Part shown: piece by piece, positions 1 through 64,000 of the stretch
Position numbering within the stretch: the stretch's first letter is position 1
Layout: each line of letters opens with the position of its first letter
Program-made: the position numbers and the translations under genes
Notes under the pieces: model-generated
Databases searched by the model: none
Told to the model about the DNA's origin: nothing
The model's input: the letters and a program-made list of their open reading frames with translations, nothing else
NCBI GenBank assembly: GCA_945888515.1
Contig: CAMDAD010000008.1
Span: 1 to 64,000, forward strand
DNA length: 64,000 nucleotides
Source: Akkermansia muciniphila
GTDB taxonomy: Bacteria; Verrucomicrobiota; Verrucomicrobiia; Verrucomicrobiales; Akkermansiaceae
Reading direction: 5' to 3'

Positions 1-46
1 GTGTCGAGTGGCCAGCTTCCCAGTGGCGTTTTTGAGGTGTTTTTTG

Positions 47-65
47 ACTCACCTTTTGGGTGAGT
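47..65. repeat. short perfect inverted repeat in the left-edge intergenic DNA
   Basis: Seven-base arms (ACTCACC and GGTGAGT) flank a five-base TTTTG loop. Neither strand has a T-run after the hairpin, so it is not a standard terminator. The rest of positions 1-189 holds no convincing gene. It may be a regulatory hairpin of whatever lies to the left of the window, or chance. Confidence 0.3.
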
Positions 66-195
66 AGAATTCGAAGACTCAAGCGGCTCCATGCCCTTAC
101 GTTATTACACTTGCAGCGTCTTGGCGAGATTTCCATTTTCCTCTTTAGGTTTATCGTGTGAAGAGCTCTATCGTTTGGGCAATCATCCCGTGACG

Positions 196-231
196 AAAAA
201 AAACCGACCGGCGTGAACCGGTCGGTTTTTT
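196..231 (-). terminator. rho-independent terminator after gapA, symmetrical
   Basis: A perfect eight-base stem (CCGACCGG, loop CGTGAA, CCGGTCGG) is flanked by an A-run on the left and a T-run on the right, so it can stop transcription in both directions. It lies 18 bases past the gapA stop and so serves gapA on the minus strand. It could also insulate gapA from a gene to the left. Confidence 0.9.
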
Positions 232-249
232 CAATCGAAGCGGAATAGA

Positions 250-1407
<1,158 letters not shown>

Positions 1408-1423
1408 TCAGATCATCAAAATG

Positions 1424-1457
1424 AAAAAAAGCCCGAATCGCGAGCGATCCGGGCTTT
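1424..1457 (-). terminator. rho-independent terminator after the PDZ protein gene
   Basis: The outer stem AAAGCCCG/CGGGCTTT at 1428-1435 and 1450-1457 continues through one mismatch into ATCG/CGAT with a four-base loop. Read on the minus strand it ends in a run of seven T. It follows the stop at 1475. Confidence 0.85.
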
Positions 1458-1474
1458 GGCAGGGCAGGCTATGA

Positions 1475-2188
1475 TTAGTCTTTTTTCTCCTCTTTGGAAT
1501 CTCGTTTCATCTCGCGCATGCCCTTGGTCAACTCCTCGACTTGCTGACGCAGGCGATTGAGTTCGTTTTGCTGTTTTTCCATGCGCATCATGAGCTCTTT
1601 GCTTTGCTCCGCCATGCGGCGGACCATTTGTTGATGCTCGCGCATCATGGCTTCAGCAGCAGGATTTTGCATCGGAGCAGGATTCACCATGCGCGGACGC
1701 TCGACCGGTGGCTTGGGCATGTCCGGTTTGATGACCACTTCGCGGCGTTGTCCTTTTTGCAGGATGGACAAACGCAGGTCTTTCCCTGTTTTGGCGGATT
1801 CTTCCACGCTGTCGCGCAGAGGCTCTATGCTGCCAACGGGGCGTCCATTGACAGCGACGATGATATCATTTTTCTTAATTTTAGCTTTCGCTGCGGGGCT
1901 GCCATCCTGACACTGGGTGACAATGACTCCGGAATTTTCCGAGAGGTCGAGGTGGTTCCGTAGCGCGGCATCGACAGGCTCAACGATGAGGCCGATGCGC
2001 CATGGCTTGCGCGCCGCGTCAGGTTGACTGGGGATTTGTTGCATTCGCTCGCGGGTTTCGCGCATCAAACGTTCGGCTGCTTCTGCGGTTGCTCCAGCAG
2101 GCGCCATTTCCTGAGCGAAGAGGGAGCTAAGCGCTAAAGCTGTGATGGTGGTGAGGATACTTGTAAGAGTTTTGTGTTCGTTTTTCAT
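1475..2188 (-). CDS. exported PDZ-domain protein with C-terminal coiled coil
   Basis: A 237-residue protein of unknown specific role. Residues 1-25 form a signal peptide (charged start, hydrophobic core, cleavage probably after SSLFA). A single PDZ domain spans about 65-155, with the typical segments KKNDIIVAVNGRPVG and a following beta strand. Residues 180-225 are rich in Met, Gln, Glu and Arg in a coiled-coil pattern, and the tail is charged (ending KEEKKD). There is no protease domain, so it is not a DegP/HtrA enzyme but resembles the isolated PDZ2 part of one. The likely location is periplasmic, with the PDZ binding peptide ends and the coil oligomerising; this is inference. It is monocistronic with a strong terminator. 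Confidence 0.85.
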   Translation of the reverse strand: MKNEHKTLTSILTTITALALSSLFAQEMAPAGATAEAAERLMRETRERMQQIPSQPDAARKPWRIGLIVEPVDAALRNHLDLSENSGVIVTQCQDGSPAAKAKIKKNDIIVAVNGRPVGSIEPLRDSVEESAKTGKDLRLSILQKGQRREVVIKPDMPKPPVERPRMVNPAPMQNPAAEAMMREHQQMVRRMAEQSKELMMRMEKQQNELNRLRQQVEELTKGMREMKRDSKEEKKD

Positions 2189-2451
2189 GCAATATCATAA
2201 CGATAGTGAGACCATGTTTTGTCTTTGGCGGCGGAGTTGGTGTCGAAAGTGTTCCCATCGATATCGATGCCATTGCCTCGCCCTGCAGGTGTGAGATCGT
2301 TCAAAAAGAGAGAGTAGCGCGATTCATCGGGAGATCATTTTTTTTTCTCCCCGCGATGGCGCCTGCATCCTTTGGGTGGTTTTTGTCGAATGATAGGAAT
2401 GACTGGGGAAAAATGCCTTGATTGCTGGGGCGTAGCGGGGCACAAAAGGAC

Positions 2452-3081
2452 ATGGCTTTCGGGGAATCTTGGCATATTAAATCGCGTTCGCATCTTTGTG
2501 TGGTAACTGGCAAACCCTTTGCTGATGGGGAATCCATCATTGCTGCCATTTTTCCAGATCCGGAGTCTTCGGGGTGGCTGCGCAGGGATTATTCTCTGGC
2601 GGGCTGGGAGCAGCGCGATGGCGGGGAGGGCGAGAATTTTTCGCAGTGGAAGACGGTCTATAAAGCACCTGTATCCCATGAACGGGTGGAGGTGACAAAA
2701 GAAAGTCCGATTGATTTGTTGCGTCGTATGGTCGATGAAGACGAGGAGCATACGGAAAAAGTGCGCTTCATTCTCGCAGTGATGCTGGAGCGGCAAAAAG
2801 TGCTGGTGGAGAAAGACACTCAGGTGGTTCCTTCGGGGATTTTGCGGGTCTATGAGCACCGCAAGGAAGGGGATGTGTTTCTCATTCGCGATCCGAACGT
2901 GGCGCTCGATCAAGTGGAAGCGATGCAACAAGAAGTGCTCGACTTGCTAGAAAATCACGGCCGCAAACCAGTCGAAGATCAGGCTAACGAGACTGTGAAC
3001 GAAGAGGCCATTGCAGAAGAAATCCAAGCTCAGGCAGAAGGGCCTTTGGGTTCGGCGGGCGAAGAGAAGTCGGGCACCTGA
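2452..3081 (+). CDS. conserved hypothetical protein with one TG-type motif, PVC-type family
   Basis: A 209-residue soluble protein with no signal peptide or membrane segment. I do not recognise a named domain, but the N-terminal motif HLCVVTGKPFADGE (residues 14-27) followed by RRDYSLAGW (44-52) resembles an uncharacterised family I recall from Planctomycetes and Verrucomicrobia; this is memory, not a search. The middle is charged and helical and the last 45 residues are acidic low complexity. I start at ATG 2452 because MAFGESWHIK looks like the true N-terminus; a TTG ten codons upstream is the alternative. Its last 52 bases overlap the end of the convergent batD/E gene. Confidence 0.75.
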   Translation: MAFGESWHIKSRSHLCVVTGKPFADGESIIAAIFPDPESSGWLRRDYSLAGWEQRDGGEGENFSQWKTVYKAPVSHERVEVTKESPIDLLRRMVDEDEEHTEKVRFILAVMLERQKVLVEKDTQVVPSGILRVYEHRKEGDVFLIRDPNVALDQVEAMQQEVLDLLENHGRKPVEDQANETVNEEAIAEEIQAQAEGPLGSAGEEKSGT

Positions 3082-5468
3082 GGAGGGGAAACGGGAATCA
3101 AGTATTCGATGCGATCATGCGGCACCCAGCCGCGTGTCTGGCTGGCGAAAGCGATGTAAACCCAGTGATCGGTCCGGCGAATCACGCGGCAGAGCGAGCC
3201 AGCGGGAACCTCGATGACTTGGCCTGACGTCCGTGAGGCATCGGCATAGACAATCGTTTTATCAGCAACGATTACAGCTTGCTCGGAGTAGGGTGCGAAG
3301 ATCGAGTCATCAGGGTAGTAGTGCCATGCCATAGCGCTGCCGACGGCGAGCAGTGGCGAGAGCGTCAGGCAGGCCAGTGCGGCGAGGCGCAGGCGACTGC
3401 CGCGATGGGTGGCGGGAAAAATGAGAATGCCGATGACGATCATCCAGACGCAGCCGAGTAGAAGATTTTTGAACCACTCCTCGGGGACGCGTGTCAGAGC
3501 GTATTGGTAATTTGGTCGCTTGATGGTCAGTGCGCCAAACTTCCGTTCGAGGAAGCGCAGATTCTGGCTTGCTTCTTCTAGAGTGGGATCTGCGAGGAGC
3601 GCTCGGCGGTAGTAGAGTGCGGCGTAGCCCTGCGAACCCGCGCGATAGCAGGCGTTGCCGATATGATAGTGCGTCGCGGCAGAGAGTTGCTCATAAGGAC
3701 CAGCGGCTAACCACGCGGCGATGGCGTCTTTATACTTTCCATTCTCGTAGGCGGTTGCGGGACCGGTGGACGACGTTTCCGTTTCCTCAGCATGAATCGG
3801 AGAGGAGAAGCAGATCATGCCAATGAGCAGGGCAAAGGCGAGTCTGCGCAGCAAGCGAAGGATTTCTTGACGGCGATAAGAGGGCATGGGAGTGGTGGCG
3901 GATTCGGGGAGGAAGCAGGTTTGATCGCGCTCTTGGAGAATCTCCCGAACTTGTTGCTCCTCGGCATGTTGGGGGAGCCATTCCTCGATGAAACGGCCGG
4001 CATGGCGGAGAAAGTCAGCGCGGTTTTCCGATCCTCTATCGAGGGATCGCCATGCCTGGCGGCGTTGTTTTTGCTCGGGAGTCGCTTGAAAACGCGGCCA
4101 GAAATGCCGGTGGAAAATGGAGAATACCAGCGTCAGTAAGAGTACCAGCGGCACAAGGTGCCAGAGATAGGGAAGTGCCAGCGCTGAGTTAGGGCGCAGG
4201 GTAGGCTGCCCTTGGAGCATACCGAGAATGTCGGTCATGCGCTCCACCGGGATCTCTGCCGCTTGAGGGATCGCGGCGATGCTACCTTGGGAAGAGAGGG
4301 GATTGGTGGAGGGGAGAACCTTGAGCGGAATGGGCGAAGTGCTGAGAATCTGATAGGTGGCAGCTTCAGGATCAAAATACACCAAGCGGAACGGTGGAAT
4401 CATCGTTTGGCGGGCGGTAGGGCGCATGAATTGCTTGAAAGTGACAGAGCCTTGATGCAGCCGACGCTCCTCGCCCATTTCGCTGCGGGTGGCTTCGTAG
4501 AGTTTCCAGCCCTCGGGATCGGAGAGCACCGGGGCGCTCATCGAGTCCAGATTTCCACGACCGCTCACAGCGAGCTCGACATTCAGCGGGTCACCTTCGC
4601 GGACCTCTGTTTCCTCAGCTTTTGCTTCTAAGGAGAACGTGCCTACTGCGTTGATAAATCCTTCTGGGGCCGATTCCGGCAAAGGGCGGGCGTTGAGCTC
4701 CAGTGCACTAGTTTGCAAATTGAGTGGGACGGCATTCTGTTCAAAGCCGAATTGTCCGAGGACGTTCTGTAACGAGATCAGACGGATTTTTGCGGGACCG
4801 ATCGAGACTTTTCCCGCTTGGCTGGCTGCCATGGTGCTGGGGTAGGAGGCGCATTGGTAATTCGCTCCCAGAAGGATGGCATTGCCGAGTTGTGGGCGTG
4901 GTTCGAAACGCCATGCGGTAACGCCACTTCGATCAAAATCCGGGATGCCCCATTCATCGATACGAATATTGGAGGGGAAGTAGACCTTCAGTTCCACTGG
5001 GATGATTTCTCCGACGAAGGGATCGGCTTTGGCGGTGCGGAAAAAGGCGGCGTAGGGAATTGTCTCCGTGCCGATGCGCAATTCCGAAAAACTCACCTTC
5101 GTAGCATCAAATACTTCAAATTCGATGGGTTTGCTCTCGATGGTTTGTGCGCCTACGCGAAGGCTGATGGAGGGGATGGTGTGCTTTCCTACCTCGAACG
5201 AAGATAGCTGGAACTGATAAACGTAACCGATTTTACGCCCCGGGAGGAGTGTGGTGTTTGGTCCGCCGAAACCTCGAGACTGCAGAGAAGCACCAGGAAT
5301 ACTGGGCATGCGCAAGGTTTCGGGGGGCTCGGTATCCGCTAGCAGAACCTCAACGACAGTCTGCTCGCCACGTGCGAGAAACTGGCTCGACATCGTCACT
5401 TGGATCGATGCGGCACAAGCGAGCGATGGGCTGAGCAAAACGAAGATGAGTCGGAGAAATGAGTTCAT
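3030..5468 (-). CDS. batD/batE: BatD-BatE fusion: BatD-like membrane protein with TPR and SH3 C-terminus
   Basis: An 812-residue envelope protein and last gene of the Bat (aerotolerance) operon. In order: signal peptide 1-20; BatD-type beta-rich extracytoplasmic region to about 425; transmembrane helix about 430-455; a basic linker; an internal Met at 528 followed by a second signal-peptide-like helix ending PIHAEE near 560; TPR units about 570-640; two membrane helices about 660-682 and 689-715; and an SH3-like domain about 729-789 ending in a Pro-rich tail. BatD and BatE are normally separate proteins. The start is ATG 5468, 14 bases after the batB stop; the frame stays open far upstream but only as a shadow of the batB tail. 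Known Bat proteins are linked to oxidative or envelope stress; the molecular role is unsettled. Confidence 0.85.
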   Translation of the reverse strand: MNSFLRLIFVLLSPSLACAASIQVTMSSQFLARGEQTVVEVLLADTEPPETLRMPSIPGASLQSRGFGGPNTTLLPGRKIGYVYQFQLSSFEVGKHTIPSISLRVGAQTIESKPIEFEVFDATKVSFSELRIGTETIPYAAFFRTAKADPFVGEIIPVELKVYFPSNIRIDEWGIPDFDRSGVTAWRFEPRPQLGNAILLGANYQCASYPSTMAASQAGKVSIGPAKIRLISLQNVLGQFGFEQNAVPLNLQTSALELNARPLPESAPEGFINAVGTFSLEAKAEETEVREGDPLNVELAVSGRGNLDSMSAPVLSDPEGWKLYEATRSEMGEERRLHQGSVTFKQFMRPTARQTMIPPFRLVYFDPEAATYQILSTSPIPLKVLPSTNPLSSQGSIAAIPQAAEIPVERMTDILGMLQGQPTLRPNSALALPYLWHLVPLVLLLTLVFSIFHRHFWPRFQATPEQKQRRQAWRSLDRGSENRADFLRHAGRFIEEWLPQHAEEQQVREILQERDQTCFLPESATTPMPSYRRQEILRLLRRLAFALLIGMICFSSPIHAEETETSSTGPATAYENGKYKDAIAAWLAAGPYEQLSAATHYHIGNACYRAGSQGYAALYYRRALLADPTLEEASQNLRFLERKFGALTIKRPNYQYALTRVPEEWFKNLLLGCVWMIVIGILIFPATHRGSRLRLAALACLTLSPLLAVGSAMAWHYYPDDSIFAPYSEQAVIVADKTIVYADASRTSGQVIEVPAGSLCRVIRRTDHWVYIAFASQTRGWVPHDRIEYLIPVSPPQVPDFSSPAEPKGPSA

Positions 5469-5481
5469 ATGAAGCGAGAGT

Positions 5482-7449
5482 TTACCAGTCTTTGGCGGGG
5501 CGGCGATATTCGTGACGTCCAGGAGCAATGATGCCGCGTTGCAGGTCGGCATTTTCATTGAGCTTGCGAAGTGCTTTTTGCTCCTTGGTTTCGCCAGGTT
5601 TTTGATCTTTGCCATGCGTGTTGTTCGGGTCCGGTTTTTCCCCTTCCGGAGTTTTTCCATTGGGATTTTTTTTGCCGTCGCCGTCATTCTCGCCATCGTT
5701 TTTGCTCTTTCCGTCTTTGGGCTCTTTTCCTTCGCCCTCTCCATCCTCATCGCCCTCGCCTTGACCTTGGCCTGGTTCTGGACCGTCCTCTTCCCCTTGT
5801 CCCTGCATTTGCGCCTGCATTTCCTGTTGCTGTTCCTCCATTTTCTGCCGCAGTTTTTCCAGATACTTGCGTGCGACGATTCCGTTTTGTTTGGCATCTT
5901 CATTGTCTGGACGCAGTTCCAGAGCGGAAGAGGAGTGTCGCACCGCATCGGCCCAGTTGAGCAAAATGGTCTGCATTTTGCGAAAGCCAGCTGACTGTTC
6001 TTTCGGATCAGAATCTTCCGCTTCCATCCATTCCTTGATCCGGGATTGCAACATCTCCTCGAATTGCTTCTGTCCCTCCTCTTCGCCCGGGTAGGTCTTA
6101 TTATCAGAGAGCTCCATCCAACCGAGCTGAAATAAAGTATTGCTCATTCCTTGGTGCGCGGAACTGCGGATCGTGGAGTCTTCCGCAGTCATGGACAGCG
6201 AGTAGGATTGCCGTGCCTCGGCGAATTCCTTGAGTCGGTAATCGGCGGTGGCCTTGCCCAACTGCAGCGCGGCATGGTCATCGCTAAGAGGGTCTTTTTT
6301 CTGCGCAAGGTTCTCAAATAGATCCTGTGCTTTTTTGTAATTCTTCGTTTCAAGCGCGATGCGGGCTTCTGCGACTGACAAATCTTCCGCTGCGCGCGAT
6401 GGCAGTATCGTGAGGATAAAGCAAACAGCCGCCACCGAAGCGCTGCTAAAGCGTGTCAGCGGGCGCCAACGGGTACCAAGTAACATTGCACTCATTAGGA
6501 ATAGAATCGCTGGCAATATACACCACTGAAACAGCTCCGTCGCCAATAATTTTTCCCGACCTTTGAGTTCAAACGACTCCAGATCCGCTACAGCTGCCGC
6601 AACCATCTGCGGGATGTCTGAAGCTGACTGTGCAAGAGCGAAACGTCCACCGCTTTGCTCGGCGAAGTCGCGCAGCGTGCGTGCTTGCAGACGGGTAATC
6701 ACTACCTCATCATTGACATCGCGGAAACGGCCATCCGAGTAGTTTTTATCCGGAATAAAACTACCCTGATCCGTTCCAATGCCGACCGCGAAAACATAGG
6801 TGCCGGATTGTTTGATGTCGCTGAGCGTGCCTAACAGATTGGGCGAGTGCTCCTCGCCATCTGATAGGATCAGCAAGCCATTATTTGACTGAGCCGTTTC
6901 CTTGAGAGTTTTCACCGCTAGCTTAACCGCTGAGGCGAGATCAGAACCGCCGGTAGGGATGGAGTCAAAGTCGAGCTGCTCCACCGTCTCGCGCACCGCG
7001 CCGTGGTCTGTGGTGAGAGGTGCGAAAAGATAGGGCATACTGGAAAAGCCCACTACGCCGATGCGGTCGTTGGGTAGCGTTTCTAATAATTCGTAAATGA
7101 GCGCCTTCGCTTGATCCAGTCGCGACGGCTTCAAGTCACCGGCCTGCATCGAGCGCGAAAGATCGAGCAGGATGATCAAATTGCGACCACGCGTGCTTTC
7201 CCTCTGGCTTGTTCGTTCGAACTGCAGTCTTGCGATGCCGAAAATCAGACAGCTGACAGCGATGAGCAGACCGGAAAAGGCAAGCAACCGAGGAAGAGCG
7301 GACGCTCGATTGATCAAGCGGCTGCGCAGTCGATCCGCGACAAATTCTTGCCATTGCTTGCGCTTTTGGCGGGCTGCCGCGGTCGCCACTATGACGAGCA
7401 AGGGCACCAGCAACAAGAGCAACAGGAGGTAAGGATGGGCGAAGGACAT
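5482..7449 (-). CDS. batB: BatB-type VWA membrane protein fused to TPR/BatC-like tail
   Basis: A 655-residue protein. Residues 7-25 and 54-72 are membrane helices. A von Willebrand A domain follows, with the MIDAS motif DLSRS at 96-100, DGEEHS further on and an intact TGGSD loop. Two more helices lie around 320-375. The second ends like a signal sequence (PSRAAED), after which TPR-like helices run to about 520. The last 120 residues are low complexity (Gln, Glu, Gly, Asp, Pro, Lys), a composition typical of BatC. BatB and BatC are therefore probably fused here. The ATG at 7449 lies inside the end of batA (stop 7458-7460), so translation is coupled. It sits between batA and batD/E and probably assembles with them in the membrane. 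Confidence 0.88.
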   Translation of the reverse strand: MSFAHPYLLLLLLLVPLLVIVATAAARQKRKQWQEFVADRLRSRLINRASALPRLLAFSGLLIAVSCLIFGIARLQFERTSQRESTRGRNLIILLDLSRSMQAGDLKPSRLDQAKALIYELLETLPNDRIGVVGFSSMPYLFAPLTTDHGAVRETVEQLDFDSIPTGGSDLASAVKLAVKTLKETAQSNNGLLILSDGEEHSPNLLGTLSDIKQSGTYVFAVGIGTDQGSFIPDKNYSDGRFRDVNDEVVITRLQARTLRDFAEQSGGRFALAQSASDIPQMVAAAVADLESFELKGREKLLATELFQWCILPAILFLMSAMLLGTRWRPLTRFSSASVAAVCFILTILPSRAAEDLSVAEARIALETKNYKKAQDLFENLAQKKDPLSDDHAALQLGKATADYRLKEFAEARQSYSLSMTAEDSTIRSSAHQGMSNTLFQLGWMELSDNKTYPGEEEGQKQFEEMLQSRIKEWMEAEDSDPKEQSAGFRKMQTILLNWADAVRHSSSALELRPDNEDAKQNGIVARKYLEKLRQKMEEQQQEMQAQMQGQGEEDGPEPGQGQGEGDEDGEGEGKEPKDGKSKNDGENDGDGKKNPNGKTPEGEKPDPNNTHGKDQKPGETKEQKALRKLNENADLQRGIIAPGRHEYRRPAKDW

Positions 7450-7457
7450 GAGAAGAA

Positions 7458-8486
7458 TTACGCAGGACGTGGCGGCGGAGTCAGGGCCATCAGCAAGGCA
7501 CTGATCACGGCAAAAACGGCACTGGGAATCAGAAACCAAAGGAATAGCTCCGTATCCTCGGTGACGGTATAGGTTTTGCGCTCGGTTTTTTCCAAGGCAT
7601 CAATGGTGCGGAAAGTATCTTTCAATTCGGCATTCGTCTGCGCCCAGTAGTGCTCACCTCCGGTTAGTCGTGACACTTCCTGAAGAGTGGGTAGATCGAA
7701 CTCCTGACGCGGAAAGCGCTGGATGTTGCTACTCACGCGACCTTCTTTGGTGCCTAGGGCTACTGCGTAAATCTTGATGTTGAGATCGGCGGCGTATTTC
7801 GCGGCATCGATAGGAGAAATTTTGCCCGAGTTGTTCGCGCCATCGGTGATTAGCACGACGATCTTCGATTTCGCATCACGAGCGGAAAGGCGTGAGGCGG
7901 CTGCGGAAATGGCGGAGCCAATCGCTGTGCCTTGTTCGCGCACCGTGCCATCGCCGTAGCCGTTGCGGTGGTTCAATTTCACGCGCGCCAATCCACCGAG
8001 AAGCCAATCGTGATCAAGCGTGATCGGACTGATGTGATAGGGTTGTCCGGAAAAAACGACGAGACCGATGCGGTCATCGGGGCGGTTGTTGACGAAATTC
8101 GTCACGACCGATTTCGCGGCATCCAGTCGCTGTAGTGGTGCGCCTTCCGTGGTGTAAAAGTCATCGATCTCCATCGAGAGCGAAACATCGAATGCGATCA
8201 TGATATCAATGCCAGATGCTGAGCGATTCTGGAATTCCTCACGTCGCACCGGACGGGCCATCGCTAGGATGGCGAAGACCAGAGCGAGAAACATCAGCGG
8301 CAGGCTGCTCGCGCCCGGGCCTTGGCGGAGTTTTTTTCCTAACGAAACGAGCACACTCAGGGTAGAAAAAGTGAGAGTGGCATCCGCTCCTCGACCACGG
8401 CGCAAGAAAATAGTCGCCAGAGCAGGCAACAGCAACAGCAGCCACCACGGCGAGACAAAGTGGAAATGTTGAAAGAAGTCATTCAT
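7458..8486 (-). CDS. batA: BatA-type VWA-domain membrane protein
   Basis: A 342-residue protein with the standard BatA layout: N-terminal hydrophobic helices at about 12-28 and 62-78, a VWA domain from about 92 with the metal-binding motif DVSLS at 100-104 and the second motif TDGANNSG, and one C-terminal transmembrane helix before a short Pro-rich end. VWA domains bind protein partners through a bound Mg ion, so the domain most likely faces the other Bat proteins. The start ATG overlaps the TGA of the DUF4381 gene (ATGA), a sign of translational coupling. In characterised genomes batA follows moxR and a DUF58 gene, as here. Confidence 0.92.
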   Translation of the reverse strand: MNDFFQHFHFVSPWWLLLLLPALATIFLRRGRGADATLTFSTLSVLVSLGKKLRQGPGASSLPLMFLALVFAILAMARPVRREEFQNRSASGIDIMIAFDVSLSMEIDDFYTTEGAPLQRLDAAKSVVTNFVNNRPDDRIGLVVFSGQPYHISPITLDHDWLLGGLARVKLNHRNGYGDGTVREQGTAIGSAISAAASRLSARDAKSKIVVLITDGANNSGKISPIDAAKYAADLNIKIYAVALGTKEGRVSSNIQRFPRQEFDLPTLQEVSRLTGGEHYWAQTNAELKDTFRTIDALEKTERKTYTVTEDTELFLWFLIPSAVFAVISALLMALTPPPRPA

Positions 8487-9007
8487 GGCGCGGCAAGGTC
8501 GGTTCGAGAGGCGACCGCGTGGATCTGGTGCAACAGAGCGCTGGCCTGAGGCGCGAGTAAGGAGAGATCGACATGCTCTTCAGAGGGAGTGTATTTATAC
8601 CGACAAAGCGTGGAAAAATGTTCGGAGAGTGCATGCCGCATGTTCTCTGGTAGTGCAGCGACAGCATCATGGCGCGCGAGAAATTCCTCGTGCGTTTCAA
8701 ACAACGAGGGATCAGCAAATGCAATCGTTAGATAACGACGCAGTGCGAGAGAGAGTGCTGTGGATAGGGCCACGGCCGTGGTATGAGACTTGGCCTCCTG
8801 CAAAGCCTGTCTCGCATCTTCAAAGGCCCGGTCGCGCAGAGAGTCGTGCTGAGAGGATTTTGCCTGCAGCCAGGAAATCACACGCCACAAAAGGAAAACT
8901 CCCGTGACGATACAGACCCATGCCCACCAAGGCCACCACTCGTGCGGCAGCATGTGGGAAACATCGGGAATATCGCGAAGTTCGAGAGATGGTGTGGTTT
9001 CTTCCAT
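8483..9007 (-). CDS. DUF4381-type small membrane protein of the Bat operon
   Basis: A 174-residue protein with one transmembrane helix at about 24-46 (rich in Trp) and a mostly helical cytoplasmic remainder. The position between a DUF58 gene and batA, the single N-terminal helix and the length fit the DUF4381 family found in Bat operons; its biochemical role is not known. The ATG at 9007 overlaps the stop of the upstream gene as TAATG and its own stop overlaps batA as ATGA, so the three are probably translated in step. The frame continues upstream of 9007 inside the DUF58 gene, but that part is not protein-like. Confidence 0.82.
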   Translation of the reverse strand: MEETTPSLELRDIPDVSHMLPHEWWPWWAWVCIVTGVFLLWRVISWLQAKSSQHDSLRDRAFEDARQALQEAKSHTTAVALSTALSLALRRYLTIAFADPSLFETHEEFLARHDAVAALPENMRHALSEHFSTLCRYKYTPSEEHVDLSLLAPQASALLHQIHAVASRTDLAAP

Positions 9008-9900
9008 TAGCGCGAGCGTTTGCGGGTGCGGCGTTTGAGCAGAGAGTGTAGGGCGGGAATGGGATCTTCGTTGGTGGTGAGTTCGGCGAAATCGATACCG
9101 TGTTTTTTGAAAATCGAGGCAGCTCCTTCCTGTAGGCGTGTCATTAATTTTTCGTAAGCCATGCGCAGGTTGGGGTTCGAGGTGTTGACGGATGTCTGCC
9201 AACCAGTCTCTGGGTCTTCCAAAGTCACACGGCCAGCTTGAGGAAGTTTTTGCTCTAACGGATCTGTGATTCGAATGGCGATGGTATCGTGTTTTGCCGC
9301 CAGCTTGCCTAAGGGTTTGTCGAGCGGATCGGCGAGGAAGTCGGATAGAAGAAAGACGAGCGACTTCCGCGGCAGGGCTTGGAGCAATGTGGTGGTGGCT
9401 GCGTTCAAAGAGGTGCCGGGACGCGTTGGATGGGCGACGAGAATGTCACGCACCAAACGCAAAAGGTGTTTGGTTCCTTTCGCTGGTGGGATGAATCGCA
9501 GTGACTCCTCGGCAAACAGCAACAGCCCGCACTTGTCGCCATTTTGCAGTGCGGAAAAACCGAGTATCGCCGCTGTTTCGGCGGCCACCTCTCGCTTCGA
9601 GTAGTGCACCGAGCCGTAGTCGGAAGAGCCGCTGACATCCACGGCTAGAACCACAGACAACTCGCGCTCCTCGCGGAACTTTCGGATGAAAGGCGAGCCC
9701 ATGCGCGCCGTGACATTCCAGTCAATGAATCGAATTTCATCGCCGTGCTGGTATTCGCGGAAATCATCGAAGTCGAGGCCTTGTCCTTTGAAAGAAGATT
9801 GGTATTCCCCGGAAAAAGATTCACGCACCAGACGCCGAGCCTTGAGTTCGAGCTTGCGAACCCGAGCCATCATTTCCTCGACTTGCTGATCGGTCGTCAT
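9007..9900 (-). CDS. DUF58/VWA-like domain protein of the Bat operon
   Basis: A 297-residue cytoplasmic protein. The DUF58 signature is clear: DFDDFREYQHGDE at 43-55, then RFIDWNVTARMG at 57-68. It is followed by a VWA-like fold whose metal-site motif DVSGS lies at 88-92. The C-terminus is strongly basic. DUF58 proteins nearly always sit next to a MoxR ATPase, and the pair is thought to act as a chaperone or assembly factor for VWA clients; here the clients would be batA and batB just downstream. The gene starts 11 bases after moxR and ends in a TAATG overlap. Confidence 0.92.
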   Translation of the reverse strand: MTTDQQVEEMMARVRKLELKARRLVRESFSGEYQSSFKGQGLDFDDFREYQHGDEIRFIDWNVTARMGSPFIRKFREERELSVVLAVDVSGSSDYGSVHYSKREVAAETAAILGFSALQNGDKCGLLLFAEESLRFIPPAKGTKHLLRLVRDILVAHPTRPGTSLNAATTTLLQALPRKSLVFLLSDFLADPLDKPLGKLAAKHDTIAIRITDPLEQKLPQAGRVTLEDPETGWQTSVNTSNPNLRMAYEKLMTRLQEGAASIFKKHGIDFAELTTNEDPIPALHSLLKRRTRKRSR

Positions 9901-9911
9901 CGGTCTTCCGG

Positions 9912-10895
9912 TTAGGGCACAGGAATTTTCGACATCAGACGTGTGATGATCGCATCGGTGGAAATATTTTCCGCTTCCGCTTCATAGGTCACGAGAATCC
10001 TGTGGCGTAATACATCATGCGCCATGTCCTTCACATCCTGCGGAATCACGTAGGCCCGACCGGCCATAAAGGCTCTGGCACGCGCGCTCAATGCCAAGTT
10101 GATCGTGCCTCGTGGCGATGCGCCGGCGCGGATGAGGTGCTTGAGAGGCGCATCGTATTTCACTGGATCGCGCGTGGCGTTAATGATTTGGACGATGTAT
10201 TGTCGGATCGCAGGATCGATGTAAACGGAGTTTACCAGCGTGCGGGAGTAAGCGATTTGCTCGGGCGTGGCGGCACTCTTAGTCACGTATGATGGTGCGG
10301 AGGTCGCCATGCGATCGAGGATGATCAGTTCCTCCTCGGGAGTCGGGTAGTTGACGGTGACTTTGAGCAAGAAGCGGTCGAGTTGCGCTTCGGGAAGCGT
10401 ATAAGTTCCTTCCTGATCAATCGGGTTTTGCGTGGCCAAGACAAGGAATGGTTCGGGTAGTTTGTAAGTCTTGTCGCCCAGCGTGACTTGCCGCTCCTGC
10501 ATGGCTTCGAGCAGTGCGGACTGGACTTTGGCCGGAGCTCGATTGATTTCATCGGCAAGGATGAGGTTGTTAAACACAGGCCCCAGCTTGGGAACGAACG
10601 CCGTGGACTGCGGATTGTAGACCATCGTACCGATCAGGTCGGCAGGGAGAAGATCAGGCGTGAACTGAAAACGAGCGAACGTGGTATGGAGACAGCCGGA
10701 AAGCGCTTTGACTGCGAGCGTCTTGGCAAGACCGGGAACACCTTCCAGTAGAATGTGACCATTGCATAGAAGTCCGATGAGTAAGCGATCGACCAGCTGG
10801 TCTTGGCCCACCAGAACCTGGGCCATTTCGGTTTTTACGGCTTGAATCCAATGACTGGTTTCGGCGATGCGTGCTTGCGATTCTTCAATGGTCAT
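9912..10895 (-). CDS. moxR: MoxR-family AAA+ ATPase
   Basis: A 327-residue AAA+ ATPase that opens the Bat operon. Walker A is GVPGLAKT at 52-59, Walker B LILADE at 111-116 with the following INRAP, and sensor 1 ATQNP is near 155. The C-terminal lid domain includes the conserved GASPRG loop. MoxR ATPases are believed to act as chaperones that load metal ions or partners into VWA proteins. The start is the ATG at 10895 (MTIEESQ); the open frame upstream to 10946 is in the divergent promoter region shared with the L,D-transpeptidase gene. No Shine-Dalgarno sequence is seen before it. Confidence 0.94.
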
Positions 10896-11091
10896 AATCG
10901 GTGTTACGATAAGTCGATAGTATGCGTTAATAACGGCACCGTGCAACTTGATTGTGCAAACGATGATTGTTTTCCAAAAAAATCAATGATGGGAAGGGGC
11001 AAGATTTCGGAATGAGATGGTAAAGTGGAAAAATATTTGACCTTCTGAACAATCTCAGGCAGCTCTCTGTGCCTCACCAAGAAGGTAAGTC

Positions 11092-11706
11092 ATGACATTC
11101 GCTTTCTTTAACTGCATGAAATTCGCGATACGAGCTAGCTGCGCTACACTCTCCTTGTTCTCGCTATGGTCTTGTAGCTCGACTTCGGATCGGCCCATAC
11201 CGCGTGCCGAGCATGTGATGTATGAGTGGCATGACGACGGGAGTCCCGGTGCGGTCAATGTGCATATCAATCTCACGACCCAGAAGGCGCTGGTGAGGCG
11301 AGGAAACCGATTGATCGGGTGGTGCTATGTCGCCACTGGAAAAGAAGGGAAGGGAACTCCGGCGGGAAACTATCGCATACAGGAGAAACTTGTTGAGAAA
11401 TACTCGAACAAATACGGATGGATCGAGGATGAGTTTGGGAATGTCACCAATGGTGATGCGACACCGGCAGTCAAACTAAAGCCAGGAGAGACCTATTTTC
11501 CTGCACCCATGGTGTATTGGCAACGCCTGACCTCGTATGGCATCGGCATGCATATCGGCGTCATTCCTGAGCCAGGCAAACCAGCATCACATGGTTGCAT
11601 ACGAATGCCGAAGGATTTCTGTCCACTTTTTTTCGAAGTAACCCAAGTGGGCACTCCCGTAAAAATTGTCTATTGGGCAAACGATCCTATGATCGTCTGG
11701 CAATGA
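11092..11706 (+). CDS. L,D-transpeptidase (YkuD family), probable lipoprotein
   Basis: A 204-residue cell-wall enzyme that forms or edits 3-3 peptidoglycan cross-links or attaches proteins to the wall. The catalytic motif SHGCIRMP is intact at 166-173, with His167 and the nucleophile Cys169. The N-terminal hydrophobic segment ends in SLWSC, a lipobox with Cys28, so the mature protein is probably lipid-anchored. The start ATG 11092 is preceded by GAAGG with a six-base spacer, one of the few recognisable Shine-Dalgarno sequences here; an ATG eight codons later would also keep the signal. It is divergent from moxR and convergent with tex. Confidence 0.9.
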   Translation: MTFAFFNCMKFAIRASCATLSLFSLWSCSSTSDRPIPRAEHVMYEWHDDGSPGAVNVHINLTTQKALVRRGNRLIGWCYVATGKEGKGTPAGNYRIQEKLVEKYSNKYGWIEDEFGNVTNGDATPAVKLKPGETYFPAPMVYWQRLTSYGIGMHIGVIPEPGKPASHGCIRMPKDFCPLFFEVTQVGTPVKIVYWANDPMIVWQ

Positions 11707-11834
11707 TGCGCTTCCGTGATCTCAGTCGGCTTGCTCGGCTTTTTGAGGGGGCGACTGTGCGACAGCTAAGCCGTCACCACGCGGTGACTTTGGCTCGGGG
11801 GCATGGATCACTTTGAGCCGGTGTATTGATTCTC

Positions 11835-14141
11835 CTAACGCTTTTTGCCCTGTTGCATGGCTTGGCTGAACCAGTCGTTGCCCGGAGCGGGAGCCGCGGG
11901 GCGGTTGTCACGACGAGGAGCGGAATGGTTGCCACGGTCGTTGCTGCCAGCGCGTCGGTCGGTATCGGGCTTACTCTTCATGCTTAGAGCGATGCGCTTG
12001 CGGTCGAGATCGACCTCAGTCACCGTGACTTGCACTTTTTGTCCGACCTTCACGATTTCGTTCGGGTCGCGCACGAACTGATCGCTGAGCTGGCTGACAT
12101 GCACGAGGCCGTCCTGGTGGACGCCGACATCGACAAACGCACCGAAAGCCGTGACGTTAGTGACGATGCCCGGGAGTTTCATGCCGACTTTGAGATCGGC
12201 AGGTTTTTCCACGCCCTCGGCAAAGGAAAAGAGTTCGAACTGCTTGCGTGGGTCGCGTCCTGGTTTCGCTAGCTCGGCGATGATGTCCTTGAGGGTGGGG
12301 AGGCCGACATCGGCAGTGACATAGGTTTCCGCTTTGATCTTCTGGCGTAGCTCTGGCTTCGTGAGCAGATCTTGCAATGTGCAGCCGAGATCAGATGCCA
12401 TTTTTTCGACGAGGGCATAGCGCTCGGGGTGTACGGCGGATGAATCTAGCGGATGCGGGCTATCTGCCACGCGCAGGAATCCGGCGGCTTGCTCGAAAGC
12501 TTTGTCGCCGAGGCGCGGAACTTGTTTCAGGGCTTCGCGCGAGGGGAAAGGGCCGTTTGCCGCGCGGTGGGCGACGATATTTTCCGCGAGCGAACGATTG
12601 AGGCCGGAGACGTATTGGAGAAGTTCTTTCGAGGCGGTGTTTAGCTCCACACCCACGGCATTCACGGCACTGACGACGGTGTCATCGAGCGAGGCCTTGA
12701 GTGCGCGTTGATCGACGTCGTGCTGGTATTGGCCGACGCCGATGGCTTTGGCATCGATTTTCACCAACTCGGCGAGTGGGTCCATCAAGCGGCGGCCGAT
12801 GCTAATGGCCCCGCGAACCGTTAGATCGAGATCGGGAAATTCCTCGCGTGCCACGTCGGATGCGGAGTAGATCGACGCACCGGCTTCATTGACCACCACA
12901 ACGGGGATGGAAGAGGGGAGATTAAGCTTGCGGCAGAACGCTTCCGTCTCGCGCGAGGCCGTGCCGTTGCCGATGGCAATGGCTTCGATTTTGTGTTTGG
13001 CAATGATGGAGAGCATCTCCTTGGCGGCTTCGTATTGCTGGGTGTTCGAGCCAGCGGTGATGTGGAGGACAGTGTGGTGGAGAAGCGTGCCGGTGGCATC
13101 GAGGGCGACGGTTTTGCAGCCGGTGCGAAAACCTGGGTCGATGGCGAGGATGCGTTTTTGTCCTAGCGGTGAGGCGAGCAGAAGTTCGCGCAGGTTATCG
13201 GCAAAGACCTGGATCGCGGTGGCGTCGGCGACTTTTTTCGAGTTGAGGCGCATTTCCGTTTCCATCGATGGCATGAGAAGACGCTTGCAGCCATCTTCCA
13301 CGGCCTCGCGCACTTGTAGGCCAGCAGGACTCTGGCTGCTGACAAATTGCGGCACGGCAATACCAGAAACGCGCTCCAGCGGCACATCGATGCGCATCAG
13401 CAGGAAGCCGTCTTTTTCGCCGCGTCGGATCGCCAGTAATCGGTGCGAGGGGATGCTGCGCAGCGGCTCGCTCCAGTCGAAGTAATCGCGGAATTTGGCG
13501 GCATCAGCCTCTTCTTCTTTGCCATACATGACTTTCGAGGAAACAATAGCCTCAGCTTCGTAAAGTTTTCGCACATCACCGCGCAGCGTGGCGTCATCGG
13601 CGACAATCTCGGCAATGATGTCGCGCGCTCCGGCGAGGGCCTCGGCGGTGGTGGTGACCTCTTTCTCGGCATCGACGTATTTCGCGGCCTCGGTCTCGAT
13701 GTCGTGCGACGACTGATTTTCCTGCAGAAATGTAGCGAGTGGTTCGAGGCCGCGTTCTTTCGCCTTTGTGGCGCGGGTCTGGCGTTTCGGGCGATAGGGC
13801 GCGAAGGCATCCTCCAGGCTAGTCATGGTGAGGCAGGCGAGGATTTTTTTCTTGAGCTCGGGCGTGAGCAGGTTGCGTTCTTCGAGGGATTTGAGAATGG
13901 CGGTGCGGCGTGCATCGAGATCGACGAGGCGGAGCATCGAGTCGCGAATGGTGGCGATTTGCACTTCATCGAGTTCGCCGGTGGCTTCCTTGCGATAGCG
14001 GGCGATAAACGGCACGGTCGCACCCTCGGCGATGAGCTGCGCGGTGGCACTGACACTGCGGACAGAAATGCCCGTTTCCTGGGCGATGAGAGCGATGTGC
14101 TTGGCGGAATCGGTGGAGGAAGAAGCGGTGGTATCAGACAT
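11835..14141 (-). CDS. tex: Tex-family RNA-binding transcription accessory protein
   Basis: A 768-residue cytoplasmic nucleic-acid-binding protein of full length. It has the Tex N-terminal helical region (IARYRKEATGELDE, residues 46-59), the YqgF/RNase H-like central domain (ILAIDPGFRTGCK), helix-hairpin-helix segments, and a C-terminal S1 domain at about 650-720 (GIVTNVTAFGAFVDVGVHQD). The last 50 residues are basic and Pro/Asn/Arg-rich, probably an RNA-contacting tail. Tex is implicated in transcription and RNA metabolism; its exact function varies between species. It is convergent with the L,D-transpeptidase gene and separated from the next upstream gene on its strand by about 130 bases. 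Confidence 0.95.
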   Translation of the reverse strand: MSDTTASSSTDSAKHIALIAQETGISVRSVSATAQLIAEGATVPFIARYRKEATGELDEVQIATIRDSMLRLVDLDARRTAILKSLEERNLLTPELKKKILACLTMTSLEDAFAPYRPKRQTRATKAKERGLEPLATFLQENQSSHDIETEAAKYVDAEKEVTTTAEALAGARDIIAEIVADDATLRGDVRKLYEAEAIVSSKVMYGKEEEADAAKFRDYFDWSEPLRSIPSHRLLAIRRGEKDGFLLMRIDVPLERVSGIAVPQFVSSQSPAGLQVREAVEDGCKRLLMPSMETEMRLNSKKVADATAIQVFADNLRELLLASPLGQKRILAIDPGFRTGCKTVALDATGTLLHHTVLHITAGSNTQQYEAAKEMLSIIAKHKIEAIAIGNGTASRETEAFCRKLNLPSSIPVVVVNEAGASIYSASDVAREEFPDLDLTVRGAISIGRRLMDPLAELVKIDAKAIGVGQYQHDVDQRALKASLDDTVVSAVNAVGVELNTASKELLQYVSGLNRSLAENIVAHRAANGPFPSREALKQVPRLGDKAFEQAAGFLRVADSPHPLDSSAVHPERYALVEKMASDLGCTLQDLLTKPELRQKIKAETYVTADVGLPTLKDIIAELAKPGRDPRKQFELFSFAEGVEKPADLKVGMKLPGIVTNVTAFGAFVDVGVHQDGLVHVSQLSDQFVRDPNEIVKVGQKVQVTVTEVDLDRKRIALSMKSKPDTDRRAGSNDRGNHSAPRRDNRPAAPAPGNDWFSQAMQQGKKR

Positions 14142-14275
14142 GCGTTGCGGCGATGTTTTGTGAAGTGAGGGAGGGAATCAAGAGTGAAATGCGCAAGGCT
14201 GTGGAATCGTGCTTTGGCCCCGGACAGCAGTGTGAGGATTGCAAGATAGCCTGCACATGATGCATGCTATGATGT

Positions 14276-15250
14276 CTAAGAAATGTCGTTGCCTAACCAT
14301 TTTTCTGGAACACCACAAACAGCTCCGAGCAAAGCGCCCACAACAGCTCCGCGGTGGCAGTTGTCGCCGCCGACCATGGCGTTGGCGATCATACCTGAGC
14401 TAAAGTCCTCGTGGTATTTCCAGGCAAGGTAGAGGGAGGCGGGCATGGACTCGGCAATGTAGCAGGCGGGGCTGAAGCGTTGGCCGATGATATAGGTGTC
14501 GGGCTGGGTGAGCCAGCCGTTTGCTTTGTTGCCGGAAATCCAGTCGCCGGCCTCGCGGCGGATGGCATCGTGAAGCGAGAGGCCCTCGCGGATACGGAAA
14601 AGCAGCCGTGCGAGGGTATCCGCGGCGCGCTGGACGTTGGCGTGTTTGTGGGTGAGGCCGACGTGTTCTTTCACCGTGGCGCGCAGTTCGGTTAGATCGG
14701 CATGGCGCATGACGAAGCAGAGGGCGGGAACCTGGGCGAGGCCTCCGATGTGTTCGTCTTCGATGGCGCACTTGCGCGGGTCCTTTCCGGACGCGTAGCG
14801 GGTGAAAAATCCGCGATGGTATTCCTCGAGGTAGGTGTCGCGGTGCTTGCCAGGGGTGAGCATGAAATCGATGTAGTGAGCGAGCCAAGCATCGGGATCA
14901 TAGCCGTCGTTTTTTTCGCAGAGCGTGACGAGTTCGCTAGCGAGTTGGAAGTTGAGAGTGTTTTCTCCGGCTTGGAGAAACTGGTGGTAGTGAATGCCGC
15001 GTTGGCCCCAATAAACGGCTTGGTCGTGGAGGATTTCGCCTTTTGCATTCAGCGCGGTGTATTCCGAGCGCCAGAGAATGGAGCCAGTGTGGGGATTTTT
15101 CGGCGCGAGATAGTCGGTGATTTCGCCGTATTCGCGGCGCAGGGCTTCGCGGTCGTAATACCAGTGCACGGGCATGGAAACGGAATCGGCTACGAGTGAC
15201 CCACGGTAGGCATCCGCAAAGACATCGCGAGGTGGAGAATTTTCTAACAT
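14276..15250 (-). CDS. ADP-ribosylglycohydrolase family protein
   Basis: A 324-residue protein of the ADP-ribosylglycohydrolase (DraG/ARH) fold. It begins with an AYRGSLVADSVSMPVHW segment equivalent to the family GxxxGDAxG start, although the usual GD is replaced by AD, and ends with the metal-site motif MVGGDNCHRGAVVGALLGA, close to the family GGDTDT with Asn/Cys/His in place of the usual residues. These changes make the hydrolase chemistry uncertain; members of this superfamily also include enzymes acting on other ribosyl or small substrates. Its first codons overlap the end of the flavoprotein gene by seven bases, so the two are probably co-transcribed and functionally linked. Confidence 0.82.
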   Translation of the reverse strand: MLENSPPRDVFADAYRGSLVADSVSMPVHWYYDREALRREYGEITDYLAPKNPHTGSILWRSEYTALNAKGEILHDQAVYWGQRGIHYHQFLQAGENTLNFQLASELVTLCEKNDGYDPDAWLAHYIDFMLTPGKHRDTYLEEYHRGFFTRYASGKDPRKCAIEDEHIGGLAQVPALCFVMRHADLTELRATVKEHVGLTHKHANVQRAADTLARLLFRIREGLSLHDAIRREAGDWISGNKANGWLTQPDTYIIGQRFSPACYIAESMPASLYLAWKYHEDFSSGMIANAMVGGDNCHRGAVVGALLGAVCGVPEKWLGNDIS

Positions 15251-16491
15251 ATGGGGAAATCTTCGAGGATAGCTTGAGCGGCGGCGGTGCCACTGGCGAG
15301 TGCGGTATCGATGGAAGCAATGCCGCAGTGATCACCGCATTGGTAGACTCCCGGTCTCAGACGCGCGGGTTTTGCCTCAGCGGTGCGCTGCGCTGGTATG
15401 GCATGCGGGATGTGATGAATGCGCAGTAGATTCCATGCTTTTGTGCTTTCACCAAACCAATCCAGAAGCTGGGCGCGCACTTGGTTTTCCAGATCGGGGG
15501 CCTTGGCAAATTGAGGGTCGATTACGCTCATCGAAATGAGGTGCTTTCCCTTTGGAGCGTAGGCGCGCGACACGGCGGTGAGAACCGAGAGATTGTTGAT
15601 GGGGCCTTGATCCTCGCCGTTGAGCAGGAGAATCGGTTCATCGATGGGAGGGGTAGGCGCGGAGAAAGATAGACAAGTCACTCCATTGGATGTGTGCGGA
15701 AGACTGTTTTCGTCTAACAAGGAAGAGGTGACAGGAGCTTCCGTCGCGATTACGATGGCATCCGCTTTCAGAACCTCGCCATTTTCGAGATGCACGCGGC
15801 CTTCTTTGACAGCCACGACACGCGTGTTGAGGCGGAGGCATGATTCAGGCAACGTGGAAGCGAGTTGAAGGGGGATTTCTGCCATGCCTAGAGCGGGAAT
15901 GGCAGTATCTCCTCGGGCAAAATGTTGCATCACGAAGTCCAACTTGCTTACTGTGGTGTTCAGTTCATTCTCTAAGAAAACACCACTCAGGAAGGGTCGA
16001 AAAAAACGATGAATCATCGAATCTGAGAATCCTTGTTGGTGTAAAGCCTCTAAGGTGGTGAGCAAGGGGTTGTGTTTTGAGAAATCGAATCCCCTGAGTC
16101 TCAACAGTCCCATGCGCAGCTTATCAGCAAAGGATCCAATCGGATTGAAGACTCCGCGCAAGCCATCGATGGGGTGCCGAAACGGATCCGCGACACGATG
16201 CCACTTTCCACCGAAACGCACCAATGCTCCCGGATAAAATCGCCGCAGGTCAAGAGCTGGGTAATCGAGCAAACGTTGGACCTCGGGGTAGGCGGTGAGC
16301 AGCACTTGAAAGCCGCGATCGAGTCGGAAACCATCGAGCATGTCAGTGGCGACACGGCCACCGACCCGATCGCTTGCCTCGCACAGGATCATTTGTTTGC
16401 CCGCCTCCTGCAATCGACGCGCGCAGGCCAATCCAGCGAGTCCTGCGCCGATAATGACAGTAGTTGTCGAGTCATGGTGAGTGTCAGTCAT
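15244..16491 (-). CDS. FAD-dependent amine oxidase/desaturase-like protein
   Basis: A 415-residue flavoprotein. The dinucleotide-binding motif IIGAGLAGLACARRL is near the N-terminus, followed by EASDRVGGRVATD, the second FAD-contacting segment of the monoamine oxidase/protoporphyrinogen oxidase superfamily. The C-terminal GVYQCGDHCGIASIDTAL closes the FAD site. Substrate cannot be told: members oxidise amines, carotenoids or porphyrinogens. The absence of other haem or carotenoid genes nearby gives no help. The gene overlaps the ADP-ribosylglycohydrolase gene downstream by seven bases. Its start is the ATG at 16491 with a 480-base gene-poor region upstream. Confidence 0.85.
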   Translation of the reverse strand: MTDTHHDSTTTVIIGAGLAGLACARRLQEAGKQMILCEASDRVGGRVATDMLDGFRLDRGFQVLLTAYPEVQRLLDYPALDLRRFYPGALVRFGGKWHRVADPFRHPIDGLRGVFNPIGSFADKLRMGLLRLRGFDFSKHNPLLTTLEALHQQGFSDSMIHRFFRPFLSGVFLENELNTTVSKLDFVMQHFARGDTAIPALGMAEIPLQLASTLPESCLRLNTRVVAVKEGRVHLENGEVLKADAIVIATEAPVTSSLLDENSLPHTSNGVTCLSFSAPTPPIDEPILLLNGEDQGPINNLSVLTAVSRAYAPKGKHLISMSVIDPQFAKAPDLENQVRAQLLDWFGESTKAWNLLRIHHIPHAIPAQRTAEAKPARLRPGVYQCGDHCGIASIDTALASGTAAAQAILEDFPIC

Positions 16492-16969
16492 TTGTTACGG
16501 GCTTGGTAATACCATAGAAGGAAATGTGGTTTGCGCAACTGAACAACCATAAAAATACATGAGATATTAACAAGATCAGGAGGTGATTCTCGATCCTATG
16601 AGAAAAACTATGGATCTTTCGGTAGTGAAATTTTCTGACTCGTCTTGATGGAAAACGTGAGATTTTTCCCTGCGCAGGCGTTCACCTTAATTCAGGGCAA
16701 ACGTATGTTGCCTGATGACTCGGAAACTGAATGATTTCATTCATCGTGTGAGAGGAACCACTGAGCCATATCGATCCAGTTGAAGATCTGTTGGAAGAGG
16801 TATGGTCATCAGTCGTCGTGCAGTATTCTGATCATCATCGGTATATGGCCGGTTCACTCACCGCTGCACAAGTCTGCGCATCAGATGATCATTAGCATCA
16901 GTTTTTCTCTGTATAGTAGTTATAATCGACTGAATAGTCTTTTTACTTTGATTATTATTTTACGAGTAA
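16492..16969. other. gene-poor intergenic region with a strong Shine-Dalgarno-like sequence and tiny reading frames
   Basis: No conserved gene is seen. At 16578-16587 the sequence AGGAGGTGAT matches the anti-Shine-Dalgarno end of 16S rRNA over ten bases. An ATG at 16598 opens a 16-codon frame that ends at 16648; its TGA overlaps an ATG (TGATG) opening a 28-codon frame that ends at 16734. A palindrome (TGAATGA, TT, TCATTCA) lies at 16728-16743. The spacing from AGGAGG to ATG is long (14 bases). It may be a leader peptide system, a decayed gene, or chance. Confidence 0.35.
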
Positions 16970-17000
16970 AAAAATCCGGCACGGATACTCCGCGCCGGAT
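16970..17000 (-). terminator. rho-independent terminator after transaldolase
   Basis: Stem ATCCGGC/GCCGGAT extended through one mismatch by CGGA/TCCG with a three-base loop; on the minus strand it ends in a run of T. It begins 21 bases past the transaldolase stop. Confidence 0.88.
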
Positions 17001-17021
17001 AGAATGGGTGGCGACAATCCG

Positions 17022-17981
17022 TTAGATCATCGATGCCACTAGTTTCTCGAGCTTGATGATGTCAGCGGAGAACTTACGAATGCCATCCGCTGTTTTTTCG
17101 ACAGCCATGGCGTCCTCATTGTAGAGGAAGCGGAAGGTTTTTTCGTCTAGCGTAATTTTTTCGATGCCATCGAGCGCGGCGGCTGCTGGATCGAGTCGAC
17201 GAGCCAATGGTTCGGTAGAAGCTTGCAATTCCTTGAGCAGACCCGGGCTGATGGTCAGCAGGTCGCAGCCAGCGAGCGCTTGGATTTCTCCGACGTTACG
17301 GAACGAGGCGCCCATGACTTCGGTTTGATATCCAAACTTTTTGTAGTAATTGTAGATGGCTTTGACAGAGATCACGCCTGGATCTTCGTCGCCTTGGTAG
17401 TCCTTGCCGGTGCTGGCTTTATACCAATCGAGGATGCGACCCACGAAAGGAGAAATGAGTTGCACTTTCGCCTCGGCGCAGGCCACGGCTTGGGCGAAGG
17501 AGAATAGCAGTGTCAGGTTGCAGCGGATGCCATCTTTTTCGAGGATCTCGGCGGCTTTGATGCCTTCCCAGGTGGAGGCAATCTTGATGAGAATGCGCTC
17601 ACGACTGTGACCTTCCTTTTCGTAGGCAGCAATCAGTTCGCGGGCCTTAGCGACCGTGGCATCGGTATCGAAAGAGAGGCGGGCATCAACTTCTGTGGAA
17701 ACGCGGCCTGGCACGATTTTGAGAATTTCCAGACCGAAGAGGATGAGAATGCGATCGAGAATGGCGGAGAGTTGCTCTTGGCCAGTAAGACCGGAGTTGC
17801 GGAAATCAGCCACAGCCTTTTCAACAAGCGGGCGATACTCCGGTTTTTCGGCAGCTTGCAGGATCAATGAGGGATTGGTGGTAGCGTCCTGCGGTTGGTA
17901 GGATTTCATCGATTCGAAGTCGCCCGTATCGGCTACTACTACGGTGAACTGCTTCAGTTGATCTAGTTGTGTCAGGCTCAT
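17022..17981 (-). CDS. tal: transaldolase
   Basis: A 319-residue enzyme of the non-oxidative pentose phosphate pathway that moves a dihydroxyacetone unit between sugar phosphates. The Schiff-base lysine is Lys133 in [11 protein letters not shown], matching Lys132 of the E. coli enzyme, and the DATTNPSL segment (32-39) is the phosphate/substrate strand. Length and sequence fit the TalB class. The start is the ATG at 17981 ([12 protein letters not shown]), the conserved N-terminus; the open frame to 18263 is noncoding extension into the divergent promoter region. Its own terminator lies at 16970-17000. Confidence 0.96.
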
Positions 17982-18306
17982 GTCGGCGTCTCTGTAGCGT
18001 GCGGAGGGCGATATGGGAAGACGAAACTGCGGGTTTTGTGTCGGAATTACCTGGGTAGCCGCCGAATGGATTTCTGCGAGATCAGAGATCGAAAACAAAG
18101 CACGCAGTAAAACGAACGTTTGCATGATCGCGATAATAGTACCAGATATCGATGATGTCGTAGTGGCAAACAGATTTTTCCGCAGCAGGCGGGTCGAGAG
18201 TTTCCGTGGCGTGCACCATCGCAGTCCGGCAGTGCATCTCTCATTGCGACAAACATTTTGCACAGGAAAGCTTGCAAAATGAGTCGCGAGTGCATCAGAG
18301 TGCGGT
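17982..18306. promoter_or_regulatory. 325-base divergent intergenic region between transaldolase and PPK2
   Basis: The region must hold the promoters of both divergent genes. Frames stay open in it on both strands but none is protein-like. I see no convincing operator, riboswitch or consensus promoter pair by eye. Confidence 0.4.
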
Positions 18307-19131
18307 ATGAATTTTACGGAATTTTCCTCGCGCTACCTGATCAAGCACGGCGCGAAGATACAACTGTCTCAGACTGATCCTGACGAGAAAATCTGGTCCC
18401 CGCCAGAGTTGAGGCATTTGGGCGAAAGGAAGTTTGACAAGTTGCGCGATGAGATTCAGGCCTTACAAAAAGTGCTTTATGCGCAGGGCAAACATCGGAT
18501 TCTGATCATTCTGCAAGCCATGGATACAGGTGGCAAGGATGGTTGTGTGAAGCACGTTTTTTCGCGGGTGGATCCTCAGGGAATCAGCGTGAAGGCATTC
18601 AAAAAACCGACGAACGAGGAACTCGCCCATGACTTTCTCTGGCGGGTGCATCCGCATGTGCCGGGCAATGGTCAGATTGTGGTTTTTAACCGCAGTCACT
18701 ACGAGGATATCATATCCGTGCGGGTTAAGAAGCTGCGGCCGGACGATGTCTGGAAAAAACGCTACAGGCATATCCTCGATTTCGAGAAAATGCTGGTGGA
18801 CGAAGGCACTACGATCCTGAAATTTTTCTTGCACATCTCTCCTGATGAGCAAAAAGCCCGACTCGAATCACGCCTGAGCCAACCAGAAAAGCACTGGAAG
18901 TTATTTCCAGAGGATTTGCAAGATCGCGTTCTTTGGAATGACTTTATGGCGGCGTATGATGAGCTGTTATCAAAGACATCCTCGACACAGGCACCGTGGC
19001 ATGTGGTGCCCGCTAACCGCAAGTGGTATCGCAATCTGGTTGTGGCGCAGATCGTGGTGGACCGGTTGCGCGCTTTGCAGATGGATTATCCGAAGCCGAC
19101 TTGGGATCCGAGCTCGATTGTCATCGAGTAG
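18307..19131 (+). CDS. ppk2: polyphosphate kinase 2 family protein
   Basis: A 274-residue cytoplasmic kinase that transfers phosphate between polyphosphate and nucleotides. The P-loop MDTGGKDG is at 72-79, the lid/Walker B segment NRSHYEDI at 128-135, and the motif [12 protein letters not shown] near the N-terminus is typical of polyphosphate:nucleotide phosphotransferases of the TIGR03709 type. The single PPK2 domain and 274-residue length place it in class I or III; whether it prefers AMP, ADP or GDP cannot be read. The gene is divergent from transaldolase and 90 bases upstream of pyrF, which produces the UMP precursor of pyrimidine nucleotides. Confidence 0.92.
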
Positions 19132-19221
19132 CCCGTCGGCCGTGCAGACAATTCGTGCTAAAGTTTCAGTATGTTCTGGGTATTGCTTGCCAAGAGCTGG
19201 GAATTATTCTGATGTTCGTGC

Positions 19222-19998
19222 ATGCAATACTCAGAAAAGCTTTCTCAACGAATCATCGCATCTGGATCCCGCCTCTGCGTGGGGCTTGATCCCCGGCCCG
19301 TGGACGGTGACATCGACGCAGTGGAAGACTTTCTCAAAACGGTAGTCGAACAGACATGGCGCCATGCTGCGGCTTTCAAGCCAAACATGGCCTACTTCGA
19401 GGCGATGGGTCTGCGCGGTATTGAAATTCTCGACCGCATGCTTTCCTGGATGCCGCGTGAAGTGCCCATCATTCTCGATGCCAAGCGGAGCGATATAGGC
19501 GAAACGCAAAAATACTATGCTCATAGTTATTTCGCGCATTGGAATGTGGATGCTGTAACGTTGAATCCTTTTCTTGGTTATGATTCGATCGAGCCCTTTC
19601 TCGACTGGGCGGGTAAAGCCGTGTATTTGCTTGCTGTTACCTCAAATGCGGGATCTGCGGATTTTCAGCAGCAGGTGCTGGCAGATGGTCGATCGGTATT
19701 TGAATTGGTCACCGCACTGGGCGAGCGGGCTGTAAGGGAAGGGCGGGTCACGGACGTGGGGTATGTGGTGGGATTGACCAATGCCGCTGGCGTGTTGCGT
19801 AACATTCCGGATGCACCGTTGCTTGTGCCGGGTCTCGGGGCGCAGGGCGGAGATTTGGATGCACTAGCGGCATCCGACCGTAAGGCACCGGATGTGATCA
19901 ATGTGTCTCGTGGAATTTTGTATGCGGGAGACGACAACACTTACGAGCAACGCGCGGTGATATGGGCGGCGCGCATTCGTGAGGCGTATCAAGGCTGA
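19222..19998 (+). CDS. pyrF: orotidine 5'-phosphate decarboxylase, subfamily 2
   Basis: A 258-residue enzyme that decarboxylates OMP to UMP in pyrimidine synthesis. The catalytic Asp-Lys-Asp cluster is DAKRSDIGET, residues 86-95 (Asp86, Lys88, Asp91). FKPNMAYFE (52-60) and GLTNAAGVLR match the longer subfamily 2 enzymes rather than the E. coli type. The C-terminal VINVSRGILYAGDD binds phosphate. Its stop is six bases from the stop of the convergent zinc-ribbon gene, with no hairpin between them. Confidence 0.95.
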   Translation: MQYSEKLSQRIIASGSRLCVGLDPRPVDGDIDAVEDFLKTVVEQTWRHAAAFKPNMAYFEAMGLRGIEILDRMLSWMPREVPIILDAKRSDIGETQKYYAHSYFAHWNVDAVTLNPFLGYDSIEPFLDWAGKAVYLLAVTSNAGSADFQQQVLADGRSVFELVTALGERAVREGRVTDVGYVVGLTNAAGVLRNIPDAPLLVPGLGAQGGDLDALAASDRKAPDVINVSRGILYAGDDNTYEQRAVIWAARIREAYQG

Positions 19999-20004
19999 TG
20001 GTTT

Positions 20005-20706
20005 TTAATCTGGATACAGCATCCGCCCGCAGTTTTCACACTGCGTCAGCTCCGTAGCGGCAAGAACTTTCACCAGTGTAGTCGGAACCAGCTTCATATG
20101 GCAACCGCCGCACATGCCGTTACTGGTTTGAACGACAGCTGTGCCATTTTTGGTTTTCATCAGTCGGTCATAAAGTGGCAATATGTCAGGGTCGATGGCG
20201 GCCGCGAGTTGGGCGCGCTGCGTGGATAATTCTTCACGTCGCGACAGCAGTTGTTCTTTTTTGGTTATCAGATCGTTCAAGTCATCATTGACCAGCGCCT
20301 GCGAACGCGCCAGCTGTGCTTCTGCTGCCTTGATTTTCAGTCGCAACTCATCGGCCTGCTCCATGCATTCGAGTTCTTGCGTTTCGAGCTGATCGATTTC
20401 TTTATCGTAGCGGATGACTTCATTTCCCAGCGCGGTGTATTCCTCATTCTTACGCGTTTCGAACTGCTGTTGCTTGAGTCGCGTGATGGTATTTCGACGC
20501 GTGCCAATATCGAGTTCGATTTTTTTTGTTGCCACCTCGCATTGACGAAGAGCATCGATCGCCTTGGCTAGCAGGGCTTGGTCTCCTGCGAGCAATCCAT
20601 TCGCTTGGGCTTCATCACGTGGAATTTTTTCCAGATCGCGCGCAATGCTGAGGAGTTTTTGATCGCGTTCTTGAAGAATGAGTAACTCTTTAATGACTGG
20701 CTGCAT
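20005..20706 (-). CDS. coiled-coil protein with C-terminal C4 zinc ribbon (CdsZ/DUF164 type)
   Basis: A 233-residue protein with a long helical hairpin coiled coil (about residues 10-185) followed by a zinc ribbon with all four ligands: Cys199, Cys202, Cys223, Cys226. The closest described family is the zinc-ribbon protein often annotated as C4-type zinc ribbon domain protein, called CdsZ in Chlamydia. It is cytoplasmic; proposed roles are in nucleic acid or secretion-chaperone binding, none proven here. The start is ATG 20706 (MQPVIKELL); the longer frame upstream is not conserved in style. The divergent gene also begins with a zinc ribbon, 103 bases away. Confidence 0.88.
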   Translation of the reverse strand: MQPVIKELLILQERDQKLLSIARDLEKIPRDEAQANGLLAGDQALLAKAIDALRQCEVATKKIELDIGTRRNTITRLKQQQFETRKNEEYTALGNEVIRYDKEIDQLETQELECMEQADELRLKIKAAEAQLARSQALVNDDLNDLITKKEQLLSRREELSTQRAQLAAAIDPDILPLYDRLMKTKNGTAVVQTSNGMCGGCHMKLVPTTLVKVLAATELTQCENCGRMLYPD

Positions 20707-20809
20707 GAGTTCATCATGTACGGCAAGATGGGATCGGGCAAGTATTCGCGCGAAAAAAATGATTTTGCCTAGCTTGTGATTGCCATAGTCGGAGGGATGA
20801 GATAGTATA

Positions 20810-22399
20810 ATGGCTGAAATGCCCGAGGGAGTTTTCCAACAATTACAAATCCGTTGCCCCAGTTGCAACCAGCGCTTTCGCGTAGGTCCGGAGTTGAAAG
20901 GGCGCAAGGTAGAGTGCGGTAGCTGCCAGTTTCGTTTTCTGGTGGATGATAAGGCTGAACTAAAGAATCGGAAATTTTATCCAGGAGAAAAAAACGACCC
21001 TACCTTGAGTCAATACTCGCGCCAGCCCAATAGCGAATTTGCGGTGATCACGCCTGTGGAACCAGTCGTTTATATCGATAGTCCCGTGATGGATCGTGTC
21101 GAGCCTACGCCCATTAGTAAAATCATTTTCGGCATCGTGGGAGGTGGAGTCATGGCGTTCACTTTGCTGATATTGATCACTGGCGCTTCCTCAAGCGGCA
21201 TATTGAATGGTGTCACCACGGATCGGCGTCTCGTCATTGCTGGATTTGCGGCACTTGTCGGGACCATCATGATTACCTACGCCAACCCTCGTGCGCGTGG
21301 CAAAGCGATGTTTTTTGCTCTGCTTGGTTCTTTGGCGCTGATATCGACACCCATTTTTCTCACCGAAGGCTCGAAGGCACTCACGAGCGTAAGTCAGACT
21401 GTGGAGAGTATCGCACCTCCTCCCGTTTCAGGTGACGGACGCAAGAAAATTTCCGACCTAAAAGCCGCCGTTGGCTACGCGCCCATGGAGACCGCTATGC
21501 TGCAAGCTGGCCAGGGAGGTCAGGTCATGGGCATTTGGCTGAGAGGGTTGCGTGAGAGCAATGCGGAGATGGTCTATACCTATCTCGTGCGCAGCAGCCA
21601 GTCTTCCCAGCAATCGCACTTATACCCACGGATGAATCAGAACGCCCTGATCGTTCTGATTAACCCCAAACTTACGTTAGAGGAACTGGCTTTGCAATCT
21701 GAGCGTATCGGAGCGGTGTCTCAGATCGTGCCGGAACTGCATCTGATCGAGGTGAAAGTAGCTAATGAACGCTTTTCTGAGCAATCGCCAATTTTACTTA
21801 ATGACAAGGAAAATGGTGCGTTCTATTTGCTGAATTTGCGAGAACTGCAAGGTATCGATATCCGTCGCATCAATGACGCGCTGCTGCGCTTGGCATTGGC
21901 TGATCCGCTGCAGTCGCGTGACGACATTATCAAGCGGATGATCGAGTTGTTAGAAATAAGTGATCGCGAAATGTTGATCAACATATGCAAAGCGATGCTC
22001 GTGTGGAGCGATGGCAAAGACGGAGCGCCTCAGGCAGCCATGAAAGCGGCGTCCATTTTGTTTATTTCAGAAAAAGACCTTCCCATCGAGGTTGCGACAT
22101 TTCTCGCCAAATGGCAGCAGTCGGACCTCTATCCAATCCTCGAGCAACTCTGGTTGAATGATCCGACGAGCTGGGAGGAAGTATTCATGAAATCGGGCGA
22201 ACCTGCTGAAGCGAGGGTGATCAAGCACTTGACGCAAGGCAGCAACCGTCTGCGTATGTCTGCCGCGCGCATCATAGGGCGTGTTGGTGGAAAATCAGGT
22301 GAGGAGGCTCTGCAGTTCGCGCTCGAAGCCACCACGGACCTCGAGCTGCAATCCAGCTTCAGCAATGCCCTTGACGCCATTCGCCAACGCCAGCGATGA
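20810..22399 (+). CDS. membrane protein with N-terminal zinc ribbon and C-terminal helical repeat region
   Basis: A 529-residue protein I do not recognise as a named family. It opens with an MJ0042-like zinc ribbon, RCPSCNQRFRV and KVECGSCQFRF, with ligands Cys16, Cys19, Cys36, Cys39. Three hydrophobic helices at about 105-125, 140-158 and 166-184 anchor it in the membrane. The C-terminal 330 residues are hydrophilic and end in a HEAT/armadillo-like helical part (about 400-525). The second ATG nine bases downstream (MPEG) could be the true start; a TATAAT overlaps the first ATG. It is divergent from the CdsZ-like gene and upstream of hpf. Confidence 0.78.
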   Translation: MAEMPEGVFQQLQIRCPSCNQRFRVGPELKGRKVECGSCQFRFLVDDKAELKNRKFYPGEKNDPTLSQYSRQPNSEFAVITPVEPVVYIDSPVMDRVEPTPISKIIFGIVGGGVMAFTLLILITGASSSGILNGVTTDRRLVIAGFAALVGTIMITYANPRARGKAMFFALLGSLALISTPIFLTEGSKALTSVSQTVESIAPPPVSGDGRKKISDLKAAVGYAPMETAMLQAGQGGQVMGIWLRGLRESNAEMVYTYLVRSSQSSQQSHLYPRMNQNALIVLINPKLTLEELALQSERIGAVSQIVPELHLIEVKVANERFSEQSPILLNDKENGAFYLLNLRELQGIDIRRINDALLRLALADPLQSRDDIIKRMIELLEISDREMLINICKAMLVWSDGKDGAPQAAMKAASILFISEKDLPIEVATFLAKWQQSDLYPILEQLWLNDPTSWEEVFMKSGEPAEARVIKHLTQGSNRLRMSAARIIGRVGGKSGEEALQFALEATTDLELQSSFSNALDAIRQRQR

Positions 22400-22523
22400 T
22401 TCGCGTATTCTAGGGAATGGATGGTTTCAGCCATCGACGAGCTTTGCAACAAACTGATTCCGCGTGGAAAAATCCCTGCTTTTTCTCATCGCTATTCTTG
22501 TGCTTTGGTGCATAGTATTTAGT

Positions 22524-22546
22524 GGAAATGAAATGGTTTCGTTTCC
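22524..22546 (+). promoter_or_regulatory. hairpin in the hpf leader
   Basis: Ten-base arms GGAAATGAAA and TTTCGTTTCC pair around a TGG loop, with one G-U pair, ending 22 bases before the hpf ATG. No T-run follows directly, so it is more likely an untranslated-leader structure than a terminator. Confidence 0.4.
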
Positions 22547-22568
22547 TCAACCATAAAAAAATAAGACT

Positions 22569-23168
22569 ATGCAAACTGCCAATGTGAATCCGCCGATTAC
22601 CGTTACCGTTCGTCACGAGGAACTGACTCCCTCGCTTCGGGAATACGCTGAGAAGAAGATCGAGAGTCTTCATCTGGATTACCCGAAAATCATCGAAGCG
22701 AAGGTGATTCTCGACGTTCAGAAAAATCGACACATTGCGGAGATCATTCTTTTTTGTGCCAACCATATCACCATTGAGGCTCATAGCGAAGATCGCAACA
22801 TGTATGCGGCGATGGATGCTACGATTGAAAAAATTGCCCGGCGCATGCGCAAGCAAAAGACCCGTTTGATGAAACGGAACCGCCCTCATCGCAATGAATC
22901 CATTCGCTATCTGGAAGAGCGCTATTTCACGGAGGAGGCGATGGATCATCCAGAGGATTCGACACATGATCCCGAGCCCTTCATCATTCATCCGGACAAG
23001 TATAAACTCCGCACAATGTATAAAGAGGACGCGATCATGGAGTTGGAGCTGGGAGATCGTCCGTTTGTGCTTTACAAGTCGGCAAGGCGTGGCTGTCTCA
23101 CTATCATTTACCGTCGTAAGGATGGTGAATTTGCCGCGCTCGATTTGAACGGTGACATGATGGGATGA
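22569..23168 (+). CDS. hpf: ribosome hibernation promoting factor, long form
   Basis: A 199-residue ribosome-binding protein. The N-terminal domain (about 8-105) has the beta-alpha fold of HPF/YfiA, with the conserved LREYAEKKIESL segment and basic stretch RRMRKQKTRLMKR. After an acidic linker, the C-terminal dimerisation domain (about 140-199) contains IHPDKYKLRTMYKEDAIMEL and the FVLYKSARRG segment, so this is the long form that forms 100S ribosome dimers in stationary phase by itself. The start is ATG 22569 behind an A-rich leader without a Shine-Dalgarno sequence. A strong terminator follows at 23204-23234. Confidence 0.94.
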   Translation: MQTANVNPPITVTVRHEELTPSLREYAEKKIESLHLDYPKIIEAKVILDVQKNRHIAEIILFCANHITIEAHSEDRNMYAAMDATIEKIARRMRKQKTRLMKRNRPHRNESIRYLEERYFTEEAMDHPEDSTHDPEPFIIHPDKYKLRTMYKEDAIMELELGDRPFVLYKSARRGCLTIIYRRKDGEFAALDLNGDMMG

Positions 23169-23203
23169 GCTGCGATCGTTTTTGGTAGCGGCCCCTGTAA
23201 CGC

Positions 23204-23234
23204 AAACAAGCTCCCCGATCGGGGAGCTTGTTTT
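23204..23234. terminator. bidirectional rho-independent terminator between hpf and thuA
   Basis: A nearly perfect palindrome with 13-15 base arms (AACAAGCTCCCCG and its complement) around a short AT centre, with T-runs on the plus strand and a shorter one on the minus strand. It lies between two convergent stops, at 23168 and 23262. Confidence 0.9.
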
Positions 23235-23261
23235 GTCTTGTGCGGAGAGTGACCGCAGAGA

Positions 23262-24113
23262 TTATTTCGCTTTTTTCGACGCGTAGCCTTCGGTAATGTT
23301 GCCTTTGTCATCGAGCTTTCCGCAGGACCAGAGCATGCCACGGCAGACTAGGTTCAGGAAACGATCGTCGCCCACTGTGGCGTTGTTATGGCCCAGTGTG
23401 GTGCTGAAGATCTTGGTCTTATTTTCACCGAACTCATTGGTCCAAACGATCACGGCATGGTTTTTTCCTGGATTGTTGCCGCCGTCCTGTTTGCCTTCCG
23501 CCAGTGGTTTTGCTGTAGGCCAGTTTTTAAAGTTGCCCTCGATACCGTGCACGTTGTTATAGAGTTCCTCGTTGATCGTAGTCCAATCAGAAAGTCCTTT
23601 GACAATTGGATGGTCTTTCGCGGTGTAGGTGATCTCGATGGGTTTTTGCGGGCCGTGTCCACTGGACTGTAAGCCTAGCATATTGAACCAGGACGCTTCC
23701 GGCGCGTCTGGGCTCATAGGTTGCTGGAATTTTCCGCTACGATAGGAGTGCATGGCGCAGTGTAGGTTCACTGCTGGCACGCCGTCCTTGTGTGCGTTAA
23801 CGATGTTATTGATGATGGTCTGATCCGTCACGTCGGCAGCACACTCGTCGTGAATCACTACATCGTAGGCTTTAGCCCAGTTTGGGTCTTTGTAGATCGC
23901 GAAATTGGGCTTGGTCGATCGGTCATCGGTATACTCGATGGTAACTTGGCAGTTGACGCGGGCTTCAATGCCCTCGGACAGTATGAACTGCTGTTTGCCA
24001 TAGTCGTGGCAGCAACCGCCGATGACGAGGAGCACTTTGAGAGGTTTGACTTCCGCCTGGGCAAAGCCGAGGCTTGCGAAGGCACAACTGATGAGGAGCA
24101 TGGTTCTGATCAT
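23262..24113 (-). CDS. exported ThuA-domain protein
   Basis: A 283-residue secreted or periplasmic protein with a clear signal peptide (about 1-20, ending FAQA). The rest is one ThuA domain: VLLVIGGCCHDYGKQQ near the N-terminus, the nucleophile-elbow-like region and NLHCAMHSYR, then HPIVKGL and NHAVIVWTNEFGENK, segments typical of verrucomicrobial and planctomycetal ThuA proteins annotated as trehalose-utilisation-like. The fold is class I glutamine amidotransferase-like; the reaction is unknown, although relatives occur in sugar catabolism operons. It is convergent with hpf and 95 bases downstream of the repeat-protein gene on the same strand. Confidence 0.88.
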   Translation of the reverse strand: MIRTMLLISCAFASLGFAQAEVKPLKVLLVIGGCCHDYGKQQFILSEGIEARVNCQVTIEYTDDRSTKPNFAIYKDPNWAKAYDVVIHDECAADVTDQTIINNIVNAHKDGVPAVNLHCAMHSYRSGKFQQPMSPDAPEASWFNMLGLQSSGHGPQKPIEITYTAKDHPIVKGLSDWTTINEELYNNVHGIEGNFKNWPTAKPLAEGKQDGGNNPGKNHAVIVWTNEFGENKTKIFSTTLGHNNATVGDDRFLNLVCRGMLWSCGKLDDKGNITEGYASKKAK

Positions 24114-24208
24114 ACGGGTGAGGCAATTACTGTGCGAAACGAATCAATTTATCAATGACATTTCTGGCAGGGCTGGCGAAGCGAAAAAACAAATGCATCT
24201 GAAATGAC

Positions 24209-24760
24209 TTATTTTTTCAAAGTAAGGGGAGGAATGGGTGGTTTCCCCGGAATCAATTTGTTGCCAGTGCCTTGGCTTTGCGCTGTCGTGCGACCAGTCG
24301 CATCGCGGTGATGACTGGAAAAGCCAAAAGTTCCGGCTTGTGTGGAGGTCTGACCGGTAAGTCGACCGCTCGCATCGCGAAACTGTGTTTGGAAGCGATG
24401 GGACGAAGAGGGGATTTGGGTCTGTGCCGTGCCTGTGAGTCGACCAGAGGAGTCGCGGAATTGAGTGGACTGGGAGTGAGACGAGTTCCGGCTTTGCGCG
24501 GTGCCTGTCAATCTCCCGCTGGCATCACGATACTGTGTGGCCGCACTGCTAGGTGATTGCGGACGAGTCACAGCGGTGCCGATCAGTCGGCCGCTGGCAT
24601 CGCGGATGGTGCTAGTCACACTGCCATTTCCTAAATCTCTCCGTTCGATCGTCTGCAGTACTCGACCACTGCCATCGCGCACCACTTCGCGACTGCTTTG
24701 ACCTAGAACAACCGTGCATAGCGATAGCGCCACCGTCAGAGAGATAAGCTGTTGCTTCAT
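24209..24760 (-). CDS. exported protein of tandem DASGRLTG-type repeats
   Basis: A 183-residue protein I do not assign to a named family. After a signal peptide (about 1-21) it is built of units of about 22-27 residues that each centre on FRDASGRLTGTAQ or a close variant. At least six copies are visible, from VVRDGSGRVLQT through TIRDASGRLIGT, YRDASGRLTGT, FRDSSGRLTGT and FRDASGRLTGQ to HHRDATGRTTA. Linkers are Ser/Thr/Gln-rich. The C-terminus is basic and Pro-rich. The [YF]RDxSGR core recalls YD/RHS-type repeats, but no toxin or RHS core is present. Start ATG 24760 (MKQQLIS) gives a standard signal peptide; an upstream Met in frame is less likely. Confidence 0.7.
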   Translation of the reverse strand: MKQQLISLTVALSLCTVVLGQSSREVVRDGSGRVLQTIERRDLGNGSVTSTIRDASGRLIGTAVTRPQSPSSAATQYRDASGRLTGTAQSRNSSHSQSTQFRDSSGRLTGTAQTQIPSSSHRFQTQFRDASGRLTGQTSTQAGTFGFSSHHRDATGRTTAQSQGTGNKLIPGKPPIPPLTLKK

Positions 24761-24913
24761 GTGGTATACGACGTAGTTCAGTGAGTGATTATTCATGTGC
24801 GAAAAAGATTTTTTGGGGGCTGGACCGGCCTGATGCTGAGTGGGAAACTAGGGGAGAGAATGAATCAGGGTTGGTAGCGATCTTCTCGGCGGAAAAATCT
24901 CTTTGTCATCGCG

Positions 24914-25378
24914 TCAATCCGCCGTTGGGAGAAAAGTAATTTTCACATTGCCCTCTGGGCGCTTCATTTCATCCGATAAGGTGGAAACACTGGCTTTCTG
25001 GTCGACGGATCCGCCATCGAGGGCGCTACGCAAAGCACCTTCGACCAATTGGCCGCAGTGGATTTTCATGGGTGGCAGGGTGCCGAGGTCTCCGCTGAGC
25101 TCATCAGCTGTCATGGCGCGAGCTTGTTCAATGGTTTTACCCTTGAGCAATTCGGTGGCCATCGAGGCGACGGCGATCGCGGTCTGGCAGCCGAAACTTT
25201 GGAATGTGGCGCGGTCGATGACTTTTTTGCCATCCTTTTCCGTGAACTTCAGCCACATGCGCAGCATATCGCCGCAATCGGGTGAGCCTACCGTGCCCAC
25301 GCTATCGGCATCCGGCATTTCTCCCTGGTTGAGCGGGCTGGTCAGTGCCTTGCGGACGTTTTCTTCGAAATTGTTCAT
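24914..25378 (-). CDS. IscU/NifU-like Fe-S cluster assembly scaffold
   Basis: A 154-residue cytoplasmic protein. The three cluster-ligand cysteines of the NifU N-terminal domain are in place: Cys35 in SPDCGD, Cys64 in SFGCQTAIA, and Cys108 in IHCGQL, with the usual Asp37. It lacks the C-terminal thioredoxin-like Nfu domain and the ferredoxin-like middle of full NifU. No iscS or sufS is adjacent, so partners must be elsewhere. The protein probably carries nascent Fe-S clusters. It is divergent from the glcD-like gene across 88 bases. Confidence 0.9.
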   Translation of the reverse strand: MNNFEENVRKALTSPLNQGEMPDADSVGTVGSPDCGDMLRMWLKFTEKDGKKVIDRATFQSFGCQTAIAVASMATELLKGKTIEQARAMTADELSGDLGTLPPMKIHCGQLVEGALRSALDGGSVDQKASVSTLSDEMKRPEGNVKITFLPTAD

Positions 25379-25466
25379 GGGGACAGTCTAGAACCGGGGG
25401 TGAAAAAACGCAAGGCGGGATCGTGTTGTGATTTGACCACCGCGCGGGAATGTTTCAGCATGGGGC

Positions 25467-26909
25467 ATGGATTTCACCTCAGTGCCCCCGCAGGCCAATG
25501 GCAGCGAGCTTGCGCGGTTTTCTTTTGCCGAGCCCACGAGTGAACTCGCCAAGCGATTGGTGGAGTTGTTGGATGGTGGCAAAGTGTGCGATGTGCAGGA
25601 GATCAAGGACTCGCACGCGACTGACAAATGGTATGCCAGAGCGCAGCCCGATGTGGTCGTGTTTGCGGAGAGCACGGAGGATGTTTCGAAGGTCATGGCC
25701 TTCGCGCATCAGCAACGCATTCCGGTGACGACGCGCGGAGCGGGGCATGGGTATGTGGGGGGCTGTGTGCCGAATTGCGGGGGCATCGTGCTGTCTTTGA
25801 TCCGCATGAAACGCATCGTCGAGATCAATCCCGCGGATGGGGTGGCGGTGGTGCAACCGGGTGTGATCACGGCGCACTTGCAGGAAGCGGCGCAGCAACT
25901 GGGCTGGGACTACCCGCCGGATCCGGCATCGCTGAAAGATTGTTCTTTGGGTGGCAACATCGCCACGAATGCCGGCGGGCCGCGTTGTTTGAAGTATGGG
26001 GTGACAAGAAATTATGTGTTAGGATTGGAAGTGGTGCTGGCAACGGGGCAAGTGGTCCGCTGTGGGGGCAGGGTGCACAAAAATAAAACCGGCTTCGACT
26101 TGGTGGGACTGTTCACTGGATCGGAGGGGATGTTAGGCGTAATCACGGAAGCGACATTACGGCTGATTCCTAAGCCGCGCACGCGGGCGATGCTGGCCGC
26201 GATTTTTCCCGAGTTCGACCATGCCGCGTCGGCGGTGCAGGAAATTTTCCGACAAGGCTACCTTCCCTCCGCTCTGGAGATCACCGATTCCTTCACGCTT
26301 ACGGCAGCAAGGAAACGACTGGGTGACGATTTGCTGCCTGCGGGAAATGCGCATTTGCTGGTGGAGACTGATGGCTCTGCGGTCGCGGTGCGGGCCGAGA
26401 TCGAGGAATTGACGCAATTGCTGCTTCGCATGGGAGCCACTCATATTGTCCCTGCGATGGACGAGGCGTCCTGCGAAACGTTCTGGAAAATTCGACGTGA
26501 GTTTTCCTACTCCCTGCGCGATACTGGACTCACGAAGTTGAACGAAGACATCGTCGTGCCGCGATCGAAGCTGGTGGACTTGGTGCGTTTTGCTCGTTCC
26601 TTGCAGGAGCAAACGGGAATCGCAGTGGCATGTTTCGGGCACGCGGGTGATGGCAACATTCACACCAACCTGATGGTGGAGGATTATCATTTGCCTGAGA
26701 ATCGTAAGCGCGGAGATGAGGCGCTGAATCTCCTTTTCACTTGGGTGCTGGAAAATGGCGGCGCGATCACGGGTGAACATGGCATCGGTCTGGCAAAAAA
26801 ACCCTGGATTCATCAGGCGCTGGGCGAGACATCCTTGTCATTGCAACGCGCCCTGAAGCGAGCCAGCGATCCACGTGGTATCCTCAACCCAGGCAAGTGG
26901 CTGGATTGA
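25467..26909 (+). CDS. glcD: GlcD-type FAD-linked oxidase (glycolate/lactate family)
   Basis: A 480-residue flavoprotein of the FAD-linked oxidase family (vanillyl-alcohol-oxidase fold). The FAD-binding half covers about 55-235 (PVTTRGAGHGYVGGC and DPASLKDCSLGGNIATNAGGPRC in two blocks), and the C-terminal half has the metal-linked motif CFGHAGDGNIHTNL and GEHGIGLAKK near the end. Members oxidise glycolate or D-lactate, and the substrate cannot be told from sequence alone. GlcE and GlcF partners are not adjacent, unlike the classic glc operon, so this may be a single-subunit type. The call as glycolate oxidase subunit is family-level only. Confidence 0.9.
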   Translation: MDFTSVPPQANGSELARFSFAEPTSELAKRLVELLDGGKVCDVQEIKDSHATDKWYARAQPDVVVFAESTEDVSKVMAFAHQQRIPVTTRGAGHGYVGGCVPNCGGIVLSLIRMKRIVEINPADGVAVVQPGVITAHLQEAAQQLGWDYPPDPASLKDCSLGGNIATNAGGPRCLKYGVTRNYVLGLEVVLATGQVVRCGGRVHKNKTGFDLVGLFTGSEGMLGVITEATLRLIPKPRTRAMLAAIFPEFDHAASAVQEIFRQGYLPSALEITDSFTLTAARKRLGDDLLPAGNAHLLVETDGSAVAVRAEIEELTQLLLRMGATHIVPAMDEASCETFWKIRREFSYSLRDTGLTKLNEDIVVPRSKLVDLVRFARSLQEQTGIAVACFGHAGDGNIHTNLMVEDYHLPENRKRGDEALNLLFTWVLENGGAITGEHGIGLAKKPWIHQALGETSLSLQRALKRASDPRGILNPGKWLD

Positions 26910-26942
26910 AAACTTCCACTATCCTAGTAGATGAATACCACG

Positions 26943-26962
26943 ACTATTTCGATAGTTTTTTT
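26943..26962 (+). terminator. possible weak terminator after the glcD-like gene
   Basis: A five-base stem ACTAT/ATAGT closes a TTCG tetraloop and runs into seven T. The stem is short, so efficiency is doubtful, but loop type, T-run and position 34 bases past the stop fit. Confidence 0.45.
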
Positions 26963-27023
26963 CGATGTATCGTGTTAATTGATGCATCATCGGTATGATA
27001 TTCGTGTGAAAAGTTCTCGTGGC

Positions 27024-29813
27024 TTAGCCCGTGGTCCGCAGGCCGGAGGCGATGGCGTTGATCGACAGGAGCAATTTCGGCAACAAGGTTTCGGCGGCGC
27101 TGACGTTTTCTGCGGCGAGGTGGCCTCGCCATTCTCGCAGCAGGGTGACTTGCTGTTGATGCAACACGGCCAGTGGTTCATCGCGTATGGTCAGTGTTTT
27201 GATCATGCGCGGGCGGCGCGTTTCCATGCCACCATCGAAGAGATCGGCGAGGAGGCGTCTGGTGCGGTCGAACTCGCTGACGATGAGCTCCATAAAGGTT
27301 TCGCGCAGTGTGGCATCAGTGACCAGAGCAGCGTAGGACTCCATGATGCCGCGGTTCGCCGAGTGCAGATTGGTTTCCACGTTGGTAAAAAGATAGGCGA
27401 CGAAGGGCGTGTGGTGCAGGGCTTTTTTCAGCGCGGCGAATTGTAGCGGCTGGGAGTTCTGGAGTTCTTCCAGAGCGGAGCCGACGCCGAACCAACCGGG
27501 TAGGTAGAAGCGCGCTTGGGTCCAGGAGAATACCCAAGGAATGGAGCGGAGGTCAGCGATGCTGTGACCTTTTTTGCCGGTGCGACGCGCTGGACGCGAG
27601 CCGATGCGGGCGTTTTCTAGAGCATCGATGGGCGTGACTTGGCGATAGAAATCGATAAAGCCGGGCTTCCGCAGCAATGCCTGATAGGCACTGGTGCTAT
27701 TGCTGGACAAGTGGCTGAGGATGGCGAAGAGGTCATCATCCTGATGCGGTGCTTGCTCGTGCTTATGGCGCGCGGTGGTGATGGCAGCTCCAGCGAGTAA
27801 GAGCTCTAGGTTGTAAGTGGCGTTAGCGAGGTTGGCGTATTTCTGTGCGATGGTTTCGCCTTGTTCGGTCATACGGAACCCACCAGACAGAGAGCCATGG
27901 GGAAGCGAGGCCATGAACCAATGCGTGGGTCCAGCGCCTCGTGAGATAGTACCGCCGCGCCCGTGGAAGTAGCGGAAATGCAAGTCGTATTGTTTTGCGG
28001 TGGCGGTCAGTCGTGTTTCGGCTCGGTGCAAGGCCCACTGGGCAGCGAGAATACCACAGTCCTTGTTCGAATCCGAATAGCCGAGCATGATTTGTTGCGA
28101 TGCTTTGCTGTTGGTGGAAACTTCTGGGCTAGAAAGGTGGCGCTGGAGAATCGAACGCATCGCAATCGGCATGGCGAGGTATTGCTCCATGATTTGCGGA
28201 GCGCGATCGAGGTCATCCATGGTCTCGAACAAGGGTACAATTTCTAAGGGACACCACAAGCCTTCTACTGATAGATTCATCAATCCTGCTTCGCGAGCTA
28301 GGATGTGCACGCCTAACAAGTCGCTGACTTGTCTGGTCATGGAAACGATCAAGGCACCGATGCCAGCGGTGCCGTAAGCTCGGCGATGGGCTGCGACCAC
28401 ACGATAGGCCCGTAACACCAGATCTGCTTGTTCACCGGCACTTGCTGTGTCGTGCAGAAAAGGTCGGGCGGAATGAAGTTCTTGACTGAGGAAAGAAATA
28501 CGACGGCTTTCCTCCCATTGACCGTAGTTTTCGCCATCGGCGATACCAGCGGCGTGCAAAAGCTGGGCGATCGCCTGATCGTGAAACTCGGAGTTTTGTC
28601 GGACATCCAGTGTGGCGAGGTGAAAGCCGAAAATCTGCAATTTGTGTCGCAGTGGGCGAATGTGCTGCTCCACAATCAAGTGGCATCCGCACTTGGCGAT
28701 CGTTGTGGCGAGCAATTCTAGATCAGCATCCACTTGTTGCGGGTGTTGATAAATGCTGAGCAAGCCATCGAGCTCTACGGATTCACGGATCGCGATCATC
28801 ATCAGGGTGGCGAGCTGACGCCATGGCTCTTCGCTGAAGCGATCGAAAATTTCTGGCGTAAACTCCTCGGGGATCAATACCGTAAGCTCCTCGATGCGCT
28901 GTGTGAGAGCCTCTGGAATACGATTGAGGTGCTGTGACAACGTGAGGTTGTTAGAAAGTTCGCCCAGTTCCCGTTGCAACAGCTGGAACGCGGCTCGGCG
29001 CAGCATTTGCAAGGTTTTTTCCGTGACCTCGGGTGTGACCAGCGGATGACCATCGCGGTCGCCACCGATCCATGTACCAAAACTGAGTTGTGGGATGTTC
29101 CCGGCCGCACGCAACATATCCAGAGGGAATCCAGCATCGCGCCAAGCTTCAGTAAAATGCAAATCTAGTCGATCGAGCGCGGCGGGGAAGAGATCGCGTA
29201 GGTAGTGAATGGCATCGCGCAATTCACGGAAAATGTCAGGCCGCGTCAGGTGGATTTCACCGGTGCGCCAGAGCGTTTGCAGAGCGGTCACGATACGATC
29301 TCTGATACGTCGTTTTTCTCGATTGGTAAATTTCGGAAACTCGTAGCGCACCAGTTCATCATAGAGCGCGCGATGTCGTTCGCGAACTGAGGCACGTTTT
29401 GCCTCGGTCGGGTGAGCGGTGAGAACAGGCTGCACATCGACATCTGCCAGCACCTGCAAGATTTCCTCAGGCTTTAGTCCGATGGACTGCATGTCGCGTA
29501 GCGCTTGCGGCCAGAGCCCGCGGATCGAGGTGGCGCCGAGTTCTTTTTCTCGCTCCCGGCGGATAGCGGCTGCCACGCGCTCTTCTACCATATTGAGCAA
29601 CTGGAAACCGATCGAGTAGAGTTGTTGGACGCCCTCGGGTGCGGCTGATTGAGGTGCGGGATGTCCCGACCATGGAAGGTAGGGGAGCAGTTCGTGTTCG
29701 CCCAATTGTTCGAGAGCCTCACCGAGGCATTCGATAAGAAAGCTGAGCGTTTCATCGATGAGTTCGAAACCTTCCAGGCGAAGGCGTTGGCGGGCAATGG
29801 GATCGTTTGACAC
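27024..29813 (-). CDS. ppc: phosphoenolpyruvate carboxylase
   Basis: A 929-residue enzyme that adds bicarbonate to PEP to give oxaloacetate, refilling the TCA cycle. All diagnostic blocks are present: VLTAHPTEAKR with catalytic His134, FGTWIGGDRDGHP, LGYSDSNKDCG, FHGRGGTISRGAGP, GGFRMTEQGETI, and the invariant C-terminus ending SGLRTTG. Length is in the normal 870-960 range. It lies 112 bases downstream of the 46-residue membrane protein gene and could be part of the HPr-nadB transcript or separately promoted. Confidence 0.97.
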   Translation of the reverse strand: MSNDPIARQRLRLEGFELIDETLSFLIECLGEALEQLGEHELLPYLPWSGHPAPQSAAPEGVQQLYSIGFQLLNMVEERVAAAIRREREKELGATSIRGLWPQALRDMQSIGLKPEEILQVLADVDVQPVLTAHPTEAKRASVRERHRALYDELVRYEFPKFTNREKRRIRDRIVTALQTLWRTGEIHLTRPDIFRELRDAIHYLRDLFPAALDRLDLHFTEAWRDAGFPLDMLRAAGNIPQLSFGTWIGGDRDGHPLVTPEVTEKTLQMLRRAAFQLLQRELGELSNNLTLSQHLNRIPEALTQRIEELTVLIPEEFTPEIFDRFSEEPWRQLATLMMIAIRESVELDGLLSIYQHPQQVDADLELLATTIAKCGCHLIVEQHIRPLRHKLQIFGFHLATLDVRQNSEFHDQAIAQLLHAAGIADGENYGQWEESRRISFLSQELHSARPFLHDTASAGEQADLVLRAYRVVAAHRRAYGTAGIGALIVSMTRQVSDLLGVHILAREAGLMNLSVEGLWCPLEIVPLFETMDDLDRAPQIMEQYLAMPIAMRSILQRHLSSPEVSTNSKASQQIMLGYSDSNKDCGILAAQWALHRAETRLTATAKQYDLHFRYFHGRGGTISRGAGPTHWFMASLPHGSLSGGFRMTEQGETIAQKYANLANATYNLELLLAGAAITTARHKHEQAPHQDDDLFAILSHLSSNSTSAYQALLRKPGFIDFYRQVTPIDALENARIGSRPARRTGKKGHSIADLRSIPWVFSWTQARFYLPGWFGVGSALEELQNSQPLQFAALKKALHHTPFVAYLFTNVETNLHSANRGIMESYAALVTDATLRETFMELIVSEFDRTRRLLADLFDGGMETRRPRMIKTLTIRDEPLAVLHQQQVTLLREWRGHLAAENVSAAETLLPKLLLSINAIASGLRTTG

Positions 29814-29925
29814 GGGATCAGAGAGTGAGGATAATAGCTGAATAAGCAGACAACGTGCCGAAGTTTAGTCGAATGGGATCCCCATGCGCAAGACGGATCC
29901 CTGTCAGGCTATGTCTCGCAGTCGA

Positions 29926-30066
29926 TTACTCTGTCGGAGTATTTGCTGCTGGTTGATCTTTGCGGGAAAATTCCGCAGTATTGCTAAGATACCAGAGTCC
30001 GAAGGCCGTGCCGATGACGCTGAAAAGAATCAACAGACCGATCGCGACAAGGATGTTAGATTTCAT
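29926..30066 (-). CDS. small single-pass membrane protein downstream of nadB
   Basis: A 46-residue frame beginning 12 bases after the nadB stop on the same strand. Residues 5-27 are a clean transmembrane helix (LVAIGLLILFSVIGTAFGLW); the N-terminus is MKSN and the remaining 19 residues are polar, ending APAANTPTE-like residues (QPAANTPTE). I infer an N-in single-pass orientation. No homologue is recognised, and its conservation needs checking, but the length-to-composition pattern and tight spacing to nadB support a real gene. Confidence 0.6.
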   Translation of the reverse strand: MKSNILVAIGLLILFSVIGTAFGLWYLSNTAEFSRKDQPAANTPTE

Positions 30067-30078
30067 AGCGGGAGAGTT

Positions 30079-31689
30079 TCAGAATTTACGAATGCGAGTG
30101 TCCTGCGCCAGATTGAGCTTAGTTTTGGGGTGATCGCTGGTGAAGTGCAGCCCACGAGATTCTTTGCGTTTCGCTGCACAATCTACAATCATCGAAGCCA
30201 CGGAGACAAGGTTTCGAAGTTCCAAGATATCGGCATTGACGCGGTGGCCCCAGTAAAATTCCCGCACTTCTTTTTTTAAATTACGCAGGCGAGTCGCGGC
30301 GCGGCGCAGTCGGTTATCGGTACGCACGATGGAAACATAGTCCCACATCAAGCGGCGGATCTCATCCCAGTTGTGATAAATGACCACCAATTCATCCGGT
30401 GCTGCGGTATCGCCATACTCCCAGACGGGTATGTCAAAAAGTTCCGATTCCCGTTGTGGATGGAGGTGAGCGAGCATTTCCTCCAGAGCGCGGCGGGCGG
30501 TGACATTGCCCTCGAGCAGGGAATTGGATGCTAACCGATTGGCACCATGCAGGCCGGTGCAGGCGACTTCTCCCACGGCATAGAGTCCGCGTAGGGTAGT
30601 CTTCCCATTGATATCCGTGACGACGCCACCGCACTGATAGTGAGCAGCCGGCACAACTGGTATAGGCTCTTTTTCGCAATCCAAACCGAAGCGCAGGAGC
30701 GTTTCGTAAATGAAAGGAAAGCGCTCCTTCATGAAGCCTTGCGGTTTGTGGCGCACATCGAGATACACACAGGGGGCACCAGTGCGTTTGATTTCGTGGT
30801 CGATGGCGCGCGCGACAATATCTCGCGGAGCCAGAGAGCCGCGTGCGTCGTGCTTGAGCGTAAAGTCCTCACCCTTTTGGTTGATCAATACCGCGCCCTC
30901 ACCACGTAAGGCCTCGGATACGAGGAAAGATCGCGCTTCCGCACCACTGGCGGCGGGGTTGTAGAAGCAGGTGGGGTGAAATTGGATGAACTCCATGTTC
31001 GCGATCGTGGCTCCGGCACGCCAAGCCATGGCCACACCGTCGCCGGTAGCTGAGTCGGGATTGGTGGTGTAAAGATAGACCTTGCCGCAACCGCCCGTGG
31101 CGAGAATCACTCGGTCCGATCGGAAAATCTCCACTTCTCCGGTATCGCGATTCAGAACGTAGGCTCCCAGCACTCGATCATCCGTGACCATGCCGAGCTT
31201 GCCGGTAGTGATGAGATCGATCGCAAAATGATGCTCCAACAAAGTGAGATTCGGCGTCTTGCGGGCAGTCGCCACGAGAGCCTCGGCGATTTCACGTCCG
31301 GTCGTGTCGCGCGCGTGAAGGATGCGTCGTTTCGAGTGACCTCCTTCTTTTCCAAGTGAGTAGTGCCCGTCCGTAGCATCGAAATCCACACCGTAGTGGA
31401 CGAGGTCGTCGATGGTGTTTGCGCCTTCTTCGATGATGCTGCGCACCACCGATTCCACGCAGAGACCAGCACCGGCATCGAGCGTGTCGGCGATGTGAAG
31501 CTCGCAGGTATCTCCCGCATCGCGCAGTGACTCAGGTAAAACAGCCGCGATCCCTCCCTGCGCCCATGCGGTGTTGGACTCTATCATCGTGCCCTTGGTG
31601 AGGCAGATGACTTTGCCATGCTGGGCGGCACGAATGGCCAGCGACAATCCTGCGATGCCACAGCCGATAATCAAAAAATCCGTAGTCAC
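30079..31689 (-). CDS. nadB: L-aspartate oxidase
   Basis: A 536-residue flavoenzyme that oxidises L-aspartate to iminoaspartate, the first step of de novo NAD synthesis. FAD motif GCGIAG is at 9-14; TAWAQGGIAAV, ILATGGCGKVY, EFIQFHPTCFYNP and GLYAVGEVACTGLHGANRLASNSLLEG are all family blocks. The C-terminal helical domain is complete. It differs from succinate dehydrogenase flavoproteins by the HGANRLASNSL block and by the absence of other Sdh subunits nearby. Start is GTG 31689, 18 bases after the HPr stop. NadA and NadC are not in the window. Confidence 0.96.
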   Translation of the reverse strand: MTTDFLIIGCGIAGLSLAIRAAQHGKVICLTKGTMIESNTAWAQGGIAAVLPESLRDAGDTCELHIADTLDAGAGLCVESVVRSIIEEGANTIDDLVHYGVDFDATDGHYSLGKEGGHSKRRILHARDTTGREIAEALVATARKTPNLTLLEHHFAIDLITTGKLGMVTDDRVLGAYVLNRDTGEVEIFRSDRVILATGGCGKVYLYTTNPDSATGDGVAMAWRAGATIANMEFIQFHPTCFYNPAASGAEARSFLVSEALRGEGAVLINQKGEDFTLKHDARGSLAPRDIVARAIDHEIKRTGAPCVYLDVRHKPQGFMKERFPFIYETLLRFGLDCEKEPIPVVPAAHYQCGGVVTDINGKTTLRGLYAVGEVACTGLHGANRLASNSLLEGNVTARRALEEMLAHLHPQRESELFDIPVWEYGDTAAPDELVVIYHNWDEIRRLMWDYVSIVRTDNRLRRAATRLRNLKKEVREFYWGHRVNADILELRNLVSVASMIVDCAAKRKESRGLHFTSDHPKTKLNLAQDTRIRKF

Positions 31690-31707
31690 AGTGAAAGAGT
31701 AGAGGCC

Positions 31708-31977
31708 TCAGTCCTCTTCGAACTTGCGGGCGATGAGATCCGATAGCGCGCTCATAGCGGCCTCTTCATCTGGACCATCGGTCGTGACAGTGATGATGGA
31801 ACCGTGCCCGGCAGCTAGCATCATCAAGCCCATAATACTTTTGCCCTCGACTTCCTCGCTGTCTTTTTCGACGCGCACCTCGCATGTGAATCGGTTCGCA
31901 ATTTTCACAAACTGCGCCGCTGGGCGAGCATGAATGCCGAGTTTGTTTTGAATGGTAAGTTCGCGTGTGATGGCCAT
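31708..31977 (-). CDS. ptsH: HPr-family phosphocarrier protein
   Basis: An 89-residue phosphocarrier. The phosphorylation site GIHARPA has His16, and the regulatory site GKSIMGLMML carries Ser47, the residue HPr kinase/phosphorylase would modify. The C-terminal acidic helix matches HPr. No enzyme I or EIIA is in the window, so it may belong either to sugar uptake or to a regulatory PTS branch; many Verrucomicrobiota carry HPr with HPrK. It heads a likely transcript with nadB and the small membrane protein. Confidence 0.93.
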   Translation of the reverse strand: MAITRELTIQNKLGIHARPAAQFVKIANRFTCEVRVEKDSEEVEGKSIMGLMMLAAGHGSIITVTTDGPDEEAAMSALSDLIARKFEED

Positions 31978-32163
31978 GTGCTTGAGGGACTAAATGCAGA
32001 AACAGGGACGAATGGAAAGAATAAAATGAGGCATTGTTCGGCGAAGATATCTGAGGACAAAGCGGTTCAGAAAAAAGAATTCTAGCAGATGATTCAGGGA
32101 AGGCGATGAGATGAACCAGCTCTGGGATCTGTTCATTTCAGATTCGATCGATCTGTCAGAGTT

Positions 32164-34740
32164 TCAGTTCGGAAAAGGATCTTTTTGAAAGCGGTAGTAT
32201 TGTTCGCGCAGAGGAGTGGCTCCGGGCTCGGCCGTGATGGCTTTTTTGGACCAGTCGACGGCTTTCTCGCGATCGCCACGCGCAAAGTGAATCTCGGCCA
32301 TGGTGTCGAGATAGGCCGCTTGGTTCGGGCGCAGACGCAGCGCTTCAGTGGATTCTTTTTCTGCATCGTCGAGCCGTTTTATAGCACGGGCGGCGAGCCA
32401 GGCTGCGGAGTTGCGCACATTGTCGTCTTTCGGAAAAAGATCACGATTTTTCATGAGTGCCTGCCACGATTCCTCGAACCAGGCGTCGTGTTGCTCCCGT
32501 GCCCCGATCAGGCGAAGGCAGGGAAAAAATTGATCGGCGAGGGAGGCATCCGCGAGGAGTGATTGATGGCAATCGCGAAGCAGGGCGATCGCTTGTTGCG
32601 GTTGTTTGGCATACATACCAAAGGCGCGGGCCATGTCCGCTTTCTTGCGTGTGCGGAAAGCGGTCATCATGGTGGAGGTATCGCCATCGGCGAGGGAATG
32701 GAGAATGAAGGCTTCATAACCAGAGAGGGCCAGATTCCACTGCCCGGTAAGAAGTTGATCCTCGGCGCTCGAGTATAGGGCCACATGCCAAGCGGCATCG
32801 CGAGATCCGCAGTGGAGAGCCATTTGGCGCCAGGCTCGGGATTTGTCGATGAAACCCAAGTGCTGATAGATAGCAGAAGCGGTGATCATCATCGCACTAT
32901 CGCCCAGAACGAGAGATTCAAACAAGGCTTCGGCTTTTTGCGATTTTTCTTGATGACCGGCGTTTTGCCAACAGAGCGCGGACCAGAGAATCGAATGAAT
33001 GGTGTCCGGCGAGGATTTGAGGGACTCTTCCCATTTGACGGCAGCGAGTTCCCATAGCTCTAAATTCATGAGATCATCGGTGTCGAGTTCGGTTTCCGCG
33101 GTGCAGGACCACTGGGCGTATTGGGAGGAGCGAGTGATCGCGGCGAGCACGGCTAGCAACTTGCGGTGTGCCTCCGCGGCACCTGGCTCGTCTTGATGCA
33201 GAGCCGCGCGTATGGCTTTATCCAGCCCTGGGAGTTCGGCTCGTTTGTCGGGGATTGCATGGAACAATACGAGCATCTGCCGAAAGCGATCTGGTCGTTT
33301 TTGATCCGGGGATATCTCGCCCAGCCACTCCCACCATTGGCTGAAATAGCTATTATCAGAAAAAGCATTGCGGATCATAGCGCCCCAGAGAACATCGTCT
33401 TCCTTGGCGTAGGCGCACGAAATCTTCATCGCTGTCTCAGGAGCAAGGCGGGTGTTGGAGTAGGCGGAGAAAAGCAAACTAAGAAACTCGGAAAATTTTT
33501 CATTATCCTTCTCGGACAACTCCAGCATGCGAGGGATAAACTGGTCGTCGATCGGTTCCGTGACGCCGTGTTTTTCCAAGTAGCCTATCATGTTCGGCAC
33601 CGTGTCCATTTCATCTTCTTCTTCATCGGCGAGGATGGTCTTCATATGGCGCTCGATCCATTTGGCAAAATCGGGATTCTCGGGGTTGAGATCCATGGCT
33701 TTGAGCGCCTCGGCGATCTTTTCGCGTTCGGCCATATAGCTGAAAAGCATGGAGGGGTTCAGTGTTTGAACGGGTTTCTGTGCGACGGCTTCATTGCCTA
33801 ACGAAAAAAGGGCCTGAATTGCGGCCCAGCGCCGAGTGTAATCGTCATCCTTGAGCGCGACTTTGGTCAAGAGACTGGTGTGAGCGGAGGCTCCGTCTTT
33901 GCCGGTGCGTAGACGGCTGAGAACGATGCTGGCGTAGGCGTTGGCGATATCCGCGGTCTCGCCCTTTGCCCGTTCCGCTGACCAACTGATCCATTTTTCC
34001 GGATTGCCATCGAGCAGCTCCATGGCTGCGGCGAGATCGGGTAGGTTGTGTTGCTCCGCAAGATCGGCCACTCCGGCACGATCGCCCTTGATCCGGAGCA
34101 AGGAGAGCAGGTAGCGCCAATCGTCGGGCTCTTGCGAGGTCCGGGCATCGGCTATTTCTTCATCGAGTTTTCCTCTGGTGCGTGCCATCCAAGCAAGAGC
34201 GGTGAGACTTTTCGGGTCTTCAGGGAAGTCCCTGAGGAATCGCTCGGCAGCTAGCTCATCGCCGGCGATCAGCGCTTCTCTTGCGGCGACGATGGCGAGA
34301 CCGCTGATGGAAGCGCGGATTTGCGCGCGCACGACGCTGTCCTTTTCTTGCTGAAAGAGCAGCAAGGCGATACGGAAACGCCGCTGCTTTTTAAGGGTCT
34401 CAAAGGCGTTGTTTTTGCCTTCGACCGACATTTTTTCAAAATTTTGTGCTAGTTCGACGATTTCCTTGGGTGAATCAGGGGTAAGACCGAGTTGCAGGTA
34501 ACGAGCAATTTTTGTAGCACGCAGAGCAGTTTCTGGTTTGGCATGGGAACGCGCGGCTTCGAGGGCGGCAAGGGCACGTGAGCCAGCCTGCCAGAGCTTT
34601 TGTTCCGCTTCCTGACGAGTCCGTAATTTCTCGCTAGAGAGCATTTCTATCCAGTCGGCAGGATCGTCTTGTGCGTTTATCGGTCCGATAAAACCAAGCG
34701 GTAGCAAGCACAAGAGGATCAAACAGATTCGGTGCGTCAT
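32164..34740 (-). CDS. large exported alpha-solenoid protein with C-terminal TPRs
   Basis: An 858-residue protein I do not recognise by family. It has a signal peptide (about 1-22, ending PINAQ), then almost entirely helical sequence: HEAT-like units near 25-130 (REAEQKLWQAGSRALAALEA), a long middle helical array, and TPR-like units at about 760-850 (RPNQAAYLDTMAEIHFARGD and neighbours). An acidic run EEEDEMD lies near the middle. Length and repeats suggest an envelope scaffold or a binding protein. The start is ATG 34740; the frame continues upstream to 34878 inside the end of mnmE, which is not signal-like. It lies 64 bases after mnmE and may share its transcript. Confidence 0.75.
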   Translation of the reverse strand: MTHRICLILLCLLPLGFIGPINAQDDPADWIEMLSSEKLRTRQEAEQKLWQAGSRALAALEAARSHAKPETALRATKIARYLQLGLTPDSPKEIVELAQNFEKMSVEGKNNAFETLKKQRRFRIALLLFQQEKDSVVRAQIRASISGLAIVAAREALIAGDELAAERFLRDFPEDPKSLTALAWMARTRGKLDEEIADARTSQEPDDWRYLLSLLRIKGDRAGVADLAEQHNLPDLAAAMELLDGNPEKWISWSAERAKGETADIANAYASIVLSRLRTGKDGASAHTSLLTKVALKDDDYTRRWAAIQALFSLGNEAVAQKPVQTLNPSMLFSYMAEREKIAEALKAMDLNPENPDFAKWIERHMKTILADEEEDEMDTVPNMIGYLEKHGVTEPIDDQFIPRMLELSEKDNEKFSEFLSLLFSAYSNTRLAPETAMKISCAYAKEDDVLWGAMIRNAFSDNSYFSQWWEWLGEISPDQKRPDRFRQMLVLFHAIPDKRAELPGLDKAIRAALHQDEPGAAEAHRKLLAVLAAITRSSQYAQWSCTAETELDTDDLMNLELWELAAVKWEESLKSSPDTIHSILWSALCWQNAGHQEKSQKAEALFESLVLGDSAMMITASAIYQHLGFIDKSRAWRQMALHCGSRDAAWHVALYSSAEDQLLTGQWNLALSGYEAFILHSLADGDTSTMMTAFRTRKKADMARAFGMYAKQPQQAIALLRDCHQSLLADASLADQFFPCLRLIGAREQHDAWFEESWQALMKNRDLFPKDDNVRNSAAWLAARAIKRLDDAEKESTEALRLRPNQAAYLDTMAEIHFARGDREKAVDWSKKAITAEPGATPLREQYYRFQKDPFPN

Positions 34741-34804
34741 GTTGTGATTAGCTTTCGATGCATTCGGGAAAAAAGCAATGCGGAAGAGGAACGCATGCGA
34801 AAAA

Positions 34805-36160
34805 TTATTTACCGATGCAGAAGCGACTGAAGATGACGCCGAGAATATCGTCCGAATCGATTTTGCCTGAGATTTCACCTAGTGCATCCATGGCTTCGCG
34901 CAAATCGATGCTGACAAGTGTCAAGTCCTCGCCGCTGGTGAGCATCTCGATCGCGGTTTGTAACGATTGCCAGGCGCGGCGCAGGCAGTCCTGATGCCTG
35001 GCATTGATGGAGATGAGGCTCTGACCGTCGTCGAAATTGTGCGGCATGAGGGTGTTTCTGAGCGTATCCTCTAGCGCATCGAACCCGCTGCCGTGGAGGC
35101 AGGAAAGGCGGAGAGCGGGCGTGCCTTGCCAACTGGGATGTTCGCCTTGGTCGATCTTATTCAGCAGTATCAACACGTGCTGGTGGGGATGGCACGGAGA
35201 TGGGGGAGTGATGGGCTTTTCCTCGTTAGCATCAAACAAAGCAAGCACGAGATCCGCTTGCTCGCGAAGTTTCTGAGAGCGGCGCATGCCTTCTTTTTCG
35301 ATCACATCACTGGTATCTTGGCGCATACCAGCGGTATCGGTGAGACGCAGTAGCAGTCCACCGACGTTGACGGATTCCTCGATCGAGTCGCGCGTGGTCC
35401 CCGCGGTCTGGCTGACAATGGCCCTTTCATATCCGAGCAAACGGTTGAGTAAACTTGACTTCCCTGTGTTGGGGGCTCCGAAGATGACTGTTCGGATGCC
35501 CTCGCGCAAAATACGACCGCGATCGGCAGTCGCGAGCAGTTGGCTCAATTTTTGCGCGATCGCCTGCAATTTCTTGTTCAGAGCGACGCCGACTTCGGGA
35601 GAAATGTCTTCTTCGGGGAAATCGATGTAGGCCTCGATGTGTGCGATGCATTCCAGCAATTGATCGCGCGCTAGCTCGGTTTGCTGACCGAGTTTGCCTT
35701 GTCGTTGTTCATGGGCGGCTCGCAGTGCGTAGTGGGTTTGAGCGGAGATCAGGTCCATGACTCCCTCCGCTTGAGTGAGGTCGAGTTTTCCGTGCAAAAA
35801 AGCTTGCTGGGTGAACTCACCGGGGCCGGCGAGCGTGGCACCGCATGCGAGAGCCCTTTCTAACAGTGAGCGCATCACCAGCATTCCGCCGTGACCAGCG
35901 AACTCACAGACGTTCTCGCCAGTGTAGCTGCGTGGAGCACGAAACACGGTCATCAGCGTTTCATCGATGATTTCTCCCCGATCATTGCGCACGATGCAGA
36001 GTTGCGCGAGTCGATCGGGAGCAGCGCTCGCTTTGCCGCGTGTCATGGCATCCGCAATGGCGATCGACTGAGGTCCGGATATGCGCAAAAGTCCGACTGC
36101 TGCTGGCGCAGAGGCAGTGGCAATGGCGGCGATGGTCGGGCGGTGTGATGACTGAAGCAC
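34805..36160 (-). CDS. mnmE: tRNA modification GTPase MnmE
   Basis: A 451-residue enzyme that, with MnmG, modifies the wobble uridine of tRNAs. The N-terminal folate-binding domain, the helical region with PGEFTQQAFLHGKLDLTQAE, and the inserted G domain (P-loop GAPNTGKSS at 228-236, then TTRDSIEE, DTAGMR and NKID) are present in order. The C-terminal FCIGK gives the essential Cys449. Its start is a GTG at 36160. MnmG is not in the window. It lies 64 bases before the large solenoid protein gene on the same strand. Confidence 0.97.
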   Translation of the reverse strand: MLQSSHRPTIAAIATASAPAAVGLLRISGPQSIAIADAMTRGKASAAPDRLAQLCIVRNDRGEIIDETLMTVFRAPRSYTGENVCEFAGHGGMLVMRSLLERALACGATLAGPGEFTQQAFLHGKLDLTQAEGVMDLISAQTHYALRAAHEQRQGKLGQQTELARDQLLECIAHIEAYIDFPEEDISPEVGVALNKKLQAIAQKLSQLLATADRGRILREGIRTVIFGAPNTGKSSLLNRLLGYERAIVSQTAGTTRDSIEESVNVGGLLLRLTDTAGMRQDTSDVIEKEGMRRSQKLREQADLVLALFDANEEKPITPPSPCHPHQHVLILLNKIDQGEHPSWQGTPALRLSCLHGSGFDALEDTLRNTLMPHNFDDGQSLISINARHQDCLRRAWQSLQTAIEMLTSGEDLTLVSIDLREAMDALGEISGKIDSDDILGVIFSRFCIGK

Positions 36161-36266
36161 GAGTCAAGGATCAGAGGGAGGAATGCAGGGTATCTAACAG
36201 CTTAGAAACAGCGAATCTCTGGTGCTGACACCATGATTCGTTCAGCAGCTGCGTTGATTTTTCCCC

Positions 36267-37418
36267 TTAGTGAGATTGCAATGCTTTGACTACCTGGCGT
36301 CGAACTTCGACGGCATCGAGCTCTCCCTGGTGTTTCCACAAAATCTCACCACCCGGTGCGACCAACACAGTGTAGGGCAGGGCGCCGTTCCAATCCTTGC
36401 TGATGGCGTCGGCCACGGCATCGAGCGCGCCGTCCTTGACCTGATAATTATTGGTGCTGCGATTTTCTTTTTTCATCGCATTTTCACGAGGCTTCGGTGT
36501 CGCAACATTTTTTGCTTTGAGCACAGCGAGGACCCGCTTCGCGTCATCGGCTGGATCGGTGCTGATGGTAATAAATTCAAACGGACGGTTCTGGAAACGT
36601 CGGGCTGTTTCCACGAGATCGGGCATTTCCGCCACGCATGGGCCGCAGGTGGTGGCCCAGAAATTGATCAAGCGCACTTTATCGGTAGCGTTGGCTACGA
36701 TGGTTTTAGCGACTTCCGCATCCATCACATCGACAGTCACTTCGCGATTGATCCATGCCTCGTTATCCTTGGCCACGCTCTCACGTTTGTAGGACCACTT
36801 TGTCGAGCAACCGTAGGAGCGTGTCGTTGGGACGGTCACTTCCTTGCCGGAAAGCAGGGCGTCGATGGCATCGCGCATCTGGCTTTTTTCGACGGGACCA
36901 GCCTTGCGGTAGCCTTCATCCATTCGGCCCGTGTATCGCAGCTTGCGATCTGCATCGAATACAAACACATGTGGTGTGGACTGAGCGCCGTAGGCACGGG
37001 TGACAGCTTGGTTCTCGCCATCATAGAGATAGGGAATGGTCCAGTTCGCCTCTGTCGCAGCGAGTTTCATCTCAGGAAACGAGTCGCCATGCGGTGCGTA
37101 GCCCAGCTCATCAGCGCGCAGCGCGAGTGGGTCATTGCCGGAGATGGCGATGACCGCCACGCCCTTGTCCTTATAAAAATTGGCAGTTTCTTGAATGCGC
37201 GCGCGCGCGGCATAAGCCTCGGGGCAATGATTGCAGGTGAATACGACAGCGAGGACCTTGGAGGAGGCGAAGTCCTTCAAAGCGTATGTTTTGTCATCGA
37301 CTCCCACGAGTGAGAAATCAGGCGCGGCGGCACCGATTTCGAGCGTCTTCACTTCGAAAGTGTCAGCGGCAGCAAGCCAGGAACAGGAGAAAAGGGCGAG
37401 TAGCAATTTGTTCAGCAT
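36267..37418 (-). CDS. exported protein with two thioredoxin-fold domains
   Basis: A 383-residue exported protein (signal peptide about 1-18). Domain one, about 28-185, is an AhpC/TSA-Redoxin type with CNHC at 62-65 and a PxxxFxxDxDR strand typical of thiol peroxidase-like or ResA-like proteins. Domain two, about 225-383, is TlpA/ResA-like with active site CGPC at 259-262. Both cysteine pairs are intact. A fused pair would allow intramolecular electron transfer or two substrate ranges in the periplasm. It is likely to act in thiol-disulfide handling of exported proteins. It follows DUF4870 and S10 peptidase genes on the same strand. Confidence 0.85.
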   Translation of the reverse strand: MLNKLLLALFSCSWLAAADTFEVKTLEIGAAAPDFSLVGVDDKTYALKDFASSKVLAVVFTCNHCPEAYAARARIQETANFYKDKGVAVIAISGNDPLALRADELGYAPHGDSFPEMKLAATEANWTIPYLYDGENQAVTRAYGAQSTPHVFVFDADRKLRYTGRMDEGYRKAGPVEKSQMRDAIDALLSGKEVTVPTTRSYGCSTKWSYKRESVAKDNEAWINREVTVDVMDAEVAKTIVANATDKVRLINFWATTCGPCVAEMPDLVETARRFQNRPFEFITISTDPADDAKRVLAVLKAKNVATPKPRENAMKKENRSTNNYQVKDGALDAVADAISKDWNGALPYTVLVAPGGEILWKHQGELDAVEVRRQVVKALQSH

Positions 37419-37455
37419 GGTATTGATTACGTGAGGTGGTGAATGATTTTTTCAA

Positions 37456-37869
37456 TTAGGAAACAAAGCGGATGGACCACGGAATGCGTGTCCACTCCCC
37501 GCGACTGGCCTGCAACGCGGCGATGATTTCGAACACAAGCGATAGCACGGCAGCGATCATCAGGGGGAGGAAAAAAAGAAAACCGATGCAGAGAAAGCTC
37601 CCCAGGAAAATGAGTATTCCGCAGGTGAAGTATAGGATTAAAAAAGTGATCTGATGGTTGAGGCTTTCGCGTGCGTGAAAGCAGATGAAATCTGATTTTC
37701 CGCGGTGCAGACTCATGATGATGAGCGGCCCGACGAATCCGAGAAATCCGCCACCGATCAGCATCCCGAGCAGCGCCGTGAGGTGGCAGAGCATGCCGAG
37801 GTTTTTTTCATCGGCAGTGGGGATGATGCCGGCTTGTTGTGGCAGATCGGGTGGTGGTTGCGGCAGCAT
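37456..37869 (-). CDS. DUF4870-type small membrane protein
   Basis: A membrane protein of 137 residues (139 if the GTG at 37875 is used, which overlaps the S10 peptidase stop as GTGA). It has the DUF4870 pattern: a short Pro-rich N-terminus, then LCHLTALLGMLIGGG, GKSDFICFHARESLNHQITFL split by helices, and three to four hydrophobic helices with a C-terminal WTRIPWSIRFV. The function of this family is unknown. Translational coupling to the peptidase gene suggests shared expression. Confidence 0.82.
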   Translation of the reverse strand: MLPQPPPDLPQQAGIIPTADEKNLGMLCHLTALLGMLIGGGFLGFVGPLIIMSLHRGKSDFICFHARESLNHQITFLILYFTCGILIFLGSFLCIGFLFFLPLMIAAVLSLVFEIIAALQASRGEWTRIPWSIRFVS

Positions 37870-37871
37870 AA

Positions 37872-39383
37872 TCACTCGGGTTTAGCGTTGATGAATTCGA
37901 CCAAGTCAGCACGCATTTTTTTCAAATCGGGGGGATTTAGATAAAACATGTGACCACCTTCATACCAGGTGAAGGTGATGTTTTTTTGCAATGCACTGGG
38001 CAAGTTGAGCATCTGACGTGTGGAATAAAGCATGCCATCCGCAGGTGTGGCGAGATCGGTGTGGCCGCACTGCACCAAGACCCGCAATGTGGGATTGTCG
38101 CGCATGGCAGTCGCAAGCTTGTTGCTCATGTTGACATAGCCATTGTTGGCATTCCAGCGCCAAGGCTGCACTTTTCCGGTGAGAATTTCATAGGGTTGAT
38201 CTTCCTGCCAATTCAGTTCCGTGGTGAGATAGTGCAGCATGGACGTGCCAAAGGCACCGTAGGCGAGTGAATACGAGGGATCGTAATCTGCATGCGCTTC
38301 GCTCGTATCGGTGTCGTCCCACGCAACGCGGGCGTCGAACCGTCCAAGGACTTTTCCTTTGCTCTTGATCAATTCGCCCCGGAAACGTGAGGGATCGATG
38401 CGTAGATTTAGTTCTTCGATCAGTGTGGCGGAGAGACCTGTGAAGCTGGCGAGTTGTGTAGCGATGGATTTTTTTTCATCCGCAGGGAGTTGATTCCCTT
38501 GCAAGAGAGCTGTTGCGTATGGGCCAAAGGCAAAGGCGCGCGCCTTTTTTGCCAGATCATCACGATCACCCTGCAACACACCGTGATAGTGCGCTACGCT
38601 GGCAAAGGTGGGAAGAAATACCTGATAGGCGAGGTCGTTTCCGCTGGCGGGAGAGAGAGTCTGAAAATCCATCAGAGTGGAGAGCATGACCACACCATTC
38701 AGCGACATCGCGTATCGGCTTTGTAGGAAATTTGCGAGCCCGGCCGCACGAACTCCACCGTAGGATTCGCCCAACAGAAACTTCGGCGAGGACCACCGTT
38801 TGTTTTTTGTCACCCATGAGCGAATGAAATCTCCGACGGACTCGATGTCTTCATCCACCCCGTGAAAATCGCTGGGTTTGGCATCTTTCTCAGCACGACT
38901 GTAGCCCGTGGACACGGGATCGATAAAAACAAGGTCGCTGCTATCAAGTATAGAAAATGGATTGTTGCCGAATGATGCGGGCGGTGTCACTGGCTTGGTT
39001 CCATCGCCGGGCATTGTCAAAATGCGTGGTCCCAGAGCGCCAAGGTGAAGCCACACGGCGGATGAGCCAGGACCGCCATTGAAGGCAAATGTCACAGGGC
39101 GCTTTGCCGAAGCCTGATCCGCACGGGTGTAAGATACATGAAAAATGGATGCGCGTGGCGTGCCGTCTTCTTTGGTGAGAACTAACTTGCCCGTAGTGGC
39201 TTTGTAAGGAATTTTTTTTCCATCGATCACTACGTTACCATCGATGGTGACATCTTTCGGAGTTGTGGCCGCCTCGGTCTTTTTCGGCTCTTCCCTTGGC
39301 TTCTCCGGCGTAGGTTTTTCCTGTGCCGTAAGTGGGAGGCACAAAACTGAGAACAGCAAAGCGTAGACAGGTGTCGGAAGCAT
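37872..39383 (-). CDS. exported S10-family serine carboxypeptidase
   Basis: A 503-residue exported peptidase (signal peptide about 1-20). Oxyanion segment NGGPGSS at 102-108, nucleophile motif GESYGG with Ser207, acid DLATPADG, and His478 in EGGHM complete the S10 triad, so it should remove C-terminal residues from peptides. After the signal it has a Lys/Glu/Pro-rich linker (about 22-45). The bacterial S10 enzymes in PVC genomes are common in extracellular protein degradation; its partners here are a DUF4870 membrane protein and a thioredoxin-fold protein downstream. Confidence 0.93.
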   Translation of the reverse strand: MLPTPVYALLFSVLCLPLTAQEKPTPEKPREEPKKTEAATTPKDVTIDGNVVIDGKKIPYKATTGKLVLTKEDGTPRASIFHVSYTRADQASAKRPVTFAFNGGPGSSAVWLHLGALGPRILTMPGDGTKPVTPPASFGNNPFSILDSSDLVFIDPVSTGYSRAEKDAKPSDFHGVDEDIESVGDFIRSWVTKNKRWSSPKFLLGESYGGVRAAGLANFLQSRYAMSLNGVVMLSTLMDFQTLSPASGNDLAYQVFLPTFASVAHYHGVLQGDRDDLAKKARAFAFGPYATALLQGNQLPADEKKSIATQLASFTGLSATLIEELNLRIDPSRFRGELIKSKGKVLGRFDARVAWDDTDTSEAHADYDPSYSLAYGAFGTSMLHYLTTELNWQEDQPYEILTGKVQPWRWNANNGYVNMSNKLATAMRDNPTLRVLVQCGHTDLATPADGMLYSTRQMLNLPSALQKNITFTWYEGGHMFYLNPPDLKKMRADLVEFINAKPE

Positions 39384-39584
39384 GTGCCGAATGTAATGAG
39401 AATGCCGTATCTGGCAATAGAAAACCGAAGCAGGATGGCGAATCTGTTAGTGCATCGTCACGGCTATTGATTTTTCGGTCGCCATGTTTTTCTGCAATGT
39501 TTTTCTTGCAGTAAGGAAAATTTGCTGTGTAGAATCTCCCCCCGCCACATCCTGCTTTTTGGCGATTATCCTTCCCACTACGCG

Positions 39585-42500
39585 ATGAATCCAGACCGTG
39601 CTACATTGAATTTTCTGAACAGCTTTCCTGAGGAAGCGCGCAAAAAAGGTGAACTTCTCCAAAAAGATGGTGCGGTGACCCAAATCTTCGGAAATCATTT
39701 GTTTATCCAGGGTCGGGTCGAGGAGGAAAACGGTGTACATCGCACCAGTCTCCGCTTGCAGGGGAATCGCTGGTTTGGTAGTTGCACGGCCGAGGACGAA
39801 ATTGTCTCTGGTGCTTGTCAGTATGCCACCATGATGGAGCGCATGCACCGTGGTGAGGATCTTCCCGAGTCACCGAACGAATTTGATGATGCTCCCGTGC
39901 TGGATCTGATTGAGGAAAAACTCGGTCGTGAGCTGGACGACAAAGAAGCGGATTTCGTCACCAAAATCGAAAAGCGCTATCGCCGATATGTGATTGAGGG
40001 AGAAGTTCACGATCACGATATGGTCCGTATTTCGCCACGTTGGGAAATCACTAGCTACGAGCCGCTCGAGTTGTGGCCCATGCCCCCGAGCGATATACTG
40101 GAATTCTGGAACTACATCGCTTACGCTTTCTATAAGAAAAAACTCCCGTATCCGGAGTTTATGAGTGTGATCACCGACCTCGAATCGGTGCAGAAAAAAA
40201 TGGCGGAGTGGGAACAGGAACGCGAAGTCGCTTCTTGGTATGAACGCATCGAACGCGTGAATGAGCGTCCGCCTGCGGAGCCACCCTTCGAAGCGGAGGT
40301 GCGGTTGGTCGCTACGATCAATGAAGCACGGCTCGAGCTGCGCGAGAAAGACGGCGAGTGGCTTCAATTGCGGGAAAAATCCGACATCGAACGCTACGCG
40401 TCTCTCTACATGGAGGCGGCGATGCGACTGGATCCCTCCAGTCAGATTCTGTGGGAGCATTTCCTATCCTTTTACCGCAAAGAGGGCGATACCTTGTTCG
40501 ATTTCGATCAGGAAGAGAGTTGCCGTTTCATGAATCGGCTCTTCCGTCAACCGGCGCTCAAAGGCTATTTGGTCAACCTCGATGAAAGGCATTTCAAAGT
40601 AGTGGAGGAACCCTTGAGTTGGCTCTGCGAAGATGATCCTTACGATACGATGAACTTCGCGCTTCAGTTGGTCACTGCGGCGGGCGAAAATGTATCACAC
40701 TCGGTGCGTTTGCTGCCCGGTCGTGTCGAGCTTTATCAGTCGGACGAAACGGTGTTCCCAGGTCCACCACGATGGCTCAACGAGACGGAAATCATGCCGC
40801 GCTACTATATTCCCAAGCGCGTGATCGACTCTCTCGAAGGCGTGGAATTCTTGCGTAAGATCGGGGCTTCTTTGCCCGAATCCCTGACTAAGCGGGTGGT
40901 CGATCTCGAGCTGAAGCCGAAGCTTGAACTCAAACTCGTAGCTGGTCTCACTTCTGCAGAAACCGAGCACTTGGTCGTGGATGTCACCGCGCTGGAAACC
41001 AAAGGCCGTCGCACCGAGCGACTCAGCAAGGAAGGCTGGGAACTGGTCGAGCAACAGGTGGTGAAGGGGAAACAGCTCATGCGTTTCGCTCGTGAAGACC
41101 TGCACTGTGTCCCGAAAGTGCTGGACGAGATGTCGCTCACTTATGACGAAAAACTAGTCTCGTTCAAAACACGTCTCACGAAAAATTTCCCAGAGAAATT
41201 CGCCGAATGGATCCGCAAAATGCCGCCGCAGGTCGAACTGGATATTGATGCTCGCCTGAAAACGATTCTCAATGATCCCGTCAGTGCCGCAGTGCGTTTC
41301 GAGGTGGTCAATCAGGAGATCGACTGGTTCGATCTACGCATCGTCATCGATGTGGAAGGCGTGAATCTCAGCAAGGCGCAGATCCGTCAACTCGTCGCCG
41401 CGCGTGGTGGCTATGTGCGTATGGAAGATGGCTCGTGGATGCGTTTGGAAATCAAACTCGATCCGGAACAGCGCGATGCCGTCACGCGCCTCGGTCTCGA
41501 TCCCTTCGACCTCTCTGGTGAAACGCATCGCATGCACGCCCTGCAACTCGCCGATCCGAAAGCGGCGGATGTGTTTGATCCGAAAGCGTGGAAAAAAATC
41601 AAGGACCGCGCGAACGACATCGTCATCGAGGTGGATGCCGAATTACCCACGAATCTCAACGCCACGCTGCGTCCCTATCAGATCGAAGGTTTCCGCTTCC
41701 TCGCCTATCTCGCGACGAACAACTTCGGTGGGATCCTCGCCGACGACATGGGCTTGGGTAAAACGATCCAATCGCTTACTTACATCCTGTGGCTGCGCAA
41801 CGAGGCTGCCAAGAAGACGGCGAAGAAAAAGCCGGTTCTCATCGTCTGCCCGAAATCGGTGCTCGATGTGTGGGTGACGGAGGCTCACAAATTCGCCCCG
41901 GAACTCAACGTCAAGATTCTGCGCAACCGCGACGATATCGATCTCGATTACTACCAAAACACGCTTGATATGTTGGTGATGAACTACGCTCAGCTCCGTG
42001 TCTGTGGTGAACTGCTCAATAAGATCCAGTGGCTCACCGTCATTCTCGATGAAGGCCAACAAATCAAAAATCCGGATTCGAAAGCAGCGAAAGCGGCGCG
42101 CGAGCTCGATGCCGGCAACCGTCTGGTGCTCACGGGTACTCCGATTGAAAACCGCCTGATGGACATGTGGTCGCTGATGGCTTTTGCGATGCCAGGTGTG
42201 CTCGGCTCGCGTGCCTACTTCAAAAAACGTTTTGACAAACGTAAGGATCCAGGCAGCCAGCAACGCCTCGCCGCTCGTCTGCGTCCGTTCCTGATTCGCC
42301 GCACGAAGTCGCAAGTGGCACAGGATCTGCCGCCAAGAACCGAGGAAGAAGTTTACTCGAAAATGGAAGGCGTGCAGCTCGAATTGTATCGTGCCGAGCT
42401 CAAGCGCATTCAGAAGGCCTTGTTGGGCATGGATTCCGACGAAGCCGTCAAGAAAAACTCTTTTGCCATTTTGCAAGGTCTCATGCGTCTGCGTCAGATC

Positions 42501-43103
42501 TGCTGTCACCCCGGCCTCATCGATCCGAAGTATCTCAAGGACGAAAGCGCGAAGATGGAGTCGCTGTTCTATTTGCTCGATCAGCTTCACGAGGAAGGCC
42601 ACAAGGTGCTGGTGTTCTCGCAGTTTGTCTCGATGCTCGATCTTATCAAAGCGCGTCTCGAAGGCGAAAGTCGTCCATACAACTACCTCACCGGTCAGAC
42701 CAAGGACCGTAAAGGTGAGATTGAAAAATTCCAGACGACCAAAGACCCCAGCGTGTTCCTGCTTTCGCTCAAAGCGGGTGGTGCTGGTCTGAACTTGACC
42801 TCGGCCTCCTACGTGATTCTTTACGATCCATGGTGGAACCCCGCTGTGGAAAACCAAGCCATTGACCGTACTCACCGGATCGGCCAGAAGAACAAGGTGA
42901 TCGCTTACCGTTTGCTCACGCGTGACACGGTGGAGGAAAAAATCCGTATTCTTCAGCACCAGAAGACGCAACTGGTCATCAACGTGCTCGGCGATGAGGG
43001 ATTTGCGACCAACCTCGGTATCGATGATCTCGCTTTCATTCTCAACCACGGTGGAGAAGAGGAAGAGCCGGCACCCCCGCCAGATGAAGAGGATGACGAT
43101 TGA
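39585..43103 (+). CDS. SNF2-family DEAD/DEAH-type helicase with long N-terminal region
   Basis: An 1172-residue ATP-dependent DNA remodelling-type protein. The C-terminal half holds the complete SNF2 core: motif I DDMGLGKTIQ, Ia LIVCPKS, DExx box LDEGQQIKN, III LTGTPIENRL, and V/VI with SLKAGGAGLNLT and IDRTHRIGQ. The N-terminal 680 residues have no named domain that I recognise except a cysteine pair near residue 68 to 80 in the place of a SWIM zinc finger, degenerate. The tail is acidic. The start is ATG 39585 (MNPDRATLNF); a frame-extending ATG at 39522 lacks support. Its role, such as transcription recycling like RapA, is not settled. Confidence 0.93.
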   Translation: MNPDRATLNFLNSFPEEARKKGELLQKDGAVTQIFGNHLFIQGRVEEENGVHRTSLRLQGNRWFGSCTAEDEIVSGACQYATMMERMHRGEDLPESPNEFDDAPVLDLIEEKLGRELDDKEADFVTKIEKRYRRYVIEGEVHDHDMVRISPRWEITSYEPLELWPMPPSDILEFWNYIAYAFYKKKLPYPEFMSVITDLESVQKKMAEWEQEREVASWYERIERVNERPPAEPPFEAEVRLVATINEARLELREKDGEWLQLREKSDIERYASLYMEAAMRLDPSSQILWEHFLSFYRKEGDTLFDFDQEESCRFMNRLFRQPALKGYLVNLDERHFKVVEEPLSWLCEDDPYDTMNFALQLVTAAGENVSHSVRLLPGRVELYQSDETVFPGPPRWLNETEIMPRYYIPKRVIDSLEGVEFLRKIGASLPESLTKRVVDLELKPKLELKLVAGLTSAETEHLVVDVTALETKGRRTERLSKEGWELVEQQVVKGKQLMRFAREDLHCVPKVLDEMSLTYDEKLVSFKTRLTKNFPEKFAEWIRKMPPQVELDIDARLKTILNDPVSAAVRFEVVNQEIDWFDLRIVIDVEGVNLSKAQIRQLVAARGGYVRMEDGSWMRLEIKLDPEQRDAVTRLGLDPFDLSGETHRMHALQLADPKAADVFDPKAWKKIKDRANDIVIEVDAELPTNLNATLRPYQIEGFRFLAYLATNNFGGILADDMGLGKTIQSLTYILWLRNEAAKKTAKKKPVLIVCPKSVLDVWVTEAHKFAPELNVKILRNRDDIDLDYYQNTLDMLVMNYAQLRVCGELLNKIQWLTVILDEGQQIKNPDSKAAKAARELDAGNRLVLTGTPIENRLMDMWSLMAFAMPGVLGSRAYFKKRFDKRKDPGSQQRLAARLRPFLIRRTKSQVAQDLPPRTEEEVYSKMEGVQLELYRAELKRIQKALLGMDSDEAVKKNSFAILQGLMRLRQICCHPGLIDPKYLKDESAKMESLFYLLDQLHEEGHKVLVFSQFVSMLDLIKARLEGESRPYNYLTGQTKDRKGEIEKFQTTKDPSVFLLSLKAGGAGLNLTSASYVILYDPWWNPAVENQAIDRTHRIGQKNKVIAYRLLTRDTVEEKIRILQHQKTQLVINVLGDEGFATNLGIDDLAFILNHGGEEEEPAPPPDEEDDD

Positions 43104-43112
43104 TCTTTTGGG

Positions 43113-43142
43113 AAAATCCGCAGTGCGAGCTGCGGATTTTTT
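43113..43142 (+). terminator. rho-independent terminator after the SNF2 helicase
   Basis: Eleven-base stem (AAAATCCGCAG/CTGCGGATTTT) with a six-base loop and a six-base T-run. It is in the 49-base gap between convergent stops and may also serve recJ in the other direction, though the T-run there is only four. Confidence 0.85.
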
Positions 43143-43152
43143 CGTTACTCAC

Positions 43153-44856
43153 TCAACCTTTCTCCGCCGCTCGCACATCGGTGATGATGACCTGCAAGGA
43201 GGTCACACCACGAAAGGTGTTGCGGTCGATGGTGAAAGCAATGTCCCAGGGCGGATCGGGCAGTTGGCGCTCGCCGCCGTTGAAAAACATCGCGGATTGT
43301 TCGTTGAGCCCGGATTGCCCCTGGCGCAAAAACAACCGCAGGTGCTTGTTTTTCAAATGCATGGGTGGCCGACTGAGATAAACGTCGCGCGCGAAAAACA
43401 CGGGTTGTGGATTACCGCTGCCAAAGGGTTGCAGCAGCTCGTAGGATTTCAAAAAGTCTAACGATAGCCAATCGAAGTTGAGCTCGGCATCGAGGTGAAT
43501 TTTAGGGAGTCGCTGCTCAGGAGTGGTGTTGCGTAGGACGTGTCCGGCGAATTGCTGGCGGAAGACATCGAGTTGAGCCTCGTCAATCGAAATACCAGCC
43601 GCCATCTCGTGCCCACCCCCCGCAATGAGAAGCGGTCGGCATTCATCAATCGCTGCGACCAATGAGACACCTAGGATCGAGCGCCCCGAGCCTTTGCCGA
43701 TGCCATTTTCATCAATGGAAATGATAAAAGTGGGGCGATGATATTGTCGCATCAAGCGCGAGGCCACGATACCGACCACCCCAGGGTGCCAGTTGCGCGA
43801 GCCTAACACAATCACTGGGTCGTGTTCGAATTGTTTCATCATCTCCAGCGCTTCTCGGCGCATTCGTTCCTCCATGGTCTGGCGCTCCCGATTGAAGTCA
43901 TCGAGCAGGGCCGCCAGTTCTTCCGCTTTTCCGATTTCATCACACATCAGAGTAGCCAACGCCATCTCCGGTTGGTCCATGCGACCTGCTGCATTGAGGC
44001 GTGGTCCGATACGAAAACCAACATCCATGGAGGTCGCGCTGCCGTTCATGCCCACGGCTTTTTGTAAGGCGCGCAAGCCGAGATTGGTCGTAGTCGGAAG
44101 GCGTTTCAGACCGTGGCGTACGATGAGTCGATTTTCTCCTATCATCGGAACAATGTCGGCTATTGTCGCGACGCTGACCATGTCTAACAGATTTTTTAAA
44201 TCGTAATCTGGCACGGGGCGAGTCTTCAGCATGGCATGCGCTACTTTGAAACACACACCAGCAGCGCAGAGATAGGGGAAATCGCTACCGCACTTCGGAT
44301 TGACCAGCGCCACGCAATCGGGTCGACCGTGCGGGCCGGGCTCATGGTGATCGAGGATGATCACTTCCACGCCTTTCTGATTGAGGAAAGCAATTTCATC
44401 GATGGAGCTCGTGCCACAATCCACGGCGATGAGCAACTGAGGTAGTCCAAGTTCGCGCTCGAATCGTTCCAGCGCCGCAGCGCTCAGGCCGTAGCCTTCC
44501 GCACTGCGCTGTGGCACAAAATACGAGGGATCAGCACTGTAGGCTTGCAGGATCGAGCGCATCACGGCAATGGAAGTGACGCCATCGACGTCGTAGTCGC
44601 CAAAGATACCGATGCGTTGACCTTGATCGATCGCAGTGAAAATGCGTTGGGTCGCGATCGCCATATCCGGCAACAAGAAGGGGTCGGCGAGGTCTTTTAG
44701 CTTCGGATCGAGAAAACGTTCAAGGTCACCATGACCAGCGATGTTGCGTTGGCGAATGAGGTGCGCGAGAATCGAAGGGAAACCATCACGCGCGTCATTT
44801 TCTTCCATCTGGAATGATTCGCCTCGGATGATCCACTCTGTGTTTTTTTCCCGCAT
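43153..44856 (-). CDS. recJ: single-stranded-DNA-specific exonuclease RecJ
   Basis: A 567-residue 5'-3' ssDNA exonuclease used in recombination and repair. DHH-family motifs are all there: DYDVDG (87-92), AVDCGTSS, LDHHEPGP with DHH at 169-171, the DHHA1 motif GGGHEMAAGIS near 430, and a C-terminal OB-like domain. Length is normal. It is the last gene of a minus-strand run scpB-pheA-membrane protein-recJ; no direct functional link between these is known. Start is the ATG at 44856. Confidence 0.95.
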   Translation of the reverse strand: MREKNTEWIIRGESFQMEENDARDGFPSILAHLIRQRNIAGHGDLERFLDPKLKDLADPFLLPDMAIATQRIFTAIDQGQRIGIFGDYDVDGVTSIAVMRSILQAYSADPSYFVPQRSAEGYGLSAAALERFERELGLPQLLIAVDCGTSSIDEIAFLNQKGVEVIILDHHEPGPHGRPDCVALVNPKCGSDFPYLCAAGVCFKVAHAMLKTRPVPDYDLKNLLDMVSVATIADIVPMIGENRLIVRHGLKRLPTTTNLGLRALQKAVGMNGSATSMDVGFRIGPRLNAAGRMDQPEMALATLMCDEIGKAEELAALLDDFNRERQTMEERMRREALEMMKQFEHDPVIVLGSRNWHPGVVGIVASRLMRQYHRPTFIISIDENGIGKGSGRSILGVSLVAAIDECRPLLIAGGGHEMAAGISIDEAQLDVFRQQFAGHVLRNTTPEQRLPKIHLDAELNFDWLSLDFLKSYELLQPFGSGNPQPVFFARDVYLSRPPMHLKNKHLRLFLRQGQSGLNEQSAMFFNGGERQLPDPPWDIAFTIDRNTFRGVTSLQVIITDVRAAEKG

Positions 44857-44938
44857 GTGCTACGCGGTAGTATGGCGAGTTTGTGCAGGCTGACAAGTGC
44901 GGATGATTTTCTTTTTTCAGTGCGCTGTGAGAGCGTCG

Positions 44939-45322
44939 TCAAAAGCGATGCAGCCACCATTCCACCGAGCTGATCAAATGCTGCACCAAGCGGTCGATCG
45001 GCCATGGACTACGCGGGCCGATTTGCGCGCTTGGTGCTTGGGTCAATATACTGGCTAGCAAGAGTGCTGACATGGGTAGGGCGATGGCGACATGCCAAGC
45101 GGCGTTGTAAAAACGGCCAGCGTGCCAGCGGTTCCACAAACTGTGAGAAATCCAGGCCCACCAAGCGATGGCTGCGACAAAAAACAGCAGCAAAAACGGC
45201 ATCACCTGCTCGCAACGGTAGGTGATCCAGAGTCCGCTCAAGGTGAGTGCCAGCGCGCAAGAAGCCATCAGACATGCGACTAACGCATCCGCCCGATGTC
45301 CCCATTGCTCCGGCCATACCAT
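44939..45322 (-). CDS. small multi-pass membrane protein, unknown
   Basis: A 127-residue protein with three likely transmembrane helices (about residues 12-34, 41-58 and 72-95) and many Trp residues. I do not recognise the family. It sits between pheA (40 bases downstream of that stop) and recJ (82 bases upstream of that start), on the same strand, consistent with a transcript. Frames on the opposite strand in the same place are less protein-like. It could equally be lineage-specific. Confidence 0.55.
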   Translation of the reverse strand: MVWPEQWGHRADALVACLMASCALALTLSGLWITYRCEQVMPFLLLFFVAAIAWWAWISHSLWNRWHAGRFYNAAWHVAIALPMSALLLASILTQAPSAQIGPRSPWPIDRLVQHLISSVEWWLHRF

Positions 45323-45362
45323 CGATCGACGTAACGTTGTATCATCGATGATTCTTAGAACA

Positions 45363-46433
45363 TTATTCGCCGGCGTCCGGATAGGAACCTAATAATTTTA
45401 CGATTGAGCAGTGAGTCCTGAGTTCATCAAGAGCTTTCGCCACTTTGGGATCTTCGCAGTGCCCGCCAAGATCGACGTAGAAGATATACTCCCAGTCTTT
45501 CTGCTTGGAGGGGCGCGATTCGATTTTCGACATATTGATTTCGAATTGATCGAAAGACTGCAAGGCGCTGACCAGTGCCCCAGGTTTGTCCTGAATGGAA
45601 AACAGAATCGATGTGCGGTCGTTGCCGGTGGGTGGGCAGGTTTTCTCTCCTATCACAAGGAAGCGCGTGGTATTCGTGGCGCGATCCTGAATGGAGTGGT
45701 CGAGGATAGTGAGGCCGTGCAGTTCCGCGGCCAGTGCACCGCCCAGCGCCGCAGCGCCTTGTTCCGCGTTTTCTTGCGCCAGTTTTGCGGCCTTGGTGGT
45801 AGAGGAAACTTCCACCATGTCTGCCTCAGGGAAATTTTTCAGTATCCAGTTCCGGCATTGGCCAAAGACCTGCGGATGCGAGTAAAGTGTTTTGATTTGA
45901 TCGCGGGGAATCGCCGCCATGAGGTTGTTTTCGATACGTAACAAAATCTGAGCGCAAATGTGCAGTGGTGAATCGACAAACAAATCCAGCGTGTGAGAAA
46001 CGGCTCCTTCGGTCGAGTTCTCGATCGGCACTACTCCGTAGTCGGCGCGCCGACGCGCTACTTGGTCAAACACATCGGCGAAGTTTGGTTGGGAGGCGTA
46101 TTGCACCGAGTGACCAAATTTTTTGATCGCGGCTTGATGCGTCCATGTGCCTTCCGGGCCGAGGTAGGCGATCTTTAGGTCATCCTCAAGCGCGAGCGCT
46201 GCCGACATGATTTCGCGATAGATAGCGCGAATGGATTTTTCGGGCAATCGTCCGTGGTTTTTTTCGAGTAATTTTTTTAGTAGGGCATCTTCACGCTCTG
46301 GCGCGTAAATTTGGAGACCTTCTTGTTTTTTGACTACACCGACTTGGTGGACGAGGTCGGCGCGCTCGGACAACAGGTCCATCAGGCGTGAATCCACCTC
46401 ATCGATTTGTTTTCTGATATTTTCTAAGCTCAC
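45363..46433 (-). CDS. pheA: chorismate mutase/prephenate dehydratase (P-protein)
   Basis: A 356-residue bifunctional enzyme of phenylalanine synthesis. The AroQ chorismate mutase covers about 1-85 (IRKQIDEVDSRLMDLLSERA), prephenate dehydratase about 88-270 (LGPEGTWTHQAA, VPIENSTEGAV, TNTTRFLVIG), and a regulatory ACT domain about 280-350 (PGALVSAL, INMSKIESRP). The ESRP motif predicts feedback inhibition by phenylalanine. The start is a GTG overlapping the scpB stop as GTGA. The next genes downstream are a membrane protein and recJ. Confidence 0.96.
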   Translation of the reverse strand: MSLENIRKQIDEVDSRLMDLLSERADLVHQVGVVKKQEGLQIYAPEREDALLKKLLEKNHGRLPEKSIRAIYREIMSAALALEDDLKIAYLGPEGTWTHQAAIKKFGHSVQYASQPNFADVFDQVARRRADYGVVPIENSTEGAVSHTLDLFVDSPLHICAQILLRIENNLMAAIPRDQIKTLYSHPQVFGQCRNWILKNFPEADMVEVSSTTKAAKLAQENAEQGAAALGGALAAELHGLTILDHSIQDRATNTTRFLVIGEKTCPPTGNDRTSILFSIQDKPGALVSALQSFDQFEINMSKIESRPSKQKDWEYIFYVDLGGHCEDPKVAKALDELRTHCSIVKLLGSYPDAGE

Positions 46434-47170
46434 AGGGTAAGTGGGTCTGGTGATTCTGGTTGATGGTTCGCAGCATCTTCGCTGTTGGCAGCGGCAGGTG
46501 CGACGCTGGCGAGGGGAAGCTGCTCGCTGATTTCCACAGTTTCGCTGGCGGGCTCGGGGAGCTTTACTTTGCGAAGTTCGGTCGCATTCGGCAAGTCATC
46601 GATGCTGCGGATGCCGAAGTGCTCGTAAAATAATTCGGTGGTTTCGTAGAGCAGCGGACGTCCCGGAAGATCGGCGCGACCACCAATGCGGACGAGGTCG
46701 CGGTCGAGCAATTTCTGTAGCATTCCATCGCAGGAAACTCCGCGCACGGCTTCGATCGCGGCCTTCGTGATCGGTTGGCGATAAGCGACAATCGCAAGAG
46801 TTTCCATCGCGGGCCCACTGAGTCGTTCGGGCTTGCGACCGGGAAAAAGTTGGCGTACGAAGTCCCCATACTGCGCTGCCGTGTAGAATTTCCAACCTTT
46901 TGCTCTTTCTAGCAAAGCGAAGGAACGTCCACTTTGCTCGTAGTTTTCATTGAGCTGCTGAATGGCGGCGAGCACTTCTGCGCTGCCTACAGTCGCCAGT
47001 GGCGTGAGCCACTCGGGAAGTGGAGCGGGTTCATCGCCATCCTCGCTTTCACGCTGGTGCACATCCTCCGCCTCTGCCACGCGGGCGCGCACCAATCTAG
47101 CCAACTCATCGGCGGAAAGCGGTTCGCTCGAGGCGATCAACAGGGCTTCTACGATCAACGGTAATTCCAT
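46430..47170 (-). CDS. scpB: segregation and condensation protein ScpB
   Basis: A 246-residue kleisin-partner protein of the SMC-ScpAB condensin. The N-terminal winged helix begins MELPLIVEALLIASSEPLS; the middle has FVRQLFPGRKPERLSGPAMETLAIVAYRQPIT split over the second winged helix, the most conserved ScpB block, and the C-terminus is an acidic, Pro/Ala-rich tail. The start is ATG 47170; 32 codons more stay open but are not ScpB-like. ScpA and SMC are not in the window. An insertion of about 20 acidic residues near 35-55 is slightly longer than usual. Confidence 0.94.
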   Translation of the reverse strand: MELPLIVEALLIASSEPLSADELARLVRARVAEAEDVHQRESEDGDEPAPLPEWLTPLATVGSAEVLAAIQQLNENYEQSGRSFALLERAKGWKFYTAAQYGDFVRQLFPGRKPERLSGPAMETLAIVAYRQPITKAAIEAVRGVSCDGMLQKLLDRDLVRIGGRADLPGRPLLYETTELFYEHFGIRSIDDLPNATELRKVKLPEPASETVEISEQLPLASVAPAAANSEDAANHQPESPDPLTL

Positions 47171-47367
47171 AGTCCGCCGCAAGACTAGAAAGCTTCCCGC
47201 TGCGGTGCAAGCCTGCAAAAAAATTCCTCTGTCCTGCGCGCGCAAACTATTTTGGAATAATCCCATTTTTTCCCTTGCAGGATGACCGATAGACCGTTAA
47301 TGAACCACGCCTAGTCGCACGGTGAAAAACGCCTTGCTTCATTGATCCAACTCCTACCTCTACCATC

Positions 47368-48498
47368 ATGGCTGCGAAAAAAGCTACAAAGAAACCATCT
47401 GCAAAAGCGGTAAAAAAACCGGTCGTCAAAAAAGCTCCGGCCCAACCCGTAAAAAAACCCGCATTGAAGCCAGTGGCCAAACCATCGGCAAAGCCGGTGG
47501 CTAAGAAGGTGATAGCCAAGACGGCTCCAAAGACGGTGAAAAAAGCTGCAAAGAAACCATCTGCAAAAGCGGTAAAAAAACCGGTCGTTAAAAAAGCTCC
47601 CATCAAACCGATCGCGAAAAAACCTGCTGCCAAAACTCCTGCGAAACCGATCGCGAAAAAGTCGAAGGCTAAAGTGTCCGCAAAACCCGCCGCAAAAAAA
47701 GTCGTAGCCAAAGCGCCCGCGAAGCTGGCGAAAAAAATCCCGGCGAAGGCTCCTGCGAAAAAGCCAACGCCCGCGAAATCGGTGACAAAGCCTGCCGCCG
47801 CAAAAGCGCCTGTGAAGGCACCTACCAAGCCAGTGCCCGTCAAGCCAGTCGCACCCGCAAAAACAGCGAGAGTGCCTGAGAAAAAAGCCATCGTGGTGCC
47901 AGCAAAGGTTTCCTCACCCGCAACCGCTAAGAAAAGTGTCGTCAAGACGCCGATCAAAAAACCTCCTTTTGTGCCGAAACCAGCCCCTGAGCCAACCATC
48001 ATCGTTGAGCCAATCACCGATCCCAAATTCCTAGCCTTTGCTCAGAAACAAAAACAACGCTTGCTTGATTTGCGCGATGGTATCGTCGATGCCATGACTG
48101 GGTCCGCCCGCGAGGCGATACGCAGCTCCCCTGAGGGCAGTGAGGCCTCGGGCAGCGGTATGCACCAGGGCGATGCCGGAAGTGATGCTTATGACCGTGA
48201 TTTTGCGCTCAGCGTGCTTGCGAAAGATCAGGACGCTCTTTACGAAATTGAAGAGGCCCTGCTCCGCATCAAAAAAGGCACTTACGGACTTTGCGAAATG
48301 TCGGGCAAACGTATTCCCATTCCGCGCCTCGAAGCGATTCCTTTCGCTCGACTCACGGTCGAGTGCCAAGCCCAGTGGGAAAAGGAATTCGGCACGAAAA
48401 AATTCCGTCCCAGTGGGAGCGTTGGCTTCAGTGGTGGAGGAATTTTTGACGAAGATGAAGATTCTGACACGATTTCGCTTGACGAAGACGAAGATTAA
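47368..48498 (+). CDS. histone H1-like tail fused to a DksA/TraR-type zinc-finger domain with lost cysteines
   Basis: A 376-residue protein. Residues 1-205 are almost only Lys, Ala, Pro and Val, like a eukaryotic H1 tail or bacterial AlgP/HC1 proteins, and should bind DNA. Residues 218-305 form the DksA/TraR coiled-coil part, with a conserved DxxDxA-like tip in DAYDRDFALSVLAKD, and 305-340 the zinc-finger region YGLCEMSGKRIPIPRLEAIPF. The four ligand positions follow the normal spacing but read Cys309, Ser312, Thr330, Cys333, so a normal four-cysteine zinc site is not formed. The tail is acidic. DksA-type proteins modulate RNA polymerase. It precedes rpmG, rpsR and folE2. Confidence 0.85.
   Translation: MAAKKATKKPSAKAVKKPVVKKAPAQPVKKPALKPVAKPSAKPVAKKVIAKTAPKTVKKAAKKPSAKAVKKPVVKKAPIKPIAKKPAAKTPAKPIAKKSKAKVSAKPAAKKVVAKAPAKLAKKIPAKAPAKKPTPAKSVTKPAAAKAPVKAPTKPVPVKPVAPAKTARVPEKKAIVVPAKVSSPATAKKSVVKTPIKKPPFVPKPAPEPTIIVEPITDPKFLAFAQKQKQRLLDLRDGIVDAMTGSAREAIRSSPEGSEASGSGMHQGDAGSDAYDRDFALSVLAKDQDALYEIEEALLRIKKGTYGLCEMSGKRIPIPRLEAIPFARLTVECQAQWEKEFGTKKFRPSGSVGFSGGGIFDEDEDSDTISLDEDED
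47380..47436 (+). repeat. 57-bp direct repeat, copy 1, in the H1-like region
   Basis: This segment encodes KATKKPSAKAVKKPVVKKA and recurs 162 bases downstream at 47542-47598 with only two differing codons visible (ACA/GCA and GTC/GTT). Near identity at third codon positions suggests a recent internal duplication rather than selection on the peptide alone. Confidence 0.8.
47542..47598 (+). repeat. 57-bp direct repeat, copy 2, in the H1-like region
   Basis: The second copy of the 47380-47436 repeat, in the same reading frame, so the H1-like tail can gain or lose 54 residues by recombination without a frameshift. Confidence 0.8.
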
Positions 48499-48528
48499 TG
48501 TAGTTTCGCCCTCCCATCACACCAAGCC

Positions 48529-48702
48529 ATGCCACGCGACATCATTATTCTCGAATGCACCGAAGCCAAAGCGGAAGGGAAACCTACATCCCGCTACGTG
48601 ACCACCCGCAACAAAAAGAGTCTTCGCACTCCGGGGCGTCTCGAAAAGGTGAAATTCAATCCTTTCCTTAAGCGCAGAACTCTTCACCGCGAACTCCGCT
48701 AA
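48529..48702 (+). CDS. rpmG: 50S ribosomal protein L33, zinc-free type
   Basis: A 57-residue large-subunit ribosomal protein. The family core is seen in [20 protein letters not shown] and [16 protein letters not shown]. Zinc-binding L33 carries two CxxC pairs; here only one Cys (Cys10) is present, so this is the zinc-free form, as in E. coli. It lies 30 bases after the DksA fusion gene and 11 bases before rpsR. No Shine-Dalgarno sequence precedes it. Confidence 0.93.
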
Positions 48703-48713
48703 CATTAACGTAT

Positions 48714-48962
48714 ATGCAAGAAACCGAACCAAAAACAGTCGAGCGTCGCATTGCTTTCCGTAAGGCGAACCGTCGCATGACCCGCCGTCGCCAGGACATC
48801 CCTGTTGACAAGATTGATCATACCAATCCCGATCTGTTGTCGAAATTCACCTCGACCACGGGCAAAATCCTTCCTCGTCGCGTGACGGGAGTCCCAGCCA
48901 AGGTGCATCGTAAGATCACTCGCGAGATCAAGCGCGCTCGCGCCCTGAACCTCGTGCCATAA
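48714..48962 (+). CDS. rpsR: 30S ribosomal protein S18, cysteine-free
   Basis: An 82-residue small-subunit ribosomal protein. The typical S18 core is at about 36-82: DHTNPDLLSKFTSTTGKILP, then RRVTGVPAKVHRKITREIKR. It has no cysteine, so it cannot form the zinc site present in some S18 proteins. It follows rpmG by 11 bases and is followed by a terminator at 48986-49022. The rplI/rpsF neighbours common in other bacteria are absent. Confidence 0.93.
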   Translation: MQETEPKTVERRIAFRKANRRMTRRRQDIPVDKIDHTNPDLLSKFTSTTGKILPRRVTGVPAKVHRKITREIKRARALNLVP

Positions 48963-48985
48963 GCTCTTGGGTTTTTCCATTTTCA

Positions 48986-49022
48986 GGGCTTGTCCGTCAT
49001 CGACTGGGCAAGCCCTTTTCCT
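48986..49022 (+). terminator. rho-independent terminator after rpsR
   Basis: Stem AGGGCTTG/CAAGCCCT at 48986-48993 and 49010-49017, extended by CC/GG and a wobble pair, followed by TTTT and a pyrimidine run. It should separate rpsR from folE2, although read-through is possible. Confidence 0.8.
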
Positions 49023-49062
49023 TTCTTCTCAACGTTACCGATTTTCCTCTCCGATCTCTTCC

Positions 49063-49842
49063 ATGCAAGAACTCATCGATACTCAGAACGAAAAAGACGA
49101 CCGTAATCTGCCGATTGATCGTGTCGGCGTGAAAAGCCTGCGTTTCCCCGTGGAAGTCCGAGAAAAAAATCGTGGCACGCAGAAAACGGTAGCCACAGTA
49201 TCGCTCGCGGTGGAGTTGCCACAGCACTATAAAGGCACACACATGAGCCGTTTTGTGGAGGTTCTCAATTCGCATGGCAATTGCCTCGATGTCCACACTA
49301 TCCAGAGTATCCCCAAAGAGCTGCTCAACCGTCTCGATGCCCAGCGCGCGCACGTGACGTTCCAGTTTCCGTTCTTCCTCAAAAAAGCGGCGCCGATCAG
49401 CGGTGGCGAGGGACTGGTTGATTACGAGGTGCGCTTTGAGATCGATTACGAGCGGGATGGCACCACCGATTTCATCCTCACGACTTTTGTTCCCGTCGCC
49501 ACTCTCTGTCCTTGCTCAAAGGCAATCAGTGAGCGCGGAGCACACAATCAACGCGGGTTGGTGACCTATTCGATCCGTTCGAAAAAACCGATTTGGATCG
49601 AGGACCTCATCGCCCTAGTCGAACGCTCCGCGAGCTGTGAACTCTATAGTTTGTTGAAGCGTCCCGACGAAAAATACGTCACGGAAAAAGCCTACGATAA
49701 TCCGGTATTTGTCGAGGACCTTGTGCGCAATATTGCCTCGCGAAGCAATGCTCATGAGCAAATTACTTGGTATCGTGTCGAAGCCGAAAACTACGAATCT
49801 ATTCACAATCACAACGCGTATGCGGTGATTGAATCGAAGTAG
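49063..49842 (+). CDS. folE2: GTP cyclohydrolase FolE2 (type IB)
   Basis: A 259-residue enzyme that converts GTP to dihydroneopterin triphosphate, the first step of folate synthesis. The FolE2 signature TLCPCSKAISERGAHNQRG is at 148-166, with Cys149 the metal ligand and His161 nearby. Unlike FolE, FolE2 can use metals other than zinc and is a known zinc-sparing replacement in several bacteria. The start is ATG 49063; the frame extends upstream through the terminator region without FolE2-like sequence. It lies just after the cysteine-poor DksA fusion, rpmG and rpsR. Confidence 0.95.
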   Translation: MQELIDTQNEKDDRNLPIDRVGVKSLRFPVEVREKNRGTQKTVATVSLAVELPQHYKGTHMSRFVEVLNSHGNCLDVHTIQSIPKELLNRLDAQRAHVTFQFPFFLKKAAPISGGEGLVDYEVRFEIDYERDGTTDFILTTFVPVATLCPCSKAISERGAHNQRGLVTYSIRSKKPIWIEDLIALVERSASCELYSLLKRPDEKYVTEKAYDNPVFVEDLVRNIASRSNAHEQITWYRVEAENYESIHNHNAYAVIESK

Positions 49843-50056
49843 AGCGACTCATCTCACGCACAGAAATCGTGTGCATCGGAACTCAGGGTGCATTCGATCA
49901 CTCCTTCTCCATTCATTGCATGATCAAACGCATTGCATCACTCTGCTGTTGATCCATGAAGCAGAGATAAAGGATTCAGAGAGAGTGAATTTTCATGAAA
50001 ACTCGTTGACGAATGTGGGTAATGAGAGATAGGTGTGTTGGATTGCATTTTCTCCT

Positions 50057-53000
50057 ATGAGTGACGACAGCAACAGGCTTGCAGACTGGATTCAGAGATC
50101 GCTCGGTAATTCTGAGGGTATTTTTGTGCGCCTGAGTTTCGTTTTTTTTGCGTTGGCTGCGGCGTTGGTTTTTTATCCGAAAACTCTTCATGGCGCGGCT
50201 GCGGTTGGTGCAGAGGAAAGTCTGCGTTATGAGGGTCATGAAGCGCGACCGGATCGATTGATCGCGCGTTTTGTTCCTGACCTAGCTGTCTCGCAAAAGG
50301 CGATCAAAGAGAAGCTCGCGGGCTTTGGGGTGTCAATGTTGAATCGAAATGCCTCGGTGCCTGGTTTGATCATTCTGCAACTCGACAGACCAGTGGATGG
50401 GGCAGATGCCGCTGATAAACTGGCAGCCCTGATCAAACAACTCGGCGCCACGGGTTGGTTCCGTTATGTCGAACCAGATTGGATTGTGAAAGCATTGGCA
50501 ACGCCTTCCGACACAGCGTTTGCGGATGGAACTCTTTGGGGACTGCGTAATACGGGGCAAGCAGGAGGCACTCCGGGCGCTGATATCGATGCGATGGATG
50601 CATGGGACATCACTACCGGCGCGGCATCGGTGGTGGTGGGAGTGATCGATTCGGGTATCCGCTACACTCACCAAGACCTCGCTGCGAACATGTGGGTCAA
50701 TCCAGGTGAAATTTCTGGTAACGGGATTGACGACGATGCTAATGGCTACATCGACGATGTGCATGGGATCAATGCCATTACTGGCACAGGAAATCCCATG
50801 GACGATAACAACCACGGAACTCATTGTGCAGGAACGATCGGCGCCGTGGCGAATGGCGGCGGTCCCCATGTGGGGGTGGCGTGGAACGTGCGACTTATGG
50901 GCTTGAAATTTCTCTCTTCTTCAGGGTCGGGATCGACGAGTGACGCCATCGAGTGTGTTAACTACGCGGTCGCACGTGGCGTGAAAATCCTGAGCAATTC
51001 CTGGGGAGGGGGCGGATACAGCCAGGCTATGTTCGATAGCATCGTAGCTGCGCGCAATGCCAATGTCATTTTCATCGCCGCAGCGGGTAACGAATCTAGC
51101 AACAATGATTTGGTGGTCAATTATCCCTCAAATTATAATGTCGACAACGTCGTAGCAGTGGCGGCGCTTGACCGCAGTGATCGGTTGGCGAGTTTTTCAA
51201 ATTTTGGCCTGACCACTGTCGACATAGGTGCTCCTGGTGTAGCGATTTACTCTACTACTGCGGAAAATAATACGGCTTATAGTATATTTGATGGCACGAG
51301 CATGGCGACACCTCATGTCGCGGGTGCTGCGGCCCTACTGCGATCATTCTATCCCACCGCGACATACACGGAATTGAAACAGCGGCTAATGAGCTCTGCG
51401 CGTCCGGTAGCGTCGTTGGCGGGGAAATCTGTAACGGGTGCAACGCTTGACGCGCGTGCTGCTCTGACCGTTGCCGCTGATGGTATTTTGGAAATCAAAG
51501 CGATCGCTACGCCCTCGCCGTTGCGGGCAGGTTCGACTGTGAATACATACGTTACTCTAACGGATTTGTCGCCTGTCTTAGGTGCTACGGTGGATGCGCG
51601 TTTTGGAACGCAGGCTTTTGTTCGCTTGTCCGACGATGGCAACGCGCCCGATACGTTAGCCGGCGATGGAGTCTATGCTGCGGCGATGATTGTGCCCTCT
51701 GGTTCGATGAGTGTGGTTTTGCAAGTGCAGGCGAGTGTCACTGGCAAAACGCCGGGCTTTGCGGAATTTGCATTCCCAATCGCGGTGCCACCTCCCAACG
51801 ATGCTTTTGTCAATCGCTCGATTGTCACTTCTGGAAGCACGCAGACCTTTGGTAGCAACACCGATGCCTCATCGGAGACAGGCGAGCCGAGAAATCCATC
51901 GGTCGCGGGCGGCAAGAGCGTTTGGTGGTCGTGGACTGCGTCTGCATCGACTTCTGTGACTATCAGCACGACAGGCAGTTCGTTCGATACGACGCTGGCC
52001 ATTTATTCCGGCACGACGCTCAGCAATCTCGCGCTGATTGGTTCGAACGATGACTCCAATGGTGTGCAGAGCGCGGTTACGTTTTCTGCGATAGCTGGAA
52101 CGACGTATGCGATTCAGGTGGATGGCTATTCTGGTGCGACGGGTTCGGTCACGCTCAATCATCCACAGACGGGAGCTGCACCGGGGGCTCCGGTGATTGT
52201 AACGAATCCTGCCAACGTGAGTGTTCTTGTGGGTCAGTCGCTTTCGATTCAAGTCGTCGCTCAAGGAGATGCGCCACTTACTTATCAATGGTATCGTAAT
52301 GACCTGCCGATATCGGGGGCCAACGCGGCCGTTTATTCCCAAAACTCCACTGTGTTAGGGGACGAAGGTGAGTATCAGGTGATAGTGTCCAACGCGAAGG
52401 GAACGGCTTTGAGTTCCGTTGCCTATGTAGCGATCGAGCAGACGGGGATCATTCCTGAAAACGATCAATTTTCTGCGGCCGCGTTGATCACGGGAGCATC
52501 GGGTCGGATCCGTGCCACCAATCGGCTGGCGACGGGTGAAGCAAACGAACCCAATCATGCGTCTGCCTCCAGTCCGTTGGCCTCGGTTTGGTGGAAATGG
52601 ACGGCAATGGCAAATGGTCAGCTCACACTAGATACTTTTGGCAGTAGTTTTGACACAACACTCGCCGCTTACACGGGAACAAATCTTGAGTCGCTCACCA
52701 TTCGCGGATCCTCGAACGATGCGGATGGCACTTTGCAGAGTCGCACATCATTTCAGGTGACATCGGGCCAGATAATATGGATCGCTATCGATGGCGCGGG
52801 CGCACAAGAAGGGGCCATCGTTTGTAATTACTTATTCCAGCCCGATGCCGTATCGGTGCCGAATGACAACTTTGTATCTCGCATGGCGCTCGGTTCAAAC
52901 TCGATTGCGGTGACGGGAACAAACATTGGTGCCACGGGTGAAGTTGGTGAGACAAATCACATCGGTTCTTCAAGCCCGCTTGCATCGGCATGGTGGTCTT

Positions 53001-54502
53001 GGACAGCGACGCAAACAGGAGCAGTCGCCATCGATACCAACGGCAGTGATTTTGACACGACACTTGCCATATATGCCGGAACTTCATTGATAGGACTCAC
53101 GCTTATCGCGGGAAATGATGATGACGGCGACGGAAGAAACAGTCGCGTCATTCTTGCGGTTCAACCCGGGCAAGTATTACAGATAGCAGTAGATGGCTTC
53201 GGCTCGGCGCAGGGAAACATCAACTTGAATGTCGTCTTCACTCCCGGCGCACCGCCGCCACCGGCAAATGACAACTTCGCCAGTTCGTTTTTGATAGGTC
53301 CCGGGATCGATCTGGTATGGGGGAGTAATCAGTTCGCCACCGCAGAAGCGGGCGAGCCTCCACATGATAATTCTAGCGTAATTCCTTTGAACTCGGTCTG
53401 GTGGCGCTGGATGGCGCCGATGAATGGAACGCTGACTGTTGACTTAGCGGGCAGTGAATCGAACGCCAGTCAGATGGATACCGTTGTCGCTGTGTATCGC
53501 GGCAATGCCGTCAATACTCTCACTTATGTGGCGTCTAATGATGATGAAAACTACAATCAAAATATTGTAACCAGTAAAATAACTTTTCCCGTAACTTCGG
53601 GGCTGATCTATCATATTGCGGTGGATGGCTTTGGCAGTGAGGTAGGCAACATTCGCATGGCTTTGTCATTCATCAGCGACTCAATCGCACCAACGATGGC
53701 TGACGCCCTTGATCAAACAGATCTGAATTGGACCACGAGCATAAGCGCTCCGTGGATTGGCTCATATTTTCCCAGTCATGATGGCATCGATTCCGCTCGC
53801 TCTGGCCAGATTCCTGACTCCGGCGAAAGCTGGCTCCAAACAACAGTCACCGGGCCTGGTATGCTGGGTTTCTGGTGGCGGGCGGACAGCGAGGCGGATT
53901 ATGATATCCTGCAGTTTCAGTTGTCCGGTGTCACCGTGGCGGAAATTAGCGGAGCGACGGGATGGCTCTACCGATCCGTTGCCATTCCTGCTGGCAATCA
54001 GTTAGTGCGGTGGAGATATGTCAAAGACGCGACTGTTTCGCGCGGATTGGATCGGGGATTCGTGGATCAGGTCACGTTTTTTCCTGAAGGCTTTCTGGGG
54101 TGGATTGGCACTCATCCATCGGCGCCTCTAGAGTTACGCGGCCCTCTGGACGATCCTGATCGTGATGGTCATACTAATTTAATGGAATATTTTCAAAATA
54201 CATCACCTGGTGATGGGAATGAGAGCGGGGGCATGAGTGTGCCTGTCGTCATGCCATCTGGTCAATTCACCACACAATTTCGTCGTAATAAAATCACGAC
54301 TGATCTGACAGCGACAATACAGTGGACGACCGATCTCACGAACTGGGCCTCGTCCGGTCAGGCTTTATCAGGCGCGGTAGTAACGATGAATCAATCGGTC
54401 GATACCAGCCCAGCAGATCATGACATGGTAACGATCACGGGAGTCGTCACCGGTTCACCCCTTAAAAGTTTGTTTCTTCGTTTGCATGTATCACAAAATT
54501 GA
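50057..54502 (+). CDS. secreted subtilisin-like protease with four NDNF-type repeats and an Ig-like domain
   Basis: A 1481-residue secreted S8 serine protease. A long cytoplasmic start precedes the signal or anchor helix at about 26-46; an inhibitor I9-like propeptide spans about 60-150. The triad is Asp198 (VIDSGIRYTH), His253 (NHGTHCAGT) and Ser415 (GTSMATPHVAGAAAL). Four related repeats beginning PPNDAF, PENDQF, VPNDNF and PANDNF start near 579, 800, 935 and 1069, each with WWSWTA-like and SFDTTLAIYSGT segments; an Ig-like domain lies near 712-795. The C-terminus has a calcium-type motif DPDRDGHTNLMEYF near 1365, then FLRLHVS, a common verrucomicrobial end. The substrate is presumably protein outside the cell. 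Confidence 0.92.
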   Translation: MSDDSNRLADWIQRSLGNSEGIFVRLSFVFFALAAALVFYPKTLHGAAAVGAEESLRYEGHEARPDRLIARFVPDLAVSQKAIKEKLAGFGVSMLNRNASVPGLIILQLDRPVDGADAADKLAALIKQLGATGWFRYVEPDWIVKALATPSDTAFADGTLWGLRNTGQAGGTPGADIDAMDAWDITTGAASVVVGVIDSGIRYTHQDLAANMWVNPGEISGNGIDDDANGYIDDVHGINAITGTGNPMDDNNHGTHCAGTIGAVANGGGPHVGVAWNVRLMGLKFLSSSGSGSTSDAIECVNYAVARGVKILSNSWGGGGYSQAMFDSIVAARNANVIFIAAAGNESSNNDLVVNYPSNYNVDNVVAVAALDRSDRLASFSNFGLTTVDIGAPGVAIYSTTAENNTAYSIFDGTSMATPHVAGAAALLRSFYPTATYTELKQRLMSSARPVASLAGKSVTGATLDARAALTVAADGILEIKAIATPSPLRAGSTVNTYVTLTDLSPVLGATVDARFGTQAFVRLSDDGNAPDTLAGDGVYAAAMIVPSGSMSVVLQVQASVTGKTPGFAEFAFPIAVPPPNDAFVNRSIVTSGSTQTFGSNTDASSETGEPRNPSVAGGKSVWWSWTASASTSVTISTTGSSFDTTLAIYSGTTLSNLALIGSNDDSNGVQSAVTFSAIAGTTYAIQVDGYSGATGSVTLNHPQTGAAPGAPVIVTNPANVSVLVGQSLSIQVVAQGDAPLTYQWYRNDLPISGANAAVYSQNSTVLGDEGEYQVIVSNAKGTALSSVAYVAIEQTGIIPENDQFSAAALITGASGRIRATNRLATGEANEPNHASASSPLASVWWKWTAMANGQLTLDTFGSSFDTTLAAYTGTNLESLTIRGSSNDADGTLQSRTSFQVTSGQIIWIAIDGAGAQEGAIVCNYLFQPDAVSVPNDNFVSRMALGSNSIAVTGTNIGATGEVGETNHIGSSSPLASAWWSWTATQTGAVAIDTNGSDFDTTLAIYAGTSLIGLTLIAGNDDDGDGRNSRVILAVQPGQVLQIAVDGFGSAQGNINLNVVFTPGAPPPPANDNFASSFLIGPGIDLVWGSNQFATAEAGEPPHDNSSVIPLNSVWWRWMAPMNGTLTVDLAGSESNASQMDTVVAVYRGNAVNTLTYVASNDDENYNQNIVTSKITFPVTSGLIYHIAVDGFGSEVGNIRMALSFISDSIAPTMADALDQTDLNWTTSISAPWIGSYFPSHDGIDSARSGQIPDSGESWLQTTVTGPGMLGFWWRADSEADYDILQFQLSGVTVAEISGATGWLYRSVAIPAGNQLVRWRYVKDATVSRGLDRGFVDQVTFFPEGFLGWIGTHPSAPLELRGPLDDPDRDGHTNLMEYFQNTSPGDGNESGGMSVPVVMPSGQFTTQFRRNKITTDLTATIQWTTDLTNWASSGQALSGAVVTMNQSVDTSPADHDMVTITGVVTGSPLKSLFLRLHVSQN

Positions 54503-54593
54503 TGGTCAACGGCAATAAGACGATCAATCATTTCATCCACGGGTGGCTAGGGGGGAGGCAAGGCTATGGGACAAGAGCATGTCGTCACGGGAA

Positions 54594-55961
54594 TCAAATG
54601 ATGATTTTTTTCACCACCTTGCCGTGAACATCGGTGAGGCGGAAATTGCGACCCGCATATTTGTAAGTGAGCTTCAGATGATCGATGCCTAACAGATGCA
54701 GCATCGTGGCGTGGAAATCGTGGACATGAAAGGGGTCATTGACGGCACCAAAGCCGAAGGGATCAGTTTCGCCGAATGTCATGCCGCTTCTGACGCCGCC
54801 ACCGGCCATGAACATGGCACCGCTCTTGGTGTGGTGGTCACGACCGTTGCCTCCCTGGCTCATGGGAGTGCGACCGAACTCGCCGCCCCAGATCACGAGT
54901 GTGTCTTCGAGCATACCGCGGCGTTTCAGATCGGTGATGAGAGCGGCAGCGCCTTGATCGATTTCCTTGGTTTGCTTTTTGATTTTAGACTCAATGTCGC
55001 CATGGTGATCCCAGCCGGTATGATAAAGCTGGATGAAACGCACGCCGCGCTCGGCCATGCGCCGCGCCATGAGGCAATTCGAAGCGAAGCTTCCGTCGGG
55101 TTTTCCGGAAGTGCCGAAGAGTTGATGGGTCGCGCTGCTCTCGCCGGAGAAATCGGCGACGTCTGGGACGCTGGTCTGCATTTGGAAGGCGAGTTCGTAT
55201 TGGGCAATTCGCGTGCGGATCTCAGGATCGACTGCCCGCTCGTCGTGGAGGGAATTGAGTGAACTCAAGGCATCGATGGTTTGGCGCTGGAGTGCGGAGT
55301 TGATGCCAGCAGGAGAGCGAAGATAGTTGAGAGGGTCGCCAGATGAGTAAAATTCGACACCTGAATGCTTGCCTGGCAAAAAGCCGCTGTTCCATGCGAC
55401 TTGTGGCACGGGCTGGTCCTCAGCACCTGAGCGCATCACAACGAAGTCCGGAAGATTGTTCGCGAGGTTTCCGAGACCGTAGGAAATCCATGAGCCCATG
55501 CTAGGGCGCCCCGTGATCGCTGTTCCGGTGTTCATGAACATGTGGGCAGGATCGTGATTAACCTGATCGGTGACCTGGGTACGGATGATACAGATATCGT
55601 CTGCGATTTTCTGGATGTGTGGCAGCAGGTCTGAAATTTCCTGGCCGGATTTTCCACAGCGTCGGAAAGTGGAATTGCTACCGTAGCATTTGAGTGCTTC
55701 GTTTTGCAAAAATGCTAGCTTTACGCCTTTCGTTAGTTCGGCGGGGATGGCTTGACCGTTGCGCTTACGAAGCTCGGGTTTGTGATCGAAGGTATCGAAC
55801 TGACTGGGGCCGCCAGCCATGTAGAGAAAAATGACGCGCTTCGCCGTGGGGGCATAGTGAGAAAGTTGTGGCACCGCTTGCCCTTCCGCGAGCAATTGGC
55901 ATAGGGCGGTGCTGGCGAGACCGGTCGACATGCGGTTGAGAAAGTGGCGACGAGTGATCAT
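54594..55961 (-). CDS. DUF1501 family protein with Tat signal
   Basis: A 455-residue protein with a twin-arginine signal (TRRHFLNR at the N-terminus). It belongs to DUF1501, the sulfatase-like alkaline phosphatase superfamily fold found almost only next to PSD1-type proteins in Planctomycetes and Verrucomicrobia. Family blocks are present: FLYMAGGPSQFDTFDHKP, GWDHHGDIESKIKKQ and GGEFGRTPMSQGG followed by NGRDHHT. It starts 15 bases after the PSD1 stop, so the two are co-transcribed. Its function is not known, although the pair is thought to handle complex polysaccharide or other substrates. Confidence 0.94.
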   Translation of the reverse strand: MITRRHFLNRMSTGLASTALCQLLAEGQAVPQLSHYAPTAKRVIFLYMAGGPSQFDTFDHKPELRKRNGQAIPAELTKGVKLAFLQNEALKCYGSNSTFRRCGKSGQEISDLLPHIQKIADDICIIRTQVTDQVNHDPAHMFMNTGTAITGRPSMGSWISYGLGNLANNLPDFVVMRSGAEDQPVPQVAWNSGFLPGKHSGVEFYSSGDPLNYLRSPAGINSALQRQTIDALSSLNSLHDERAVDPEIRTRIAQYELAFQMQTSVPDVADFSGESSATHQLFGTSGKPDGSFASNCLMARRMAERGVRFIQLYHTGWDHHGDIESKIKKQTKEIDQGAAALITDLKRRGMLEDTLVIWGGEFGRTPMSQGGNGRDHHTKSGAMFMAGGGVRSGMTFGETDPFGFGAVNDPFHVHDFHATMLHLLGIDHLKLTYKYAGRNFRLTDVHGKVVKKIII

Positions 55962-55976
55962 GGTAGAGATGAAATG

Positions 55977-58900
55977 TTAGGGACGCGTTAGGAATTCGTG
56001 GAGGTTGAGAACCAGTCGCGCCATGTTTGTCCATGCGGCTCGATCGGTCTCATTTGACTCTTGTGTCATCCCAAGCAGTGCGCGGGCATCGACTGGATGA
56101 GTCATAAAATGGGCTTTCCAGGCCTGAAGGTGATTCTGGAGAATCTCCGCCTCGCGCTCCGTGGGATCACGTTGAAGAGCGAGTTGGAAAAGTTTGCGGA
56201 CTCGATCGCGGTCTTGCTTGGTGGCTCGCATAACGCGGTGGGCAAGCAGAAGAGAGGCCTCGACGTAGATCGGATCATTGAGCAGTGCCAGTGCTTGTCC
56301 GGGCGAGTTGGTGATGGGGCGCTGCGCGGTGCACTCTTGCCGCGTCGGGGCATCGAAAGCCAGCAGCGAGGGATGTGGGTTTTGGCGTTTCCAGTAGGTG
56401 TAAAGACTGCGCTGGTGCTGTTGCTCGCCGCGCGCGGTTTCCCAAATTTGGTAGCGGCTACCAAGCATGATTTTGTTTGACTGCGCCCAATAGGCATCGG
56501 GCTGATGAGGGTAAAACGATTGAATAGGAATATGTGTCGTTTTTTTCAATGCACCAGCAACAGTGAGCGCGGAGTCGCGAATGCTCTCTGCGTTCAAGCG
56601 ATGTGGCAGTTGATGTGTGATGAGGCGGTTTTGTGGATCGATCTCCGCTATGCTGGGATTGGGAACAGAAGAGAGCCGATAGGCTCGTGTGCTTACCATT
56701 AAGCGAATCATGTGCCGGATGTCCCAGCCGCTTTCGATAAATTCCACGGCGAGCCAGTCCAGCAGATTCGGATGGGAGGGCCAGTCGCCTTGGTTGCCGG
56801 AATCGATTAGAGTATGGCTGATGCCTCGCCCGTAGAACTGATGCCAGAGTCGGTTCACGAAGACGCGGGCAGTCATCGGATGATCCGGAGATACCAGCCA
56901 ATTGGCCAGATCCAAGCGACTCAGATCGCGCTGAATATGATTTTTGCTGAAATAGGTGGGAAAAGCGGGTCCCAGCACAGGGCCAGAATCGTCCATGAAG
57001 TTGCCTCGCGGACGCAGACGTGTGGTTTTGCGGGGCCCTGATTTGCTGATCAATGTGGTCTCCACTCCACGCCTCAGGAGTGAGAGCTCGCGGAGAAGAT
57101 GATCTAGTTTTTCGACTAGATGTGGATTCTTGCTCTCTCTGTAGGCGATGCTGATCGCTTTTTCGTGAATGGGTCGGCGCTGTGATTTCGCCATCTTTAC
57201 CGATGCGACAACAAGGTCGGGAAACTTATTGCGATCATCGCGGTTGAGTGGAATATCCCACCAGTAGCGAAAGAGTGAGGTTTGTAGATTGTTGAGGAAG
57301 GCGCGGTGGGCAGTCGTGCTGTAGCCGCTGGCTCCCCATGTGACCGAGCCACCGATCTGAAGCCATCCTATGCCGGCCTGCGCGTATTCGGTTTTTGTCA
57401 TTGAGCTCGCAGGAATTTCGAGGCGCACGGGTTTTCCGATGGCGGGTAGGGGACCCATGTGTATGAGTTTGGCGCGATGAAGCCAAGGGTAGTTTTTTTG
57501 TAATAACGTGTGATCCTTTGGTCCCCAGTAGTAAGTTGAGTAGTAGCTCTGATGCCATCCCACACGGCCGTAGGCACCATTGAGCGTTTGAACGGCAATC
57601 AGTTCGGGAGGGTTCACGGAGTCAAGTGTGACGTTGGCATAAATCGCGGAAACCTCGCTCGGAAAGGGGCCGGTGAGGAATTCTCCGACAAAATGACGGG
57701 TGATGCGATCGTTGGGCGTATGGACGATCCGACCAGTGGGAGTTTGGAGGAAGTCTCCCTCGATCACACGGGCAGGCGGCAGAGTGGTGGATACACATTC
57801 GAAATCCACTCGATTTTCTTTACTCGTTTTTTTTGCTTTATTTTCTGCGGCGATAATCAATTCTTGCCACTGCTCAATTTCTGTTAGATCTGTTTCGTCA
57901 TCGTAAAGCTGCTCCCGCAGTGCCTCGACCTGGGAGCTGAGTTCGGCATCTTTTTTGGCTAATGCGGGATCTTGATGAAGGAAATGGATCGGCATGCGAC
58001 GGTCTCCTGGTTGATAGACGCCTACTTCGATCAGGTCGTCAAAAAACGCGGCGAGGGAGTAGTAGTCTTTTGCAGAAATCGGATCGTACTTGTGGTCATG
58101 ACACTCGGCGCAGCCAGTGGTAGCTCCCATCCACACGGTTCCCAAGGCTCGCACGTGTTCACCCTTGATAGCGTGCAGTGCCTCTTCTTCAATCACTCCG
58201 GCTTCGCAATTGGTTTTGATAAGCCTGTTATAGGCTGAGGCGATCAAAGTGCTGTCTGTGCGGTCTGGCAGCAGATCGCCAGCAAGTTGTTCGCGGGTGA
58301 ATCGATCGAAAGGCATGTTATCGCGAAAGGCTTCGATGACGTATTTTCGATAAGGACCGGTGGCAATCGGTTCATCGCTAACCATGCCACTGGAGTCCGC
58401 CCATCGAACCAAATCAAGCCAGAGAAGTGCCTGGTGTTCGGCGTGCTCGGTGGATTCCGTCCACTGAGTCACAAGTCGATGATAAGACTCCGGCGAGTGG
58501 TCTTTTTCAAAGGCAGTCACTTCTTCCCATGTGGGTGGAAGGCCTCGAAGATCGTAGCTCAGTCGACGGATCAGTATGCGCGGCTCTGCCTCTGCCACGG
58601 GGGATACTTTGTGCTCTCTCCACTTTTCTTGTAGAAAGGCATCGATCGTCGTTTGGGCATTCCCTTGAGGCACAGGTGGGCGCTCTAGTTTTTGATAGGC
58701 CCAGTGTTCTTCGTATTCCGCGCCTTGCTCGATCCATCGTCGGAGTGTTTCGATTTCCTCGGGCTTGAGTTGATGTAATGATTCAGCGGGTGGCATTACC
58801 TCGTCCGGATCGCTACTGATGAGGCGTTTGAAAAATTCCGAGTCTTTTGCATGGCCCGCAATGATCACGGATTCTTTGGCACCAGCTTCGGTATCGAGTC

Positions 58901-59066
58901 GCAAGTCTGCCTCGCGTTTATTTTGATCGAAGCCGTGGCACTGAAAGCAATTTTCTGAGAGTATCGGGCGAACATCTCGGTTGTATTCAATGACACGTTC
59001 TTCGCTGATCACGACGCTAGTCAGCGCAGCGATGAGCAAGATGGTTTCTCCAGACGTTTTTAACAT
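55977..59066 (-). CDS. PSD1 (planctomycete cytochrome c-type)/DUF1549/DUF1553 protein
   Basis: A 1029-residue exported protein. It begins with a signal peptide (about 1-22), then the PSC1-type cytochrome motif ENCFQCHGFDQNKREADLRL with Cys40, Cys43 and His44 as the haem attachment site, then DUF1549 (about 145-350), a middle domain about 360-640 with a concanavalin/beta-rich character, and DUF1553 (about 700-960) with the RVFVNRLWHQFYGRGI block. This domain order defines the PSD1 family. It is followed by DUF1501 and divergent from the PAS-AraC regulator, so it is probably regulated by it. The role is unknown. Confidence 0.95.
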   Translation of the reverse strand: MLKTSGETILLIAALTSVVISEERVIEYNRDVRPILSENCFQCHGFDQNKREADLRLDTEAGAKESVIIAGHAKDSEFFKRLISSDPDEVMPPAESLHQLKPEEIETLRRWIEQGAEYEEHWAYQKLERPPVPQGNAQTTIDAFLQEKWREHKVSPVAEAEPRILIRRLSYDLRGLPPTWEEVTAFEKDHSPESYHRLVTQWTESTEHAEHQALLWLDLVRWADSSGMVSDEPIATGPYRKYVIEAFRDNMPFDRFTREQLAGDLLPDRTDSTLIASAYNRLIKTNCEAGVIEEEALHAIKGEHVRALGTVWMGATTGCAECHDHKYDPISAKDYYSLAAFFDDLIEVGVYQPGDRRMPIHFLHQDPALAKKDAELSSQVEALREQLYDDETDLTEIEQWQELIIAAENKAKKTSKENRVDFECVSTTLPPARVIEGDFLQTPTGRIVHTPNDRITRHFVGEFLTGPFPSEVSAIYANVTLDSVNPPELIAVQTLNGAYGRVGWHQSYYSTYYWGPKDHTLLQKNYPWLHRAKLIHMGPLPAIGKPVRLEIPASSMTKTEYAQAGIGWLQIGGSVTWGASGYSTTAHRAFLNNLQTSLFRYWWDIPLNRDDRNKFPDLVVASVKMAKSQRRPIHEKAISIAYRESKNPHLVEKLDHLLRELSLLRRGVETTLISKSGPRKTTRLRPRGNFMDDSGPVLGPAFPTYFSKNHIQRDLSRLDLANWLVSPDHPMTARVFVNRLWHQFYGRGISHTLIDSGNQGDWPSHPNLLDWLAVEFIESGWDIRHMIRLMVSTRAYRLSSVPNPSIAEIDPQNRLITHQLPHRLNAESIRDSALTVAGALKKTTHIPIQSFYPHQPDAYWAQSNKIMLGSRYQIWETARGEQQHQRSLYTYWKRQNPHPSLLAFDAPTRQECTAQRPITNSPGQALALLNDPIYVEASLLLAHRVMRATKQDRDRVRKLFQLALQRDPTEREAEILQNHLQAWKAHFMTHPVDARALLGMTQESNETDRAAWTNMARLVLNLHEFLTRP

Positions 59067-59136
59067 CCTGTGAATGATGCCACAATGGGGTTTTTATTGC
59101 TTGGACTGATTTGCTTATTTTTTGTATTATTTCGGC

Positions 59137-59895
59137 ATGAAGAAGCGGAAAATAATTAGGCAAGAAAAACTGCGCGCCTCCTTTTATCAGGAGCTGAGTA
59201 GTGCTCGTGAGATCGTTAGGCTTCTCGACTGGACTCCCGAAGTGCACTTTTTCGCGAAGGATCGCGATGGTCGCTTCATGGCGGCAAACCGTGCTTCACT
59301 TGCGAGATACGGATTGGTTTCTGAAGAAGAAATTATTGGCAAAACGGATTTCGACATCCACCCGCCTGCGATGGCGGCGGCCTATGCGGAGGAAGATCGG
59401 AGAGTGATGGAATCCGGTGAGCCTTTGCCCGAGCAGCGTTGGCTCGTTTACGATCATTCTGGCGTTCAGCGTTGGTTTCTTTCTACCAAGCATCCGCTTT
59501 TTGGTCGATCAGGTAAAGTCATGGGAATCGCCGGACTCATGAGACCGCTGGCGAACTCACCCTTTCTGATGAGCGGTTATCACTTACTCAAGCCAGCGGT
59601 GGATCGGGTGTTAGAAAATCATGCGGATAAGATAGTCATCCCTGAACTCGCGCGCTCTGTGGGGCTATCGGTGAGTCAATTTGAGCGAAAATTCAAATCA
59701 CAGTTTGGGATGACTCCCACGCGGTTCATCACCTTTGCCCGGTTGAATGCGGCGCGAGCCATGTTGGCGCAGGGCGTGGAGTCGTTAGGCTCGGTCGCAT
59801 TGAGTTGCGGTTTTTACGATCAAAGTCAATTCAGTCGGCTTTTCAAACGAGAGACGGGCATCAATGCGAAGGAATATCGGAAATTTTTTCGTTAA
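59137..59895 (+). CDS. PAS-AraC family transcriptional regulator
   Basis: A 252-residue DNA-binding regulator. Residues about 30-140 form a PAS domain (FFAKDRDGRFMAANRAS, then the strand KHPLFGRSGKVMGIAGLM), and 150-252 an AraC double helix-turn-helix (ELARSVGLSVSQFERKFKS and VALSCGFYDQSQFSRLFKRE). Such proteins sense a small ligand through PAS, often an inducer of catabolism. The start is ATG 59137; a TTG five codons upstream is less likely. It is divergent from the PSD1 gene with only about 70 bases between the starts, so it probably controls that operon. Confidence 0.93.
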   Translation: MKKRKIIRQEKLRASFYQELSSAREIVRLLDWTPEVHFFAKDRDGRFMAANRASLARYGLVSEEEIIGKTDFDIHPPAMAAAYAEEDRRVMESGEPLPEQRWLVYDHSGVQRWFLSTKHPLFGRSGKVMGIAGLMRPLANSPFLMSGYHLLKPAVDRVLENHADKIVIPELARSVGLSVSQFERKFKSQFGMTPTRFITFARLNAARAMLAQGVESLGSVALSCGFYDQSQFSRLFKRETGINAKEYRKFFR

Positions 59896-60448
59896 GTGGT
59901 TTCCACAAAATCGCCTGAGGATTCACTGCCTTTCATGTCAGTCTGTGTTGGTCCAGTGGGAAATACGAAAATTCGACGATGCATTAGAGGTAAAAATACG
60001 CTCAGAAAATGGAAATAATCCTTAATGAAGTTCCCAGCGCGTATGAACAAATGATCTGATCGATCACGGACGAGTAGTTATTGTCTCGTCAACGGGGCGT
60101 TCGCCGCAAATCATGCGAGCGCCTTCACCCGTGAGCCATAAATCATGATCAATAGCAAAGTCTTCATAAGTGACAAAGGGCGTGGCGCCCAAAAATTCAT
60201 GGCTGGCACTGTCGCGGTACATCGTAAGATAAGAAGCAACTTTTACGATAAGAAGACTGATCTGATTCGTCGGCTTTTCTGCAACTTCTCTGGATACAGC
60301 GGGATGGTGATTTGCTGAAGTTCGTGGCGTGGTTGATTTTCTTTTAGAAATGATGGAATATGGTTCACCTGTAACGCGTAGGTAATTTGCGGATGATTCC
60401 TGCTGCATGGGAAAATTTGGCAAATAATGGAATTTCGACCTCACAGAT
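59896..60448. other. 553-base region between the AraC-type gene and the sulfatase
   Basis: The region holds one weak minus-strand frame (60064-60444, listed separately) and otherwise no gene I can support. No terminator follows the AraC-type gene. The sulfatase promoter must lie near its right end. Confidence 0.5.
60064..60444 (-). CDS. possible 126-residue hypothetical protein or remnant
   Basis: A frame with GTG at 60444 (or ATG at 60408, 114 residues). The N-terminal half is low-confidence, Ser/Thr/Lys-rich. The C-terminal half (YLTMYRDSASHEFLGATPF, then YEDFAIDHDLWLTGEGAR) uses codons in a more gene-like way. No family is recognised. It could be a gene remnant. Confidence 0.35.
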   Translation of the reverse strand: MRSKFHYLPNFPMQQESSANYLRVTGEPYSIISKRKSTTPRTSANHHPAVSREVAEKPTNQISLLIVKVASYLTMYRDSASHEFLGATPFVTYEDFAIDHDLWLTGEGARMICGERPVDETITTRP

Positions 60449-61888
60449 ATGATCTGCTATTTTCAAAAAATGATCGTGAGCGTGCCATGGTTCGGCGCTC
60501 TTATTCTTTGTGCTCAGATGCACGCGTCCGAGCCACCCAACGTCTTGGTCATTCTTACGGATGACCAAGGTTGGGCTGACATCGGTTACAACAATCCGGG
60601 AAAAGTCCATACACCTCATCTTGATCGACTCGCTGCCGAGGGTGCGACATTTCAGCGTCACTACGTCATGCCGCAATGTTCCCCGACCCGAGTGGCGCTA
60701 TTTACCGGTCGTTATCCCGGACGGTTCGGCTCCGCGCCTTTACAAGCGACCAATCTTCCCTGTTTTCCCGTCGGCACTCTTACGATGGCGAGTATCCTCA
60801 AATCCGCAGGATATGAGACATGGTTGTCTGGCAAGTGGCATATGGGCGAGGCAGCAAAGGACGGTCCGAATCGGCATGGCTTCGACCACAGCTACGGATC
60901 GATGGCTGGAGCCGTGGGCATGTATCAGCACACTTACCGCCAGGGCGCACTGAGTGAAACCTGGCACCGCGATCAAATCATCATTTCAGGTTATGAAAAT
61001 GGTCGTCACGCGACCGACCTCGTTGCCGAAGATGCGATCCGAGTCATCCGCCAAAAGCGCGAGAAGCCGTTTTTTCTTTACCTCGCTTTTCATGCTCCGC
61101 ACACCCCACTGGACGAGCGGGGAACATTCGTTGACCAGCCCACCATGCTCGATCCTAACAATCCGACGCGTTGGCGGAACGAGGACAAGATCAGGTGGTT
61201 CAATGATGAGCAAGGCATTATACAGAAGGAAGCCGATCCACAAAAACGACTGTTTCTCGCTGCGGTGCATCACCTCGATCACGCCATTGGCGAAGTCGTC
61301 AAAGCGCTCGATGAAACCAAGCAGCGCGCGAACACCTTAATCCTTTTTTCCTCAGATAATGGTCCTCAGGATAGCTGGGCGGGCAATGCCTATCCGCATG
61401 ATCTTAAGCTAACACATTTCAATCAGAAGTTGCCCCAGCGTGGAGTGAAAACGGATGTCTGGGAAGGCGGCATCCATGTGCCAGGCTTTGCCAACTGGCC
61501 CGGGAAAATCGCGCCCAAAACCATCAAGCAGCCTGTTCATATCATTGACTGGTTGCCCACTGTGGCAACCCTGACTAGCACTGCGAAAGAAAAAATTTCC
61601 GCGTGTGATGGTATCGATCTCACCCCCGTGCTGCTCACCGATGGCACGTTACCGCAGCGCGATTTATACTGGATTTGGAATAGCATCCCGAACCGTTGGG
61701 CGCTGCGTTATCAGGAGTGGAAAATTGTGCGCTACGATAAGACCGAGCCGAGAAAAGCTAGCGATTGGCAACTGTTTCATCTCGAGAGAGATCCGCAGGA
61801 AAAAAACAATGTGGCTGCTGAGCATCCCGAGATCGTTGAGCAACTTCATCAGCGCTTTCTCAAGCAACGGGGAAAAGATCGCAAGTAG
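60449..61888 (+). CDS. exported S1-family sulfatase
   Basis: A 479-residue exported sulfatase. The signal peptide precedes EPPNVLVILTDDQGW, whose Asp38 and Asp39 are metal ligands. The key residue is Cys77 in CSPTR, which must be converted to formylglycine by a maturation enzyme encoded elsewhere. GKWHMG and SSDNGPQDSW complete the site. Substrates may be sulfated polysaccharides, as is usual for Verrucomicrobiota, but the specificity is unknown. The start could be 60449 or the ATG at 60470; the first keeps a charged n-region (MICYFQK). It is convergent with the rhodanese gene, 10 bases apart. Confidence 0.94.
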   Translation: MICYFQKMIVSVPWFGALILCAQMHASEPPNVLVILTDDQGWADIGYNNPGKVHTPHLDRLAAEGATFQRHYVMPQCSPTRVALFTGRYPGRFGSAPLQATNLPCFPVGTLTMASILKSAGYETWLSGKWHMGEAAKDGPNRHGFDHSYGSMAGAVGMYQHTYRQGALSETWHRDQIIISGYENGRHATDLVAEDAIRVIRQKREKPFFLYLAFHAPHTPLDERGTFVDQPTMLDPNNPTRWRNEDKIRWFNDEQGIIQKEADPQKRLFLAAVHHLDHAIGEVVKALDETKQRANTLILFSSDNGPQDSWAGNAYPHDLKLTHFNQKLPQRGVKTDVWEGGIHVPGFANWPGKIAPKTIKQPVHIIDWLPTVATLTSTAKEKISACDGIDLTPVLLTDGTLPQRDLYWIWNSIPNRWALRYQEWKIVRYDKTEPRKASDWQLFHLERDPQEKNNVAAEHPEIVEQLHQRFLKQRGKDRK

Positions 61889-61898
61889 GTTGGCCCAT

Positions 61899-62219
61899 TC
61901 AGGTGACGACGGGAAATCCCTGTTGGATCCACGCATCCATTCCTCCGGTGACATTGGTCACATGGGTGAATCCATGATCCTGAAGATACTGCACGGCTCT
62001 TGCGGAACGACCGCCAGCTTTGCAGTGCACGAAAATTTCCTGATCTTTTGGCCACTCGTCGATGCGAGATGGTAAGGACGAGAGGGGCACCAAGATACTT
62101 CCCTCGATGGATGCTTGCGCATGCTCGTCAGGCTCTCGAACATCGATGAGGCAAATGTTGTTCCCATTATGCCAAAGGGCGTGGAGTTCTTCAACAGTGA
62201 TGGAGGGAATGCTGCACAT
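61899..62219 (-). CDS. single-domain rhodanese
   Basis: A 106-residue protein with one rhodanese domain. The active-site loop is HCKAGGRSA with catalytic Cys66; ICLIDVREPDEH and GGMDAWIQQG are conserved flanks. The family is similar to GlpE or moaB-linked rhodaneses and may transfer sulfur. There is no signal peptide, so it is cytoplasmic. It overlaps the methyltransferase gene upstream by 29 bases, so the two are probably co-translated. It ends 10 bases from the sulfatase stop. Confidence 0.92.
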   Translation of the reverse strand: MCSIPSITVEELHALWHNGNNICLIDVREPDEHAQASIEGSILVPLSSLPSRIDEWPKDQEIFVHCKAGGRSARAVQYLQDHGFTHVTNVTGGMDAWIQQGFPVVT

Positions 62220-63525
62220 GGGATGGATTCATTGGTTGGGAGAATGATTGCTTCGGACCGTCGAACGTCATAATATTTTCTACATGACGTGTATGCGGAA
62301 ATAAATCGAAGGGCTGCACTTCCGTGAGCGTGAATCCTGCGGCAGTAAGAATCGCTAGATCGCGCACCTGAGTGGCAGGGTCACAGGACACATAAACCAC
62401 GCGTCGCGGGGAGAAAGCGATCAGCTGATCGAGAAATTCCTGCGTGCAACCCTTGCGTGGCGGATCAATGACCACGGTGGTTTGTTCAGCGGGGTAGGTG
62501 ATTCCCTGAAATATGGCCTCGGCACTGGCCGCTAGGAACGTAGCATTGGCGATGCCATTTTTCTCCGCGTTTTTGCGCGCCCAATCGACCGCTGCTTCGG
62601 AAACTTCGACTGCGGCCACTTGCTGGAAATGCGGCGCAAGGCAAAGTGCAAACAAGCCTGAGCCGCAGTAGGCGTCGATGAGGAATTGCGTCTCGGGTAA
62701 TCGGGCTTGTTTCGTGACATAGCCGACAAATTCTTCAAGGATGAAAGGATTATTCTGGAAAAACTCACCGGCTAGGAAATCGAAGCGCGTGGTGCCGCAG
62801 ACTTCGGTGACCACAGCATTGTTATCGGTGGTGACGCGGCGCTGGTTCGTTTCATCGATGGTCGCACGCAGCAGCAAAGTTCCGCCTTTTTTTCCGGGGC
62901 GCAGTCTTGTGGCATCCCGAATGCTGGGCAGTGCTTCGTTGATTTCTTTCATCGCGATCGGGCACTGCGGCACGTCAAGGATCTGCGAGCGACGTCCTTG
63001 CGCGAGGAAGCCGATGGGCATGAAATCCTCGGCACTGCGCGGCTTTTGGTAATGCGGCGTGATTTTCGAACGATAGCCCCACTGCTGGGGTGACGGATGA
63101 CAGGAGTTGACGGGAAATGGTATTCCAGCCATGTGTTTCATGAGTTCAGCGACTTGACGTGTTTTCCATGCCAACTGCGCTTGATAGGAAAGGTGCTGAT
63201 ACTGGCAGCCACCGCACTCGCCGAATAGTGAGCAGGCAGGTGTGACTCGATCAGGGGAGGGTGTCAGCACCTCGACGAGATCCGCCTGGGAAAAGTTTTT
63301 TTCATTCCGATAAATGCGTGCGCGCACCGTTTCGCTCGGTAGGCAGTGCGCCACGAAGACCACCCAGCCATCCACGCGAGCCACGCCCATGCCGAGATTG
63401 GTCAAGGAGTCGATGTGCAATGTCAACTCGTGATGATAGGGAAATGGCTCAGGTCGGAATTTTTTCGGTGGTCGCACACACACAGTGAGAAGTGAACGAG
63501 GCGCGAAGAAAAGAGTAAAATGCAT
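62191..63525 (-). CDS. RlmD/TrmA-family m5U rRNA/tRNA methyltransferase
   Basis: A 444-residue RNA (uracil-5-)methyltransferase. An N-terminal TRAM domain (HIDSLTNLGMGVARVDG) is followed by the Fe-S ligands CSLFGECGGC (C-x5-C-x2-C), a central domain, the SAM site DAYCGSGLFAL, and the catalytic VSCDPATQVRDL, so the enzyme is active in design. The RlmD/RumA versus TrmA choice is not settled; the Fe-S cysteines favour RlmD. The ATG at 63525 is chosen; an alternative at 63558 is possible. It is co-transcribed with the rhodanese gene and overlaps it by 29 bases. Confidence 0.93.
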   Translation of the reverse strand: MHFTLFFAPRSLLTVCVRPPKKFRPEPFPYHHELTLHIDSLTNLGMGVARVDGWVVFVAHCLPSETVRARIYRNEKNFSQADLVEVLTPSPDRVTPACSLFGECGGCQYQHLSYQAQLAWKTRQVAELMKHMAGIPFPVNSCHPSPQQWGYRSKITPHYQKPRSAEDFMPIGFLAQGRRSQILDVPQCPIAMKEINEALPSIRDATRLRPGKKGGTLLLRATIDETNQRRVTTDNNAVVTEVCGTTRFDFLAGEFFQNNPFILEEFVGYVTKQARLPETQFLIDAYCGSGLFALCLAPHFQQVAAVEVSEAAVDWARKNAEKNGIANATFLAASAEAIFQGITYPAEQTTVVIDPPRKGCTQEFLDQLIAFSPRRVVYVSCDPATQVRDLAILTAAGFTLTEVQPFDLFPHTRHVENIMTFDGPKQSFSQPMNPSHVQHSLHHC

Positions 63526-63583
63526 CCCGCAGCAAATCGCTAGATTGCTTCTGCGCACAATCGAGGCCGCAATGCGGTTGGAT

Positions 63584-64000
63584 TTATGTCAACTGCGAGC
63601 GGAAGTAGGCGAGTGTAGTGGCAAGACCTTCTTCTAACGAAAATTTTGGTCGCCATCCTGCGTTTCGCAATTTTTCTGAGCAAGCACGCGAGTTGCGCAC
63701 ATCGCCCGGTCGCTCTGCGAGGTGCATGATACGCGACTGGCTACCAGCTTCTGCTATGATATTGCTGGCAAGGTCATTGATGGTGATTTGCCCGCCGTAG
63801 CCGGCATTGAAAGTGCCGTGAATGTCATGTTGCGCCGCAAAGACCAGCGCACCGACAATGTCTTTCACGTAGATGAAATCGCGCGTGGCTCCGCCATCTC
63901 CGAAGATCGTGATGTCTTCATTTTTCAATGCTTTTTCGATGAATATGGGCACGGCGGCGGCGTAGGCTCCTCGGGGGTCTTGGCGTGGGCCGAAGACGTT
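63584..64000 (-). CDS. NAD-dependent nucleotide-sugar epimerase, C-terminal part (truncated by window edge)
   Basis: The 138 visible residues are the C-terminal portion of a UDP-glucose-4-epimerase/WbpP-like enzyme of the short-chain dehydrogenase family. Blocks seen are NVFGPRQDPRGAYAAAVP (read in from the right edge), then FGDGGATRDFIYVKDIVGAL, FNAGYGGQITIND, and the C-terminal GWRPKFSLEEGLA, typical of the extended SDR. The N-terminal Rossmann fold and catalytic YxxxK lie beyond 64000. The stop is 58 bases from the start of the methyltransferase gene, so it may be the upstream gene in a transcript, for sugar nucleotide or envelope polysaccharide synthesis. Confidence 0.9.
   Translation of the reverse strand, partial: NVFGPRQDPRGAYAAAVPIFIEKALKNEDITIFGDGGATRDFIYVKDIVGALVFAAQHDIHGTFNAGYGGQITINDLASNIIAEAGSQSRIMHLAERPGDVRNSRACSEKLRNAGWRPKFSLEEGLATTLAYFRSQLT

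Follow-up and report, generated by a model that had tools for sequence, protein, structure and literature searches.

The gene at positions 47368-48498 (+) of the window, the whole 64,000-nt stretch of Akkermansia muciniphila DNA analysed here, encodes a DksA-like protein with a long H1-like N-terminal tail, and we give roughly even chances to the reading in which this Verrucomicrobiota DksA orthologue acts as a ppGpp-independent factor of the RNA polymerase (RNAP) secondary channel equipped with a nonspecific DNA tether. The frame is complete, running from ATG to TAA over 376 aa plus the stop codon, and belongs to a genome of 3.36 Mb in 54 contigs that is 97.5% complete. The architecture is widespread and, as far as literature searches show, undescribed: among the matches listed for DksA in Verrucomicrobiota or Akkermansia and for H1-like lysine-rich proteins, there was no description of this protein, its parts and design principle being already known.

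The tail occupies residues 1-214 (47368..48009, +), carries a net charge of +60 and is predicted to be disordered. The initial annotation had placed a Lys-Ala-Pro segment of this kind ahead of a DksA/TraR coiled coil, and it is indeed present over about 215 residues, with 62 Lys, 48 Ala and 41 Pro (69% in total) among the 219 codons before the domain start. Its description as Lys-Ala-Pro repeats holds for the composition and not for the periodicity; TRF found no tandem array. A 72-nt direct repeat, with copies at 47376..47447 and 47538..47609 (both +) matching each other at 92%, points to a duplication within the tail and suggests a route by which tail length changes. Among 40 script-picked, non-overlapping ORFs of at least 150 aa in the window, the 376-aa ORF is the extreme, with maxima of 36 Lys and 78 Lys+Ala+Pro per 100 residues, the runner-up values being 22 and 40. 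The second-richest Lys stretch of the window (22 per 100 residues) lies in an ORF of 971 aa that carries a BatD-type domain (3036-5948, -). Net charge falls to -4 over residues 215-340 and -8 over residues 341-376, and the acidic C-terminal end that had been pointed out earlier was found at residues 359-376 (48442..48495, +). In 71 of 137 genomes, the final 25 residues have a net charge of -5 or lower, and this short acidic end may temper DNA binding by the tail. An ORF on the opposite strand (47247-48026) overlaps the gene and is taken as its shadow; no Rfam families were found in the window. The idea that such tails are a genome-wide habit of other proteins was rejected, since the search of the genome matched the DksA-like protein alone (87 candidates scored, with itself as the one match, although composition filters may hide others). 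The HC2 profile (PF07382) gave 0 matches in the genome at E 0.001 and also 0 over cut-off in 14 controls, with a bias correction that may hide low-complexity matches.

In the AlphaFold model, residues 220-342 (48025..48393, +) form a two-helix coiled coil followed by a globular part. The AF2 model of the domain has a pLDDT of 81.6; in the full-length AlphaFold model, the tail block lacks secondary structure and has a pLDDT of about 43-56. The closest PDB folds are 4ijj (DksA2, Z 12.6), 1tjl (E. coli DksA, Z 12.3) and 6ptg (Chlamydia DksA, Z 10.7), the DksA matches span both the coiled coil and the globular part, and the model thus shows the coiled coil plus globular fold seen in 1tjl and 4ijj, by a margin that is modest because unrelated coiled coils score up to Z 10.0. 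Membership in the DksA/TraR superfamily is indicated by Pfam zf-dskA_traR (PF01258) at residues 304-335, with 39.5 bits against a cut-off of 24.9. The protein is the sole PF01258 match of the genome and, at E up to 1, matches this Pfam family alone, the CarD_CdnL_TRCF domain being absent. Scores for the DksA equivalogs TIGR02420 and NF033459 were below cut-off (44.7 vs 115.5 and 55.3 vs 105 bits, respectively), and the best NCBIfam match, the YteA family TIGR02890 (E 1.8e-20), also stayed below its own (73.6 vs 134.4 bits). We read the protein as the Verrucomicrobiota DksA orthologue.

Residues were counted in a profile alignment to E. coli DksA comprising 201 distinct sequences, many close relatives among them, and no row contains an indel between positions 74 and 139. 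The coiled-coil tip, HQGDAG at residues 266-271 (48163..48180, +), places D269 at E. coli D74 and G271 at A76. Against the DxxDxA motif of the DksA tip, it reads HxxDxG: D74 is retained, the D71 position is His, and Gly stands at the position of A76, a residue that matters in E. coli DksA. Across the alignment, position 74 is Asp in 196/201 and Glu in 5/201, position 125 is Arg in all 201, and position 76 is Gly in 197, so that the RNAP-binding residues, whose loss had been named as a possible objection, are kept at the tip Asp and R125 and changed at A76. An altered zinc finger had also been proposed, and the four DksA Cys positions are C309, S312, T330 and C333 (48292..48366, +), i.e. two Cys in place of the four of E. 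coli DksA. The combination CSTC occurs in 128/201 sequences and CCCC in 18/201, the remainder being mixed. All 30 remote loci (L228-L257) have four Cys, and the lineage of the window therefore looks derived and its zinc site degenerate.

This degeneration and the change of A76 to Gly could mean that the DksA part is inactive on RNAP and that the protein is a nucleoid protein reusing the fold, and a chlamydial orthologue is indeed reported not to complement E. coli dksA (PMC10995303, consulted in part). We regard such a loss of activity as very unlikely, given a near-invariant coiled-coil tip and D74, a domain under strong constraint (dN/dS 0-0.06 in eight pairs) and the incomplete Cys set that P. 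aeruginosa DksA2 likewise has in the 4ijj alignment. Returning to a factor that acts on RNAP, E. coli DksA and P. aeruginosa DksA2 share with the window protein the fold of a coiled coil joined to a globular part, along with R125 and the Asp of the tip, and differ from it in keeping K98, R129 and K139 and in having no such tail in their PDB chains.

These three residues belong to ppGpp site 2. In E. coli DksA, K98, R91, K139, L95 and R129 are described as touching ppGpp, and the K98A or R129A protein as retaining RNAP binding without supporting ppGpp binding at site 2 (PMC7676912, in the part consulted). In alignment to E. coli DksA, the window protein retains none of K98, R129 and K139, which are replaced by Glu, Ile and Gln. 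Position 98 is Glu in 192/201 sequences and Lys in none; position 129 is Ile, Leu or Val in 186/201, Arg in 6 and Lys in 4; and position 139 is Gln in 186/201 and Lys in 13. The remote loci have K139 in 20/30 cases, Lys or Arg at position 129 in 15/30, and K98 in 1/30. A RelA_SpoT synthetase (PF04607) was not detected in the genome of the window in a search whose controls were positive in 11/14 cases; across the phylum, the family was found in 15 of 288 genomes (14 over cut-off), for the most part in frames about 250-390 aa long. RSH enzymes are known as missing from the PVC group, in a survey that, in the part consulted, covers three Verrucomicrobia taxa (PMC3153485). As no synthetase was detected and the ppGpp-site residues are lacking, we predict from sequence that the DksA-like protein is a factor independent of ppGpp.

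The best sequence match, Chlamydia trachomatis DksA (6ptg; E 1.2e-21, profile 5.6e-33), shares these features: its tip is HQADQG and, as read by eye from the alignment, Q, I and Q stand at the positions of K98, R129 and K139. Genes for ppGpp synthesis are stated to be absent from C. trachomatis (PMC10995303, in part). Its DksA differs in that the PDB chain, 132 residues in length and matched from residue 12 onwards, shows no long tail; in this species a lysine-rich protein that is H1-like exists separately as Hc2, which in Chlamydia varies by lysine-rich pentamers, according to the portion of PMC2848022 consulted.

The view that site 2 was lost as an adaptation to RelA/SpoT loss was weakened. 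The DksA-like proteins encoded on plasmids that were compared, two from Bacillota and one each from Actinomycetota and Leptospira, all lack at least two of K98, R129 and K139 (4 of the 8 records found), and the Agrobacterium protein 2kq9 lacks all three in the alignment. The two Bacillota proteins (L291 and L294) are like the window protein in their D-x-G tip and in having none of the three residues, a resemblance to the Bacillus YteA family (TIGR02890), and differ in the absence of a basic tail. Moreover, five Verrucomicrobiota genomes (L149, L154, L182, L190 and L217) have a RelA_SpoT match and yet lack K98. Since this residue pattern is common outside Proteobacteria, it provides no evidence of adaptation to ppGpp loss, and site 2 may never have existed there. 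Dismantling of site 2 on the beta-prime side as well was also considered, with mixed results: at the N680 position, located with the E. coli beta-prime rim sequence, Asn is present in 16 of 27 readable rows (59 genomes matched, loci for 30), and Gln, Glu or Asp in 8/8 rows of the window's own family (L261-L267, L270). The omega subunit frame of the genome (L260, G000:C2, around 136903) has no obvious MAR start motif, and ppGpp site 1 may therefore be missing too.

An orthologue is present in 55 of 57 order genomes and in 275 of 288 phylum genomes (own genome counted in both). By its named relatives the genome of the window falls in the Verrucomicrobiales: the best 80 named domain matches include Akkermansiaceae and Verrucomicrobiaceae MAGs, Luteolibacter, Haloferula, Rubritalea and Akkermansia muciniphila. 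Tails were read in a sample of 137 genomes, made up of relatives from the order, the best hits in the phylum and regions chosen to span families, 10 of which were cut by a contig edge before the start. A remote set, in which 36 of the 46 genomes searched had a match, added 30 loci, for a total of 157 genomes with a readable start. Counted from the first ATG, which makes every length an upper bound, the tail is at least 30 aa in 134/157 genomes: 40/47 in the order, 22/22 among the best phylum hits, 56/58 in the wider sample and 16/30 in the remote set. Counted from the last ATG before the domain, the figure is 92/127. A net charge of at least +5 characterises 126 of the 134 tailed genomes, and a Lys content of at least 15% characterises 120. 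In line with the check proposed for homologues, tail length varies (4 to 308 aa, as upper bounds) around a conserved DksA part. With a tail common across Verrucomicrobiota, Akkermansia included, the fusion is a real architecture and not an artefact. Close relatives also keep the tail in frame, against the objection that it might be absent or frameshifted there: four of nine same-genus loci (L003, L004, L005 and L010) have a visible ATG and tails of 101-217 aa. In the other five, the start is unseen. These same-genus MAG loci (L006, L007, L008, L009 and L011) have a frame open to the contig edge upstream of the domain, which suggests that the tail repeats break assemblies.

The tail is shorter than 30 aa in 23/157 genomes, among them five small-genome relatives, several remote families and all nine rows of family f20, and it therefore appears dispensable for the core role of the family; such a mosaic of absences fits an enhancing rather than an essential role. 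In the order, all 5 read genomes of at most 2.1 Mb have short tails, and genomes with tails below 30 aa measure 1.1, 1.5, 1.6, 2.0, 2.1, 4.2 and 4.9 Mb; genome size correlates with tail length (rho 0.40, p 0.005, n=47, own included, in a statistic that ignores kinship). Tail loss in small genomes appears not to be a universal rule: in another family, genomes of 1.3 and 1.4 Mb (G200 and G254) contain open frames 398 and 343 aa long. The extension measures 44-49 aa and is barely basic in two genomes of 0.9 Mb (L160 and L161). On the tree, tail state has to change 11 times, but resolution is poor, with 63 of the 149 inner branches left open. Natural tail-less relatives offer a direct test of the role of the tail.

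Between the window gene and L003, the domain shows 0 amino-acid changes in 157 positions and 59 synonymous codon changes, and the tail 63 amino-acid and 64 synonymous changes in 208 aligned codons. Tail dN/dS is 0.09-0.26 in seven pairs, with L002/L005 left out because tail dS is saturated, and these values are lower bounds, since MAFFT favours matches in low-complexity sequence. Two pairs whose tails are equally long, L154/L155 and L151/L152, give 0.11 and 0.26. The DksA part is far better conserved than the tail, which itself looks selected in frame. An unlikely alternative is that the tail is a low-complexity expansion that arose as repeats were duplicated, does little and is tolerated on account of its disorder. 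The internal 72-nt duplication, the wide length range and the short tails of the smallest order genomes and others would all agree with it; the retention of a basic composition across many families argues against it, as does purifying selection on aligned positions, where low-complexity alignment biases dN downwards and the equal-length pairs nevertheless agree.

Downstream by 30 bp lies rpmG, for ribosomal protein L33 (48529..48702, +), which is possibly co-transcribed with the DksA-like gene, followed by rpsR, for ribosomal protein S18 (48714..48962, +); the divergent neighbour is scpB, for an SMC complex subunit (46430..47266, -). All three are Pfam-confirmed. A terminator-like stem-loop with a T run follows rpsR (48985..49016, +), a weak call with 1 found and 5.0 expected in shuffles, and no sigma-70-like promoter was found in 47150-50100. 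By tblastn with the window proteins, rpmG is downstream in 41/47 order genomes (own included) and 65/157 overall, rpsR in 68/157, and scpB is divergent upstream in 18/157, counts from short loci in which distant homologues may escape. In 10 of 13 more distant loci inspected, the next ORF looks lspA-like by eye, and the three submitted ones all matched Peptidase_A8. In Leptospira interrogans (L293), the DksA-like gene also adjoins rpmG, which is upstream there.

The conserved position ahead of rpmG and rpsR in the order, and the capacity of polycations to bind any nucleic acid, could mean that the target of the tail is RNA or the ribosome and not DNA, with the protein coupling ribosome assembly to transcription. 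We find this improbable: nine of the ten lspA-like loci still have a tail of at least 30 aa, which shows that tails and ribosomal neighbours do not go together, and the fold belongs to an RNAP factor.

Factors with a DksA fold are known to insert into the secondary channel of RNAP. In the preferred reading, that of a ppGpp-independent factor with a DNA tether, the DksA-fold part would enter this channel and adjust initiation, possibly at ribosomal genes, with no need for ppGpp, and the disordered polycationic tail would act as an H1 C-terminal domain: it would bind DNA irrespective of sequence, keep the factor on the nucleoid and make it locally more concentrated around polymerases. RNAP binding, DNA binding and the promoter effect are what we infer here; the fold, composition, predicted disorder, conservation and gene order were computed. 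The earlier proposal that the combination binds DNA non-specifically and at once contacts RNAP is thus partly supported. The Gly at A76, the chlamydial non-complementation, the 23/157 genomes with short tails and the modest fold margin count against it.

By analogy, the design is best read as that of CarD on a DksA base. According to the parts consulted of PMC8156234 and PMC9304148, Myxococcus CarD similarly joins an RNAP-binding module to a disordered basic H1/HMGA-like DNA-binding tail and an acidic stretch, and is confined to myxobacteria near M. xanthus; it differs in its CarD_CdnL_TRCF module, which binds the beta subunit, and in having the tail at the C end. CarD is reported to work with human H1 or its C-terminal region replacing its own basic tail, and to keep reduced activity without that tail (PMC8156234, in part). 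The KPAA tails of AlgP and PhaF are likewise K/P/A-rich, disordered and H1-like, and K/A/P-rich peptides derived from AlgP bind DNA; AlgP differs in combining its tail with an alpha-helical N domain, a DksA domain being unmentioned in the part of that source consulted (PMC9239181).

A KAP tail could also bind RNA or polyphosphate. AlgP associates with polyphosphate granules, where its tail is needed for granule spacing (PMC9239181, in part), and RelA/SpoT synthetase went undetected in the genome of the window; the tail might thus localise the regulator to such granules, or let starvation be sensed through polyphosphate in place of ppGpp. This strikes us as distinctly unlikely, as the AlgP tail resembles that of PhaF, which is thought to bind DNA (PMC9239181, same part).

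If a DNA-tethered, ppGpp-independent factor is the correct reading, DksA-type control in a large phylum, to which the gut bacterium Akkermansia muciniphila belongs, would operate independently of ppGpp and tethered to DNA, and RNAP factors fused to an H1-like tail would gain a further bacterial case beside CarD. A bolder version, which we hold to be rather doubtful, is that the state of the nucleoid, sensed via the H1-like tail, and not ppGpp, sets the action of the DksA orthologue on RNAP; with similar reserve, DNA compaction would thereby be linked directly to ribosomal gene transcription in a phylum mostly without RelA/SpoT synthetases.

The genome of the window also contains a GreA N-domain within a 628-aa open frame (L258, G000:C1, around 176196-176396), far longer than E. 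coli GreA and comparable in size to the chlamydial protein of 715 aa (PMC10995303, in part).
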